Shown one piece after another: positions 1-51,676 of a DNA stretch of 51,676 nucleotides. Source of the stretch: an uncultured cyanobacterium. GTDB taxonomy: Bacteria; Cyanobacteriota; Cyanobacteriia; CACIAM-69d. The stretch's first letter is position 1. Each line of letters opens with the position of its first letter. The translations under genes and the position numbers were made by a program. The notes beneath the pieces were generated by a model. That model did not search any database. It saw only the letters and a list, made by a program, of their open reading frames with translations, and was not told the origin of the DNA. The stretch lies in assembly GCA_937883785.1 (NCBI GenBank), contig CALGDE010000159.1:1-51676 (forward strand), given 5' to 3'.

Positions 1-986
1 TCAACAAAGTAAAAAACTCGCCATGCAATGGTTTCAGGGATTTTGGTGAAAATAACGGTGCAAAAAGCGAAGTGACAAAGTTCTCCCCAGTCCGATAAAA
101 CCCATCGCCCTTTCTCAAGGCGCAAATGAAACAGCACCTCCTTTCCTGTGGGAAATTTGACAGAAGTTCTGACCTCGTAAAGCCACATGTTGACAGGAAT
201 TAACGTGAAATGGTGTTGCGGGTCGTAGTTGATTCGCTGATTGACTGGCGGCAATTGATTGCCTCGATGGACGCCTTCAGGATTTGCCAGCACCTTCTTG
301 TTGTCATTTATGAATTCTTGAAATTCACTCACGGAGACTGCATTTATTTGTCCGTTTGAAAATGGAATCCAAACAAGATCTTCGTCACCTCGTTCATTGC
401 TGCTGTAGGAACTAATGAATGAGATTGCTTGATGTGGGGACATTCCACCCCCAAGCAAGATCCGAAATAGTCGAACAGGTCTTATCCCAACCCCGTGCCC
501 TGTTGCTTCTGGTGCCGCGTGTTGTAGGTAGTCTTCAAAGAGTTCTTCTGTTGACATTGTGCCAATAGTCTTGGCCACGTCTTCGGCGACGCTTACTTCC
601 AAATTGCACAATGATAAGGTGCCGGGCTTATTTCTAAGGGATATTTTTCCTTTCTTCTGGACAAAATAATGATTCCATGTGTCCTGGATGGAATGGAAAG
701 AATCATTTTCCAGAAGCCCATTAATCTCCTCAATTAATGGGGATGAATCTACAGACTTTATGTTGCCGCCAATACCCCAAATCTGGTGACGGCACATGGT
801 CCATCGTTCAAACAAATATATTCCTACGTTGACTGAGGTTTTCTCTGCCGGTACTCCTGAATGCCTGGCAATATCTTCGACCAAGATGCTGGTGACGGCG
901 ATCGCTTTTTCTAGGCAGAATGGACGATACGGCTCACTTCGCAGCATGTCCATGACCGTGGCTTGCATGGGTTTAGGATTCAGCAT
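1..986 (-). CDS. Unknown protein, 3' end cut off by the window
   Basis: An open frame of at least 328 codons starts at an ATG at 986 and runs off the left edge without a stop. The next in-frame codon upstream of interest is a TAA at 1023-1025. The ATG lies inside the end of the preceding gene (14-nt overlap), which suggests translational coupling in a minus-strand operon. The N-terminus reads MLNPKPMQATVMDML; a further methionine opens the segment MCRHQIWGIGGN near residue 64. No signal peptide or membrane segment is obvious, and I recognise no family. It sits downstream of tail-fibre-associated small genes, so a phage accessory or fibre-related role is possible but not shown. Confidence 0.6.
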   Translation of the reverse strand, partial: MLNPKPMQATVMDMLRSEPYRPFCLEKAIAVTSILVEDIARHSGVPAEKTSVNVGIYLFERWTMCRHQIWGIGGNIKSVDSSPLIEEINGLLENDSFHSIQDTWNHYFVQKKGKISLRNKPGTLSLCNLEVSVAEDVAKTIGTMSTEELFEDYLQHAAPEATGHGVGIRPVRLFRILLGGGMSPHQAISFISSYSSNERGDEDLVWIPFSNGQINAVSVSEFQEFINDNKKVLANPEGVHRGNQLPPVNQRINYDPQHHFTLIPVNMWLYEVRTSVKFPTGKEVLFHLRLEKGRWVLSDWGELCHFAFCTVIFTKIPETIAWRVFYFV

Positions 987-1428
987 CTTGGTCTCTTCTA
1001 TTGACAGGCTTAGCGATCGCCATTATAAGCTGGCGCATCAGTTCAACGGATGCGTGTGGTGATCTGAGTAGATCAGAATGATCGTCCAGAATTTTATGAA
1101 ATCGCGCAATCAATAGTTCTTGCATTTCGCGTCCCAGAAACAGGTCTGAAACATAGAGCTGAGAATCCCACGTGACACCGTCTTCTCGAATCACAAGATT
1201 TGCTTCCCCAAGTTGGGACAGTACGATTCTGTCGGATTCACTGACCTCCGTCTCGGGGAATATTTCTTCAGGAAGAAAAGCTCCTGCCCGAAAGGCCCAC
1301 CATCGTGAATCCACTTGCTGTGGATCTATCCACCCATTCTTTTGGCAGTATTTGGCGACATAGGGTGGTATGTGGGCAGTGTAACTAGATTCCAAGATCT
1401 CTTTGTTCCGGAATATATTCAATGGCAA
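973..1428 (-). CDS. Small unknown protein with N-terminal PP-x-V-x2-YC domain
   Basis: About 140-151 residues; no ATG is available. The frame opens with TTG codons at 1428 and 1395, so the start is uncertain; similarity to a relative at 8277-8618 begins near residue 21, favouring a start close to 1395. The first third contains IPPYVAKYC, then a Q-x-VD-x2-WW-x-F stretch, closely matching the relative (MPPKEVQAYC, then Q-x-VD-x2-WW-x-F). A third version begins the partial gene at the right edge of the window. Function unknown. The gene starts inside the tail of the frameshifted fibre-tip gene upstream and overlaps the next gene by 14 nt, so the minus-strand genes here are tightly packed. Confidence 0.6.
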   Translation of the reverse strand: MPLNIFRNKEILESSYTAHIPPYVAKYCQKNGWIDPQQVDSRWWAFRAGAFLPEEIFPETEVSESDRIVLSQLGEANLVIREDGVTWDSQLYVSDLFLGREMQELLIARFHKILDDHSDLLRSPHASVELMRQLIMAIAKPVNRRDQDAES

Positions 1429-1751
1429 TTCGCATGGTCCCAGAGGTGGGATTGCCCGCTACATAAACGTAGATTTTTTTCGGCAACATCGCCTATCTGA
1501 GGGAATGCTAAGTCCTGGATGCTGTTATCGCCCGCATCGCAGACATTAATTTGTTTGGAGTTGGCGATCATTTCTGTGTCAATACTAGACCCAACGCTAA
1601 AGCTAGTTGACTTTCCCCATCCTTTGGGTGTCATGACACCTAACGCAGTTCCAATGGACCGTGCAGGCATGGTGCCGATCTCATAACGTCCACTGGCATC
1701 AAGCTCGTTAAACGAGAAGATGTCCCTCAACTCGGAAACTCGTTCGACCAT
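1385..1751 (-). pseudogene. Detached tail-fibre tip domain, frameshifted at an A7 run
   Basis: As it stands the frame starts at an ATG at 1751 and ends at 1419 after 110 residues. Its first ~90 residues align with the last ~110 residues of the tail fibre encoded at 2745-4181: shared FSF-x2-LDA-x-GRY-x-IG-x-MPA, the TP-x-GWG segment and FSVGS. Similarity stops at a run of seven A (1474-1480). Removing one base there restores the ending KIYVYVAG, then SGTMRIAIEY, matching NIYVHVTG and GTMKIAVEY in the fibre, and extends the frame to a TAG at 1385. It is either a recent indel or a gene relying on polymerase slippage at A7. Restored length is about 121 residues. It would act as a receptor-binding or tip module, by analogy with the fibre. 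Confidence 0.65.
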
Positions 1752-1803
1752 GTTAGTGAAGCCTTAGGATTATGAAACACAAGGAGAGGCGTGAGACGAG
1801 GGT

Positions 1804-2220
1804 TCAAGATTCTCCCGGTCCAGAAGATGTGTCTTGCCGCAAGGCCTCACTGGATTTCTTCAATTTTAGCAATTGCCTTAGGTGACGAACAATTGCTTTC
1901 TGATATTGCGGGAAGTTGCCCACAATGGAAGAAATAATGCGCCCTTGTACAGACTGAGGATTTCTTCCACGAAGCTCTTTCTCCAGAACTTGCACCGCTG
2001 GTCCAGTGGCGTACATTTCCACAACAAAGCGCATCCTCACCGCCACGGTGCCATTTTTGGCGCGATCTAGCTCAAGTTTTGTAGTGAAACAATGGTTGCC
2101 GTCATCTCCTATGATCAGCTTCCCATTTTCATCAGTTAGGCGATCGCCCAACTGATATGCGGCCAACGTATATGCTGCGGGCGATGGTATCTGGTCTTGT
2201 GGATTCTCTTCGGCATTCAT
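1804..2220 (-). CDS. Unknown 138-residue protein
   Basis: Starts at an ATG that overlaps the stop of the upstream gene by 4 nt, typical of translational coupling. The product begins MNAEENPQDQ, has a probable beta-rich middle (KLIIGDDGNHCFTTKLELD, then VAVRMRFVVEMY) and a basic helical C-terminus (Q-x2-IVRHLRQLLKLKKS). No recognised motif, signal peptide or membrane segment. The position downstream of the tail fibre suggests a fibre accessory, assembly or host-interaction role, which is inference only. Confidence 0.6.
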   Translation of the reverse strand: MNAEENPQDQIPSPAAYTLAAYQLGDRLTDENGKLIIGDDGNHCFTTKLELDRAKNGTVAVRMRFVVEMYATGPAVQVLEKELRGRNPQSVQGRIISSIVGNFPQYQKAIVRHLRQLLKLKKSSEALRQDTSSGPGES

Positions 2221-2648
2221 GCGTTAACCATGTTGCGTTGCATGTCCAAAAACTCCTGTGGAGGCAATGTCCAGGAGACTTGGTGGGGCAAACAGTACAC
2301 AGAAGGGAAAGTAGTGTGATGACAAGTCCCTTGCATCCTGGTGCGCAATATCATGCCCAATCCTAAGCGCATCAACATCTTTCCTTGTTCAATTGTCCCT
2401 GTTCCAGGTTCAATTTCATAGGGAACAGCAAATCGAATTAACCCTACATTAGAAGGTAACGTCGGGATCTCTGCATTTTTTGGGGTGGACTTGATTGAGG
2501 GCAGCGATCGGTCTCGTGTCAATTCGTACCCAATGGCCAGCAAGATTGCCCCCATCGTGTGCAAACTACGTTCTTCTTGTGGGACAGTCTTGTACCTTCC
2601 TTCAAGGATTGCTTCAATGTTCGTGCTGTTGACCGACCCTGGTGCCAT
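2217..2648 (-). CDS. Unknown 143-residue protein
   Basis: The chosen ATG at 2648 has a GGAGG 8 nt upstream; a longer TTG reading from 2663 would run through that ribosome-binding site. The product begins MAPGSVNSTNIEAI and contains the hydrophobic-helical stretch MGAILLAIGYELTRD and a probable beta region around GLIRFAVPYEIEPG. The C-terminus is rich in Cys, His and Pro. No family recognised. It is separated from the tail-fibre gene upstream by a terminator hairpin, so it may be read through or have its own promoter; its 3' end is coupled to the next gene by a 4-nt overlap. Confidence 0.6.
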   Translation of the reverse strand: MAPGSVNSTNIEAILEGRYKTVPQEERSLHTMGAILLAIGYELTRDRSLPSIKSTPKNAEIPTLPSNVGLIRFAVPYEIEPGTGTIEQGKMLMRLGLGMILRTRMQGTCHHTTFPSVYCLPHQVSWTLPPQEFLDMQRNMVNA

Positions 2649-2676
2649 TTCGGATGCCTCCAATACCTAGTTAAAA

Positions 2677-2705
2677 GCCCTCCCCTGAATAAATCAAGGG
2701 AGGGC
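2677..2705 (-). terminator. Rho-independent terminator after the tail-fibre gene
   Basis: Twelve-base arms (2677-2688 and 2694-2705) pair with one mismatch around a 5-base loop. On the minus strand the GC-rich stem (GCCCTCCC/GGGAGGGC) is followed by TTTTAA. It lies about 40 nt past the stop of the fibre gene. Confidence 0.8.
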
Positions 2706-2744
2706 GCAGTGTCTTTCCCGAACTCAGTTCAGTTGCTTTGCTGA

Positions 2745-4181
2745 TTACGCAGTCAAGGGAGCATACTCAACAGCAATCTTCATGGTCCCAGCGGTGGGGG
2801 CACCCGTTACGTGGACGTAGATATTTTCGTCAGTGCCACCAACCTGAGGTAAGGGCAGGTTTTGAACATTATGGTCGCCGGAATCACGTCCATCGATATG
2901 ATCGGAGTCGGCGATCAGTTCTGTAGCCACATCAGAACCAACGCTAAAGCGAGTTGCATTGCCCCACCCTTGAGGAGTCACGACACGAAGCATAAGCCCC
3001 ATGGAGCCTGCGGGCATGATGCCAATCATATAGCGCCCATTGGCATCAAGATCGCTGAAAGAGAAGCTAGCCGTCAGAGCCGAAGTTCGGTTGGCTACAG
3101 CAGTTTCCAGGACTGAGATTGCATTTTCCCGAGCCGAAGCTTCATTGAAAATGGCAATATCAATTTCGTCGCTTCGAGCTTCTGCTTCCGCCGCGATCGC
3201 TGCATCTCGGGCGGTGGTTTCCGCCGAAATTGCAGTATTGAGGTTGTTTACCTCAGTGTCCAGATCAGCGCGAATCCCTTTGGCATAAGCAGTCGAAGTT
3301 TGAATTGCCGCTTTGGCAGTCATGCCAGCGGGCAATACATCATCTACAGATGCCCCAAAAGCACCCAGGTCGGTGTCTGACTCTCCAATGCCTAAAGCAT
3401 CGGTGGCATTTGCAGCCTCTTGAGCCGCATCGCTGGCAAGATCTTCAATATCGGTCAGCTTCGACTCGATAGAATCACCGGAAGAAGTCGGAATCGCCTC
3501 AGCGTTTACCTGTCCTGCACCAGTACCCAAATCAAGCTTGCTGGCGCCCAAAGAACCATCTTTGACACGAATCCGGGTCTGTCCATTTCCATCAGTGAAG
3601 ATGTCAATGGTGTCATCATCAACCTGAATGTCAACAGACCCATTGGCCGGGTTGTAAATCGTTGCTTGTCCAGAGCTGAACATTGCCCGTACAGCAACAG
3701 CGTCCAGGTTGGGAACGTTGATTAGAGTGTAATCTGCCGCCGTACCTGAACTTCCACCATTGTGAATATAAACCTGAGCGGTGGTAGATAGGACAACAAA
3801 ATCACCCTCCTCTACAGTTTCAGAAGTGCTGGCAATAAAACCATCCAGATCCGAAGAGGTGGCATCCATGTAAACGTTGCTAACGGCCAGCTTACGCAGA
3901 CTTAGCTCATTGTCTCCATTGATATTTAGTAGATCAACGCTGTCTGCTGCGATCGTTAGCTGACTAGCGTCAACATATTGGCGCAAGCTGACATCTTGCG
4001 CATCAAGCTGAGATAGAACAACAACGTCGTTGCCGGTCTCAGCCTCTTTCGCCCGCCACAATCCAAGATTGCCTGCGCTGTCTTTAACTTCAAAAATGCC
4101 GCTGGAAGCGTCTACGGAAGGTCCATCCTTCGCAAATTCGACAACTGAGCCAACTCCAACTAATCCATAATCCTTGGACAC
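2745..4181 (-). CDS. Tail fibre / receptor-binding protein
   Basis: A 478-residue protein with the layered build of a phage fibre. The first ~240 residues are acidic and Thr/Ser/Asp-rich with beta-strand character. Residues ~290-365 form an Ala/Glu-rich coiled coil (repeated heptads such as AISAETTARDAAIAAEAEAR), as expected for trimerisation. Residues ~366-478 form a compact tip domain (FSDLDANGRY, TPQGWG, FSVGS, GTMKIAVEY). The same tip occurs at the C-terminus of the baseplate spike at 4353-6860 and in the broken gene at 1385-1751. The gene is transcribed away from the spike gene across a 171-nt gap and is followed by a strong terminator. The assignment rests on architecture and context rather than a named family. 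Confidence 0.75.
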   Translation of the reverse strand: MSKDYGLVGVGSVVEFAKDGPSVDASSGIFEVKDSAGNLGLWRAKEAETGNDVVVLSQLDAQDVSLRQYVDASQLTIAADSVDLLNINGDNELSLRKLAVSNVYMDATSSDLDGFIASTSETVEEGDFVVLSTTAQVYIHNGGSSGTAADYTLINVPNLDAVAVRAMFSSGQATIYNPANGSVDIQVDDDTIDIFTDGNGQTRIRVKDGSLGASKLDLGTGAGQVNAEAIPTSSGDSIESKLTDIEDLASDAAQEAANATDALGIGESDTDLGAFGASVDDVLPAGMTAKAAIQTSTAYAKGIRADLDTEVNNLNTAISAETTARDAAIAAEAEARSDEIDIAIFNEASARENAISVLETAVANRTSALTASFSFSDLDANGRYMIGIMPAGSMGLMLRVVTPQGWGNATRFSVGSDVATELIADSDHIDGRDSGDHNVQNLPLPQVGGTDENIYVHVTGAPTAGTMKIAVEYAPLTA

Positions 4182-4352
4182 AGGAATCCTCGCTAATTCT
4201 TATTCTTTACGTCTTTGCCCCAACGTTAAGAAAGATTTCGACGAAGAAAAATGGGTAAGTTTAGGGGTTTTTAACCATTGTTTTGGCGATGAATTCTATC
4301 GCTTGAAGTTGTTTAAAAGGCACAATGTAGGCACAGCATTTTCCTCAACCTG

Positions 4353-6860
4353 ATGACTCAGAGTTTAATTGAATTGCTCGCAGGGGCAGATAAAGCCGGG
4401 CAATATGCCCAGGATCAAATTGGACGGTCTCCGTCATTAAAATTTGGTGTTGTTGCTGACAATTCAGATCCTCAAAAGCTGAGACGAATTCGAGTAACTA
4501 GCGGCAGCAAAGGTGGGTTAACCAACCATGAATGGGCAATGAGGGTTTTACCTTGCCCATTTTTTGATCCCCCAATGCCTACGTCTAGCCAAAGTGTTTC
4601 TTTCGCTTTCTTTGAGGGAGATCCTCACGATGGAAATTATCTGGGTGTCATTACTAATGGTGTAAATCCTCCATTTCAAAAAGAAGACCGTGAGAAGGAT
4701 GGGTATTGGTTTATCCCAGGTATTTGGACTTTTGAAGTTGGTGGCAACCAAAATGTTTCTGTTGGTGGTGTTTCTACCTTGTTGGTGGAAGAGGAATGGA
4801 ATATCACAACAAAGGAAACACATCATTTTTCCGAGTTTTATCATCACGATTTTGTTCGCTTGCCGTTCAAGGAATTGCCTGAGGCGAGTGAAGAATATCG
4901 AGGCAAAGTTGTAGTTGTTCCCGGAACTCCAGATATTGCCTATATTTGCTTGCAAGGTGTTGATCCTGGAGCGTTTAAGTGGGAAAAATGGGCTAAAGGA
5001 ACGGCAAGAAAACCCAGTGGCGGTCTTTTGGGTGGTGGAATGCTGGGGTCGATCGCCAGCGTTGGTGGATTGGCTGCCACCGTTGCATCTGGCGGTGTTG
5101 GCGCATTGGCCGTGCAGGCGGTTGCGGGTGGTGCATTGTCAGGGGGGCTTGCTGGACCTTTGTCAGGGGCGCTGGGCGGGTCGATGGGACCCCTAAGTGG
5201 ACTGACTACCGGTGTTCAGGGATTAGCTACGCAGGGATTGGCGATCGCCGCTGGTGGTGGACTTGGACCTGGTGGATTGTCCACCATGCTCAGCACTGTT
5301 TCTGGGTTGTCAGGGGGAGACCTTGGTGGTGTTTTGGGTGCGGCCCAGCAGGCTATTGGTGGCGACTTTAGTGGTGTATTAGGCGCTGCGGAAGGATTGA
5401 TTGGCGGAGAAGCGGGGGGCGTATTTTCGCAAGTTCAGTCTGTAATGTCTGGAGCCCTTGGTGGAGACTTGTCTGGCGTTACGGATTTAGTGGGTAATTT
5501 ACCCATTGGCGACGTTCTTGGCAGCATTGATCCAGGCGGTGTTCTTGAGCAGATTTCTGGGGCTCTGCCGTCATTGCCTGGACTCAACGATTTGTCATTG
5601 CCAGGGATGGGAGACCTGGGATTAGATCTTGAAGGCTTAGGCGCTATCGGAGAACTGTCAAGCACGTTTGATATTTCTTCGATGTTGTCATCGGTTCCTT
5701 TCCCTGCTTCCGGTATGGATGCAATTACAGGGATTGTGGATGCAATTGGCGGTGTCGATGGTGGAATGCTGCCCCAGGTCCTTAGTGCGATCGCCCCCAC
5801 AGGGGACGTTGGGACAGCTATTGACGGAATTTTGCAACTGTCTGACGGTGGTGGGATTTCTTCACTGCTGCAAGGTGCAGGGATTGATGTAGAAAACCCT
5901 TTAGCGTCTTTAGGGGATTTGCTTCCTGGTGAGCTTCCCTCGTTAGACAGCCCTGATGCATTGTTTGGCATTTTAGGCTTTGCCTTGCCCGGAACAATCA
6001 CGGAGGATGGCCGACTTCCTGGAGAGTTTGTCCCTAATACGCGATCGCTTACTCCTGTTGTCTCTCAAGATCCAACATTCGTTAAGTTCAAGGTCAGTCA
6101 TCCCGAGCTGATTTTAGATCCTGCTATTACGTGGTTGGTGCAACCACTGCTGGAAGACTATCCCCGCCCTATGATCACGGCGTTGTTTGCTCCTGAGTCT
6201 GACGATTTAGTGGTAACTGGATTAATCGCTTCGGCCCTGGCAGGAGAGCCGCCCTCATCTACGGTTATCATTCCTGAGCCGACAGAACTTGAACAGAGTT
6301 CAGGGGATGAGCAAATCGACATCGCCATTTCTGCTGCCATTGATCAGGAGGTGGAAGACCGTGACGAGGCGATCGCCGATGCAATGCTGGTCCAAACCGT
6401 TGAGCTTTATACGCAGATAGAGGCTCTCGAAACAGCTTTGGCAATTGAATCGTCCAACCATTCTGCCGAAATCGCTGATCTTCAATCTGCAACAATTAAT
6501 TGCACGTCAGTGCTTGCCTGTAGTTTCGATTATCGAGATCTGGTACCCATAGGACATGATTACAGCCGCTGCTCTATTGGGGTTCTGCCGGGCAATACGA
6601 TGGCAAGAATTTTGCAGATGACTGTTTCGGAAGAGTGGAGTTATTTGGACTCATTTTCCGTTGGAACCCATCACGACCCTTATTGGATTGCTGGAGCGCA
6701 AGATGTTTCCGGACAAGACGTTGGGGAAGTCTATGTCAAATGGCTTCCTCTCACGGGATTTGAAGAGGACCGGGAAATTTTTGTTTACGTCAACGGAGAA
6801 GCTGCACACGGAGCAATGCGGGTGATGATTGAATATGCGCATACACCTGTCAGAGGTTAG
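4353..6860 (+). CDS. Baseplate spike protein, gpV/gp5-like, with added fibre-tip domain
   Basis: An 835-residue protein. Residues ~25-120 match the OB-fold of phage baseplate V/VgrG-type spikes: KFGVVADNSDPQKLRRIRV, then W-x-MRVLP and GDPHDGNYLGVI. Residues ~225-600 are a very Gly/Leu/Ser-rich low-complexity region full of GG and LGG steps. Residues ~655-715 form a short coiled coil. Residues ~718-835 are the same tip domain as in the tail fibre (YRDL, RCSIGVLPGN, FSVG, GAMRVMIEY). A fibre-tip domain on the spike is unusual and suggests a surface-contact module shared by two tail parts. The gene is divergent from the fibre gene and overlaps the converging XRE gene by 4 nt at the 3' end. Confidence 0.85.
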   Translation: MTQSLIELLAGADKAGQYAQDQIGRSPSLKFGVVADNSDPQKLRRIRVTSGSKGGLTNHEWAMRVLPCPFFDPPMPTSSQSVSFAFFEGDPHDGNYLGVITNGVNPPFQKEDREKDGYWFIPGIWTFEVGGNQNVSVGGVSTLLVEEEWNITTKETHHFSEFYHHDFVRLPFKELPEASEEYRGKVVVVPGTPDIAYICLQGVDPGAFKWEKWAKGTARKPSGGLLGGGMLGSIASVGGLAATVASGGVGALAVQAVAGGALSGGLAGPLSGALGGSMGPLSGLTTGVQGLATQGLAIAAGGGLGPGGLSTMLSTVSGLSGGDLGGVLGAAQQAIGGDFSGVLGAAEGLIGGEAGGVFSQVQSVMSGALGGDLSGVTDLVGNLPIGDVLGSIDPGGVLEQISGALPSLPGLNDLSLPGMGDLGLDLEGLGAIGELSSTFDISSMLSSVPFPASGMDAITGIVDAIGGVDGGMLPQVLSAIAPTGDVGTAIDGILQLSDGGGISSLLQGAGIDVENPLASLGDLLPGELPSLDSPDALFGILGFALPGTITEDGRLPGEFVPNTRSLTPVVSQDPTFVKFKVSHPELILDPAITWLVQPLLEDYPRPMITALFAPESDDLVVTGLIASALAGEPPSSTVIIPEPTELEQSSGDEQIDIAISAAIDQEVEDRDEAIADAMLVQTVELYTQIEALETALAIESSNHSAEIADLQSATINCTSVLACSFDYRDLVPIGHDYSRCSIGVLPGNTMARILQMTVSEEWSYLDSFSVGTHHDPYWIAGAQDVSGQDVGEVYVKWLPLTGFEEDREIFVYVNGEAAHGAMRVMIEYAHTPVRG

Positions 6861-7285
6861 AAATACTTAATTGAGTTTGGCGCATTGATGTTTCTTTCTT
6901 GCACCCTCAATACATTCTTGTCCATAGGGTTTTCGTCTTCTCGTAACTGGTCATATATAGATCTAATTACGGATTCAATGATGTCTGCACTTTCGGGTGA
7001 CAAGTTGGGGGATGCACGAAAATAAGCAGCAGCTTTTGATATTGGATCGGATGAGATTTCCGTGGGAACTTCATGCTGCACGAATGAATCAACACTCAAT
7101 TTAGACCAAACGGCTAAAGCTGCCATACTTTCGACACTAGGACTTTTCCCCTGAGACACTCGAGTTAGTGTTGAGGCGTTAACTCCTGATATTTCTGCAA
7201 CCTGCTTCCAGCTCATTCCCTGAGACCTTCGTTTTTTGTCCAGTGCCATATAAAACATTTCCGTGTCAAATTTCTTCTTTGGCAT
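6857..7285 (-). CDS. XRE-family transcriptional regulator
   Basis: A 142-residue protein with a Cro/CI-type helix-turn-helix at residues ~20-60: MSWKQVAEISGVNASTLTRV followed by a QGKSPS turn. I start it at the ATG at 7285 (MPKKKFDTEMF). A longer frame from a TTG at 7363 would swallow the upstream operator-like sequences and adds no recognisable domain. The C-terminal half is helical and may dimerise. It converges on the spike gene (4-nt overlap). Its promoter region carries one copy of the TAGRC-AA-GYCTA-like element (39 nt upstream) and a separate inverted repeat, which suggests autoregulation. Likely a phage repressor or activator. Confidence 0.75.
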   Translation of the reverse strand: MPKKKFDTEMFYMALDKKRRSQGMSWKQVAEISGVNASTLTRVSQGKSPSVESMAALAVWSKLSVDSFVQHEVPTEISSDPISKAAAYFRASPNLSPESADIIESVIRSIYDQLREDENPMDKNVLRVQERNINAPNSIKYF

Positions 7286-7685
7286 TGCGAGGCTGGATTT
7301 AGGTGACGCTTGGTTAATGATGAATTTAGACTTGTTTAATAAAATCCATTTAAAGTCAATCAATATTGAATTTAGATTGACACCTTGTTCTGTTTACTGT
7401 TGTTTGCGTAGAGAAAGAGTTGAGTTATTGGAGTTGGTTCTCGCCTTCCAGCAGGATGAAATTGTGCATGAGTTTATATTGTTTCCTGCGCTCGCCGTAT
7501 ATTCCTTTTTTTACGAAGTAGAGGCAATGAAATTCTACTTTTGACTGGGTCCAGTTTGCTTGACGAGGTGGAAGAATAGTCGTTGACAAATTCTAAGCTG
7601 GAACATTGAAATACTTTCATTCTTTTGAAGGCTAGAATTGAAAAGACGAACTTGGTTTCCTTGCAGCTCAAGGAGTTTTAAGGTT
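7286..7685. other. 400-nt divergent regulatory gap
   Basis: AT-rich region between the divergent XRE and exoribonuclease genes; I see no convincing gene in it. It holds a 7-bp inverted repeat GTCAATC (7355-7361) / GATTGAC (7375-7381) enclosing the perfect palindrome TCAATATTGA (7360-7369). It also has a possible plus-strand promoter: TTGACA at 7583-7588 and TGAAAT at 7607-7612, spaced 18 nt. The inverted repeats are plausible operators for the XRE protein. Confidence 0.5.
7325..7336 (-). promoter_or_regulatory. CAAGTCTAAA element upstream of the XRE gene
   Basis: The minus strand reads AACAAGTCTAAA, 39 nt before the XRE start. It matches the element found upstream of the tandem-RHH, Cys-motif, tube, sheath and portal genes. 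The left half-site is poorer here than elsewhere. Confidence 0.55.
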
Positions 7686-8225
7686 GTGCGAATCTTTTTC
7701 GACTTTGAGTTTATTGAAGATGGCATTACTATCGACCCTATTTCTCTCGGGATGGTCGATCAATTCGGTAGAGGGCTTTACCTTCTCCACAAAGACTGTA
7801 ACTTAAGCAGAGCTAACGCTTGGGTTGTTGAGAATGTGTTCCCTGGCGCGGCGATCGCGGACGGTAAGTTTACGTCAGAGGCAGAGCCTTTTCTGTCCAC
7901 TCGGGAGGAAATGCGCCAACAGGTTCTGGGATTTATTGGAGACGTTGTCCCTGAATTCTGGACATATTATGGCAGCTATGACTGGGTCGCATTCTGTCAA
8001 CTATTCGGAAAGATGATAGATCTCCCTAACCTTTTCCCCCGCTATAGCAGGGATTTAAAGCAGGAGGCAGATCGCCTGGGAGCCGATTTGTCCTCATTTG
8101 ACCCGCCGCTAGAGGGGAATGAGCATAATGCACTTCGAGATGCCCATTGGAATCGACTTGCTTACGAACACCTAAAGAATCTGAATGGAATTAGCTTGGC
8201 GGAGCGCTGGAAAGTTAGGCAGTAG
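7686..8225 (+). CDS. DEDD-family 3'-5' exoribonuclease (Rv2179c-like)
   Basis: A 179-residue protein starting at a GTG preceded by AAGGAG ten nt upstream. The N-terminal strand carries the catalytic DFE (residues 6-8, in FFDFEFIEDG). A central YGSYDWVAFCQLFG gives the second metal-binding Asp, and EHNALRDAHWN near residue 155 supplies the last His/Asp pair. This order fits the compact DEDD exoribonucleases related to mycobacterial Rv2179c, known as phage and bacterial RNA 3'-trimming enzymes. Expected role: 3'-5' degradation of RNA, in the cytoplasm. It is a single gene divergent from the XRE regulator, the one clearly enzymatic accessory gene in this segment. Confidence 0.8.
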   Translation: MRIFFDFEFIEDGITIDPISLGMVDQFGRGLYLLHKDCNLSRANAWVVENVFPGAAIADGKFTSEAEPFLSTREEMRQQVLGFIGDVVPEFWTYYGSYDWVAFCQLFGKMIDLPNLFPRYSRDLKQEADRLGADLSSFDPPLEGNEHNALRDAHWNRLAYEHLKNLNGISLAERWKVRQ

Positions 8226-8276
8226 CCGCACTTTTTATTCGCTTGGGTTTTCGTGGTGTCTTAAGATTTCGGACAC

Positions 8277-8618
8277 TCAAAGAGAATAGCGCCCCACCAA
8301 TTTGTTGTTCGTTTTTGCTTGCAATATAAAGTTTTGATTCTCCGTGTATTTGTAGACCTCTCCATTGGACTCAAATACGACAAAGTCTCCTGGACTTATT
8401 TCATCTCGAGTGCGAACCAAAAACTCGTGCAAAGATTCTCCATGAACAGCAATAAAAATACTATAGAGAACTACGCGGGAAGATTTCTCTGGTTCGGGCA
8501 CTTCTAGTGGGATAGGTATTGCTGAATGTGGAGGAAACCCCCACCACTTCCCGTCAACAAATTGAGGTTCAGTAAATCCGTTTTCTCGGCAATAAGCTTG
8601 AACTTCCTTTGGTGGCAT
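8277..8618 (-). CDS. Small unknown protein with N-terminal PP-x-V-x2-YC domain
   Basis: A 113-residue protein starting MPPKEVQAYC and continuing with ENGF-x-EPQFVDGKWWGFPP. This block recurs in the genes at 973-1428 and 51437-51676. The C-terminal ~60 residues (VVLYSIFIAVHGESLHEFLVRTRDEI, then GDFVVFESNGEVYKY) look like a beta-rich domain. No known family. It lies 24 nt downstream of the Panacea-domain gene on the same strand and may be co-transcribed with it. Confidence 0.6.
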   Translation of the reverse strand: MPPKEVQAYCRENGFTEPQFVDGKWWGFPPHSAIPIPLEVPEPEKSSRVVLYSIFIAVHGESLHEFLVRTRDEISPGDFVVFESNGEVYKYTENQNFILQAKTNNKLVGRYSL

Positions 8619-8642
8619 GGCGAGGGTCTGAGTGAGTTAACT

Positions 8643-9263
8643 TTAAGACTTAAAGAAAGCTGGACGGCGTACACTCTTCATCTCTGAAAGAGGATTTTTC
8701 TGAACGTATTCTTGCAGTTTATCTAAAGTCATCCAGCGCAGCTTTCCTCCCTCAGACTTCTTCAAAGAAAAAAGCTCTTCTCCTGTGGATTTTTTCGACA
8801 TTGTTGCGTTTGTTTTTATTCCCGAAATTCTACCTTCTTCGTCCAGATCGGCAAAATGGGGGTAATAGCATTTCATGTCGTCCAGAAACATAGAATGCCT
8901 AAAAGATAGCTCTTTGAACCTATGGCGCTGCGCATTCTGCCAAGGAATTTCGTGACGAATTAATTGTTCCAACTCTTCAGATGCAAAAGGTCCGTAATTG
9001 TCAACAACCAGGTCCAAGACCCATTTTTCTTCTGGCAACAATGAGATTGAGATTGACCTTAAATTGTTTAATATTTCTCGTGATTGAGGAATAGTTGGTC
9101 CACTGTCAGAAAATTGAAACTCTTGTTCAAAGACAGGGGTTCCGTAAGTTGCCAGGCTCCAAGCCTGCGCATAATAAAGAAGCTGCTGAACTTTGATCCT
9201 GTTTGGATTGAAGAATGTTGGGGTGCTTAGAAGGTGGAACTCGCACTCTAGAACTTTAGACAT
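8643..9263 (-). CDS. Panacea-domain (DUF4065, SocA/GepA-like) protein
   Basis: A 206-residue protein read from the ATG at 9263. Residues ~15-130 carry the hallmarks of the Panacea domain: NRIKVQQLLYYAQAWSLATYG, then the P-x-IPQ stretch and LDLVVDNYGPFASEEL with a following H-x2-PW. Panacea proteins are widespread antitoxins and proteolysis adaptors on phages and plasmids. The C-terminal 75 residues are basic and not part of that domain. The partner toxin, if any, is not obvious: the gene downstream is the PP-x-V-x2-YC protein and the divergent neighbour 46 nt away is a small unknown protein. Confidence 0.7.
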   Translation of the reverse strand: MSKVLECEFHLLSTPTFFNPNRIKVQQLLYYAQAWSLATYGTPVFEQEFQFSDSGPTIPQSREILNNLRSISISLLPEEKWVLDLVVDNYGPFASEELEQLIRHEIPWQNAQRHRFKELSFRHSMFLDDMKCYYPHFADLDEEGRISGIKTNATMSKKSTGEELFSLKKSEGGKLRWMTLDKLQEYVQKNPLSEMKSVRRPAFFKS

Positions 9264-9309
9264 GGATAGTTTGTATACTAGATAATCATTTATTTGTTGG
9301 AGGTTGATT

Positions 9310-9618
9310 ATGCCAGTGATGATGCAGGGTAAACCAGACGACGTTTCTGGCAAACTTAGCAATAATTATCAGTTGCTGTGGAGGATGCTTGATGCGGGTG
9401 AAACTGTTGTTGCTTGGGTTGGTGAATATTTATGGGACGAAAATCGTATCTTTGCCAAACCAGAATGGCAAAAAGTAGAAGCAAAAATAAATGATGGGCA
9501 CTTCATGTTTGGCTCGTCAGGAGTTAAGCAGGTAGCAAATATCGACAATCTTGAGCGCTATTACGAAAATTTTGGGATTTGGTTTGTTCCTTCAGAAGTA
9601 ACTCCTGAAGGTGGATAG
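9310..9618 (+). CDS. Unknown 102-residue protein divergent from the Panacea gene
   Basis: The ATG at 9310 is preceded by GGAGG with a 6-nt spacer, a strong ribosome-binding site. The product (MPVMMQGKPDDVSGK, then NNYQLLWRML) has a Trp-rich middle (VAWVGEYLWDENRIF, EWQKVEAKI). It has no membrane segment and no family I recognise. Only 46 nt separate its start from that of the Panacea gene, so the two share a regulatory region. It is therefore a candidate partner, which is inference only. Confidence 0.6.
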   Translation: MPVMMQGKPDDVSGKLSNNYQLLWRMLDAGETVVAWVGEYLWDENRIFAKPEWQKVEAKINDGHFMFGSSGVKQVANIDNLERYYENFGIWFVPSEVTPEGG

Positions 9619-9624
9619 TTGCGA

Positions 9625-9993
9625 TTATCCAAACCGCACCGTGGACGGGTACATTGCCAGTTCGCGATGGCAGAATTTAACCAAAAGAAGTCTGAGATAT
9701 GCACTTAGCGACCATCCATGGCGCCCGCAAAAAACCTGGAGGGCCACTTTCTCTTCCGGGTAGACGTATACGATAAACGGCAAGCGATCGCCCCGCATTA
9801 CTGGAACTTTTCTTATCTTGGTTTGCTCGATCCAGAAGCGATCCTTTGCATAGGATTTTCCTAGACTGCGTACTAAGGATGATAAGGACAGGGACTCTTC
9901 TTCTGCAACTTCAAGTCCTTTTTCTCGCTCTTTTTTTGTTAGATAAATTGCGATTTTTTCGGAGCGGTGGCGATTCTTTCTGGGGCGTGCCAT
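9625..9993 (-). CDS. Tandem ribbon-helix-helix DNA-binding protein
   Basis: A 122-residue basic protein (MARPRKNRHR). It contains two beta-alpha-alpha units of ribbon-helix-helix type: residues ~12-50 (KIAIYLTKKEREKGLEVAEEE, then SLSSLVRSLG) and ~72-110 (PFIVYVYPEEKVALQVFCG, then SLSAYLRLLLVK). Two RHH units in one chain allow a monomer to mimic the usual dimer. A relative with the same two-unit build lies at 44773-45192. Both genes carry the CAAGYCTWRA element upstream, so each may bind or be controlled by it. Probable phage transcription factor. Confidence 0.65.
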   Translation of the reverse strand: MARPRKNRHRSEKIAIYLTKKEREKGLEVAEEESLSLSSLVRSLGKSYAKDRFWIEQTKIRKVPVMRGDRLPFIVYVYPEEKVALQVFCGRHGWSLSAYLRLLLVKFCHRELAMYPSTVRFG

Positions 9994-10062
9994 GTGCTGA
10001 GCCCTGCTAAAAAGCAGCGTCTTTTGGGAGGCTTCTTCAAGGTGCCAATCCCCCGCTGTTTT

Positions 10063-10079
10063 TTTTAGACTTGCCTAGG
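10063..10079 (-). promoter_or_regulatory. TAGGCAAGTCTA element upstream of the tandem-RHH gene
   Basis: Minus strand CCTAGGCAAGTCTAAAA, centred on TAGGC-AA-GTCTA, about 70 nt before the RHH start. It overlaps the last codons and stop of the Cys-motif gene at 10065-11684. Confidence 0.6.
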
Positions 10080-11684
10080 AAAGGCTTGGGAATGCCAAAG
10101 GCTGAAGCTGAAGGTGTCAGGATCGCCTTCTAATACGATGTTTTGCTGCTTCATTGCTTGAGAAGTGCTTCCTAGCAGTGCGGATAAGGAGCTAATGCTG
10201 TACTGGCGGGACTTCCATCGTCGTTCTTCTGGACCCTCATCACTCTTGTTTGCCAGGGTCAGGGTGACAGAACCACTTGGGAATTTTTTCGAAGGCCGGT
10301 TGACTCGAGTAATTTTGCGGCGCACGCCACTAACCGATGAGATGATGCTTCCTTTTCCTCGCACCAGTAATTGCGCCACAGCATTGCCATCCATGTTTTC
10401 TGGCAGATCAAAGGCGGGTTTACGATCCATCCATTTTCGAACTCGCTTCGGAATAATTCCATCATTCGCTGTCACGCTTGGCATTAGTGCCCCTTTCCTT
10501 CCCTGGGGGGCATCCAAGGCTTCCAATGTTGCCCGTGTTTCGTCATGGCGCCTTCGACTCTGCTGAGCCATTTTTTCGGATTGCACTGCTTTTTTTTGAA
10601 GATCCATTTTTTTTATAGACCCTTCTTTGGACTCTCGAGCTTGTTTAAAAAGAGAGGATGAAAATCTTTCTGCCCTTTCCAGTTCTTGCTGTGACTGTTG
10701 GATTTTTTTCTCGGTTTTTGTTTGAGGCGATCGCCCCTGCACGGATGATCTTGCTAAGGAATTTCCCAGTATGGCGATGGCGGAATCACGAGCATTGCTG
10801 CTTTTGACAATATCAAATTGATTCGACCATTTTTTCAAAGGACGCTCAATTGCTGCCAGTTCTTTTAGTGCTTTCTCCCTCCCTGGAGTGCCAGGCTTCC
10901 ATTCATTCCGAAGAGAGGCGATTTGCTTAGATAAGTTTGCTGGGCTTTCATTGTTGCCGCTTCTCCTAAGTCGGTCAGCGAACAAGGAGCTCTTTTCAAT
11001 ATTTTTCTGTGTGTTTTTCCTCAAGCGACTAAGCTTTCGTCCCTGAACACGCTGTACTTCTTTCACTTGTTCGTCGAGCTGCCGCATTTGTCGATCTGAC
11101 AGCCCATATTCATCCTGCAACTTAAAGAAATTGTTTCTTTGCTTGAGAGAGTCAATATAAGTTTGACGTGAGCGCTCCAGTCCCTTTATTCTTGTTTCGG
11201 CTAGGCTACCTTTCTTCGCTGTTTTCGGGAGGCGGGCAATGGTTTCCCTCAGTCTTGGCAGTTCGCCCTCATGCTTTTTAATTCTTCTTAGCAACTCTTG
11301 AGCTACAGTATCTTTCTTCGTCCCTGGGGCTAGAGATTTGGTAAGCCGTTCTCGTTCTCTGGCGAGCTTTTTCTGTCGCCTTTGCCCTTGATGGCGAGCT
11401 TCTTGGCCGCGTGCGAGTATTTCACGGCGATCAATGTTTCGACTATCCTTGACTAACGTTCGATACTTAGAGCTATCTTGAAGCCCAGCAGATCTCATTT
11501 CTGCCAGTGTTTTTCTGGCAAGACTCGCCGCCCTTCCTAGTGATGCGGCAGAGCAACGCTTTCCTTTTGTAATACACGAATATCCACAACTAGCCCCTCG
11601 GGAGCAAACTCTTTTTTTTCGAGACTTGGAACGACGCGCGAAGTCGTGACGTCCGATAAACATAGATATTATGGGAGGTGGCAT
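10065..11684 (-). CDS. Cys-motif family protein, copy A (unknown function)
   Basis: A 539-residue, strongly basic protein. Near residues 26-44 it has C-x5-C-x3-C-x6-C (VCSRGASCGYSCITKGKRC). Next comes a conserved helix (LAEMRSAGLQDSSKYRTL), then ~300 residues of Arg/Lys/Glu-rich coiled coil. The C-terminal ~100 residues are globular (WMDRKPAFDLPENMDG, then a Ser/Arg-rich beta region). The same Cys block begins the genes or remnants at 12.2, 13.8, 17.6, 20.8 and 34.7 kb. I recognise no named family. The four cysteines could bind zinc or form disulfides. The genes sit between conserved virion genes, so a packaged or structural role is possible. It starts 52 nt from the divergent gp25 gene. Confidence 0.7.
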   Translation of the reverse strand: MPPPIISMFIGRHDFARRSKSRKKRVCSRGASCGYSCITKGKRCSAASLGRAASLARKTLAEMRSAGLQDSSKYRTLVKDSRNIDRREILARGQEARHQGQRRQKKLARERERLTKSLAPGTKKDTVAQELLRRIKKHEGELPRLRETIARLPKTAKKGSLAETRIKGLERSRQTYIDSLKQRNNFFKLQDEYGLSDRQMRQLDEQVKEVQRVQGRKLSRLRKNTQKNIEKSSLFADRLRRSGNNESPANLSKQIASLRNEWKPGTPGREKALKELAAIERPLKKWSNQFDIVKSSNARDSAIAILGNSLARSSVQGRSPQTKTEKKIQQSQQELERAERFSSSLFKQARESKEGSIKKMDLQKKAVQSEKMAQQSRRRHDETRATLEALDAPQGRKGALMPSVTANDGIIPKRVRKWMDRKPAFDLPENMDGNAVAQLLVRGKGSIISSVSGVRRKITRVNRPSKKFPSGSVTLTLANKSDEGPEERRWKSRQYSISSLSALLGSTSQAMKQQNIVLEGDPDTFSFSLWHSQAFPRQV

Positions 11685-11720
11685 GAAGTTCTATTCAATT
11701 ATCGAAGTGCTGTTTTATCG

Positions 11721-11735
11721 GTTTTAGGCTTGTCT
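11721..11735 (-). promoter_or_regulatory. TAGACAAGCCTA element upstream of Cys-motif gene A
   Basis: Minus strand TAGACAAGCCTAAAAC, 36 nt upstream of the start of gene A and directly abutting the gp25 start on the plus strand. The half-sites TAGAC and GCCTA are near-inverted repeats, so the site could serve both directions. Confidence 0.6.
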
Positions 11736-12128
11736 ATGTCCACGGCATTGCTATATCACTCCCGTAAGCCACCCCCGCCCTTTCGGCGTGGTGTTTCTTA
11801 TCCACTGGCAATCGTTGACGGACGATTGCAGCTATCAAGCGATCTGACCTTAGTCCGTGAGGCGATCATCCAGGTTTTAGAAACTCGTCCATCAGAGCGA
11901 GTTATGCGCCCCACCACTTACGGAACTCCTGACTATACGTTTACGACAACGTCCGACTTCCAAGTGCAAGTGGAGCAAATCCGCATAGCTCTCGACACTC
12001 AAATCTTGGCCGTCGACAAGTTTATTGTCACGGGTCGACTAGGTGAAGATGGAGTGGGATGGGTAGAGGTTCAGTGGGTTGTCCTGGGTATTCCGCAGCC
12101 TCCCATCAATTTTGAGCTGCGTCGCTAG
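11736..12128 (+). CDS. Baseplate wedge protein, gp25/gpW-like
   Basis: A 130-residue protein starting at the ATG at 11736 (MSTALLYHSRKPPPPF). The domain is GPW/gp25: VREAIIQVLETRPSERVMRPTTYGTP, with the conserved T-x-PGER-like RPSERVMRP, then a C-terminal VDKFIVTGRLGEDGVG-x-VEVQW beta segment. It forms part of the wedge that links the baseplate to the sheath end. It is on the plus strand although its usual partner, baseplate J, is on the minus strand 330 nt away; both Cys-motif copies A and B flank it. Start chosen because upstream codons overlap the divergent gene. Confidence 0.85.
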   Translation: MSTALLYHSRKPPPPFRRGVSYPLAIVDGRLQLSSDLTLVREAIIQVLETRPSERVMRPTTYGTPDYTFTTTSDFQVQVEQIRIALDTQILAVDKFIVTGRLGEDGVGWVEVQWVVLGIPQPPINFELRR

Positions 12129-12201
12129 TCTTTTCAGTTTCTGTCTGTCGAGAGCGCACGGCAAAGTCAAGATGGATGAAGTAACGTCCGATTTTGCCTA
12201 A

Positions 12202-12444
12202 TCATCCGACCTGAGTCTCCCTCAGATCGGATCTAAGTCTCTTGTGCTGAGAGCTGTCGGACATCCCCTGCGATCGCATCTCTGCCATGGTTCGTACGGC
12301 TAACCTTGCAGCTCTAGTCAGCGAAGCACTTGAACAGCGTTTTCTTCGAGCAATGCAGGTGTACCCACAACTTGCCCCTGTAACGCACGCTCGCTTTTTT
12401 CGGCTACGACGACGTGCAGCAAATTCTAGAGGAACAGCAAGTAT
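12202..12444 (-). pseudogene. Short Cys-motif copy B lacking a normal start codon
   Basis: This frame encodes about 80 residues that closely match the beginning of copy A: FAARRRSRKKRACVTGASC, then GYTCIARRKRC, then TMAEMRSQGMSDSSQHKRL, ending at a TGA at 12202. Between the preceding TAA (12451-12453) and the Cys block there is no ATG, GTG or TTG. The best-placed codon is ATA at 12444, where relatives have a methionine, so the start may have been lost or translation may use a non-standard codon. It begins 12 nt after the stop of baseplate J. The long coiled coil and C-terminal domain of copy A are absent. This gap otherwise holds nothing I can identify. Confidence 0.6.
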
Positions 12445-12457
12445 GGAGCGTTAAGGG

Positions 12458-13639
12458 CTAAAAAGTGTATCGATAGGAATCTTCTTCCGTCACCAAAATA
12501 ATGGTCACTTCCCCTAAAGTTGGTGCTGACCATGGGTAAGGCAACCTGATGTTTGTTGGAAGAGGAGGGGAAACTGTCTCAGACTCAACGCCGGGTGATC
12601 GCTCACGGAGGGCAACGCTTTGGATGAATTCCACTCCAGCGAGTCGAGCTTGATACTCAATTTCTTTCAGGACAATGGTTTGACTCTCTCCCCAGTCTTG
12701 AGGTCTTAGATATCGGTTCAGATTGGAGTAAATGCTAGAGGCCGTAGATTCTGGGGACGTACCTTTGGCCAACTGGGCTATGACTTCTACGTCAATTTCA
12801 TGGACATCGATATTGCTCACCCACACCCTAATGCCGAGCAATGATTTTTGAAGCAAGCGATCACCCAACTCTTGAATTTGAAATCCATTCAACGCCGAAC
12901 CGTCCAGGTTTCGAGCAAAAACATGAACCGAACCTTCTTGAATGGTTCTCGGATCTTGCCCACGTGAACCGATCGCGAGGGCGGGAGCCCCTTCTCCCAG
13001 GTACTCTTGCGCCTCATTTTCGTAATCATCTGCTGAAATTAATCCCCGCCGGCGGATTGCTTGAAATGCCCGCAGCTTAACTTCACTGATCGATTCCTCT
13101 TCTGTCCCTCCAGCGCCCGGATCTGGATTCCAAAGCAGTGACAAACCGGTTAGGGGTTGCAATACCCGAGCGATCGCCCCGACGGGCACATTGCCAACCA
13201 GACCGAGTTCGGTGCAAGTTACCCCTACTCGTCCAACGGTGTCTCCTGCTTGAATGATCAGCTCCTCATTGCAAGTAAAAGTAACACCACCATTGCTGAC
13301 GACAACGTAGCCTTGTGGGATCGTGAACGGGATAGGGCGAGCTTCAGAGAGCTGGAATTCTACAGTTGTTTGGGCATAGCTCCCTAGCCTCCGCTGGATG
13401 CCAAACAACTGAAGCCAGTAGATCAAAAAGGCTTCAGGCAATTGATTTAGGAAATACAGAAATTCTGCCTGAGCAAAGCATTGCCCTTCAATGAGCGCTG
13501 TTATAGGAGACGATGGTCCTAAATCATTGATTGCACCTTCAGAAACTTCATAAACCCTGGCAGCGGCTGACTCAACCAGTTGCCTTTCGCTGCGGGAATC
13601 TAGTAATGGTGCAATTAGTGGTTCAAATTCGACTGTCAT
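12458..13639 (-). CDS. Baseplate J protein (gp47/gpJ-like)
   Basis: A 393-residue protein matching the baseplate J family: an N-terminal helical region (ESAAARVYEVSEGAIND, QCFAQAEFLYFLNQLPEAFL), then the diagnostic FTIPQGYVVVSNGGVTFTC strand pair, GLVGNVPVGAI, and a central SISEVKLRAFQAIRRRGLISADDYENEA segment. The C-terminal third is typical J beta-alpha sandwich. It assembles with gp25 and gpI into baseplate wedges. ATG start. The gene lies downstream of the hub-type gene at 13996-15006 in the minus-strand tail operon, with small Cys-motif debris between. Confidence 0.9.
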   Translation of the reverse strand: MTVEFEPLIAPLLDSRSERQLVESAAARVYEVSEGAINDLGPSSPITALIEGQCFAQAEFLYFLNQLPEAFLIYWLQLFGIQRRLGSYAQTTVEFQLSEARPIPFTIPQGYVVVSNGGVTFTCNEELIIQAGDTVGRVGVTCTELGLVGNVPVGAIARVLQPLTGLSLLWNPDPGAGGTEEESISEVKLRAFQAIRRRGLISADDYENEAQEYLGEGAPALAIGSRGQDPRTIQEGSVHVFARNLDGSALNGFQIQELGDRLLQKSLLGIRVWVSNIDVHEIDVEVIAQLAKGTSPESTASSIYSNLNRYLRPQDWGESQTIVLKEIEYQARLAGVEFIQSVALRERSPGVESETVSPPLPTNIRLPYPWSAPTLGEVTIILVTEEDSYRYTF

Positions 13640-13652
13640 CGTCCTGTATTAG

Positions 13653-13808
13653 TTACTTCTTGGATTTTTCTTCTTTTGACACAAATCCCAGGGGTAGGGA
13701 CATTTTTGACTGCATTGATTTTGTTTTCGGAGGACTCTTTCGCTTAGGCAAAGAAGATTCATATTGATCTAAGTCGTCAAACGAGCGAATGACTATTTTT
13801 CTCTCCAT
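13653..13808 (-). CDS. Small unknown protein, 51 residues
   Basis: An ATG at 13808 opens a 52-codon frame ending with TAA 14 nt before baseplate J. The product begins MERKIVIRSFDDLDQYE and continues as a Lys/Pro/Ser-rich basic tail (LPKRKSPPKTK). AAGG directly precedes the ATG, and an in-frame GTG three codons upstream would give better spacing. No family recognised. It overlaps the end of the decayed Cys-motif copy C in another frame. Confidence 0.4.
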   Translation of the reverse strand: MERKIVIRSFDDLDQYESSLPKRKSPPKTKSMQSKMSLPLGFVSKEEKSKK

Positions 13809-13952
13809 CCTTTGCACTAGATTTGTTTAAATAACTTAGCTCGCTAGTCAACCTTTTGTATTCTTTAGAATCAGCAAATCCTTCCTTTTTTAGCTGATAC
13901 AGGAAGCTCCACACCGTATAGAATTCCTGCGATTTTTTGTTTTCTTTGGCAT
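13777..13952 (-). pseudogene. Decayed Cys-motif remnant, copy C
   Basis: An ATG at 13952 opens a 20-residue peptide, MPKKTKN...SIRCGASCIS, ending in TAA at 13890. It carries the core RCGASCIS of the Cys-motif family. In the next frame the following DNA encodes QLKKEGFADSKEYKRL up to a TGA at 13777. That matches the helix that follows the Cys block in the other copies (HLKKMKSQGMAESGEYKRF in copy E). The piece normally between them is deleted and the frame is shifted. A GTG at 13914 could start the second half. Best read as an eroded copy sitting between two conserved tail genes. Confidence 0.6.
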
Positions 13953-13995
13953 GTTGATAGTAGTGTTCTATGGACTGTTGGCGAGAATGATCTGA

Positions 13996-15006
13996 TTACG
14001 TTTGTGGTGAAGATGGTCGAGTTTCCTGGTCTGATGTCGTTGGACTGGGTCCATTACCAGCTTTTTGTTCTGTCTGGAGGATAGTGGCCCATTGATTCTT
14101 TTCTCCTTGCGTAAATTCACGTCCATCCCATCGCCCTACAACACCGATTTCTCTTTTATTGCTATCCAGCATGGTTATTGCGCCGGTGGCTTCGTCGGTG
14201 CTAAGGAAATAAGAATTAGAGTCAACAACTCCTTTCAATGCTGGAGGTAGTGATTTTTGGTTTTGCCTTAGGTACTCCTTAGCTGCGTTAGAGCCTTCTT
14301 TTCGCTGGCGCTCAGTCAGTTCTTTGGGCAATTTGGGCGGGGTTTTGGCGGATGCCTCTTTTTCCTTATCTTCGCTGGTACGCCCTTGCTTTTCCGCAGG
14401 CACCAAGGGATCCGCCCGTTTCTTGGGGTCGCGCACTTCAATCAATGTGAAATTCAGGACGGCTCGTGCAGCTCGCCCACTGTGCCATCCCGATTCATCC
14501 CAAGAAACTTCTGTGATCACGCATGGTGCAAATCGACGATCGCCCCACACAAAGCTCAGGAGTGGCGGCGCATACCGCTTGTTAGCTAAATCCGCCTTGG
14601 TAAGTTCATAAATCCCATCTATCAAGGGCTCTACTAATTTTCCTTGCTGCCAAGTGTCGAGTAATATTCCTTGAATCTGGAGGGTTCGACCCCCACTAGT
14701 GAAATAATGATGGTCGTGAATTGCGGCGGCAAAGGTTTTGTTAGATCCATATTCCGCTGCTGTAGAAAAGCTCAGCACCTGAGGATTCGTTAAAAAAGTC
14801 CAGAGCCGTGCTGTTGCTGTCTCGGCTTGGTTGTAGTCCAATAAAAACGCTTCAGGAGTTTCGGGCGATCGCGTTCCATCCGGCAACTCAGAATAAGCTG
14901 TCTGGCTGAACCAAGATGGGATTGATCCGCTATTTACTTGGGCATCGCTAATCCTGTTGCCAGCTTCTTGCCCAACAACAGATGAGGCAGTACGAATTGG
15001 TTCCAC
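13996..15006 (-). CDS. Contractile-tail tube/hub adaptor protein (CIS-tube type)
   Basis: A 336-residue protein. Residues ~50-200 have the pattern of the contractile-injection-system tube/LysM adaptor family: FLLDYNQAETATARLWTFL, GRTLQIQGILLDTW, PPLLSFVWGDRRFAPCVITEV and WHSGRAARAVLNFTLIEV. The C-terminal ~130 residues are a Lys/Glu/Pro-rich linker (AKTPPKLPKELTERQRK) and a small domain, and they may carry a LysM-like unit that I cannot confirm. Expected role: join tube and baseplate hub. It lies between the gp7-like gene (6-nt gap) and baseplate J in the minus-strand tail operon. Confidence 0.7.
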   Translation of the reverse strand: MEPIRTASSVVGQEAGNRISDAQVNSGSIPSWFSQTAYSELPDGTRSPETPEAFLLDYNQAETATARLWTFLTNPQVLSFSTAAEYGSNKTFAAAIHDHHYFTSGGRTLQIQGILLDTWQQGKLVEPLIDGIYELTKADLANKRYAPPLLSFVWGDRRFAPCVITEVSWDESGWHSGRAARAVLNFTLIEVRDPKKRADPLVPAEKQGRTSEDKEKEASAKTPPKLPKELTERQRKEGSNAAKEYLRQNQKSLPPALKGVVDSNSYFLSTDEATGAITMLDSNKREIGVVGRWDGREFTQGEKNQWATILQTEQKAGNGPSPTTSDQETRPSSPQT

Positions 15007-15012
15007 GATCCT

Positions 15013-15594
15013 CTACCTCCATTCAACCCAGCATTTGCAACGTACTCTGCACTGGCATTGCTGAGTGGGCATAGGCAATGAGCCAGCTTTTTGCCATCCA
15101 CTAGCTGCATACTGAGGGCAATCTTCACAATGATCAGCGGCGCTTAAGTGGCGACGCATTTCGGTGTAACCTGCGGCGATCGCTGTGTCTTGTTCCCCTG
15201 CCCAGAAGCTTGTGGTAGCACTATCGGCGTACATCTGAGATCGAGCTAACAACTGCCGTTTGGACAGTTTCTCAGACTTGATATCTCGAGCAAATTTCCT
15301 TAAATATGTGTATTGACGCTTCAGTTCTCTTCCTACGGATAGCCAGTTGTCACTGGACACCAAGTCAATGCCACCTCGCCCTAAAACATAGTTTTGAACG
15401 TGGACAACTTTTAGAGACGCTGCCATTTCTCGCTGCCATTCAGTAAAAGACAATTCCCCCGCAATTAATTGCTCTGACAGTTTGAGGATGCGACGCTGAT
15501 ACTTTTCAACATTGGCTCGGTTTAAATTCCGTGTTGCTTCTCCGAACGAAATCGGAAGGCGATCGCTTAGTATGTTGTCCGCCCTCCGATTCAT
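15013..15594 (-). CDS. gp7/gpF-like minor head protein fragment with Cys cluster
   Basis: A 193-residue protein whose C-terminal 60 residues carry AADHCEDCPQYAASGW, GSLPMPTQQCQC and RCKC. This Cys cluster is typical of the phage head-morphogenesis (SPP1 gp7/Mu gpF-like) domain in cyanobacterial prophages, where it probably binds metal. The N-terminal part is helical (RILKLSEQLIAGELSFTEWQREMAASLK). Such proteins normally sit next to the portal; here the gene lies in the tail operon, about 24 kb from the portal. The stop of the chaperone fusion overlaps its start by 1 nt, so they are coupled. Confidence 0.65.
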   Translation of the reverse strand: MNRRADNILSDRLPISFGEATRNLNRANVEKYQRRILKLSEQLIAGELSFTEWQREMAASLKVVHVQNYVLGRGGIDLVSSDNWLSVGRELKRQYTYLRKFARDIKSEKLSKRQLLARSQMYADSATTSFWAGEQDTAIAAGYTEMRRHLSAADHCEDCPQYAASGWQKAGSLPMPTQQCQCRVRCKCWVEWR

Positions 15595-15800
15595 TATTTT
15601 TTCTCCAGTGCTGCATTTTCACGCTGCACTCTACGGTTGTGGATATTGAGTAGCTGAAACCATTTCCCAAGAGGCATTTGTTCCAGCTTTTCTAGCTCTA
15701 CGAAAGAATTGCCGTTCATGGCATAGCAAGCCTCATAGAATTGGTTCGCTGATGGCAAACTTGCCAATCCTTCTATTGCAAGTCCTGCAAGAGCTTTCCC
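15594..15800 (-). CDS. Tail-assembly chaperone, -1 frameshift extension
   Basis: In the -1 frame the DNA downstream of the slip site encodes a further 66 residues (ALAGLAIEGLASLPSAN, FYEACYAMNGNSFVELEKLEQMPLGKWFQLLN), ending at 15594. Shifting at 15794 gives a fusion of about 304 residues: 238 from the 0 frame and 66 from the -1 frame. An independent start exists only as TTG at 15812 without a clear ribosome-binding site, so frameshifting is the better explanation. The arrangement copies lambda gpG/gpGT and the G/GT-type genes of most long-tailed phages. Confidence 0.8.
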   Translation of the reverse strand, partial: GKALAGLAIEGLASLPSANQFYEACYAMNGNSFVELEKLEQMPLGKWFQLLNIHNRRVQRENAALEKK

Positions 15801-16507
15801 AGCACAATGCAATCTGCAATGTGCAATTCCTCAAGGGTTTGCATAGAGACTAAGTCGAGGTCTTCGGACTTTTCTGTGTTTCCCCATTGAGTGATTAGTC
15901 GATGCGCCATTAGCAAGACCATTTTCATCTCAGGCATTTTGGCATAGTTGTCCATCCATTCCAGATCCGCTCCAGACAGATCACGGAACCGCACCGATAT
16001 TCCGCTGATAGGCAGGGTTGTGGACCGAGAATAGTCTGGGTGATCTTCAATGGGAACAACTATTACTTGCGGTACATTTGATAATCGCTCTTGATCTAAA
16101 TGATTGTCAGAAACAACAAAAATTCCAGAGTCTGGAAGTTTAGAAGCAAGCAACGTTTCAGTGTCGCCTTCCCATACAAGGCTTAGATCTTCAAGCAAGT
16201 ATTCATTGATCCTGTTTAGATCTCGAGCGGATGTTCGCCTTAGCTTCCCTCTCCCAGCAGTTTTTTTATCTCCCCACCGGACGCAGCATCGGTCCAATAG
16301 CCCCAAATTTTTGGATTGATTTCCACCACCACCGTCAGATTGAATGAACACCATGTCCGCCCCATTTACGGGGCGAAAATGCGTGACAGTCCCATCTCGA
16401 AGTGTGTGCTTATGAAGTGATGAGTATTCTTGCTGAGTTTGCTCAGGTAAAGCGTTTGCGTCATAGCCAGACTTCTCAGATGCTTTCTTTTCCTTGATTT
16501 GAACCAT
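15773..16507 (-). CDS. Tail-assembly chaperone, short (0-frame) product
   Basis: A 244-residue protein immediately downstream of the tube gene (2-nt gap), the position of tail-assembly chaperones. It has a Gly-rich HFRPVNGADMVFIQSDGGG region, an internal FRDLSGADLEWMDN segment resembling FRPVNGADM (possible duplication), and a C-terminal helical MKMVLLMAHRLITQWG, then MQTLEELHIADC. Six codons before its stop lies G-GGA-AAG, the same slippery heptamer used by the lambda G/GT tail chaperone. The 0-frame product would therefore be the more abundant chaperone and the -1 product a fusion with a small C-terminal domain. Chaperones coat the tape measure before tube polymerisation. Confidence 0.8.
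   Translation of the reverse strand: MVQIKEKKASEKSGYDANALPEQTQQEYSSLHKHTLRDGTVTHFRPVNGADMVFIQSDGGGGNQSKNLGLLDRCCVRWGDKKTAGRGKLRRTSARDLNRINEYLLEDLSLVWEGDTETLLASKLPDSGIFVVSDNHLDQERLSNVPQVIVVPIEDHPDYSRSTTLPISGISVRFRDLSGADLEWMDNYAKMPEMKMVLLMAHRLITQWGNTEKSEDLDLVSMQTLEELHIADCIVLGKLLQDLQ
15794..15800 (-). other. Programmed -1 ribosomal frameshift site GGGAAAG
   Basis: The minus strand reads CTG-GGA-AAG in the 0 frame; slippage to GGG-AAA gives the reading ...GCT-CTT-GCA of the extension. The heptamer is identical to the well-studied lambda G/GT site and sits just before the end of the short chaperone, as expected. Confidence 0.85.
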
Positions 16508-16509
16508 AA

Positions 16510-16971
16510 TTAGTCAATCGAGTAATCTTCCACTGCGAACTTAAGAGTTAAGCGCTGAACCTCATTACTACCCTTATCAATTTCGGCATAGCCTGTTGCA
16601 TTAATAGGCTTGCACCCATAAAGGGTGTAGGAAGGTCCGATCGGCTCTGGGTCGGGACAATACTGAACTGATTGAATAGTCAGCGTGATAGGGTCGTCGC
16701 CAGTACACCAGTTTTTGTACCATCGAACAATTTCCCCATCAGTGGTTGGGTCATATACCTTGGTAATCTCCACGTCTTCCAGGCTTTTAGGGCCCATGTG
16801 GGGATACTGTCGGTTGCTGTGACCATCGTTGTATTTTGAGACATCAGCCGGGTCGCTGATACCGCTGAATTTTTCCCAGTATCGTCCATCTAATGCAGCC
16901 GCTCCGGCCGTTTGAACTAGCCATTGGCTCTGAGAAATTGTGGTTGGTTTTCGTGTCATGATTTGGGGCAA
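16510..16971 (-). CDS. Tail tube protein
   Basis: A 153-residue protein between sheath and chaperones in transcription order, the place of the major tail tube protein. It shows the short beta-barrel pattern with WLVQTAGAAALDGRYWEKFSG, DVEITKVYDPTTDGEIVRWYKNW, DPITLTIQSVQYC and the end strand RLTLKFAVEDYSID. The ATG start is well placed. A CAAGYCTWRA element lies 40 nt upstream. Subunits stack as hexamers to form the DNA conduit inside the sheath. Confidence 0.8.
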   Translation of the reverse strand: MPQIMTRKPTTISQSQWLVQTAGAAALDGRYWEKFSGISDPADVSKYNDGHSNRQYPHMGPKSLEDVEITKVYDPTTDGEIVRWYKNWCTGDDPITLTIQSVQYCPDPEPIGPSYTLYGCKPINATGYAEIDKGSNEVQRLTLKFAVEDYSID

Positions 16972-17011
16972 TGAGTTCTGCCAATTGCACCCTATCCACA
17001 GAATTAATCCG

Positions 17012-17028
17012 GTTTAAGACTTGCCTAA
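17012..17028 (-). promoter_or_regulatory. TTAGGCAAGTCTTA element upstream of the tube gene
   Basis: Minus strand CATTAGGCAAGTCTTAA with near-inverted halves TTAGGC and GTCTTA, ending 40 nt before the tube start. It is in the intergenic gap between the divergent tube and 17084-17497 genes, so it could affect both. Confidence 0.65.
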
Positions 17029-17083
17029 TGGGCTCAAAACAAGAGGAATATTCTTGAGATAAAGCATTGGACTGCCTATCTCT

Positions 17084-17497
17084 ATGAAGAAAATACGAAT
17101 TCCCAAGAACTTAAGCTCTCGCCAGCAAGCTGCTGCTGGAGAGGCGATGATCAAGACAATATTGGAGGATATGTATACGGACGGCGTGAGTTCCGTTAAT
17201 TTTCGCTGGGGAGAGGGCAATGTCATTGCCTTTGGCGAATTCACTGATCGAACCACCGTCAAAGGGAAGAAGGTGACGAAAGTAATGGAGTTCACTCTCC
17301 GTGATCCATCCGCTTCTGTCCCTTTGGAATACAAGTTGATTTCGATGCTGGACACCAAGGGTAACGAAGTCGAATTCCAGGAAGGGGTAGAAAGTGATGA
17401 TCTTTGCGAAGTTGATTTTTCGGAGCCGCTAAGTGAACGGGAACGATTGATAGAACTAGAACGACGATTGAATGCGATCGCTGCAACTGCCCATTAA
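17084..17497 (+). CDS. Unknown 137-residue protein
   Basis: A plus-strand gene inside the minus-strand tail operon. The product begins MKKIRIPKNLSSRQQAAAGE, has a probable beta sheet (VSSVNFRWGEGNVIAFGEF, TVKGKKVTKVMEFTL) and ends with an acidic helix (LSERERLIELERRLNAI). No family recognised. It shares its upstream gap with the tube gene and its element at 17012-17028, and is closed by a strong bidirectional terminator. It is an independently expressed single gene, that is, a moron-like insertion in the tail operon. Confidence 0.65.
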   Translation: MKKIRIPKNLSSRQQAAAGEAMIKTILEDMYTDGVSSVNFRWGEGNVIAFGEFTDRTTVKGKKVTKVMEFTLRDPSASVPLEYKLISMLDTKGNEVEFQEGVESDDLCEVDFSEPLSERERLIELERRLNAIAATAH

Positions 17498-17520
17498 TCT
17501 TTCTGCCTTGCGCTTCTTCA

Positions 17521-17564
17521 AAAAGAGCCCCGCTTTTGGTTTTAGACAAAAGCGGGGCTCTTTT
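17521..17564. terminator. Bidirectional rho-independent terminator
   Basis: Perfect 18-bp arms (17521-17538 and 17547-17564) around an 8-nt loop. The stem has a GC-rich core (GAGCCCCGC) and A4/T4 ends on both sides, so it can stop transcription from both directions. It separates 17084-17497 (plus) from the Cys-motif gene at 17607-18652 (minus). Confidence 0.9.
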
Positions 17565-17606
17565 CCCATGACGTAATTTCATGCAGAAAATTTTCTAATA
17601 GGGGTG

Positions 17607-18652
17607 TCATGCATTCCAGTCAATTTCCCTCATTTTATCTAGGTCTCGAGATTCAATAGCTTCTTTTGCTCTATTAAAATTCTTGAGTCGTCGTGCAAAG
17701 TCTGGATTAGAGCCTGCTTGCTCTCCTTCTTGCCGAAGTAATTGCTGAATCCCTGATCGCTCAAGGGCTCCAATTATTCTTGTCGTTCGCATTCCTTTTG
17801 GAGCGTATGTAATTCTTTTCCCTGAGGTAAGGTCTGTCAGGACCGTCCTGCCATCTTTCGCTTGATGAACCCCAATTCCCCCATAAATTTTGCCCTTTAC
17901 AGTCCGTCTTTCTGTTACTCCTTGAGGGTTTTTAGACTTATTCGTAACATTGATTTGAAATTCACCGGACCGCCCTGGAACAGAGGTGCCAGTTAGATCT
18001 TTCCACTCTGCATTGATGGCTCTCTGTTTATGGGATTGCTGCCGTTTTGTCCGGAGCTTTTCTTTTTCCTTCCTTTCAATGCGTCTTTGGGATTGACTTC
18101 GGGCGACTCTATCTTCTTTGTCCACTTGCCTCTGCAATGTTGCTGTTGCTTCAGTGCTGAGTCCAGTAAAGTTTCTGGGCAAGCGAAGTCCAAAGACTTC
18201 TTCTCCCGCCTTTTTTTCTGCCTGCTCCTGAGAAGCTCCAAATATCTTATTGGTTTGAACTCTAGACTGATAAAGCCTAAATTCTTCGCTGGTTATTCCT
18301 GCCCTTCGCACAGAAGCAATTGCTGCATCCATATCTGGGACCCCATTTGCCATGGGAAGCTTCAGTTCCTGCCATGTAGAAGGAAAGTCGAACCCTAATG
18401 CTCCAACACTAAGTTCGTCTGACTTTTTATTCACATGCTGGGTGATTTTTTCCCTTGCTTCTCCTTTTGTCCATCCTGAGTGCCCAAAGTCGCCAGGGTT
18501 TGATTTTGAGTGTCCAAAGCCGCTCTCAATCTGTCTTTTCTCTCTGTACAATTGCGTGTTCGGCTAATGCAAGATGCCCCACAGCGAATTCCGACGGAAC
18601 AACGTTTGGGGCGTTTGCTTTTTTTCGAAAACTCAAGTGAACTTGGACTCAT
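17607..18652 (-). CDS. Cys-motif family protein, copy D, split across two frames
   Basis: Frame 1 starts at the ATG at 18652, one nt after the sheath stop, and encodes the Cys block CSVGIRCGASCISRTRNC before ending at 18431. The -1 frame carries the rest of the protein from about ITQHVNKK down to 17607. Its order of segments matches copy F at 34652: W-x-EL-x-LP, then EEF-x2-YQ, then EVFGLRL, a coiled coil, then GIQQLLRQEGE and RAKEAIESRDLDKMRE. A shift at GGG-AAA-AAA (18446-18454), 13 nt before the frame-1 stop, would give a ~348-residue product close to the 369 of copy F. It could be programmed or a plain indel. Function unknown. Confidence 0.6.
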
Positions 18653-18653
18653 G

Positions 18654-20120
18654 CTATGCGGCCGATAATACATTCTGAGCCGTAATCTGAACCTGACCGA
18701 TCGCAGTGCGCAGGACTTTAATAGGCATCCGCTCCATTAGAGGAGCCGGAGCAACATAAGCCTCTAAGTTGACAATCCCTTCTTCCAGAGAAAGGGCGGG
18801 GTTATTGATCTCTCCACAAATTACTTCGTATGCATCGTTAGGGGTTGCACCATAGAGCCCACCATCTTTCCAGACTTGATAAAGGATGGCATTGGCCGTC
18901 ATCTTCAGGCGAGTGAATAACACGCCAGCGCCATCTACTGCGGTAAAGATTTCGTTGGTGAACGCCTCTTCAAAAGTTTTAGAGATTATTGATAGCACCA
19001 CAGGAATATGGACAAACCTGAAGTACGGATTGTCAGACCGTGTACGAGCGCCATATACACAAGGGCCCACATTGGGCAGATCCCGTGGAACATTAATCCC
19101 TTCTGGATTTAGCACTTCCTGGTGAGTTCGCTTGATCGGCGGACCCACGATTCTGGTAATTCCTTGGATCGGGTATCGAGTGCCGGCTGGCGGGAACTGA
19201 AAACCTTGCTCTCGGAACCGTAGCAATGCAATTCCTGCAACGGCGGCAGACAATGGGACTTCAATCCCTTCAAAATCTTCTACGTAACGTGCGTAGTATG
19301 CCAGCTCACCTTGGGAGGCGGTGTAGCGCTTGCCATCTTCCAACATAGCTTCAGTGGTGAACAGATCAGGCTTCCCATCAACCAAGGCAACCCAGTTAAA
19401 TCCAATCCTCCCCGCATGTTGCCCCATTGCTTGTCCCACAGATGTTGATTCTGGTCCTAGTTCTGAGAACGCTTCTGGGGCGATTAGATATCCAGGGCGA
19501 TTTTCGTCGGGGTCGTAGCTAGATTCAATCGTCCAGATATAGTCTAAGTCCCGTGGCTCAATCCCGGTGACGTCCGTCACGTCAACATCTCCTGAGGTGG
19601 TGGCAGTTAGCGCCGATCCGGTTGGATCCAGTGCCCGGAGGGTTAAAGTGTCTGACGATGAGGGCAAGACATCCGAGAAAACAAGCTTGGAAATTCCATT
19701 GAGAGGATTGTTGATTAAATCACCCAGTGCAGCGGCGATCGCGCTCGCATCATCTCCAGCTTCTGCCGTATAACTAACTGTATTGCCGTCAATCCCTAGT
19801 TCAAAGGTTCCAGAAGTATTCGTCACTTGCACCTCGAAGGTTTGGGCGATCGGAACTCGAGAGAAAAACATTAACCCTTGGGGACAGTTTCGAAAAAATA
19901 ATCGAATTGCCGCTGCTGTAATGCCCGCAACTCCGAATACATTCAGCGCATCTTCATAGCTATGGATTTGGATTGGGCGACCATACTCACCGGTTCCAGC
20001 AGGGCCAACCATGTAAACCCGATTGAAGGGGATGATCGATGCTGGGATTAACCCGGCAGTATCTTGTGTTACGTAAATTCCAGGAGCTTGATTTACGCTG
20101 GCATTAAAAGCTGTGGGCAT
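18654..20120 (-). CDS. Tail sheath protein
   Basis: A 488-residue protein matching contractile sheath subunits. The N-terminus is APGIYVTQDTAGLIPAS with FNRVYMVGPAGTGEYG, next FGVAGITAAAIRLFFRNCPQG and a central Ca-binding-like variable domain. The conserved C-terminal half has YPIQGITRIVGPPIKRTHQEVLNPEGINVPR, and it ends in a tube-contacting segment. The sheath surrounds the tube and drives contraction. An element of the CAAGYCTWRA type lies 47 nt upstream. It is followed with a 1-nt gap by Cys-motif copy D. Confidence 0.9.
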   Translation of the reverse strand: MPTAFNASVNQAPGIYVTQDTAGLIPASIIPFNRVYMVGPAGTGEYGRPIQIHSYEDALNVFGVAGITAAAIRLFFRNCPQGLMFFSRVPIAQTFEVQVTNTSGTFELGIDGNTVSYTAEAGDDASAIAAALGDLINNPLNGISKLVFSDVLPSSSDTLTLRALDPTGSALTATTSGDVDVTDVTGIEPRDLDYIWTIESSYDPDENRPGYLIAPEAFSELGPESTSVGQAMGQHAGRIGFNWVALVDGKPDLFTTEAMLEDGKRYTASQGELAYYARYVEDFEGIEVPLSAAVAGIALLRFREQGFQFPPAGTRYPIQGITRIVGPPIKRTHQEVLNPEGINVPRDLPNVGPCVYGARTRSDNPYFRFVHIPVVLSIISKTFEEAFTNEIFTAVDGAGVLFTRLKMTANAILYQVWKDGGLYGATPNDAYEVICGEINNPALSLEEGIVNLEAYVAPAPLMERMPIKVLRTAIGQVQITAQNVLSAA

Positions 20121-20167
20121 GGACTAAACCTCGACTCTGCCCCTAGCGTCCCAATGATATGGAGCTT

Positions 20168-20184
20168 GTTCTAGACTTGCCCTG
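20168..20184 (-). promoter_or_regulatory. GGGCAAGTCTAGAAC element upstream of the sheath gene
   Basis: Minus strand CAGGGCAAGTCTAGAAC, ending 47 nt before the sheath start in the gap between the gp37-like and sheath genes. The right half-site GTCTA is perfect; the left half is CAGGGC. Confidence 0.6.
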
Positions 20185-20188
20185 TTCT

Positions 20189-20809
20189 CTAGTCTTCCGC
20201 GTCCGTTGTGATGTCAATTTGCTTATAGAAGAATGAATCTTGCCCTTCTTTGAAGACTGGTCGCCCTGGATATTCAGGCACCAAGGTGCGGTAAAGTCCA
20301 GAACGGATCGTAATATTGTTCTCCAGCGCTTTGAATCGCTCGGATCTCTGCTCTGCTTCCCTTGCTTCTTCGGCAGTTGCTACGGAAAGAGGGCTTTCCC
20401 CTTGTTCGATTTTGGTTTCTACTTCGTAAATTTGGCGATAGATCCACATTCGATCAACAACATCGACAAATTTTTCACTAGCGATCATTAAGGGCTCAGA
20501 ATTGTTGAGTGGCATCCGCAACCCCAGCAAGGCTTCGCGGGTGCTGTCAAGGACTTGCAACACCCTTTGGTGGGTGTGCAGCCCTTGCGCTTCAATTGTT
20601 ACCTCAAAGCTTAGTGTTGCTTCAACACTTAAGGCGTAGGTCGTTCTAGCACTTTGCTTGAAAGATCCGCTCGAGTAAGCGACAAAGACATTTGTTGACG
20701 TTTTTGCCGCTGGAGATTCATCCGGGTCATCAGGCCAGGCTGAAACGTTAACACCAGAGAGAGCGATCGCAATTTTATCTACGAGATAGTTTTCTAGCTC
20801 TTGAAGCAT
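20189..20809 (-). CDS. Mu gp37-like head-tail/tail-end protein
   Basis: A 206-residue protein positioned between the gp36-like and sheath genes, as Mu gp37 is. It begins MLQELENYLVDKIAIALSG, then VNVSAWPDDP and TNVFVAYSSGSF, the pattern of the DUF1834/gp37 family thought to act as tail terminator or connector. Residues ~90-150 include HQRVLQVLDSTREALLGLRMP. Expected site: head-tail joint. A gap of 16 nt separates it from copy E of the Cys-motif family upstream, which has no counterpart in Mu. Confidence 0.7.
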   Translation of the reverse strand: MLQELENYLVDKIAIALSGVNVSAWPDDPDESPAAKTSTNVFVAYSSGSFKQSARTTYALSVEATLSFEVTIEAQGLHTHQRVLQVLDSTREALLGLRMPLNNSEPLMIASEKFVDVVDRMWIYRQIYEVETKIEQGESPLSVATAEEAREAEQRSERFKALENNITIRSGLYRTLVPEYPGRPVFKEGQDSFFYKQIDITTDAED

Positions 20810-20824
20810 AATGATCGCTAAAAA

Positions 20825-22465
20825 CTACTTTTCTTGGAATAAACTGGTTTGACCTTGGTCTTCTTGCAGTGTCCTTATCTCGGATGGAGTTAGTGGGCGA
20901 TCGCTATTTTTTGTTATCCACTGTAGGTCGTTTTTTCGAGACTTTTGATCAGATGACTCAAGCTTTCTAGAAGATGCGTTGAGTTCATTGGATGTCGCCG
21001 CCATCAACGATCTAAAAGCTGTGGGACTTTTTACCCCCGTATCAGAAAGAAACTGTTCCACTGAGGATTTATAAATCTCCGATCCGGATAGGGCTCTACC
21101 TACGGTCAAAGAGTTGACCGGCTCGATGGAATTGCCATCCTCCAGTAGGTCTCTCCGTTCTTCCTCGTCTTCAGTGAGTTCACGCCCTTTTGTTTTGCGA
21201 TCAAACTCTATTAACTGGCGTTCAGCTCTGGTAGCGTCAGCTCCCCACATCTTCCCTTTTTCAGGTTCTCCAATGCCTAACTGAGCTTTGGCATCATGTG
21301 CTGTTCTGATCAGTGATTCTCCTTGAGACTTGGCATAGAGTTCTAGGGGGACCCGCCCTTGTCTCGCTGACTCTATGAGCTGCTCAGCCCCCTTCTGAAA
21401 TTTTTCCGGAGACCCGCCATTCTTTTCTGCCAGCTCACGGCTTAGTTCCTGAGCTTTTTTTCGTGAAGTTGCCGAAATTTTGAGTGGAGCGGGATTTACC
21501 GCATTGTTTTCTGGTTCCCGCAATTCACGGTCACGGCGCTTGAGGAAAACAGAAACCGCTGCTTGAACCTCTGGATTTTTATCCCTCATTAATGAGTCCT
21601 CAGCCGCATTGCGCTCCCATCCTTGCTCTTCTACATCTCTCAAGAAGCTGCGTGAGCGAAGAGATAATGACCGCTCATCTCTTGCGGGATTGTCGAGGCT
21701 TCGAATTCGGTCAACTTCCTCTCGTACCCTGTCCTCATCCCCACTCTGGATTGCCCTTTTGAGAGTATTAAAGCGAAACAGAGCGTCTTTGTAGTCTTGA
21801 CGGTCTTCGTGCCCTTTCTTTTTAAAGTGTTTGTTGTGGAGTTGTGCAAGCCCAGAAGACTGAAGGGCCGCTGCCATTAACTCGGCTTCTTTCTTTGTCC
21901 TCGCCCTAGCAAAATGGGCTCCACTTTCCATAGAAGTAACATCAAATCCTGCATTCTTCCTGGTATCCCCAGCAATAGTCCTTCGTCCTGTTTTAGGATC
22001 AACTTTGTCTTTTGGTCCCCCAATCATTCGTTGCGGGCGGTGGATGCCTATTCCGTTATAAATATTGCCAGATATGCCCACACCCTCACGGGGATCGACT
22101 ATCGGAATAAAGCCGCGCTTTTCATTTCCTTGCAACGGCATCATCTGACTTAAAGACTTGGGCTTGGGTGAGGATGGTTTAACTGTTCCATCCCGTTTGC
22201 GCCCTTCATTTAATGTATTTCGAGCTTTCTTTAAGTCCCCATAAAAGCGCTTGTACTCGCCACTTTCTGCCATCCCCTGAGATTTCATTTTCTTCAGGTG
22301 ATTGACCAATATTTTGGTGCTTTTTTTTAGCTTGCCGGTCGTGCAATTTCGTTTGCGGCTGATACACGTTGCACCACAACGAGTCCCTGTTGAACACTTC
22401 TTAGGGCGCTTACCACCACGGCGTGACTTGCGGGCAAAATCTATAGGTGCAATCGTTATGGTCAT
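20825..22465 (-). CDS. Cys-motif family protein, copy E (unknown function)
   Basis: A 546-residue protein inserted between gp36- and gp37-like genes. N-terminal MTITIAPIDFARKSRR leads to CSTGTRCGATCISRKRNC at ~24-41. Then come the helix LKKMKSQGMAESGEYKRF and a Gly-rich block GVGISGNIYNGIGIHRP that resembles KIYGGIGVHQAKD in copy D. Next is the AALQSSGLAQLHN / FNTLKRAIQSGDEDRVREE segment shared with D and F. The last ~250 residues are Arg/Glu-rich and unique. No enzymatic signature is recognised. The start overlaps the gp36-like stop by 4 nt, so it is translated as part of the virion operon. Confidence 0.7.
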   Translation of the reverse strand: MTITIAPIDFARKSRRGGKRPKKCSTGTRCGATCISRKRNCTTGKLKKSTKILVNHLKKMKSQGMAESGEYKRFYGDLKKARNTLNEGRKRDGTVKPSSPKPKSLSQMMPLQGNEKRGFIPIVDPREGVGISGNIYNGIGIHRPQRMIGGPKDKVDPKTGRRTIAGDTRKNAGFDVTSMESGAHFARARTKKEAELMAAALQSSGLAQLHNKHFKKKGHEDRQDYKDALFRFNTLKRAIQSGDEDRVREEVDRIRSLDNPARDERSLSLRSRSFLRDVEEQGWERNAAEDSLMRDKNPEVQAAVSVFLKRRDRELREPENNAVNPAPLKISATSRKKAQELSRELAEKNGGSPEKFQKGAEQLIESARQGRVPLELYAKSQGESLIRTAHDAKAQLGIGEPEKGKMWGADATRAERQLIEFDRKTKGRELTEDEEERRDLLEDGNSIEPVNSLTVGRALSGSEIYKSSVEQFLSDTGVKSPTAFRSLMAATSNELNASSRKLESSDQKSRKNDLQWITKNSDRPLTPSEIRTLQEDQGQTSLFQEK

Positions 22466-23022
22466 GAATAATCTCCGTCGTAGTCCCCATATCCTTGAAT
22501 CTTTGAGGCGAACCGGCTTGGGGGAACATCAAAGCTGAGTAGTGTTGACTTTCTGCTAGACCCAGTGGAATCGGACGACTCACCTTTGCGTGGAACAGGG
22601 TTTCCATCTTCGAAGACGAGTAGCATCCTGCCAGCGGCGATCGCCTTCAATTGTTCGATTGCTCGGTCATATTCCTTAGTCACAAAATCTCGGGGGCGGA
22701 TTCGATCAAGAAAACGGCGGGCAATTCGACAAATCGACTGTTCAACCAGTAAAGGCACTCGGTCCGTGGGAATAGAGAAGTGAGCAAGATAAGGAAGCGC
22801 CTCGCCATGGGCATAGCGCAGCGCTTCTTCTAAGGTGATAGAGCTGGGTCCGGTTTCGCTGGGTGATTCGGGATTGGAAAGGGCGATCGCCTCAGGTTCT
22901 CCCAGAAAGGCAATCAAGCGATCAATTGTGGCAAACCGTAGAGGGATAGAAGCAGGAGATTCCTCGAGTATTTGAGTGCCTGCTTCTGTTGTCACCTCAG
23001 TGCTAGAGGGCTCCTCAGGCAT
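22462..23022 (-). CDS. Mu gp36-like (DUF1320) head completion protein
   Basis: A 186-residue protein. After a ~25-residue acidic, Ser/Thr-rich leader comes the gp36/DUF1320 pattern: FATIDRLIAFLGEPEAIAL, a helix EEALRYAHGEALPYLAHF, and VPLLVEQSICRIARRFLDRIRPRDFVTKEYDRAIEQLKAIAAGRMLL. Such proteins act in head completion at the neck. Position after the capsid and small linker gene and before gp37 agrees. The start is 5 nt downstream of the preceding gene. Confidence 0.75.
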   Translation of the reverse strand: MPEEPSSTEVTTEAGTQILEESPASIPLRFATIDRLIAFLGEPEAIALSNPESPSETGPSSITLEEALRYAHGEALPYLAHFSIPTDRVPLLVEQSICRIARRFLDRIRPRDFVTKEYDRAIEQLKAIAAGRMLLVFEDGNPVPRKGESSDSTGSSRKSTLLSFDVPPSRFASKIQGYGDYDGDYS

Positions 23023-23027
23023 GATAT

Positions 23028-23369
23028 TTAAGCCTCTTTGGAGTTGTCTTTATTCGCGGTTTTGGTGCTGGATGCGGTCTTGGGAGGAGTCTTCGTCTTG
23101 GGAGGCTTGTTTTCGTCAGCCTTGGGAGGAGTCTTGGGAGGAGTTTTAGTTTTGGGAGGAGCCTCCACTGCCTTAGGCTCCTCTTCAGGTGGATTGAGTG
23201 GGTCAATTGCCCCAGTACGATCCTCGGTTTCCTCTAGGGATTCAAGTTCTACCAGGCGAACGGCATGTTTCGGCTCTAAAAGGAGCACTGCCCCTTCCGT
23301 GTAATTACGCTTATTGATGCGAACTTTGCCTGGGCAGATAACTTTGTATGCGGAGTAGGTGGTCGCCAT
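23028..23369 (-). CDS. Small head-region protein with Lys/Pro/Thr repeat tail
   Basis: A 113-residue protein with a good ribosome-binding site (AAGGAG). Residues 1-45 form a small beta domain (YSAYKVICPGKVRINKRNY, then AVLLLEPKHAVRLVE), a pattern seen in small phage head/DUF-type proteins next to the capsid gene. The rest is a low-complexity tail with repeated PPKTKTPPKT units, produced by short direct repeats in the DNA (about 23080-23170). The tail may be flexible or prone to length change. It lies between capsid and gp36-like genes. Confidence 0.6.
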   Translation of the reverse strand: MATTYSAYKVICPGKVRINKRNYTEGAVLLLEPKHAVRLVELESLEETEDRTGAIDPLNPPEEEPKAVEAPPKTKTPPKTPPKADENKPPKTKTPPKTASSTKTANKDNSKEA

Positions 23370-23414
23370 CTAGGATGTTCTCCTTGGTTGGTTTATAACG
23401 TGTCAGTCGTGAGT

Positions 23415-24398
23415 TTATGCACTGGCAACATTGCGGATAAGAACCCCAGCGCCAGGTGCAACGATCGAAGGATGGCGCTGATAGGTCACTAAGGTCTTCT
23501 TGGTCTTGGTATCTGCACAGAACCGAGGCTTGTCGACATAGGGGTGACCCTTGCGCACCTTGGTATATCCGAAGCTCTGGCTGTACCGAGAAATACGGCT
23601 GTTACCTTCGTAAGGAATGCGCCCTGTTTTAAGCGCGGTGGGGTTTACGTAGGCCAGGATTGCGATATTGCCCCAAAGGAACGATGGGTTGGACAAAGGT
23701 GTGTTCATTCCGACGGCACGACCAACTACCACCTTCTTCATGTTGAACATGGTGCCCAGCATGTCTTCGGTCAGCGAGTTGGCGTTGGTGTGAATCATCC
23801 GAGCACGTACGGCTGCGCCACCAGACGTACCGTCAAAAGCTTCATTGCCAAACAGCAGTAGGTTGGGACGCTTACCAGTCTTCAGGGTGATGATGGACGC
23901 GGCTTCACGCATTAGAGGCTCGGGGTCCGTTTCATCCCAGTGCTCTCCAGGTCCCAGGTCAAACACATTGTCTGAATCGTAGTTGGCAGGATTAGAGGCA
24001 ATTTCCGCCTGTTGAGATTCCAGGCTTAGCCCGACGCCATTCATTAGGTCCTCAGGGACTAATGAACCAAGGTCTAAACCAACAATACGAGCTTCTTCTT
24101 CGGATTCTTGAGTGAATGCTAACTGAAGCCCACGGTCTTCCAACTTATACGGACGCCCTTCGTAGCCGAATTGCATCTCAGGGTATCGAGCCCCAGGCGA
24201 TCGCAGATCGTTCATGACCTGGAACTGAGTTTTCGAAAACTCATATTCGATGCCAGAACGTTGTGAAACGATTACGGTGGGAAAAAGGTAATTGCCTACG
24301 AATTCAGCATTGTAAAACCGTCGGGCGAGGGCGGTCATCGGCACGTGAATGCCAGCATTAGCGTTATCGGGATTAGGGAAAAAAGATAGAGGTGCCAT
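23415..24398 (-). CDS. Major capsid protein
   Basis: A 327-residue protein. FVGNYLFPTVIVSQRSGIEYEFSK, LRSPGARYPEMQFGY, a helix LMNGVGLSLESQQAEIASN, LKTGKRPNLLLFGNEAFDG, then EDMLGTMFNMKKVVVGRAVG and FLWGNIAILAYVNP are the familiar series of HK97-fold capsid proteins in Mu-like phages. It is encoded downstream of the protease/scaffold and decoration genes, as in Mu-type head modules. Forms the icosahedral shell. Plain ATG start. Confidence 0.9.
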   Translation of the reverse strand: MAPLSFFPNPDNANAGIHVPMTALARRFYNAEFVGNYLFPTVIVSQRSGIEYEFSKTQFQVMNDLRSPGARYPEMQFGYEGRPYKLEDRGLQLAFTQESEEEARIVGLDLGSLVPEDLMNGVGLSLESQQAEIASNPANYDSDNVFDLGPGEHWDETDPEPLMREAASIITLKTGKRPNLLLFGNEAFDGTSGGAAVRARMIHTNANSLTEDMLGTMFNMKKVVVGRAVGMNTPLSNPSFLWGNIAILAYVNPTALKTGRIPYEGNSRISRYSQSFGYTKVRKGHPYVDKPRFCADTKTKKTLVTYQRHPSIVAPGAGVLIRNVASA

Positions 24399-24443
24399 GA
24401 TTTCAGGGATGAAAGGGCGGTCAGTGGAGGCGCTGTGTCTCGA

Positions 24444-24806
24444 TTAAGCAGTGGTGAGATTCAGGATTACGGTGGCGTAGTCGTCATCTTTTGAGGGGGA
24501 AGAGCAGCGCGGGTCTAAAGAGGCAACAACGGTCCCACTGGTCGCCGCAATCACCTTGCCTTCTGCGGTAATTTGGAGCTTGGATAAGTCGCCCGCAATA
24601 GATGCAAACTGGACAACCATTCGTCCAGCAGAGATTGCGAGTCCAGGGCGTCCTTTACTGACGTCGGTGTCAGACACACCTAAGACTTGTTCGTTGGCGG
24701 CGCCAGTGGCGTAAGCTCCAGCAGTTGTGGTAAATCGCTTTGCTTTGATGTCTTCGAATGCGGTAAAGCTAAAAGTTTGGTGTGATTCTTGACAGGTGCC
24801 TGCCAT
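24444..24806 (-). CDS. Capsid decoration/cement-like protein (DUF2190 type)
   Basis: A 120-residue protein between protease and capsid genes. It is rich in Ala, Gly and Thr with beta-strand pattern: ANEQVLGVSDTDVSKGRPGLAISAGRMVVQFA and KLQITAEGKVIAATSGTVVAS, resembling DUF2190-type cement proteins. Expected to bind the capsid surface and stabilise it. The 46-nt gap from the protease gene and 45-nt gap to the capsid gene fit a head operon. Confidence 0.7.
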   Translation of the reverse strand: MAGTCQESHQTFSFTAFEDIKAKRFTTTAGAYATGAANEQVLGVSDTDVSKGRPGLAISAGRMVVQFASIAGDLSKLQITAEGKVIAATSGTVVASLDPRCSSPSKDDDYATVILNLTTA

Positions 24807-24852
24807 AATTCCTCGGGCACATTGTGCGTAGATTTACAAAAAAATGAGGGGA

Positions 24853-26409
24853 TTAAGCTTGTGCCCCTACTGCGGTGAAAGCGACGTCATAATCGCAGTT
24901 GTGAGCATCTTGATAGGCGATCGCCATTTCATGAAACTTGAGTGATTCTGGGTCGACACCAACACCATCAGGGAGCATCATGTTGACGGATGGAGGGGTA
25001 TAGGTATCAGGAGTTCCTGCCTCTTCTTCAAAGGAGGGAGATGGTGTCTCGGCAATTTGCACCAACCCGGTAAGTAGGTCCTTGAAGAACACCAGTTCGT
25101 CTTCTCCCAGTGCAGTCATGAAAGACACAAGGTCCATTTCTCCGGATTCACCACCCATAAAGTTCAAGGTGCGGGGACTGGTCACTGCTTCGGGCAAGTT
25201 CAACCCAGAGACAAAATATTGAACTGCCTCTTTTCGGCGTTCCGCCTGTAGGGCTTCTGCCTGCTCTTGGAATGCCTGTATTTGAGATTGCAGATCTTCG
25301 ATCTGTTGCTCTTGGTACTCAATTTGAGTTTTTTGGTCGTCAATGACCTGTAGGTTTTCGTCCATAGAGTCGTCTCCTGGTGTTGGGATGTCATCGCCCA
25401 TGTCAATTCCGTCCTCTCCAAAGTCCGGAGAGGGCAGATCTTCTGTGGGTGGAATTTCGTCGTCGGACTCTTGAACGCTGTTGTGGTATGCGTCGAGTTG
25501 GTCCTGTAGTTCGGCAAATTGAGAGTGCAGTGATCGCAGGGAGCCCATCATTTCGGCGTGATTGTCGCCGCCGTCAATCTGGTGCGAGCCATCTTCGTAG
25601 TCAGCATCCTGGGCAAGGTTTTTGACTTCCTCGGCAACTTCTCTCAGCTCAGCGCGGAGGCGCATTACCTCACCGAACAATTTGCTGGTGCGCTCTGCGT
25701 CGGCGTGGGCCGCTTTTACCATCGCCGCCGAAACAGTTTTGTCTGCTGCTTCTCGCCCTTGGCTTTCGATTAAATGCTCGCGAACCTGGCTGAGCGCATC
25801 AGGGATGGGAGAGCAATGGCACCAAAATTCGGCGGTGTCCACCTCCTCTCCATCTTCTTCAAAGGCAAAAAATTCGGAGAGCATCAGAGGCTCAAAGCCC
25901 TTTGATAAAGGCTCTTGCCCTTTGACGGCCGGCGCTGATTTGCCCAACATTGCCACATGGCGAAGATGCCATTTACCTGGCGTTGGATTGTGGGCGCTAT
26001 GGGGGCGATAAACCGAAATAGAACGATCTAAAATTTGACCGTCCTGAATCCAGTTCACCAGTTTGGGGGCAATGCGCTTACACGCGGCCTTTAGTCGATT
26101 CCCAACTCGCCGCAGGCTAAAGACTTCTCCAAAAGCCAGTTCGGATTCAACAATTTCGTTGTCAGGTACCCCGTTGGTGTTGTGGGATACGATAATCGGT
26201 GCCCGGAATGACGCCGGATTATAACTCTCGACAATTTGATCTAGCTCGGCTTCGGCGAGGCGGGTGGGGTTGCCTCGAGAATCTAGGCGATCGCCACCGA
26301 TAAAAACTTCAAATTCGATCAGAGAGTCAACACCACCCTGATCAAAATTATCTGTAGTTGTTACTTTGCTAGTATTTGTCGAAGGGGGGGTCTGTTTTTG
26401 TTTCGCCAT
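24853..26409 (-). CDS. Mu-like head maturation protease with C-terminal scaffold
   Basis: A 518-residue protein. Residues ~30-165 fit the Mu gpI protease pattern: FEVFIGGDRLDSRGNPTRL, AELDQIVESYNP, RAPIIVSHNT, ELAFGEVFSLRRVGNRLKA, QDGQILDRSISVYRP and LRHVAMLGKSAPAVKG. The C-terminal half is acidic coiled coil (long Gln/Glu-rich stretch ~345-385), as expected of an internal scaffold cleaved out during maturation. It is the first gene of the minus-strand head operon and is divergent from the triple-HTH regulator across a short gap, so that regulator may control it. Confidence 0.85.
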   Translation of the reverse strand: MAKQKQTPPSTNTSKVTTTDNFDQGGVDSLIEFEVFIGGDRLDSRGNPTRLAEAELDQIVESYNPASFRAPIIVSHNTNGVPDNEIVESELAFGEVFSLRRVGNRLKAACKRIAPKLVNWIQDGQILDRSISVYRPHSAHNPTPGKWHLRHVAMLGKSAPAVKGQEPLSKGFEPLMLSEFFAFEEDGEEVDTAEFWCHCSPIPDALSQVREHLIESQGREAADKTVSAAMVKAAHADAERTSKLFGEVMRLRAELREVAEEVKNLAQDADYEDGSHQIDGGDNHAEMMGSLRSLHSQFAELQDQLDAYHNSVQESDDEIPPTEDLPSPDFGEDGIDMGDDIPTPGDDSMDENLQVIDDQKTQIEYQEQQIEDLQSQIQAFQEQAEALQAERRKEAVQYFVSGLNLPEAVTSPRTLNFMGGESGEMDLVSFMTALGEDELVFFKDLLTGLVQIAETPSPSFEEEAGTPDTYTPPSVNMMLPDGVGVDPESLKFHEMAIAYQDAHNCDYDVAFTAVGAQA

Positions 26410-26474
26410 AAGTCCTTCGAGGTAGCTATGTTAAAGCTCACCTCAGGTTGCTGGCGATATCTAGGATTGCCCCA

Positions 26475-27248
26475 ATGGTTACAACTCCAATAAGTTTCGA
26501 CTATCCGCAGATCAATGGAACAACGCTGATGTTGCTGCGCATGTTTAAAAACATGACCCAGTCGCAATTAGCCAAGAAAGCGGGGGTCGACCAATCATAT
26601 ATATCTCGCATTGAGAGAGGGGGACGGCACCCCAGGAAGAAAGAAGTCGTCAGCTCCATCTCTCAGGCAATGTGTGGAGAATATCCACTGCTTGATTCAG
26701 AGACTTTGTTTCTTCCCTCTGAAGACCGAAGTGTCATAAGTTTCTTGCGAGAAACTTATGACAGTCGCAGTGTTGATGGTGGATATTCCCAGTGCCCTAT
26801 TACCCCTTTTCGTCTATTCCGAATCAGCGCTGGCATGACATTGTCTGAGGTTGGGAAAAAGCTTGGGTGTCAAAAATCGTGGGTATGGAAAGTGGAGGTG
26901 GGTGACGAAGAGCCCACCTCTCAATATGTTCGTGCTGCTGCTCGATTATTTAATGTCGCCCCTGGAGAACTTTGCCCTGAACGATTTCGTGTTTACCCAC
27001 GGTGTGCCACTCTGGCTCGGCTTCGTATTGCGGCGGGGCTAAGCCAGACTAGGATGGGCGTATTCATGGGAAGAGAAGGGCGTCCGATTCAAGGGACCTA
27101 TGTGTCTAAATTTGAGAATGGGCAGCAGTTGCCGTGGCGCGGTGCAATTGAAGGCGCGTGTGCTTTTTTCAAGAAAACCGAAGACGAAGTATTTCCAGAA
27201 TTAAAAGATGTTTTATCCACGCGCCGATCGCACCGCACCTTGGGGTGA
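26475..27248 (+). CDS. Regulator with three helix-turn-helix (XRE-type) domains
   Basis: A 257-residue protein from the ATG at 26475 (AGGA 8 nt upstream). It contains three Cro/CI-like units. The first has MTQSQLAKKAGVDQSYISRIERGGRHP (near residues 27-53). The second has MTLSEVGKKLGCQKSWVWKVEVGDEEP (near 120-147). The third has LSQTRMGVFMGREG, TYVSKFENGQQLP (near 190-225). The usual phage repressor has one unit, so this is likely a regulator reading longer or composite operators. It is divergent from the protease gene and overlaps the gpI-like gene by 41 nt, tying regulation to structural expression. Confidence 0.75.
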   Translation: MVTTPISFDYPQINGTTLMLLRMFKNMTQSQLAKKAGVDQSYISRIERGGRHPRKKEVVSSISQAMCGEYPLLDSETLFLPSEDRSVISFLRETYDSRSVDGGYSQCPITPFRLFRISAGMTLSEVGKKLGCQKSWVWKVEVGDEEPTSQYVRAAARLFNVAPGELCPERFRVYPRCATLARLRIAAGLSQTRMGVFMGREGRPIQGTYVSKFENGQQLPWRGAIEGACAFFKKTEDEVFPELKDVLSTRRSHRTLG

Positions 27249-29883
27249 TGACTCCCGCAATATTATTTGTTCTCCCATTTGGTCTCGACTCCCTGCGGAA
27301 AGCCAAGGGTATAGAGAAGACGACGGCGCTGATTTCTACGACGTTTCTCGAATGCTTACGGCGTTCCAGGACGAGAATTTATGTCGATTGAAGGGCGAAG
27401 TCTACGCATTTCCCGACAATTACCTCAACCCAGAAACAGCCAGGGCTGATGCACTGGACTGGCTTGCCCAAGCGGTTGGGATGATTCGTGAATATTGGAA
27501 TCCGGAATGGGATGAAGGTTTTAAGCGCTGGATGATTGCCAATTCCATGAACCTGTGGCCGGAGCGGGGTAGTGGTCAAGCATTGGAGTTAATCCTAGAA
27601 GCCTATGGCACAACAACCTGCGTTACACCTCAGGTTTGGTTGGTCCCTGACTTTGTGGCAGGTGAATCTCAGGCGGCTGCATATATTCGTGGGAATCCGT
27701 ACATATTTTTTGTTCGGGTTCCTTTGGACGCGTATCAACGGGATGGGACAGACTGGCGTGAAATTCGTCGATTTACTCGGCTTTGGTCCCCCGCGTGGGT
27801 ACGTGGCGTTCTTTGTTATTGCTACTTCTATGCTGGTGCGTCTGTTGCAGGAGACGGAATTTTTGACCCCGTCTTTGAATTGACTGACCCTGTCCTTATT
27901 GAGTGGCGATCGCAAAATCCAGTCATCAACGAACGCAATGCAATTGTCTTCGACTATGCCCATGCTTTAAAGGTGGGCCTTGACACTATTTCCCTCCCAG
28001 CGACTACTACCCCCTACTATTTATTTGCAGCGGGTGATAGCATTCCTGCTTCCCTTGGCCCGGATCGTGTTCATGTTGTTGTCGATGATTCTGTTGAGTT
28101 CCGCGGCCCGCTCTGGAAGGAAGGATTGCAAGTAGACAATATATGGAAGCCGTACCCGTTGGCCGTTTTTGGGCGATCGCAGTTTCGTGCTGGATTTTCC
28201 CAGGCTGATCAGTTTTTAGCTCCCGGAATATTACAGCAGGCGGATTGGGGTGCATTCCCCATAATTACTGAAGGTGATCGCTGGGACCAAACTGTTGAAG
28301 ACTTGCGGGCACTGCTTCACGATTTTGCTTTAGATGCTTTGGTCTTGCGCCAAGGTCCCAACACTCCACTTAGCAAATCATTGCCTTTCAATATGATTGA
28401 AAGTGGAATTACGGCCTATATCCCAGACCCTGACGAAGGTGATGAGCTTCGAGAAAATCAGAGATTAGTTCTCCAGGCGGTAAGTCTTATTGAAAGATTC
28501 TATGGGGACATAACGGTTGCTCCCATGGCATCAGATGCACTGGAAGAACTGCGCAATGCAGAACGCGGTGACGGGGTCTGGGCTCCTAACATTGTTGTCG
28601 GCGATCGTGGCGGTGCTGGGCAATTGCAAGCTGGGCAATGGTTCACTGCTGGGATTTTTCACTTAGTTGACTGGACGCTGTTTCCTTTTTTGGATGCTGG
28701 CGATCGCTGGGCAAAAACCATCCCTGACTTGCAATACCTTATTGATGAATTTCAGTTAAATGCATTGGTTCTTTCCCAGGGGACAACTGAGAGTTCTCCG
28801 ACCACATTGCCCTTCAATTTCCGCCCCCCTCGTCAAATCTCTGTTTATTTCCCTACCCCCCATTCCACACCTGGAAGTACTGAGAATCATCGGCGGTTAT
28901 CCCAAGTGGTTGATGCAGTGGAGCGGGTCACTGGAGATATTCAGCTTTATCCCATGGATGAACTGTTATTAGAGGAGCTTCGAAATTCAGACAGGGGTGA
29001 TGGAGTCTGGGCTCCTAATATCGTTGTGGGCGATCGCGCTGGGGCCGGACAACTGCAAGCGGATCAATGGTTCACTTCTGGGATGGCAAGATTGGTCGAT
29101 TGGTCTACCTTCACCACACCCACGGAGAGCGATCGCTGGGAGCAAGCCATCCCGGACCTACAGCAACTGATTGACGAGTTTGAGCTAGACGCCGTCATCG
29201 TTTCCCAGGGCGGAAATACCGACAATACCTTGCCACTACGATTCAACCCTTCGCGACAAGTCACGGTATACACCCCAGACCCTTCGGAGTCAGAGGATGC
29301 GTTCACAAACTGGACGGAACTGAAGGAGGTGATCACCCTAGTCCAGCGCCTCCACGGGGATATCGCCCTGTACACCCTACCCTCACCTGAACTCGAACAA
29401 CTTAAGACCCTCTCTCTAGGGGACGGCGTATGGGGTCCTGACATTTCAACACAGTTAAATCACCCCGCGCTTGGGGTGATGAAGTTGGGGCAATGGTTTA
29501 ATTCCGGGATTGAGGACTTGGTGGATTGGGGGTCTTTACCTGATGAGCCTGGCGATCGCTGGGACCGCGTCAAAGCTGAAATTGATTTTTTGATTACTCT
29601 GTCCGGGATTGATGCAACGACTGATCGCCAGGACCATTCCAGGGCAGGGTCCGCAATTCTCCCTTTTCATTTACGCCCAACTCAGGTGTCTATATTTTTG
29701 CCTTTGCCTGACGGAGCCACTGCTGTTCCTGACGACAATTTAGGCACACTCGTTTCTCCGTTAGAGGGGGATTGGTTGGTGGCCGTTCAGATCCTTGATC
29801 TGGTTCGCCGCGATCGCTCCGATGCCAAGCTTTACGTGACTGGAGATGACCGGGGTGGAGTTCCCCCTGCACACCTGGACTAA
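27208..29883 (+). CDS. gpI-like baseplate protein with four C-terminal repeats
   Basis: An 891-residue protein. Residues 1-210 match the P2 gpI/baseplate I family: LPAESQGYREDDG, ALDWLAQAVGM, EGFKRWMIANSMNLWPERGSGQALELILEAYG, and IRRFTRLWSPAWVRGVLCYCYFYAG. Residues ~315-880 contain four ~142-residue repeats, each with an aromatic start (WFTAG or WFNSG), a DWG or DWT step, GDRW and a long strand with F-x-PS/RP. The spaced GDRW codons overlap HIP1 octamers. The repeats could make a surface or fibre-attachment arm. The start overlaps the regulator upstream. Confidence 0.8.
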   Translation: MFYPRADRTAPWGDDSRNIICSPIWSRLPAESQGYREDDGADFYDVSRMLTAFQDENLCRLKGEVYAFPDNYLNPETARADALDWLAQAVGMIREYWNPEWDEGFKRWMIANSMNLWPERGSGQALELILEAYGTTTCVTPQVWLVPDFVAGESQAAAYIRGNPYIFFVRVPLDAYQRDGTDWREIRRFTRLWSPAWVRGVLCYCYFYAGASVAGDGIFDPVFELTDPVLIEWRSQNPVINERNAIVFDYAHALKVGLDTISLPATTTPYYLFAAGDSIPASLGPDRVHVVVDDSVEFRGPLWKEGLQVDNIWKPYPLAVFGRSQFRAGFSQADQFLAPGILQQADWGAFPIITEGDRWDQTVEDLRALLHDFALDALVLRQGPNTPLSKSLPFNMIESGITAYIPDPDEGDELRENQRLVLQAVSLIERFYGDITVAPMASDALEELRNAERGDGVWAPNIVVGDRGGAGQLQAGQWFTAGIFHLVDWTLFPFLDAGDRWAKTIPDLQYLIDEFQLNALVLSQGTTESSPTTLPFNFRPPRQISVYFPTPHSTPGSTENHRRLSQVVDAVERVTGDIQLYPMDELLLEELRNSDRGDGVWAPNIVVGDRAGAGQLQADQWFTSGMARLVDWSTFTTPTESDRWEQAIPDLQQLIDEFELDAVIVSQGGNTDNTLPLRFNPSRQVTVYTPDPSESEDAFTNWTELKEVITLVQRLHGDIALYTLPSPELEQLKTLSLGDGVWGPDISTQLNHPALGVMKLGQWFNSGIEDLVDWGSLPDEPGDRWDRVKAEIDFLITLSGIDATTDRQDHSRAGSAILPFHLRPTQVSIFLPLPDGATAVPDDNLGTLVSPLEGDWLVAVQILDLVRRDRSDAKLYVTGDDRGGVPPAHLD
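28150..29847 (+). repeat. Four tandem ~430-bp coding repeats
   Basis: Repeats begin near 28150, 28573, 29002 and 29428 and encode ~142 residues each. The 2nd and 3rd are most alike (GDGVWAPNIVVGDR in both), the 4th is the most diverged. The units are probably an expanding fibre-docking domain. Recombination between them could change copy number. Confidence 0.7.
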
Positions 29884-29961
29884 GTTCCTTGCACTAGCCT
29901 AGAAACTTTTGGCAGTGCATTGCATATTCATGGATGTCCACAAAACTCCACAGATCACGAT

Positions 29962-30537
29962 ATGGCTAGGGCGTCAAAATGGGCTCACCTGAAATTAGAA
30001 GCTCTTGAAGCATTTAAGGGCGGACTGTCTCTCTCTGAAGCTGAAGAGAGGTGGGCGGACGTCCCTCGTACTACATTGCGAGGGTGGCGTGATTCTACAC
30101 TGCCAAAAACAGAAGACTTAGAGCCCTCTAGCGTTATTCGGACACAATTCGGACAAAAACCGACAAAAACCGACACCCTTGCCCTCACTGGCGTTAAGAG
30201 GGATCCCCCCCCTACTAGGCGGGCTCGCGCTGTCCCTGAATTGTCGGTGATCAATGGTGGCAAAAATCCCATCAAAACGGAGTCATTTCGAGGCATTTGG
30301 GAGCGGTTGCAGTACCTACTTCAGAACCCTGGCTTTGATGGCAAGGAAGCGATCGCCGCTGCTCAGGTAGTGAATTCCATGATGCGCTTGGTGGAAACAG
30401 ATCAGAGGCTGGCTGAGGCGTTAACAACGGAAGCATCGGCAGTCTGGACCGAAGAAGACGAGCTAGCGTATCAAAATTGGGATTCATTGCCCGAGGATGA
30501 GCGATCGCGGCTTTTATCGGAGGCATTGCTCGGCTAA
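29962..30537 (+). CDS. Terminase small subunit
   Basis: A 191-residue protein starting at the ATG at 29962 (MARASKWAHLK). Residues ~10-40 make a helix-turn-helix (GGLSLSEAEERWADVPRTTLRGWRD) and the C-terminal half is helical (EAIAAAQVVNSMMRLVETDQRLAEAL). It lies 6 nt upstream of the large terminase, so the assignment rests mostly on HTH plus position. It would recognise the packaging site. The linker between the two parts is Thr/Lys/Pro-rich. A diverged relative of the CAAGYCTWRA element sits 55 nt upstream (29891-29906), too weak to call firmly. Confidence 0.7.
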   Translation: MARASKWAHLKLEALEAFKGGLSLSEAEERWADVPRTTLRGWRDSTLPKTEDLEPSSVIRTQFGQKPTKTDTLALTGVKRDPPPTRRARAVPELSVINGGKNPIKTESFRGIWERLQYLLQNPGFDGKEAIAAAQVVNSMMRLVETDQRLAEALTTEASAVWTEEDELAYQNWDSLPEDERSRLLSEALLG

Positions 30538-30543
30538 GCTTTT

Positions 30544-32151
30544 ATGTCTTGGATTGAAGGCGAGGTTTCTCAGGCAGAGGCGCAGCGTCGCCGGATAAAG
30601 ACTTATCGACTGGCGAGAAATAATGCTCTGGCTCAGCGAGCTGCGATCGCCGAAAGCCGCCGCAATCCAGAATTTTGGATGGACAACTTTGTGTGGACTT
30701 ATGACCCACGCCGAAAACCATCATTAATGCCGTTTATCCTCTTTCCCTATCAGCGAGATTATTTACGGTGGCGTATTGCTCGTTGGGAAGGGAAAGAGCA
30801 TGGGTTGGTAGAGAAATCTCGAGATGCAGGGGCAAGCTGGATTAATATTGCCCACCATGTGTGGTGTTGGTTATTTGTCCCTGAATTTGCAGGATTATTG
30901 GCCAGCCGCAAGGCGATGTTGGTAGATCGAATTGGTGACCCTAGTAGCTTATTTGAGAAAGCACGAATGGTGATCCGCCACATGCCAAAGTGGATGCTTC
31001 CCAAGGGATTTGCACCAGATAAGCATGACAATTACTGCAAAATAATCAATCCCGTCACTGGTGCAACAATCACGGGAGAGGCGGGAAATAATATTGGGCG
31101 TGGTGGTCGGGTTACCTTCGCAGATATCGACGAAGCAGCATTCCTAGAACGCCCTCAGTCGGTCGAATCAGCAGTTTCGCAAACCACCCATACGGTGTTT
31201 TGGACTAGTACCCCCAATGGTGCTGGCAATCTATTCGCGCGAAAACGCATGGGTGGATTACTTCCAGTATTTACGATGCACTGGAAAGATGACCCGCGAA
31301 AAAATCACTGGGAAGCTTTAGATGGTTCTGTTGGCAATGGACGCAATGCCCCCGCCGGTGCTGTTTTTCCTTGGTATGAGAAACAACGCCTAACCCTCGA
31401 GCCGGTAACGATCGCCCAAGAGATTGACATTGATTACAATGCCAGCGTTGAAGGCGTATTTATCCGTGCCGAACATGTGCAAGCGGCAGTAGAACTCGAA
31501 ATAGAAGAATGTCGAGGCGATATCTGGGTCGCTGGTCTGGATGTGGCACATCAAGGGAAAAACCGAAATGTCCTGGTAGTGCGCCATGGTCCCACCGTTA
31601 AAGGCATCCTCGACTGGAGTGAACCCAACTTGGCTAATACCGTTTATCGCGCTCGTGAAGAGGTGATAACCCACTTCCCTGAGGTCGAAACGTTGATCAT
31701 TGACGCCGATGGTCCTGGGTCCGGTGCGTTTGGATTGTTCAATCTAATAGAAGATTTACCGTTCCGCGTGCAAGCGTTCCATGGAGGAGGAGCCTGTACT
31801 GACTATTGGTGGCACGACTTGCAACGCTCCAGCAAAGAACGCTTCCGAAATGCACGGGCAGAAGCCGCTGGGAGGATTCGGCAAAAAATCATGGCCGCTT
31901 ATGCCCACCGGACGGGCGATCGCGAAAACCCAATTCACCGCGATGACTTAATTTCAATTCCAAACCATCCAACACTGATTGCCCAGGCATCTCAAATCAA
32001 AGCAAAATTCACTGATACTGGCAAAATTCAGATTGAGTCGAAGAAAGATATGTCTGAATCACCAGATTTTTTCGACGCCCTTTGTTATTCTTTTTGGCCA
32101 GTTGAGCGTTCAGGCATTGGAACGTCACTTGGCAGCTTGTGGGTGGAATAA
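30544..32151 (+). CDS. terL: Terminase large subunit
   Basis: A 535-residue DNA-packaging ATPase/nuclease. The ATPase half has a Walker-A-like EKSRDAGASW at ~90-99 and a Walker-B plus catalytic Glu VTFADIDEAAF at ~190-200. The nuclease half has AGLDVAHQG (Asp ~333), LIIDADGPGSGAF (~384-396) and a later Asp in FFDALCYSFW near 515, the usual three-acidic RNase-H-like set. It follows the small subunit and its stop directly abuts the stop of the convergent gene at 32152. Pumps DNA into the head, using the portal. Confidence 0.9.
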   Translation: MSWIEGEVSQAEAQRRRIKTYRLARNNALAQRAAIAESRRNPEFWMDNFVWTYDPRRKPSLMPFILFPYQRDYLRWRIARWEGKEHGLVEKSRDAGASWINIAHHVWCWLFVPEFAGLLASRKAMLVDRIGDPSSLFEKARMVIRHMPKWMLPKGFAPDKHDNYCKIINPVTGATITGEAGNNIGRGGRVTFADIDEAAFLERPQSVESAVSQTTHTVFWTSTPNGAGNLFARKRMGGLLPVFTMHWKDDPRKNHWEALDGSVGNGRNAPAGAVFPWYEKQRLTLEPVTIAQEIDIDYNASVEGVFIRAEHVQAAVELEIEECRGDIWVAGLDVAHQGKNRNVLVVRHGPTVKGILDWSEPNLANTVYRAREEVITHFPEVETLIIDADGPGSGAFGLFNLIEDLPFRVQAFHGGGACTDYWWHDLQRSSKERFRNARAEAAGRIRQKIMAAYAHRTGDRENPIHRDDLISIPNHPTLIAQASQIKAKFTDTGKIQIESKKDMSESPDFFDALCYSFWPVERSGIGTSLGSLWVE

Positions 32152-32448
32152 TTACAGCTCTTCAATATGCAAGCAGGTGAAAACGTAGTGCTTCCCTTTA
32201 ATGGAAAAATAAGCTGCAACTCCAGAGTCTGAGGGCTCTGCAAATCGGGCATATATTTTCCTGTTCTTCTGCACTGGGGCATTAGAAGAGATAACCCAAC
32301 TTTGCGCTCCCAACTTACGGATTGACTCGATCAGGTCATTTTGGGCGATCGCTGTTGACACCCGAAACTGAGATTGTTTTGGGGTTGGAGTTCGTGGGCG
32401 ATCGCTTGGCCAACACAAGGGGAAGGGGGTGACTGCGTTTAAATTCAT
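32152..32448 (-). CDS. Unknown 98-residue protein, J-domain-protein-like fragment
   Basis: The product contains LIESIRKLGAQSWVISSNAPVQKN, then YARFAEPSDSGVAAYFSIKGKHYVFTC. This resembles the short conserved segment (ISSN-x-P, PDDPGVAVYF, then a Cys) of a family of small phage proteins annotated as J-domain containing in actinobacterial phages. The family's usual C-terminal extension is missing, since it ends at HIEEL. Function unknown. The start overlaps the stop of the upstream gene by 4 nt (ATGA), so it belongs to the same operon. Confidence 0.55.
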   Translation of the reverse strand: MNLNAVTPFPLCWPSDRPRTPTPKQSQFRVSTAIAQNDLIESIRKLGAQSWVISSNAPVQKNRKIYARFAEPSDSGVAAYFSIKGKHYVFTCLHIEEL

Positions 32449-32818
32449 GAATAACCTCTAAATGCACGACTGGAAAAGTCTGGAGGATGAGTTATTGAGA
32501 ATCCACGGGTTTCAGGGTTGAAAGCGATATCCGTAGGATGCACCTGTCGATTGGGCAATATGTGAATTACCCGCTGAACACAGGTATTGGCTTCCCTGAT
32601 CACCTCTTCTGGAATTTCGCTAAAGTCAATTGGAATCCAGCGATCGCTGACTTGACAGACCATCCAGGGAAATGATTCCAATATTGATGCCAGGCAAATG
32701 CTACTACCTGGCAATCTTCGATGCTGTAGGCTTGCTTTCCATAAAACTCATCCACCATCTCAGAATCTTTTGGATCAAGAATCAAGATGATTTTCCACGA
32801 TTTAAATGCATTAACCAT
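32445..32818 (-). CDS. Unknown protein with a probable -1 frameshift at TTTCCCT
   Basis: Frame 1 starts at an ATG 3 nt after the ATPase stop (MVNAFKSWKIILILDPKDSE) and is closed at 32600. The -1 frame runs to 32445 with FPWMVCQVSDRWIPIDFSEIPEE and PRGFSITHPPDFS-type sequence, and its stop overlaps the next gene by 4 nt, as real gene ends do. At 32666-32672 the 0-frame codons CAT-TTC-CCT contain T-TTC-CCT, a perfect X-XXY-YYZ slippery heptamer; slipping joins ...HFP to WMV... giving 124 residues. FPW and W-x-PID recur in a remnant at 38922-39053, which supports the second frame. Without slippage it would be a broken gene. Confidence 0.5.
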
Positions 32819-32821
32819 GAT

Positions 32822-33913
32822 TCAACTATTTGTAGGTTTTGCTTTGGGCAAGTATCCTCGAATCCACTGAGACATCAAAGGAATACGTATTTGATATCCA
32901 GTCCCAACAGCTTCAATTAACTTTTGACGTACCATCCAGGTGATCGCCAATGACAAATAAGGGTCACGAACCTCAAAGTTTTTTCCATGAGCCAATGCTG
33001 TCAGAAAACCTTCACCGGGGAACCTGGATGCTGGGGTCGCGTGCGGAGAAACAGAATGCTTCCAGTGACTCAAAAAGTAAGAAGACCCAGTGAACAGCGC
33101 CTCGGCAGTAGCCACTTCAAGGATGCGCTCATCACAGAACGTTGTTTCAGTGTCGCAAGCAGCCTCAAAAATGGACCATCCCATCAACTGAAGCAGGTGG
33201 GGGTGGCAATGAGTTCTGTATAGAATCTTGTCAACAATGCCTGAAGCATAAGAAAGGTTGAAGCCTTTCACGGGAGATACAAGCACAGAAGTTGCCGCGT
33301 CTTCCTCCATCTCTTCGATTTTGAGGGGAGCAGAGATCCCTTCAAGTGGAGAGCCCCAAGGGCATCCTGAAAGCAAGACAGACACCTTTTTGTCTCCACA
33401 AGGCAAAGACCTGAGGTGGCTGGTGACGGCACAAGAAATGTTTCCTGATTTCAGTTTTGCCCCTAGCTGATATGCGTCGTCTAGTAACAACAAAACCCTT
33501 GCTCCACTTAGTGCCCCCCGTGGCGAAAACGCATCATCCATCCATCTTTCTAATGTCCAGAAAGGGTCTTGCATGAATTCTTGACGAGATGGCTCGGCAG
33601 GCAGGTAAATTCCTTGCCTCCCTCCTTCATAAATAAATGTACGAACAAGGCTGTGGCAGTAATTAACGTCACTTGAAAGCGCCGACGCACTTGAAAGATT
33701 CAAGTAAAAAGAAATTACCCCTTCTGGGAGAAAAGACGGAAGATTTAGCAGCAGAGAAGTTTTACCGATCGCACGTTCTCCGTCAATAAACAGAAAAGGG
33801 TGTGCATTCCCAAGGGCAAGGCGCTTAATTTCGTGAATAACATAACGTCGCCCTTTGAACATTGGAGAATCACCAGACAGTGGCGCTCCAGGAACGAATG
33901 GATTTTCAATCAT
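32822..33913 (-). CDS. AAA/STAND-like ATPase (Orc/Cdc6-type P-loop)
   Basis: A 363-residue protein beginning NPFVPGAPLSGDSPMFKGR, the pattern that precedes the P-loop in Orc1-like and STAND ATPases. Walker A is GERAIGKTSLL (~45-55), Walker B is VLLLLDDAYQL (~142-152), and ATS-x2-LSGCPWGS could be sensor 1. The C-terminal ~130 residues contain winged-helix-like elements (LAITWMVRQKLIEAVGTGYQIRI). No effector domain is visible. It is in an operon with gpG-like and small genes, an unusual place for a free ATPase. Roles could include DNA-end handling, exclusion of other phages, or regulation. Confidence 0.7.
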   Translation of the reverse strand: MIENPFVPGAPLSGDSPMFKGRRYVIHEIKRLALGNAHPFLFIDGERAIGKTSLLLNLPSFLPEGVISFYLNLSSASALSSDVNYCHSLVRTFIYEGGRQGIYLPAEPSRQEFMQDPFWTLERWMDDAFSPRGALSGARVLLLLDDAYQLGAKLKSGNISCAVTSHLRSLPCGDKKVSVLLSGCPWGSPLEGISAPLKIEEMEEDAATSVLVSPVKGFNLSYASGIVDKILYRTHCHPHLLQLMGWSIFEAACDTETTFCDERILEVATAEALFTGSSYFLSHWKHSVSPHATPASRFPGEGFLTALAHGKNFEVRDPYLSLAITWMVRQKLIEAVGTGYQIRIPLMSQWIRGYLPKAKPTNS

Positions 33914-34185
33914 GCTTTTAACGCAGTAGCTGAAACGAGCTGCACATACAAAACCTCAGAATTATGCCGACGAAATTCCATATTTTTACGGCAATGCTTC
34001 TCTACTCCGTCCTTCACCATCCTGAGCCCTGCTTCGGTTCCATCCCATTCACATGCGATTCCGACGCTTGAAGTAAATCTACTCTGCTGGGTTGGTGAGT
34101 CACAGATTTGGACTGGTGAATCGTAGATGATGATGACGTTGAATTCAAAAAAATATTTCTGGGGCTCAAAAAAACGATTACTCAT
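33910..34185 (-). CDS. Unknown 91-residue protein
   Basis: Starts at ATG 34185 with GGAA six nt upstream (MSNRFFEPQKYFFEFNVIIIYDS) and overlaps the ATPase start by 4 nt (ATGA), indicating coupling. There is a beta-rich N-terminus and a basic C-terminal helix (MVKDGVEKHCRKNMEF). No family recognised. Confidence 0.55.
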   Translation of the reverse strand: MSNRFFEPQKYFFEFNVIIIYDSPVQICDSPTQQSRFTSSVGIACEWDGTEAGLRMVKDGVEKHCRKNMEFRRHNSEVLYVQLVSATALKA

Positions 34186-34209
34186 ATCACTTTCCAACTT
34201 TAAAAACTG

Positions 34210-34632
34210 TTAGTCCCCACGGACCATTCTTGAAATCTGCTTCGCGATCGCCCGCTCAATCCACTTTTCATCCACTCGACTCAAGCGCCTCGACTCAAGC
34301 AAGGGACGCTTTTTGTGGGCATAGGGGGCATAAGCAGTGCGGACTCCTAAGTCAACTCGATTCTTGCGGATGCGATACCCAATAGAGTCGCGAGTGTCCC
34401 CAGTCCGCGTCCAAACCTTTGTGCTGTAACCTTGCTGACGTTTGCGCTGGCGGTACACCTCAGAAATGGGCGGCCATCGATTGCCATCAGGATCTGTCTC
34501 TGTATCGAACTGCCGCCTGAGTCGTCGTGTGCGATGCACCGCAAACCCCTGCAATACACCCTGAGTATCAATACCCTGACGCAAGCGACGAACCAGCCCT
34601 TCCGAATCTCCGTTAATTGTGATTCTTAGCAT
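34210..34632 (-). CDS. Mu gpG-like virion morphogenesis protein
   Basis: A 140-residue protein from the ATG at 34632; a longer GTG reading from 34674 would overlap the previous gene. It matches the phage virion morphogenesis (Mu gpG) family: DPDGNRWPPISEVYRQRKRQQGYSTKVWTRTGDTRDSIGYRI, then GVRTAYAPYAHKKRPLL. Known as a tail/head assembly factor in Mu-type phages. It lies 19 nt downstream of Cys-motif copy F and 15 kb from the main tail operon. Confidence 0.75.
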   Translation of the reverse strand: MLRITINGDSEGLVRRLRQGIDTQGVLQGFAVHRTRRLRRQFDTETDPDGNRWPPISEVYRQRKRQQGYSTKVWTRTGDTRDSIGYRIRKNRVDLGVRTAYAPYAHKKRPLLESRRLSRVDEKWIERAIAKQISRMVRGD

Positions 34633-34651
34633 TTTAGGGTGTCCGCCCAGG

Positions 34652-35761
34652 TCAACGTTTTCTCTGAAATCCACTCTGACGAATAGCTTTTAAGTCCTCA
34701 CTTTCAATTGCCTCCATGGCATTTCGATACCTCCGTATTCGCTGCTCCCACTCTGGATGTTTACTAGATTCACGTCCTCGGGCTTCAATGATGCGTTGAA
34801 TTCCTGTTTTCTCGAGGGCTGCAATCCCTTGCTTAGCCTTGCGAAATGTACTGAAACTTCCAACAATCAGCCCCGTTCCCACATCCACAACCGCATTTAC
34901 ATCTTGTCCTTTCAAGATTGCGGATGATCCAAACCGGGTCATTCTCCTTGGGGAATCTTCGCCGTCAAGGTATATCAAATCTACCTTCCCTTTTTTCGAC
35001 GGAGACAGTCGCTGGTCCCACTCATCTCGAATCCTCTGCTTTGCTTCTTTTTCTTTCCTTTGAGACTCTTCGAACCTTCGTCGCTCTTCTTCCTGCCGTG
35101 CTTTGGCATTTTTTTTGCTTTTTTCGTCAGAAGTTCTAACCTGGACCTCCATCTTCTCTGTTGTTTCAACATCCAACCCTGGAAATCGCTCGTTGGGGTT
35201 GAGACGAAGCCCAAAGGCTTGACGCCCAGCTTTGTCTTTGTCTCCCTGATTTGTTTGGAGTTCTTGCTTATAACGACGATACTCATCTTCCGTAACTCCT
35301 GTTCGCTGCAATTCCTGAATAGCTTTTTCCATTGAAGGACGCCCCCACTCTCCAGTAGGTAATCCGAGTTTTTCCCAAGCACCTTGACGAGCTGGATATC
35401 CTTCTCCATGCTCTTTGATAAGCCGTTTTTCTATGGGGGCGATCGCATTTTCAATCCTCCTTACAACAACAACCTTAGGAACTTTACCCATCCCAATCTG
35501 ACTAGCATTCATTCCAAAAGAATCTCTGTCTGGTGAGCGTCGAGACAAGGAAAGCTGATTTTTTATGCGGATCGACTCAGAGACGAAACGCCTAAATTCA
35601 GCACTGTCCCTCATCCCTTGCCGCTTCATCGCTTTCAGGTGGACCGCCAGAATCCGGGAAGATTTGGATAGCTTGCCAATAGAGCATTTTTTCTTACGGC
35701 TAATACATGAGGCTCCACACCGAATAGAAATCCGACATTTTTTAGGAATAGATCGCTTCAT
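34652..35761 (-). CDS. Cys-motif family protein, copy F (unknown function)
   Basis: A 369-residue intact family member. N-terminal CRISIRCGASCISRKKKC (residues 9-26) is followed by HLKAMKRQGMRDSAEFRRF. Then come WEKLGLP, EDEYRRYKQELQTN, AFGLRLNP, a coiled coil, IAALEKTGIQRII and RNAMEAIESEDLKAIRQ. The last pieces align with copy D at 17607-18652, so F and D are the closest pair. It precedes the gpG-like gene. Very basic. Probable DNA- or RNA-binding or packaged protein, though no family is recognised. Confidence 0.7.
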   Translation of the reverse strand: MKRSIPKKCRISIRCGASCISRKKKCSIGKLSKSSRILAVHLKAMKRQGMRDSAEFRRFVSESIRIKNQLSLSRRSPDRDSFGMNASQIGMGKVPKVVVVRRIENAIAPIEKRLIKEHGEGYPARQGAWEKLGLPTGEWGRPSMEKAIQELQRTGVTEDEYRRYKQELQTNQGDKDKAGRQAFGLRLNPNERFPGLDVETTEKMEVQVRTSDEKSKKNAKARQEEERRRFEESQRKEKEAKQRIRDEWDQRLSPSKKGKVDLIYLDGEDSPRRMTRFGSSAILKGQDVNAVVDVGTGLIVGSFSTFRKAKQGIAALEKTGIQRIIEARGRESSKHPEWEQRIRRYRNAMEAIESEDLKAIRQSGFQRKR

Positions 35762-35828
35762 TGCAGCTCACGAGGTTTGACCAGCAAAAGATACGCTGAG
35801 CCCCCAGAAAAAAAGGGAGACTAGTCTC

Positions 35829-36101
35829 TCAACTCATTAAATCCCTGTGGGACTCACGGGACCTGATTGCGAGAAGCACACCCCACAAATCTTTTGTGGG
35901 CGATCGCAGGTCTGGAACCTCGTATCGCCCTCTGTATTTCTTCAACTCATCTCTAATCTCCTGGCGGGACATCCCCCCAAACCTATTGCGCACAGACAAC
36001 TCCCTTTCCTCCCTGGTCCGGGAACGCCGCGCCTTCGCCTCCTCGGCAAGGCGCTTTCGGTGCTTTTTTCGCCATCGCTTTTGGCGATCGCTCTTTGCCA
36101 T
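35829..36101 (-). CDS. Small Arg/Lys-rich unknown protein
   Basis: A 90-residue, strongly basic protein (MAKSDRQKRWRKKHRKRLAEE, then ARRSRTREERELSVRNRFGG). The C-terminal half (MSRQEIRDELKKYRGRYEV) is helical. The pattern of SDRQKRWRKKHRKR resembles short AT-hook-less basic regulators seen in many bacteriophages, but I cannot name a family. First gene of the 36.1-32.2 kb minus-strand operon, divergent from the 36.2 kb operon over an inverted repeat. Confidence 0.6.
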   Translation of the reverse strand: MAKSDRQKRWRKKHRKRLAEEAKARRSRTREERELSVRNRFGGMSRQEIRDELKKYRGRYEVPDLRSPTKDLWGVLLAIRSRESHRDLMS

Positions 36102-36122
36102 GGGACACTAGACCAATGTCTC

Positions 36123-36159
36123 TACGATTTATTTTAGCATTGTTTGCAATTAAATCGTA
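36123..36159. promoter_or_regulatory. 9-bp inverted repeat overlapping the divergent promoters
   Basis: TACGATTTA (36123-36131) and TAAATCGTA (36151-36159) are perfect inverted repeats 19 nt apart. The second arm lies inside the plus-strand promoter spacer. Possible operator for both operons. Confidence 0.6.
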
Positions 36160-36172
36160 ATGACGCTATATT
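36144..36172 (+). promoter_or_regulatory. Sigma70-type promoter TTGCAA-17-TATATT
   Basis: -35 TTGCAA at 36144-36149 and -10 TATATT at 36167-36172 with a 17-nt spacer. It drives the plus-strand operon starting with the leader peptide at 36235. Predicted from sequence only. Confidence 0.6.
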
Positions 36173-36188
36173 AATTTTGTCCACGAAA

Positions 36189-36220
36189 AACCCGCCCATC
36201 GTTTCAAGTGGAGGCGGGTT
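36189..36220 (-). terminator. Hairpin AACCCGCC/GGCGGGTT, minus-oriented terminator or 5'-UTR element
   Basis: 8-bp arms (36189-36196, 36213-36220). On the minus strand the stem ends in TTTTT, a terminator form. On the plus strand it lies in the leader just after the promoter at 36144-36172, where no U-tract follows. It may stop antisense transcription or act in the leader. Confidence 0.5.
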
Positions 36221-36234
36221 GGATGGAGGTCTTT

Positions 36235-36285
36235 ATGGATTTGCTGGAATTGATTCTGGAAATCGTCGTTTATCTATGTTTTTGA
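36235..36285 (+). CDS. 16-residue hydrophobic leader peptide
   Basis: ATG at 36235 is preceded by GGAGG with a 5-nt spacer, a strong ribosome-binding site. The frame encodes MDLLELILEIVVYLCF and stops 7 nt before the gene at 36293. It is either a translated leader coupled to that gene or a small membrane-active peptide. Confidence 0.5.
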   Translation: MDLLELILEIVVYLCF

Positions 36286-36292
36286 GGTTGAA

Positions 36293-36712
36293 ATGTTTTA
36301 TCTAGATGGTTCTGCTGTTCGCTTTTTCGGTGATTTTGTTGCGTTGTCTGAACCAGTCGCTGAAGTTGTTGATGTTTGTTGGCGTATTACAAAAGCAGTT
36401 TGGCGCTTGGTTCAATATTTAGCCCCCAAAGCTTTTCGGTTGGTCGTCTGGTTCATGATTGCCTTGATGGTGGTGGGGGTGATGCTGTTCCGTCGTGGTC
36501 GTGAGTTTCGGCAATGGTGCGATCGCTTTATTGCTGAATCTCAATCTGCATTGGGCGGTGAGACCCCCTCTGAGGACGTGCAGGTGATGGTTGAGGTTGT
36601 CGTTGCTTGTTTACCGGTGTGGAGTGGCGCTAAATCTTTCACCTTCCGTGCTTGGCAGTGGGTGCGTGATCGCGGACTGGAGTTCTATGGCAGGACCAAG
36701 AGCGCAATGTAA
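36293..36712 (+). CDS. Unknown 139-residue membrane protein
   Basis: Starts MFYLDGSAVRFFGDFVALSE with GAGG five nt upstream. One hydrophobic stretch (LVVWFMIALMVVGVMLF, residues ~50-66) is followed by a basic RRGREFRQW, so the protein is probably a single-span membrane protein with its C-terminal part in the cytoplasm. No family recognised. It follows the leader peptide in the plus operon. Confidence 0.55.
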   Translation: MFYLDGSAVRFFGDFVALSEPVAEVVDVCWRITKAVWRLVQYLAPKAFRLVVWFMIALMVVGVMLFRRGREFRQWCDRFIAESQSALGGETPSEDVQVMVEVVVACLPVWSGAKSFTFRAWQWVRDRGLEFYGRTKSAM

Positions 36713-36756
36713 TTGCCGTGTTGATTTTTTGAGTTTTGGTATTTTTGGGTTTTGAT

Positions 36757-37140
36757 ATGAAGCAAAACTACTCTAGCCCGAGTCCTGTATTGAAGCTTTT
36801 TCGGTGTTTAGTATCTAAGATCGATGCGCTTGACGAAGCAATGCTGAGAGAAGACATGCCGCCTTTGCGCCATGGTTACTCTGTGATGGCAGCTATCTGG
36901 TTGTGGGACTTTGACCCATGCGATCGCCCGGAAAGTGTTGAGTCTTATGGTCGCAGTCCTGACTTTAAAGCGCAGGGTTATGATCCAATGCCCAGTAAGC
37001 TGACCGAAGAACTGAAAAACTTATTTGCTTGTGTTGAGTTTATTGGGACGGCGATCGACAACGAGGTGAAAGTTGAGTCGTCTGAGAAGCAGCGAAAAGA
37101 ACTTCGACGAATGCTTAAGGACTTATTGGAAGATGTATAG
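36757..37140 (+). CDS. Unknown 127-residue protein
   Basis: From the ATG at 36757 (MKQNYSSPSPVLKLF); an in-frame TTG at 36736 is less likely. The middle is Trp/Asp-rich (YSVMAAIWLWDFDP) and the end is a charged helix (SSEKQRKELRRMLKDLLEDV). No recognised domain. Its neighbours suggest an operon of small, unrelated accessory genes. Confidence 0.5.
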   Translation: MKQNYSSPSPVLKLFRCLVSKIDALDEAMLREDMPPLRHGYSVMAAIWLWDFDPCDRPESVESYGRSPDFKAQGYDPMPSKLTEELKNLFACVEFIGTAIDNEVKVESSEKQRKELRRMLKDLLEDV

Positions 37141-37155
37141 CTAGAGAAATAAACG

Positions 37156-37599
37156 ATGAATCCTTATTTATTGCGACTCTGTGTTCTGTCGCTGAGAAAG
37201 CATGTTCCCACCCTGAGGGACGTAGAACTCCAGTCTGAAGATATGTATGCATGCTTGGAGGCACTGCCCGTGGATCGCATGTTTGTCACGTCTATGTTTG
37301 GCAGCGCATACAGGGCTAAGTTCTTCCTGAGGGTTGAGATGGGTATAGAGTTCAGTCTCTTGTGCTCGTTGAGTGAGGACAGCAAGTCGTGTGAATTCGA
37401 GTGGGTTGCGTCGCTCAAGCACCCCTCAGGTAGGGGAGGATTTGATGCCAAAGAGACCCACATACGAATCTCGAGCAATTTAGGCTTGTCAGAGTTTTCT
37501 CGATACTCCTCTGAAGAGCAATGCGACAGGCTTTGCGATCACCTTAGGTTAGGGTGGGACACAGTCTTCCCATATTTTTTTAAGTCTTTTGGGTGTTAG
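37156..37599 (+). CDS. Unknown 147-residue protein
   Basis: MNPYLLRLCVLSLRKHVPTLRD, then FFLRVEMGIEFSLLCSL with mixed alpha/beta character; Cys is frequent (six residues). Separated by 15 nt from the upstream gene. No family recognised. Confidence 0.5.
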   Translation: MNPYLLRLCVLSLRKHVPTLRDVELQSEDMYACLEALPVDRMFVTSMFGSAYRAKFFLRVEMGIEFSLLCSLSEDSKSCEFEWVASLKHPSGRGGFDAKETHIRISSNLGLSEFSRYSSEEQCDRLCDHLRLGWDTVFPYFFKSFGC

Positions 37600-37672
37600 T
37601 TCCATCCCGGGATAGTTTTGCGGCAGCTTTGCGATCGCCTAGGTGGCAATAAATAAAGGGAAGGAAATCAGT

Positions 37673-38005
37673 ATGACTACCGAAATTGCAGAAGAGCGAC
37701 AAACCCTAACAAAGGCATTGTTGGATGTCAGCGCATCTGATGGAAGTCTGTGGGAAGTGTGGGTAAACCCTGAGAATCCTGAGAAAGAATTCTCTACCGA
37801 TGTTCCCCGCAACTGTGGCTACGAGTATGAACAAGATGGATGGGTGTGCATAGGGGATCATGCACATCTGGCATTTGATTGCATTGAGGAGGTGGAGGCA
37901 TTTATCGACATTGACCTTCCACGGATTATTGATGAGCATGAAGGGATGAAGGTGGTGGAACAAGACCTGGAAGAGGTGCGAAGCCAAAAGTTATGGAGTA
38001 ATTGA
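37673..38005 (+). CDS. Unknown acidic 110-residue protein
   Basis: ATG at 37673 has AAGGA eight nt upstream; a GTG at 37643 would be in frame but lacks a ribosome-binding site. The product is very acidic (DGSLWEVWVNPENPEKEFS, HLAFDCIEEVEAFIDIDLPRI). No recognised family. A low-pI protein of this size could mimic DNA, which is only a speculation. Confidence 0.5.
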   Translation: MTTEIAEERQTLTKALLDVSASDGSLWEVWVNPENPEKEFSTDVPRNCGYEYEQDGWVCIGDHAHLAFDCIEEVEAFIDIDLPRIIDEHEGMKVVEQDLEEVRSQKLWSN

Positions 38006-38007
38006 GC

Positions 38008-38451
38008 ATGGGCAAGGATATTGATTTAGATATGCCTCAAGATTTCTTCAGTCCTGCGATCGCGCGTGATTGGCTCAAGGTACTGTCCCAGTTCCAAAGT
38101 TCCCCTAAGCAGAACCTTGCTCCCCCGTACGAAATCAAATTCAACGTTTCAACCCATGTTGTTGCTGAGATGTATGCTTCTGCTAGAGGAGACAAGCTTG
38201 GACTAAAGTTCTGCTGCACCGGATTTATTCTGGGACTGAAGCGCAGATCAGAGTTTTCCTTGCCAGAAGGGCAAACATTTATTGATGCTTTTAAGCAGTC
38301 CTGGCAGATGGTTGTCGTTGAAGGGAATAAGTCAGACCTCATTGAGCTTTTTACCCTGATCCAGGAAGGGTGGATATCTCATTTTGGAAGAGATCTGGAT
38401 TTGCCCGGGGAATCAATAGTAGATGCCAGAAAAAAGCCCAAGAAATTTTGA
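38008..38451 (+). CDS. Unknown 147-residue protein
   Basis: ATG at 38008 lies 2 nt after the previous stop, with GGAG 10 nt upstream. The N-terminal domain is MGKDIDLDMPQDFFSPAIARDW and the middle has a beta pattern (YEIKFNVSTHVVAEMY, LGLKFCCTGFILGL). No family recognised. Confidence 0.5.
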   Translation: MGKDIDLDMPQDFFSPAIARDWLKVLSQFQSSPKQNLAPPYEIKFNVSTHVVAEMYASARGDKLGLKFCCTGFILGLKRRSEFSLPEGQTFIDAFKQSWQMVVVEGNKSDLIELFTLIQEGWISHFGRDLDLPGESIVDARKKPKKF

Positions 38452-38481
38452 ATTCCCATGGACTAGAGGAGACGGAAATTA

Positions 38482-38928
38482 GTGAGCGATTATTCCTTGG
38501 CAATATTCCAACAATCCATTAAAGGTCTCCCTTCAGTTGATAAGGAGATTGAAGGAAGCTTGCGCATACTGAAGACCATCCACAATGGCCCACTGGAATT
38601 AAAGTCCAGATATGGCAAGGAAAACTGCGGACAAATCAGCGGCAAAGGGTGGGGTTGCCAAGTTTTAATACTCAGAGCATGGCGAGGGCTTAACTTTTTT
38701 GTGACGGCTTGGGGGTGTGAAGATGTAATCAGGCTTGACTGGGAAGTGGAGGGTACGTATGCCCCCGTTTTTCTGGACAACGACAGAACCCCTCCTGGAG
38801 TTGGAGTTACAAGCAGGAATTCGGTAGCTTCCATAGATTTTACTCCTGTGTCTAACTGGAAGTGTCAATTCATCTCAATTTCGGAGGTGGGTGTTGATGG
38901 AGTGATTTCGGCGATCGCTGATCAATAA
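38482..38928 (+). CDS. Unknown 148-residue protein
   Basis: GTG start with GGAG upstream. The product is beta-rich (SLAIFQQSIKGLPS, VLILRAWRGLNFFVTAWGCEDVIRLDWEVE, then TPVSNWKCQFISISEVG) with several Trp and Cys. No family recognised; last gene of the plus operon begun at 36235. Confidence 0.5.
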   Translation: MSDYSLAIFQQSIKGLPSVDKEIEGSLRILKTIHNGPLELKSRYGKENCGQISGKGWGCQVLILRAWRGLNFFVTAWGCEDVIRLDWEVEGTYAPVFLDNDRTPPGVGVTSRNSVASIDFTPVSNWKCQFISISEVGVDGVISAIADQ

Positions 38929-39053
38929 CTCAAATACTTAGTCCTCAACTCATAAGCCTCCCAAAAACGCTCTCGATCCAAGAATCGACGTGTATCGATT
39001 GGAGTCCACCGCATGGATTCAACGACCCAGGGGAAGAACAGCTTTGCGATCAG
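38922..39053 (-). pseudogene. Remnant related to the frameshifted gene at 32445-32818
   Basis: A 43-codon frame with no start codon, between a TAG and a TGA, encodes LFFPWVVESMRW-x-PID. This resembles HFPWMVCQ...RWIPID in the -1 frame of the gene at 32445-32818. It is probably a broken copy left between the plus operon and the portal gene. The rest of the 260-nt gap holds only the element at 39131-39146 and HIP1 sites. Confidence 0.35.
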
Positions 39054-39128
39054 CTATTAGATGATCTGTTCACAGGGATGGTCGCGTCTATCGATCAGAA
39101 GTTGGGGCAAAACAACGTAAATCTTCGG

Positions 39129-39146
39129 TTTTAGGCAAGTCTAAGC
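39129..39146 (+). promoter_or_regulatory. TTAGGCAAGTCTAA element upstream of the portal gene
   Basis: The plus strand reads TTTTAGGCAAGTCTAAGC, 42 nt before the portal start. TTAGGC and GTCTAA form inverted halves around AA. Best match to the shared element. Confidence 0.7.
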
Positions 39147-39188
39147 AATAGCGATCGCCACAAATAATCTGGTATTAGTCGTCCTCTA

Positions 39189-41327
39189 ATGCCAGCCGTG
39201 CTTAGCAAAAGCCTTCAGACAGAAATTGTTCGCGCCGAAAATGATCCGAATTATGGGTTGTGGCAAGGCGGCTTTGCCCCCATGGAAGATCAAATTCTTG
39301 CGGGGCATTGGCGAGGAGATATTGTCCACTGGGTGGAACTCAGTATGGACACGGCGGTCTCTTCAGGGATGGACCGGCGCGTTAAAGGAGTTACGGCACG
39401 ACCATGGAAAGTAAAGCCTGACAGCGATCGCCCGGTAGACCGAGTCGCTGCATTTTTAGTTGAAGATGTCTTGCGGCGCTTACTATTCAACCGGTCCTGC
39501 GAACATCTTCTTTATGGAGCACTGCCAGGGACAGCAATTTGCGAGCTGATGTATGACCGGGCTCCTATTCAGTTACGGGCCGCAGAAGATCCTGACTCTC
39601 CAGAACTAATGCGCACTGTTAACGCAGTAGTTCTCAAAGATATTCGTCCAAGGGAAGCAAGGCGATTCACTTTTACCCTTAACCCGAAAAGAGGCGAAGC
39701 AGCAGTTGATGGATTTGGATTGCGACTCCTGACAAGAGATGCCCCAATTTTTGGGCGGCCGTTGAGCGATCGCAAATTTATTGTCCACACCTATGGATCT
39801 CAGTCTTCAACACCTTGGGGGATGGGATTAGCTCGAAAGCTAATCTACCCTGTCACCTGGAAAAAGGAGATTATCAAAGCCTCACTGGTTTATGCAGACA
39901 AATTTGCTCAGCCGGGGTTGGTCGGAACATTTGACCCAAGCAAATTAGCTCCCAGTGAAAATGCGGATGACGTTGTCGACGCTATTAAGGCTTACCTGAA
40001 ATCATTTCGGGAGGGCAGTGTTGCGGCCTACCCCAACAATATTGATATCAAAATGCTGGAGGCGCAGCGCAGTGGCACCACTGGCGTTTATGAATGGCTT
40101 CTGGCGTGGATTGACAAGCAAATTTCCGCAGTAATCCTTGGGGAAAGTTATGGGGCCGACGCTAATCAAGGGTTGTCTGGGGCTCCCAGCAAAGCAGATG
40201 GAGATATGCGGACGCAGATCAGCAAGGCTGACTCTGACTTGCTGACCGCCACACTCAATCGAACCGTTTGCAAGTGGTTGGTTGAGTTTAACCGCGACTT
40301 ATTGGGAGATGCGAATCCTCCGACCATTGAAAGGTCATTCGAGCCCATCGAGGACTTAAATGCTCGAATCTCTCGAGATGAAGCTCTTAATCGCTTGGGA
40401 TATCGCCTTCGATCTGACGCTGTTAGGCGTATTTACGGTGATGATTACGTTGATACGTCAGAGAAAGAACAGAGCAACCCCTTGATGTCCTGGCTCACTG
40501 GGGACGAGCCTGAAGTAGAAGCGGAAAAAGATCCGTCAACTAAACCAGAAGAATCCGCTCCTAGCGAAGAAGACTCTAAACGCCCAGTCACCGTCGAATC
40601 AAATTCCGATAACGAGGCAGAAGAGAAAAACCAATCCCTGGAGGAAACTAAATCCGTGGACGTTACCCCCCCAACACAATCAGGGGGTGACTCCCCAGAA
40701 ATGTCTGAACCTAATTCCTATCGAGTGGGGTACGGACATATTAATTTCACTCCCCCAGCGATCGCTCAGGAATCAGCACGCCGGGCGATCGCTGCTGACA
40801 TTGATAATCCATGGTTAGTTCCTGCGGATCTTGGCGACCCATTAGCACCCTCCCATGTAAAAACAATTGCTCAATGGTCCCCCGATTCTCCTATTAAAAC
40901 CCAGGAAGATTGGCAAGAAAACGATGGCTACCTGGGGGACGAAGGGCGCAACTGGAGCAAGCGAATCTGGCGACAAATGGAGGCTGCTGATGCTGCTTCT
41001 TCCCCGGCGATCGCCATGTCAGAAGGTGTTGGGATTCAGGGGAATGGAGAAATAACGGAACAAGGGGAAGGTAAAGTTGCGCTTCCCAGATCGATCGCTC
41101 AACGGCTGACCAAGGGGGAACGTTCCGCGCTGGCACGCGCATTTTCACCCCCTGAGACTCCTTTGAATATGGCAGAGCCATTAACTGTGGAAGGAGATGT
41201 TTTAGACGACGACGAATTTTCTTTTGAAATAAGCGAGCGAGACATCAGAGGAGCGATCGCCGACTGGATGGAAGATCCACCCACCAAAGCATCTAAGAAT
41301 GCTCTGAGAGGTGGAGGTGACGCCTAA
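39189..41327 (+). CDS. Portal protein (DUF935/Mu gp29-like)
   Basis: A 712-residue protein whose first ~410 residues match Mu gp29-type portals: MPAVLSKSLQTEIVRAENDP, the helix VHWVELSMDTAVSSG, TARPWKVKPDSD, EHLLYGALPGTAICELMYD, WGMGLARKLIYPVTWKKEIIK, and TTGVYEWLLAWIDKQISAVILGE. Residues ~420-510 are an acidic disordered linker (EVEAEKDPSTKPEESAPSEED), and the end is rich in Ala, Glu and Pro. It carries the DNA channel at the head vertex. It overlaps the tape measure gene by 1 nt, although portal and tape measure genes are seldom neighbours. Confidence 0.85.
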   Translation: MPAVLSKSLQTEIVRAENDPNYGLWQGGFAPMEDQILAGHWRGDIVHWVELSMDTAVSSGMDRRVKGVTARPWKVKPDSDRPVDRVAAFLVEDVLRRLLFNRSCEHLLYGALPGTAICELMYDRAPIQLRAAEDPDSPELMRTVNAVVLKDIRPREARRFTFTLNPKRGEAAVDGFGLRLLTRDAPIFGRPLSDRKFIVHTYGSQSSTPWGMGLARKLIYPVTWKKEIIKASLVYADKFAQPGLVGTFDPSKLAPSENADDVVDAIKAYLKSFREGSVAAYPNNIDIKMLEAQRSGTTGVYEWLLAWIDKQISAVILGESYGADANQGLSGAPSKADGDMRTQISKADSDLLTATLNRTVCKWLVEFNRDLLGDANPPTIERSFEPIEDLNARISRDEALNRLGYRLRSDAVRRIYGDDYVDTSEKEQSNPLMSWLTGDEPEVEAEKDPSTKPEESAPSEEDSKRPVTVESNSDNEAEEKNQSLEETKSVDVTPPTQSGGDSPEMSEPNSYRVGYGHINFTPPAIAQESARRAIAADIDNPWLVPADLGDPLAPSHVKTIAQWSPDSPIKTQEDWQENDGYLGDEGRNWSKRIWRQMEAADAASSPAIAMSEGVGIQGNGEITEQGEGKVALPRSIAQRLTKGERSALARAFSPPETPLNMAEPLTVEGDVLDDDEFSFEISERDIRGAIADWMEDPPTKASKNALRGGGDA

Positions 41328-44300
41328 TGGCATCCTTGAAATCGGATTTTACGGTCAAGTTATCGGTTTTAGCCTCCAACAAAACAGGGGCAGCATTTAA
41401 GGCGATCGCTGGGCAACTGGGCAAAACCATTAAAGGATTTACTCAGTTAAACACCAAAGCTGAAAAGACCAATGCCCTTCTAAGGGAAACGTCCACATTA
41501 TTGCCACCAATCATCCAGCGAATGGAGCAGATGGCAAACGTAGGACGTTCCGCCAGTGACTCCATGGCAATGGGGTTAAAGGATGCGGTGAAAGGCATGA
41601 AGCCCCCTAAGCCGCCTCGAATGGACGAGCCGTTCAAACAAGAGGGGCGGAAAGCTGGGGAATCTTTCGGCGATGGCGTTGGGGAGGGGGCTAGGCAATC
41701 CAACGCCAAATTTGGGGAAGTCGCCCGGTCGATCGCCACAAATTTTGGCGACATGCTGAAATTCCATATTGCCGGACGTGTTGTGGATTTTGGCATTGGC
41801 AAAATTCAAGAAGGATTTGCCGGGCTACGAAACGCTTTTGAGCAAGCAAAGGAATTACAACTTAGCGCCGTATCAAATGCATCGACACTGGAGCAACTGG
41901 CAAAAAACCTAGATTATTCAGGAGCAGAAAACGCACTAAACGGGCTAAATAAACGCCTAGCAAAAGCCGCCGCTGCATTGCCTGGCACCACGGCAGATTA
42001 TGTATCGATCGCCCAAGGAATTCAAGACAATATTGTTGAGGCTTACTCTGACCCTCAAGGGAACTTAAACGTAAAGGGATGGGAAGACGCCGCCAGTAAG
42101 CTCGCCACCATGTATGGCGTAATCCAAGCAAGTACACCTGGGGTTACGTCTGATGCTGTGGTCGCCACCTTAAGTAAAGCCATGGGCGGCACCAGCTCCA
42201 TGGCCGAAATGAAACAGCTTGACCTGTTCCAAAAGAATCCAGTCTTAATTTCCAAGTTAGAAGAGGCGATCAAAAAAGAAGGGGGCAAGGAACTAAAAGA
42301 TCTCACCATCGATAAGCGCATTGCGGCTTTAACCAATGCAGCAGAGGTGATGGCTTCCAAGGAGTTTCAAGAGCGAGCCGGGCAAACCGTTGAGGGATTG
42401 TCTCAAGGTTTTATTAGTTCAATCACTGACCCATCAACCGGATTGTTCGGATTATTCCGTGACCTGGACGAATCGACGGTCAAGGTGGAATCAGCTTTTG
42501 AGGCGATTAATGACATCTTTAAAACAGCCTTAGGAGAGGGCGGTTTATTTGGGTCTTTAGGGAGGCTAGGGAAGTCATTGTTTGGGTCGGTAGACCCGAT
42601 GAAAGTATTTCGATCTGGGCTAGAGCTGTTCAATAAAGCGTTGCAGTTCCTCAATGACCAGGTGAAGCTGATAAATCGGGGGCTCAAGGCGGTCACCGGA
42701 AAAATGAACGCTGGTCAGCAAATTTCGACAATTGCTGAAAACTGGGGCAAGTTTATTCCCTTAATTGGCAAATTTTTCAAAAACATTATGGTGCGGGTCC
42801 AAGCTGCAATCCCCGCCGCCCAAAAGTTTTTGTCCACAGCAATTACGACATTTTTTACCACTGGATTGCCCACTTTAATGAATGGATTATCTGGGTTAAT
42901 TGTGCAAGGCACCAACCTGGTCAGCGGGATGGCAACAGCAGTCGCCACAGTAATCCTCGGACTGGATTGGGACAAAATTTTGGCGGGGCTATGGAAAGGA
43001 TTAACCAAGGTTGATTGGCTACAGGCGGCCAATGCTTTCGGACGAATCATTTTAATGGCCACCTTGGCCTCTAAAACCATTGTTCTTGCTGGAGTAGCGG
43101 GGTCTTCCGCATTGGCCGCCGTCAAAGGAACATTGGTTTCGATGGTGGTCAGTGCTGGCACTTTTGGAGCATCCAAGCTGGCGGGGGGAATGAAAATTGC
43201 ATTTAGTGTGGCGGCAAAGGAAGCAGCTAAAACTGCTGCTGCATCTCCTTTGATGAAGGGATTGGGCAAGTTGACTTTGCCATTATTCGCTGCTGTCAAG
43301 GCTGGATTTCTTAAAAGTGCGGCTTTTGTTGCTCTGAAGTTTGGAGTCGTCACCAAGGGGATTGGGATGCTGGCGATCGCCACAAAAGGGGTGATTGTCA
43401 AATTTATAGGCGCCCCACTTATGGGGTTAATTTCCAAAATTGGGCTTTCTCTATCTGCTGCCCTTGGAAAATTACTGTTTGCCAGTGCCGCCGCTGGCGG
43501 GATTTTGGTTGCCGGTGCGGCGGCTTTCTACGGGACCCTCAAGTTAATGGGCAATGAGCACTTACTAGAAGAGTTGCCCCAGGCATTGGCAAATGTGGGC
43601 AGCTTACTAAAAGCGCAAATCAACCATATCTGGCAAGTGGGCGTCATTGAATTCAACAAAGCCAGGACCAGTTTTATTTCCTTCTATACCAACCTCCACG
43701 CTAATTTCACCAGAATTTGGGCTCAAGGAAAGCTAGCATTCATTTCAATTCGTGCCGCTGTCACTGGATTCTATGGAGGCATTGCTCAAGGGATTTCCAA
43801 TGTATGGAATATGGCATCCCAAAAAGCAGCGGAAATTCATGCTTTTGGACAATCTTTAATAGCAGCGGCGATCGCCAACTTTACATCCTTCTATTCGGGG
43901 TTGTTTGCTGCTGGAGTAACCCTCCTATCTCAAGCACAATCCGGTATTGCCACAATCCAAAGCGGTGTAACAGGGTTCTTCACTGGCATGTCTGAAGGAT
44001 TACAGATGATTTGGGGCTTTGTTAGCCAAAAATGGACTGAATTTACTCAGGTGGTAGAAACAGCAGCCTCCCCAATTGTGGTGTTAATAACCAGCTTCTT
44101 TCAAGGGATTCAAAATATATTTTCCCAGGCGAAGCAAGCATTATCTTCAATCGCCAATCCAATTTCTATGATCACGGGCAATACCGCTGCCCCAGTTATG
44201 GCAACACCAGCGGCGGGGGCGATTGCCACAGCAACGAGCGGTTCCACTACTGAATCAAAGGGCGACCAGAGTAAATCTGCCACGGTTGCCACTACGCCAT

Positions 44301-44695
44301 CATCTACCAACGCGGGGTCTGTCAGTGGTTTCGCTGCCGTCACCCAGGCGGCCAGTCAAAAGATCAAGGGCGCCACTGCTTCATTCTCTGGGGCGATTCC
44401 ACGAATGGAAGGAATCTTCGGGGCGATCGCCAATGAATCCATGAATAAACCAGCAGGTTCCAGCTTGGTGGTAGCGAACAGCAGTGAAGCTGTACTACGT
44501 CCCGAGCAATTAAAGTCAATAATGGCCAGCTCTGCCAACGCCGGAGCCAACGGAGTTGCAAGCCAAGGGGGCATCAACCTGGGAGGCGTCACAATCAACA
44601 TTTCCGGCGTTGAAAACCCGAAAGCGATCGCTCAGCAAGTTATTGCAGAAATTGAAGCTCAACTAAGAGCCCATCAAGGAGGAATGCTGGCATAG
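41327..44695 (+). CDS. Tail tape measure protein
   Basis: A 1122-residue protein with the usual signs of a tape measure: an Ala-, Gly- and Ser-rich helix-rich sequence, a central block of hydrophobic segments (residues ~550-760, e.g. FGRIILMATLASKTIVLAGVAGSSALAA), and repeat-like spacing of FYSGLFAAG and FYGGIAQG. The end is Gly/Ser-rich with SSLVVANSSEAVLRPEQLKSI, and INISGV-type ends are typical. Tail length is set by it. Normally preceded by its chaperones; here they are 25 kb away on the other strand. ATG overlaps the portal stop. Confidence 0.85.
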   Translation: MASLKSDFTVKLSVLASNKTGAAFKAIAGQLGKTIKGFTQLNTKAEKTNALLRETSTLLPPIIQRMEQMANVGRSASDSMAMGLKDAVKGMKPPKPPRMDEPFKQEGRKAGESFGDGVGEGARQSNAKFGEVARSIATNFGDMLKFHIAGRVVDFGIGKIQEGFAGLRNAFEQAKELQLSAVSNASTLEQLAKNLDYSGAENALNGLNKRLAKAAAALPGTTADYVSIAQGIQDNIVEAYSDPQGNLNVKGWEDAASKLATMYGVIQASTPGVTSDAVVATLSKAMGGTSSMAEMKQLDLFQKNPVLISKLEEAIKKEGGKELKDLTIDKRIAALTNAAEVMASKEFQERAGQTVEGLSQGFISSITDPSTGLFGLFRDLDESTVKVESAFEAINDIFKTALGEGGLFGSLGRLGKSLFGSVDPMKVFRSGLELFNKALQFLNDQVKLINRGLKAVTGKMNAGQQISTIAENWGKFIPLIGKFFKNIMVRVQAAIPAAQKFLSTAITTFFTTGLPTLMNGLSGLIVQGTNLVSGMATAVATVILGLDWDKILAGLWKGLTKVDWLQAANAFGRIILMATLASKTIVLAGVAGSSALAAVKGTLVSMVVSAGTFGASKLAGGMKIAFSVAAKEAAKTAAASPLMKGLGKLTLPLFAAVKAGFLKSAAFVALKFGVVTKGIGMLAIATKGVIVKFIGAPLMGLISKIGLSLSAALGKLLFASAAAGGILVAGAAAFYGTLKLMGNEHLLEELPQALANVGSLLKAQINHIWQVGVIEFNKARTSFISFYTNLHANFTRIWAQGKLAFISIRAAVTGFYGGIAQGISNVWNMASQKAAEIHAFGQSLIAAAIANFTSFYSGLFAAGVTLLSQAQSGIATIQSGVTGFFTGMSEGLQMIWGFVSQKWTEFTQVVETAASPIVVLITSFFQGIQNIFSQAKQALSSIANPISMITGNTAAPVMATPAAGAIATATSGSTTESKGDQSKSATVATTPSSTNAGSVSGFAAVTQAASQKIKGATASFSGAIPRMEGIFGAIANESMNKPAGSSLVVANSSEAVLRPEQLKSIMASSANAGANGVASQGGINLGGVTINISGVENPKAIAQQVIAEIEAQLRAHQGGMLA

Positions 44696-44772
44696 GGGGG
44701 TATACGGTCCTGCACAGGGACTGAAGTGGGCACTGTTTATCCAATTGTAAAGGGATGATACTGGATGTGTTG

Positions 44773-45192
44773 TTACTCATCCTGGGAATGGGGGAATTGA
44801 CGGAGGGCAGTCATTAACTGCCCTGAGGAAGGATCAAATCTCCTGAATAGCAAGCGGGTTAGCCCGGAAAATGTTGTCCCGACAGCATCAGCGGAATGCA
44901 ATGCCCAAGCATACTCAGGCGGAGAGAGGTAAATCTTGCGAGGCAGTGTTGAATTAGTGCGAGCACTAGATCGATGCCCTCGTTTTTTTTTGACTCCCTT
45001 GCCAAAGCTAATCCTATCTAAAGTGGCAACGCCAACAGGGAAGCGCATCAAGCGGTCTTCACCGGCGTTATATCGCAATAGCATCCACCGCCCCATTCCA
45101 GAAAAAGTGCGTCCCTGGGACTTGGAAACCTGTTGAGCCCAAGCATATTCAGCTTCGGCCATGTAGACCTTTCGTAGGGTTCGCTTTGACAT
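44773..45192 (-). CDS. Tandem ribbon-helix-helix protein
   Basis: A 139-residue protein with two repeats of ~35 residues: LRKVYMAEAEYAWAQQVSKSQ, TFSGMGRWMLLR (residues ~5-42) and LPRKIYLSPPEYAWALHSADA, TFSGLTRLLFRR (~85-122). The -EYAWA- and -TFSG- pairs prove an internal duplication. Each unit fits a ribbon-helix-helix. A relative is encoded at 9625-9993. Element upstream at 45242-45255. It converges on the tape measure gene. Likely a transcription factor of the phage regulon. Confidence 0.65.
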   Translation of the reverse strand: MSKRTLRKVYMAEAEYAWAQQVSKSQGRTFSGMGRWMLLRYNAGEDRLMRFPVGVATLDRISFGKGVKKKRGHRSSARTNSTLPRKIYLSPPEYAWALHSADAVGTTFSGLTRLLFRRFDPSSGQLMTALRQFPHSQDE

Positions 45193-45241
45193 ACGAACTG
45201 GCTTAACTCTTTTGCCGAGCCTAAGTCCGCACTCCCCTCTC

Positions 45242-45258
45242 CTTTAAGGCTTGCCCCA
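45242..45258 (-). promoter_or_regulatory. GGGCAAGCCTTAAAG element upstream of the tandem-RHH gene
   Basis: Minus strand CATGGGGCAAGCCTTAA, with core GGCAAGCCTTA, 49 nt before the start of the RHH gene. It overlaps the ATG of the divergent pseudo-receiver gene, so it may also influence that gene. Confidence 0.6.
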
Positions 45259-46049
45259 TGAAAATCCAAAAACTCAATGGACTGGAGACTGAGTTTTATC
45301 GAGTTCTAGTAATTGAAAACGTCGATCTTGATTTCGATGTAATTGAAGAGCTTTTTGACAAAACCAGCTTTAGCGTCCCCCTCGAGGGGGAATCTATCAG
45401 TGCTCGACGGTTTCGAGTAGACCGTGTGGAGTCAGTGCAGGAAGGAGTCGTAGAACTTAAAAACCCTGCATCCACTTACGATGCTGTTTTGGTCAGCACC
45501 AAAGTTCCTGACAATGACGGGGTACGGGCAATTCGCCTGCTCACTCAGCTTGCTGGGTTTGCCCCTGTTCTACCGCTGGTAAATATTGGCGATGAAGAAA
45601 CAGATGTCAAAAAGGCGCTCCGAAATGGAGCGATCAGCTTTCTGTCGAAATCGGTGATTCTCGCTCGAGGTGCCCAGTATCTAACTCGGGCTATTTTGCA
45701 AGCGATCGCCGCAAAAGAAGGGCGTGAATTGGATGTTGATGAAGGTAATCATCGACTGCTTCGGAATGTTCGATTTAAGCGTGTATTCTTCTGCGCCGTT
45801 GTCGCTGGTTTTATCTTCGTCGGGCAACCATCCTACATGTCCAAGCGGTTTGCGTGGGATCTAAGTCAAGGGCGTCGTGAACTGACGTTTGTGATCTGTA
45901 CTCTTGCCTGGAGCGGTAAAGCTATGTCAATCCTTCAGGTATACAGAGAGCGCCGCCGCCGTACCAAATACTTTGCACAGCAGAAGGCGATCGCCCAAGA
46001 ACGCCTTCGCAAGCCTAAGCAGAAAAAAGTCGCTCCTATCGCCAAATAG
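45258..46049 (+). CDS. Pseudo-receiver-domain protein with basic, partly hydrophobic C-terminus
   Basis: A 263-residue protein. Residues ~15-150 follow the order of a response-regulator receiver: YRVLVIENVDLDFDVIEEL, YDAVLVSTKVPDNDGVRAIRLL, PVLPLVNIGDEE, NGAISFLSKS. The phosphoacceptor Asp is Ser (VLVSTKVPDNDG) and the Thr/Ser site is Asn. A Lys is kept. This makes it a pseudo-receiver, as in some cyanobacterial clock proteins. Residues ~175-215 contain two short hydrophobic segments, and the tail is Lys/Arg-rich. It is only 2 nt from the following lipase-like gene. Phosphorylation-independent signalling or docking is likely. Confidence 0.6.
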   Translation: MKIQKLNGLETEFYRVLVIENVDLDFDVIEELFDKTSFSVPLEGESISARRFRVDRVESVQEGVVELKNPASTYDAVLVSTKVPDNDGVRAIRLLTQLAGFAPVLPLVNIGDEETDVKKALRNGAISFLSKSVILARGAQYLTRAILQAIAAKEGRELDVDEGNHRLLRNVRFKRVFFCAVVAGFIFVGQPSYMSKRFAWDLSQGRRELTFVICTLAWSGKAMSILQVYRERRRRTKYFAQQKAIAQERLRKPKQKKVAPIAK

Positions 46050-46051
46050 CC

Positions 46052-46786
46052 ATGAAACTGCAACAGAACATCTTTGAAGCCCAAACTCAAATCCAACGCC
46101 TTGAGGTTTTAGCGAAGCGGGTTGCTTATCTAAATCGCAAAGATCTTGGGATGGGGGAATGGCAGCGATGGCTGCACTTTGCTCAGCTCAATCTGATCGG
46201 ATGTATCGACCATTTTGCTGGTACTTTTGCCTGGATCTTCCAATGGGGAGACGAAATTGTGATCTGCTTCCGTGGGTCAAAGCAACCGATTGGAGCAGCC
46301 CTAGACACCCGAAGTGAGCAAGAGCGCACTTTTCAATACGAAATAGCACGCTCTGAGATTATTTCTTGGTTAGGGCATCGCCCTGTCGTCTGCGTCGGAC
46401 ATGGGTTGGGAGGGGCGATCGCCCAACGAGCCGCCCACGACTACAGTCCGTGGGTCTCCAAATGTTTTACTTTCAGCGCCACTGGAGTTCCGACTTATTA
46501 CGACGGAAGTCGCAGCGGCAATACTGAGGTAGAACACTATGTAATCTTGGGCGACCCAGCATCTCGACTGGGAGATGTGTTCATTTCTGGATGGATTCAG
46601 GCTTCTGAACTGATCGTCGATGACGATGACGATTTACTGGAAATGTCGACCCGCTTAGCGCTACTACCTCGGCAAACTGCCTATTCAGAAGTCCTTTCTC
46701 CAGAGAGGTGGGAATCTATGCGGCGATCGCCATCTCTCTCCCAGGTCCCCCTGCCGTCCAATGCTTGTGTTGCCCAGGATGAATAG
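46052..46786 (+). CDS. Class-3-lipase-like protein without the nucleophile serine
   Basis: A 244-residue protein with the alpha/beta-hydrolase series of class 3 lipases: DEIVICFRGSKQP, PVVCVGHGLGGAIAQRAA, VSKCFTFSATGVPTYY and HYVILGDPASRLGDVF. In active lipases the elbow is GHSLG. Here it is GHGLG, so the catalytic Ser is replaced by Gly, while the Asp of GDPASRLG remains. It is probably a pseudo-hydrolase or binding protein. It is encoded 2 nt after the pseudo-receiver, so two catalytic folds that have lost a key residue are paired in one operon. Confidence 0.65.
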   Translation: MKLQQNIFEAQTQIQRLEVLAKRVAYLNRKDLGMGEWQRWLHFAQLNLIGCIDHFAGTFAWIFQWGDEIVICFRGSKQPIGAALDTRSEQERTFQYEIARSEIISWLGHRPVVCVGHGLGGAIAQRAAHDYSPWVSKCFTFSATGVPTYYDGSRSGNTEVEHYVILGDPASRLGDVFISGWIQASELIVDDDDDLLEMSTRLALLPRQTAYSEVLSPERWESMRRSPSLSQVPLPSNACVAQDE

Positions 46787-46797
46787 AAGGAAGAATC

Positions 46798-46908
46798 TTG
46801 GGACATGCCCGCCACCAGGTTGATCCGGACAGACTCCAGGAACAAGCTAAGATGAAAGGAGGAAAGGTGTTTCTGGTCCAGCCTCTATCATCCGGAGTCG
46901 AGGTCTAG
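46798..46908 (+). CDS. Possible 36-residue protein
   Basis: TTG at 46798 with AAGGA upstream opens a 36-residue frame (MGHARHQVDPDRLQEQAKM). Downstream in another frame, up to 47038, lies the sequence GKALELRYRFLWVLNPGIGG without a good start. The two may be pieces of one decayed gene. Weakly supported. Confidence 0.3.
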   Translation: MGHARHQVDPDRLQEQAKMKGGKVFLVQPLSSGVEV

Positions 46909-47035
46909 CCAGCGGCAAAGCCCTGGAGTTGCGGTACAGATTTCTGTGGGTGCTTAATCCAGGGATCGGAGGAAGGGGATTCCTTTCTGTAATGGACGGT
47001 GCAACCGGAACTGTCTTTGTGCCCTATTCCTCCCC

Positions 47036-47227
47036 TTAATTAATTTGGCTCCTAATTTTCTGTCCTGGATCGCTCATAGTTCCTAAGACATTTTCGGCAA
47101 ACCTGAGCATCTCACGAGGATCTTTAGTCCAGCAGATGGGGAATCCGCGAGGAGGCAACTCAATCAAAGGTGATTTTATTGCAGCATCCATGGGCATCAA
47201 TACAAGTATTGATAGATGCAAAGGCAT
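47036..47227 (-). CDS. Unknown 63-residue protein
   Basis: ATG at 47227 has GAGGAG five nt upstream. The product begins MPLHLSILVLMPMDAAIKSP and continues RGFPICWTKDPREMLRFAENVLG. The first codons contain the palindrome ATCAATACAAGTATTGAT. A second copy of the same start region, including the ribosome-binding site, lies at 47366-47416, where the frame ends after 16 residues (MLLSLSILVLIYREQK). No family recognised. Confidence 0.45.
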   Translation of the reverse strand: MPLHLSILVLMPMDAAIKSPLIELPPRGFPICWTKDPREMLRFAENVLGTMSDPGQKIRSQIN

Positions 47228-47242
47228 TTAATCTCCTCTTCA
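47196..47242. repeat. Palindrome-containing repeat, copy 1
   Basis: A 47-nt block holding ATCAATACAAGTATTGAT (47196-47213) and the start region of the small gene at 47036-47227. It is about 80% alike to 47385-47431. The palindrome has 8-bp arms around AA. A half-site version, TTGACACAAGTATTGATC, lies at 48033-48050. Confidence 0.65.
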
Positions 47243-47384
47243 GAAGTCCTTTCCTCACCCGCCAAGCGAACCTGAGGCATTAACTTCATTCGGCGCCATG
47301 ACAGGAACACAGCGCACTTGTCGATTTTGCTGCACAGACGAGCACTGCCCCCAGGGACCGGTCCGCTATTTTTGCTCTCTGTAA

Positions 47385-47431
47385 ATCAATACAAGTATTG
47401 ACAGGCTCAAAAGCATTTAATCCCCTCATTC
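47385..47431. repeat. Palindrome-containing repeat, copy 2
   Basis: Same block as copy 1 with ATCAATACAAGTATTGAC at 47385-47402 and the ribosome-binding site plus ATG of a 16-residue truncated frame (minus strand, 47366-47416). Between the two copies and 47618 there is no convincing gene. Confidence 0.65.
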
Positions 47432-47618
47432 AAGACATGGTTGACAAATTACCATGGGTTTCGCTGCGTTTTTGTCAACCATTTCGGACAATCAACTCTC
47501 TTCTGTTGACCCATGAGGCGATCGCTTTTTTGCGTCTCCGATCAATGCAGGACCTAGGTTGTTTTGTATGTCACGAAAAAGAGTGGCACGATGATTGTAT
47601 CGAAACAAGGAGGTCGGC

Positions 47619-48017
47619 ATGGCTAATTTTTTTCAAACCTGGAACCTGCCGGGTTCTCAGTGCTTTGACTACATTTACTTTTCTGCCAAAAGCCGTCGTG
47701 AGGCAGAAAAGATTGCGGGTGTTCGGCTGGACAAAAAAATAGCGGCGTGTGTGACAGGCGGGCATATTGCTAATGGGCTCCAAGGAAGCCTGGTATCAAG
47801 AACAGAGTCCAGTTCTTGGAAGTATCAGGGCGGGAATCGGATTTTGCGGGAAGATTCTGGGCGCGAGACTTTCTATTATTTTCAGTGTGTCAATGATTCC
47901 GAGCTGAGTAAAATTGAGGATCCCAATAAGCACAAGTTTGAGGGGTGCAACAAGAGCCCGGAAGAGATTGCCGATGCCTTGGATGCTTACACGGGAGACA
48001 AGTTTGGGGGGACGTGA
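47619..48017 (+). CDS. Unknown 132-residue protein
   Basis: ATG at 47619 is preceded by AAGGAGG with a good spacer. The product starts MANFFQTWNLPGSQCFDYIY. It contains SAKSRREAEKIAG and LREDSGRETFYYFQCVNDSELSKIED. No known family. First gene of a small plus-strand operon with 48014-48172. Confidence 0.55.
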   Translation: MANFFQTWNLPGSQCFDYIYFSAKSRREAEKIAGVRLDKKIAACVTGGHIANGLQGSLVSRTESSSWKYQGGNRILREDSGRETFYYFQCVNDSELSKIEDPNKHKFEGCNKSPEEIADALDAYTGDKFGGT

Positions 48018-48172
48018 TATGGCTGTTGCCGCTTGACACAAGTATTGATCTGGGAGCGAATGCTTTCGTCATCACCTTATGTGATTTCGGCGACACTTTG
48101 TTTTTCTATCAGCCTAGTTCTAAATCGTGGAAATGGAAAAAATACGAGCCTGAAGATGTGCTGGGCTCCTGA
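48014..48172 (+). CDS. Unknown 52-residue protein
   Basis: GTG at 48014 overlaps the stop of the previous gene (GTGA) and is preceded by a G-rich run. The product is MIWLLPLDTSIDLGANAFVI, then DTLFFYQPSSKSWKWKKY. It carries the half-palindrome ACAAGTATTGAT inside its first codons. No family recognised. Confidence 0.45.
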   Translation: MIWLLPLDTSIDLGANAFVITLCDFGDTLFFYQPSSKSWKWKKYEPEDVLGS

Positions 48173-48222
48173 ATTAGTGACAAGCCCTAGGAGCTTCGCG
48201 CTCAGTTCGTAGAGAAAACTCA

Positions 48223-48630
48223 ATGAATTACACCAATATTTCTGTTGGCGGCTTGACTTGCCAAACGCAGCTCGAAACTGGGCTTCAATTTATTAATTTC
48301 AATCTGGTGTCCCCTGGTCCTTTTGGCGACGATGCAGGTCGTGATCAGTGTTTTCAGGGACTGTTTGCCGATCTTCGATCCAGGGTTTCTAGTGTTTTCG
48401 ATAAGCGCCCTGAGGCTTTAGAGTGCGTCCTCTCCATCCTAGATGGCGAACTTCGGCTTGATCTTGTGGAGTCGAACGAAGTAAACGATCAAGGAGAATC
48501 TGTAGATTGGTTTTGTCCAGTCCAAGTCTCGAGTTTTTGCTTTCAAGATAAGGGAATAGAATTAAGCCTCTGTGACTTGGACTGGACCCCTATTGGGTCC
48601 ATGGACTGGGTCGAAGACACCCCACTTTAG
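48223..48630 (+). CDS. Unknown 135-residue protein
   Basis: MNYTNISVGGLTCQTQLETG, then FINFNLVSPGPFGDDAGRDQ and a beta-rich end (VQVSSFCFQDKGIELSLC). No recognised domain. It is 4 nt upstream of the zinc-ribbon gene. Confidence 0.5.
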   Translation: MNYTNISVGGLTCQTQLETGLQFINFNLVSPGPFGDDAGRDQCFQGLFADLRSRVSSVFDKRPEALECVLSILDGELRLDLVESNEVNDQGESVDWFCPVQVSSFCFQDKGIELSLCDLDWTPIGSMDWVEDTPL

Positions 48631-48634
48631 TTTG

Positions 48635-48880
48635 ATGGCTAAGGACTTATCTCCATGCCCCCGCTGCGGGTCTACTGAATTTACCAAGTCAGGATTTCGT
48701 AAAACCAAAAAGTTTGGGTATGTGCAAACTTATCAGTGCAAATCCTGTGGGCGTCGAGTGTCTGAGGGCGGGCGGCGCAAGGGGCGGACACCTATAGGCG
48801 ATCAGGCGATGTCGGAAGCAGAGCGACAGCGTAAGTGCAGGACTTCAAAAGAAGAAGCCAGCGACAAGGATCAACCATGA
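48635..48880 (+). CDS. Zinc-ribbon protein with a basic tail
   Basis: An 81-residue protein from the ATG at 48635. MAKDLSPCPRCGSTEFTKSG, then YQCKSCGRRVSEGG forms a C-x2-C...C-x2-C zinc ribbon resembling those of transposases (InsA-like). The tail GRTPIGDQAMSEAERQRKCR carries the basic AERQRK motif common in phage and plasmid proteins. A duplicate of the tail, without the ribbon, lies at 49365-49455. Likely a nucleic-acid-binding regulator. Confidence 0.6.
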   Translation: MAKDLSPCPRCGSTEFTKSGFRKTKKFGYVQTYQCKSCGRRVSEGGRRKGRTPIGDQAMSEAERQRKCRTSKEEASDKDQP

Positions 48881-48940
48881 GAAACAAATTAGATCAACAA
48901 ACAGCGGCGAGACTCATTGAACTCATGAATCACTTGGCAG
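48782..48940 (+). repeat. Direct repeat, copy 1 (zinc-ribbon tail to next gene start)
   Basis: Matches 49365-49519: the end of the zinc-ribbon gene (GRTPIGDQAMSEAERQRK), the following start codon and about 20 codons of the next gene. Shows that the pair arose by tandem duplication. Confidence 0.7.
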
Positions 48941-49380
48941 AAACAAATGATGCTTCAATCTTGCCTGTCAAGAAACCCCTAGTTCTGGTAGATAGTCCGG
49001 ATGAGCGGTCGCCCAATGAATTTCATTTTTCTGAATGGGACTCATTTGTTGAAATCTACCAGTACCTAGTAGACGAGAATATTTTGCCTGCATCTTCCGT
49101 GGATTCAAATATTGAGCACATTTTCCAGCAATGGCAAAAAGCCCAATCGCTGGGGTTTGATGCGAGAAGCTTTTATCTTTCCTTGTGTCAAACCGACCCG
49201 TCAGCACTATATCAGGTCGCTCCTGGGGTGATAATTTCTTATCCCGCTTCGCTGTCTTGGAAAGATTCTCTGTATGCCCGTCTTGAAGTAACAAAGGCAG
49301 TAGATGTTTTGTGCGAAGAGGATCTGGACTGGATCGCGGCACTAGAGCAAGAGATCAAAAGGTTGGGAGGCAACCTATAG
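48877..49380 (+). CDS. Unknown 167-residue protein, paralog of the next gene
   Basis: ATG at 48877 overlaps the zinc-ribbon stop by 4 nt. It begins MRNKLDQQTAARLIELMNHLA, which matches MKNESEQQTTGQLIAFMNRLA in the gene at 49456-49884. The rest differs (IYQYLVDENILPASSVDSNIE, acidic Trp-rich end). No family recognised. Confidence 0.5.
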   Translation: MRNKLDQQTAARLIELMNHLAETNDASILPVKKPLVLVDSPDERSPNEFHFSEWDSFVEIYQYLVDENILPASSVDSNIEHIFQQWQKAQSLGFDARSFYLSLCQTDPSALYQVAPGVIISYPASLSWKDSLYARLEVTKAVDVLCEEDLDWIAALEQEIKRLGGNL

Positions 49381-49519
49381 GTAATCGCCCAATGACAGAG
49401 GCAGAGCGACAGCGCAAGAGCAGAGAATCAAGAAAGAAAGAGACAAAGGCTAACTATGAAAAACGAATCAGAACAACAAACGACGGGGCAACTGATCGCA
49501 TTCATGAATCGTTTGGCAG
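49365..49519 (+). repeat. Direct repeat, copy 2
   Basis: Second copy of the 48782-48940 segment. It encodes a separate GRQPIGNRPMTEAERQRK peptide between the two genes, but the zinc-ribbon part was lost. Confidence 0.7.
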
Positions 49520-49884
49520 GAATGGATGGCAATGAAGTGGTGGAGCATGTTATGAAAACTTTGCTGACATCAGCACCCAAAAAGCCTTGGACGCTAATTT
49601 TAACTATTGATCGTGGGAACTCCTTTGGTCCACAGACCCATGCTGAGACCACAAAGTACGAAAGTGTCAACCCGCTCCGGTCAAAAGAAGATGCTCAAGT
49701 TGCAGCATTGCTTTGGATTTCACAGTATCGAGGTATGGGTATAACTGGATCTATTTGCGTGGAAATCGCCACCCCCGAAGGGAAGGTTTTCGAGGAAACC
49801 TTAAAAGGGATGAGCAATGCTGTGATTGAGGAATACCAGAGAGAGTTGCGGCGACTAAATGCACAGACAACGAGGGTTAGCTAA
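49456..49884 (+). CDS. Unknown 142-residue protein, paralog of the previous gene
   Basis: Begins with the same ~24-residue helix as 48877-49380 and then diverges (LLTSAPKKPWTLILTIDRGN, then VAALLWISQYRGMGITGSICVEI). The gene and its 90 nt of leader are part of a direct duplication of 48782-48940. No family recognised. Confidence 0.5.
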   Translation: MKNESEQQTTGQLIAFMNRLAGMDGNEVVEHVMKTLLTSAPKKPWTLILTIDRGNSFGPQTHAETTKYESVNPLRSKEDAQVAALLWISQYRGMGITGSICVEIATPEGKVFEETLKGMSNAVIEEYQRELRRLNAQTTRVS

Positions 49885-49926
49885 ACAGATAATTCTTGCA
49901 GCGATCGCGGCATACAACTTGCTGAC
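49881..49926. repeat. 46-nt imperfect direct repeat, left
   Basis: 39 of 46 bases match 50570-50615, including CTTGCAGCGATCGC. On the minus strand it encodes SASCMPRSLQELSV, equal to the end of the gene at 50570-50986 (SASCMLRSLQELSV), so it is a gene-end remnant. Confidence 0.6.
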
Positions 49927-49988
49927 GGTGATTAAGTTTTTGTCGATCACATGTTTACCCCTGAAAATCACTCCATCGCTCATTTCCA

Positions 49989-50408
49989 GTGAAGCACACC
50001 CAACTTTGCCTATTTCATCCAGAAGCCTTTGAGGAGACTTGCTTCTTGTCCGCCATTCAAGATGGGCTAGATTGTGCCGTCACCTATTTTAACGAAGAAT
50101 ATCGCGAGAATAACGCCTGGGCTTCATGGCAGAGATGCCTGCCCCACGGAGAAGAGGAACCTGCATGGAAACTAACTCTCCACAAAGAAATTATTTCTCC
50201 ACTTGGCAATACATCTTTTGTTTCCCGAACTCAGGAATCTTTGAAGGTTTCACTTACGCTTTTTCTCCGCAGGGGGACGCTTGATACAAGAGAAGGGCGT
50301 CCACGCTGGAACTGCCGAACCCTTTGTCGTCGCGCCTCGACCTCAAGTCTCATGTTTTTTGAGAATGCGTATTTTGGGTATACATCCCCTAAGGATTCCA
50401 CTGAATAG
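49989..50408 (+). CDS. Doubtful 139-residue protein
   Basis: GTG start without a clear ribosome-binding site (MKHTQLCLFHPEAFEETCFLS). The first ~100 residues look like real protein; the last 45 are Ser/Arg-rich and could be an out-of-frame end. A different frame at 50281-50481 carries IQEKGVHAGTAEPFVVAPRPQ, so a frameshift is possible. Flanked by the direct repeats at 49881 and 50570. No family recognised. Confidence 0.35.
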   Translation: MKHTQLCLFHPEAFEETCFLSAIQDGLDCAVTYFNEEYRENNAWASWQRCLPHGEEEPAWKLTLHKEIISPLGNTSFVSRTQESLKVSLTLFLRRGTLDTREGRPRWNCRTLCRRASTSSLMFFENAYFGYTSPKDSTE

Positions 50409-50569
50409 ACAGAGGGATGGCAACACAACACAAAAACAGTCCCAAGACTTGAATATCGTAGTCAATTTCAGCGTCTTTTGAGTGTCAGCACAATTAGTGC
50501 CCGCGAAAGAACTCAACGCCTTGAGCTTTTATCCCTTTCGTGTCTGACAAGTCTATGAATTTCTCGCGG

Positions 50570-50615
50570 TCAAACCGACAACTCTTGCAGCGATCGCAGC
50601 ATACAACTTGCGGAC
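50570..50615. repeat. 46-nt imperfect direct repeat, right
   Basis: Partner of 49881-49926, part of the end of the gene at 50570-50986. Confidence 0.6.
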
Positions 50616-50986
50616 TCAGAAGATAGTCCCAGTTCTTCCAAGGCTTGGACTGTTTCCGAAATAAACGTCAGGTTGTGTCGGGAATCGTCGCCCAAGGATG
50701 GAGTGTAGGCCAAGGTAGCGATCGCTCCATACTCTTCATCTTCTTTTGGTGGGTACACCCATGCGATCAACCCACTCGTCAATCCTGTCTCTCCTATGTG
50801 GATAACCTGAACAAAGGCTGCGCCTTGAACGCCTCGAGAATGCACTGCTTCCTCTACCGCTGCTTCAAGCTGGGTCATTTCCACCTCTACCAAATTGCGA
50901 TTGGGAGGAATTGCAAGCGTATTGTCACATTCAAGAGTGGCAGAAGATAATTGGAGCAGAACTCCAACAATGGTAGCGAAAGGCAT
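50570..50986 (-). CDS. Unknown 138-residue protein
   Basis: Mixed alpha/beta product with MTQLEAAVEEAVHSRGVQGAAFV, then VIHIGETGLTSGLIAWVYPP and a helical end (VQALEELGLSSESASC). The annotated ATG at 50986 overlaps the start of the divergent gene at 50970; a later ATG at 50878 (MTQLEAAV) is an equally good start. No family recognised. Confidence 0.5.
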   Translation of the reverse strand: MPFATIVGVLLQLSSATLECDNTLAIPPNRNLVEVEMTQLEAAVEEAVHSRGVQGAAFVQVIHIGETGLTSGLIAWVYPPKEDEEYGAIATLAYTPSLGDDSRHNLTFISETVQALEELGLSSESASCMLRSLQELSV

Positions 50987-51440
50987 GAGACAACTCCAAA
51001 CAAAACCTGGTCAATCATTGGGGGCGATCGCCGGTGAGTTCCTTGGTGACCCGATGCGATTTCGAGAAATTGCAGATGTCAACGGGTTGAACCCACTAGA
51101 GCCGCTTCCAATCAATGCTACCTTGGCTGTCCCTGACATTGAAGGACCGTCCAGCGCAGGAGAACTACCGATTCTTGGCTCTTTATCTGGGTTAGTCTCT
51201 GGGGGTGGAATTGGGGATGTAGACTTTGGGGCACTAGTAACAGGAATCACTGGCAGTGAAGGATTACCAAGCCAACTATCGGGATACCTGCAAACCGCCC
51301 TGCAAAACCCTGGCGACTTAAATGGGGTTGTTGGTGACATTGCCCAGTCGATCTTGGGAGATGCGATCGCGGGATTAGACGGGGAAGCAGGAAAATATGG
51401 GGAATGGGGGACAAAGTTGATCGATTGGTTGCTTCAATGA
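50970..51440 (+). CDS. LysM-like baseplate/hub protein with Gly-rich tail
   Basis: A 156-residue protein from the ATG at 50970 (MVAKGMRQLQTKPGQSLGAIAGEFLGD, then VNGLNPLEPLPINATLAVP). This order resembles the LysM-type module that many baseplate-hub proteins use to hold peptidoglycan, though no clear LysM consensus is complete. The remainder is Gly- and Leu-rich (SGLVSGGGIGDVDFGAL) like the linker of the spike at 4353. The gene overlaps the next by 4 nt. Confidence 0.5.
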   Translation: MVAKGMRQLQTKPGQSLGAIAGEFLGDPMRFREIADVNGLNPLEPLPINATLAVPDIEGPSSAGELPILGSLSGLVSGGGIGDVDFGALVTGITGSEGLPSQLSGYLQTALQNPGDLNGVVGDIAQSILGDAIAGLDGEAGKYGEWGTKLIDWLLQ

Positions 51441-51676
51441 TCGCCAGCAAGCCCCACAGTCCAGCAGATTGGGTTTATGGGGTGGATATTGCATCTGGCG
51501 AAAGTCGCATCACGTCAACCATCTTGTGCCTGTGTCCCTCAACCATGAATTCTCAGCAACCCCCTGACGTTCTATCCAGTTACTGCGAAGAGCGAGGGTA
51601 CGAAAACCTTCAGTTCATTGAAGACGAGACAACGGAGCTAGATCGCTTCAATGAATGGTTTCCAGCAGCTAGAGAA
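51437..51676 (+). CDS. Unknown protein with PP-x-V-x2-YC domain, 3' end outside the window
   Basis: Partial: 80 codons before the edge. It begins MIASKPHSPADWVYGVD and overlaps the previous stop by 4 nt; an internal ATG at 51545 opens MNSQQPPDVLSSYCEERGYE. The PPDVLSSYC...EERG stretch matches PPKEVQAYC...ENG in the gene at 8277 and the one at 973. Function unknown. Confidence 0.5.
   Translation, partial: MIASKPHSPADWVYGVDIASGESRITSTILCLCPSTMNSQQPPDVLSSYCEERGYENLQFIEDETTELDRFNEWFPAARE

Follow-up and report, generated by a model that had tools for sequence, protein, structure and literature searches.

The window analysed here, 51,676 bases in length, is a whole contig (C159) of a 4.84-Mb genome in 167 contigs, which appears to be cyanobacterial judging from its relatives and its GCGATCGC-rich sequence. 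Because it carries genes for a Mu-type portal (39189–41327, plus strand; Portal_Mu E=3e-64), a terminase large subunit, a head maturation protease, baseplate J, tail proteins and a tape-measure-like protein (41327–44695, plus strand), C159 is a phage or prophage element. No terminal repeat was found on the contig. Two open reading frames on the plus strand lie at 45258–46049 (gene 1; protein P0001, 263 aa) and 46052–46786 (gene 2; protein P0002, 244 aa) and are separated by exactly 2 nt, as originally predicted. Their frame-1 codon statistics were like those of the structural genes, and the structural genes around the pair are intact.

The pair had been described as following the tape measure and a tandem RHH gene. 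It does lie downstream of the tape-measure gene but does not form one operon with it, and the supposed RHH gene (44773–45192) is on the minus strand and is transcribed divergently from the pair. No Pfam or PHROG model matched its 139-aa product, whose internal repeat was visible by eye only; this product is possibly a local regulator. Hits in scans for promoters and terminators stayed within chance expectation. When syntenic relatives of the C159 phage were sought, only distant Mu-type portals (25–36% identity) were found, in 10 other genomes, and inspection by eye of the reading frames around one of them (L059) revealed no receiver/lipase pair. In the same Mu-type prophage region, three adjoining portal/MuF-like proteins (L059 near 6357, 10047 and 11669, minus strand) share the cysteine motif C.KG.SCG..CI, which occurs once in another genome (L061 near 13786, plus strand) and is absent from the window.

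A pseudo-receiver with a predicted membrane hairpin

Residues 1–160 of the gene 1 product are receiver-like and are followed by hydrophobic segments at about 171–194 and 208–229 and by a basic C-terminal tail. The match to Pfam Response_reg (PF00072) had an E-value of 8.3e-6 (26.4 bits, just below the gathering cut-off of 30.2), and that to receivers in the PDB an E-value of 2.8e-5. A two-member profile of gene 1 and its paralogue P0003, described below, matched SLN1 receivers over residues 16–138 (E=3.4e-5). Among the closest sequences were receivers at the N-termini of hybrid histidine kinases from cyanobacteria (L011, L017), which align from beta1 to alpha5 with 24–36% identity. These receivers keep the phosphoacceptor Asp and are fused to a kinase, whereas gene 1 lacks a kinase and carries 11 inserted residues between alpha1 and beta2.

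Gene 1 was aligned with 13 cyanobacterial receivers of the same class. At the phosphoacceptor position, at the end of beta3, all 13 had Asp, whereas P0001 had Ser80 (codon AGC, 45495–45497, plus strand; YDAVLVSTKVPDNDG) and P0003 had Ser81. The predicted replacement of Asp by Ser was thus borne out, and two further active-site positions of P0001 were altered: the acidic pair is E20-N21 and the conserved Thr is V108, with the Lys kept (K131). The corresponding positions of P0003 are E-G, T and M. Gene 1 therefore lacks both the phosphoacceptor Asp and the complete set of acidic pair, Thr/Ser and Lys expected of a receiver domain (PF00072), and it agrees with the definition of a pseudo-receiver as a receiver-related domain without key phosphotransfer residues (PMC12632262).

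Both proteins have a transmembrane-like segment, called from hydropathy peaks of modest height: the best 19-residue mean was 1.7 for gene 1 and 2.0 for P0003, and the second segment of gene 1 reached 1.27. The two segments and the basic tail suggest a membrane hairpin with both ends cytoplasmic. Gene 1 encodes a divergent receiver domain plus a probable transmembrane hairpin. The single-sequence AlphaFold models of the pair (pLDDT 43–44) were too poor for conclusions on fold. That of gene 1 (pLDDT 43) gave no convincing receiver match, and its matches to small GTPases were disregarded for the same low confidence.

Pseudo-receivers are common, and bacterial ones act through protein-protein contacts, with a mode of action that is largely unknown (PMC12632262); such contacts are the closest precedent for the action of a domain like gene 1. 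Like FrzS, the second receiver of PleD and NblR (PMC12632262), gene 1 is without the phosphoacceptor Asp and further residues of the active site, while the Lys and one acidic residue are kept. It differs from these proteins in that a transmembrane hairpin replaces the output domain, in being phage-borne and in being paired with a dead hydrolase. No paper mentioning "pseudo-receiver" together with "prophage" was found in the full text of open-licence PubMed Central.

A lipase-fold protein without the catalytic Ser and His

Gene 2 belongs to a cyanobacterial class-3-lipase/RTX-lipase family. Relatives were found in 24 cyanobacterial genomes besides its own, among 390 (best E=1.6e-10); the match to Abhydrolase_6 (E=1.8e-4) was under the curated cut-off, and Foldseek searches with the low-confidence model gave fungal class-3 lipases as the best hits (E=1.3e-3). 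In an alignment of gene 2 with 25 sequences, the nucleophile column was occupied by Ser in 22 relatives and by Gly or Asp in one each, and one relative was gapped there. At this position gene 2 carries Gly118 (codon GGG, 46403–46405, plus strand) within VGHGLGG, which confirms the predicted change from GHSLG to GHGLG. The loss was larger than had been noted: Asp168 is kept, and the triad His, found at one column in 20 relatives, is gone as well (the last His of the protein is H162), so that two of the three catalytic residues are missing. By these residues gene 2, which retains the family homology and the nucleophile-elbow region without the Ser of GxSxG or the complete Asp and His set, would be a lipase relative and not a lipase.

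The fold motifs FRGS, GHxLGGAIAQ and HYVxxGDPxSxxGxxFIxG are kept, and the frame is intact over 244 codons. The elbow GHxLGGxxAQ, the motif HYxxxGDxxSxxGxxFxxG and the catalytic Asp position are common to gene 2 and the class-3-lipase-like/RTX-lipase proteins L002, L065 and L071, from which it differs in lacking the Ser, the His and the RTX repeats and in its length (244 aa, versus about 450–500 aa for most of them). After about residue 183, the C-terminal part could not be aligned with relatives. On a 2.75-Mb contig, another genome of the class encodes a 454-aa RTX-lipase homologue of gene 2 (L069, G340:C6; equal to L082:4841–6205, plus strand), an intact protein in which, independently, Ser has become Gly (GHGMGG) and the DKH/NNH site reads NKN (His to Asn). 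By its residues, L069 is a precedent for a non-catalytic member of this lipase family. The plant lipase-like proteins EDS1 and SAG101 have a non-catalytic lipase fold and work in partnership. They appeared only as weak Foldseek matches of the low-confidence model of gene 2 (rank 29 and below), with no sequence relationship shown.

Assembly or read error was ruled out as the cause of the substitutions in both genes, because each needs two base changes (AGC versus GAY for gene 1; GGG versus AGY/TCN for gene 2). Recent decay was the other cause considered, with homologues retaining intact residues as its expected sign. Such homologues exist at a distance for both genes: the receivers all have Asp, and Ser is present in 22 of the 24 lipase relatives with a residue at the column (Gly and Asp in the others). 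As distant lipase relatives keep Ser, the gene 2 substitution taken alone could still be decay. Because gene 2 is without a close (in-clade) homologue, its loss may be functional or may be decay.

The paralogue on a second phage and its EAL-domain partner

A paralogue of gene 1, P0003, was found in the same genome on contig C14 (E=2.7e-23 and 1.7e-23; the match is reciprocal). The two proteins have in common the N-terminal MK..LNG.LE.E.Y, the 11-residue insertion, FRVDR, the Asp-to-Ser replacement and a hydrophobic segment towards the C terminus. Over the receiver they are 33.5% identical in amino acids (53 identical residues versus a maximum of 27 in shuffled sequences), with codon-position identities of 0.49/0.60/0.34; conservation is poor (19%) in the C-terminal regions. 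By this comparison, the protein is conserved while synonymous third positions neared saturation. Since P0003 keeps the Ser, an open frame and the transmembrane segment at near-saturated third positions, recent decay of gene 1, the doubt raised in the original prediction, is unlikely. The change from Asp to Ser is, on the same comparison, old and maintained.

C14 is a 78-kb, phage-like contig with a terminase of a family other than that of C159, a 1922-aa tape measure, a DnaB helicase and a recombination directionality factor, and it appears to represent a second, unrelated phage. Apart from the paralogues, C14 and C159 have only a few small genes in common, among them Panacea/SocA-antitoxin-like genes (8643–9362 of the window and L042:12952–13467, both minus strand; PHROG 1281, with Pfam Panacea for the window copy). 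No counterpart of the divergent 44773–45192 gene was found when C14 was searched for one. P0003 is on the strand opposite to the adjoining terminase, and its stop overlaps by 8 nt the start of an EAL-domain gene (L035:6213–6935, plus strand; Pfam EAL E=5e-30). The 2-nt gap on C159 and the 8-nt overlap on C14 are both spacings of translational coupling. The EAL-domain gene in turn adjoins a GGDEF-EAL gene on the opposite strand.

The EAL-domain positions that we checked have catalytic roles in the family. In the C14 protein one metal-site Asp is replaced by Thr (DDFGTG to TDHEVG), and no change was apparent at the EAL, Asn, Lys, Glu and Gln positions. This protein may be inactive, less clearly so than gene 2, as only one checked catalytic position is lost.

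The neighbour of P0003 is thus not a lipase, and a further pseudo-receiver/lipase pair did not turn up in any search; a conserved receiver-lipase module with fixed pairing, as the original prediction had implied, was ruled out by the EAL partner. The partner gene downstream of the adaptor is exchangeable. Because P0003 keeps the Ser but adjoins an EAL gene and not a lipase gene, the receiver loss is read as old and maintained and the partner as exchangeable.

Only two members of the adaptor family are known, gene 1 and P0003. With P0003 as the query, no match was found in any other of the 390 genomes of the class; the search with gene 1 that found P0003 scored at most six candidates per genome and would, taken alone, be compatible with further members. 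For the pair, no close relatives were obtained from viral_contigs (searched with P0001, P0002, A1, P0003 and the portal) or from phage and plasmid collections (tblastn with P0001 and P0002), and genome_contigs gave only a single distant receiver-like match.

Proposed function and alternative explanations

Because a signalling domain without its phosphate site adjoins damaged or damaged-looking enzymes in two phages, the likely mode of action of these proteins is binding and not catalysis, and the role in host signalling or exclusion by binding that was first suggested for the pair is plausible. We tentatively propose, as quite possible, that the pair is a phage accessory (moron-type) two-gene module of a membrane-anchored receiver-like adaptor and a binding-only partner, aimed at a host two-component system. 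Gene 1 would be an adaptor independent of phosphorylation, and its docking site on the host two-component system would be the DHp domain of a kinase or the output partner of a receiver. Gene 2, made in step with gene 1, would be a catalytically dead protein of alpha/beta-hydrolase fold that interacts with gene 1 and works by binding, and the adaptor would deliver it to the host signalling component, to the benefit of the lysogen or the phage. An adaptor of the same type would act with the EAL-domain protein of altered metal site in the host's second phage. A wider form of this proposal, in which the pseudo-receiver is a docking platform for exchangeable 'dead enzymes' (lipase, EAL) in a modular phage system that rewires host two-component/c-di-GMP signalling in lysogeny, we regard as unlikely.

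It is also conceivable, though somewhat unlikely, that gene 1 alone is a functional adaptor or decoy and that gene 2 is a decaying fragment of a host-derived lipase, picked up by chance and doing no joint work with gene 1. The relatives of gene 2 mostly have the His as well as the Ser and are often larger proteins of RTX or other types (450–650 aa), the end of gene 2 cannot be aligned with them, and the paralogous locus on C14 has another partner. Decay is harder to reconcile with an intact 244-codon frame, gene-like codon statistics and tight spacing, or with the loss of two catalytic residues while the fold motifs are kept.

Superinfection exclusion or another anti-phage function, in which the membrane protein and its soluble partner block competing phages at the envelope, is improbable. 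The prophage-like context, the probable own transcription (opposite to the neighbours in C14), the hairpin with its basic tail and the presence of module variants in two phages of one genome are consistent with it, whereas PADLOC models gave no match to the five proteins compared and a receiver-derived domain with EAL or lipase partners points to host signalling. That both genes are neutral passengers of an abandoned prophage seems quite improbable: module homologues were found only within their own genome and catalytic residues are lost in both genes, but the protein sequence of gene 1 and P0003 was kept at near-saturated third positions and the adjoining structural genes are intact.

Repurposed phosphate or ligand chemistry, with gene 1 acting like a cRec domain and gene 2 on a ligand by another route, is hardly credible, since the divergent receivers of jumbo phages to which gene 1 would be likened, and which are linked in operons to NAD/ADPr or RNA-repair enzymes, keep the catalytic Asp (PMC7824862), whereas gene 1 has Ser80 and an incomplete metal site and no such enzyme was seen in its immediate neighbourhood. 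By its residues gene 1 would be classed as a pseudo-receiver, neither an ordinary receiver nor a cRec.

Together with its tightly linked partner, a phage-borne, membrane-tethered pseudo-receiver forms a small two-protein system in which both the partner and the target could be found directly. The occurrence of the same adaptor beside different damaged enzymes in two unrelated phages of one host suggests that phages may swap dead signalling folds as binding parts.
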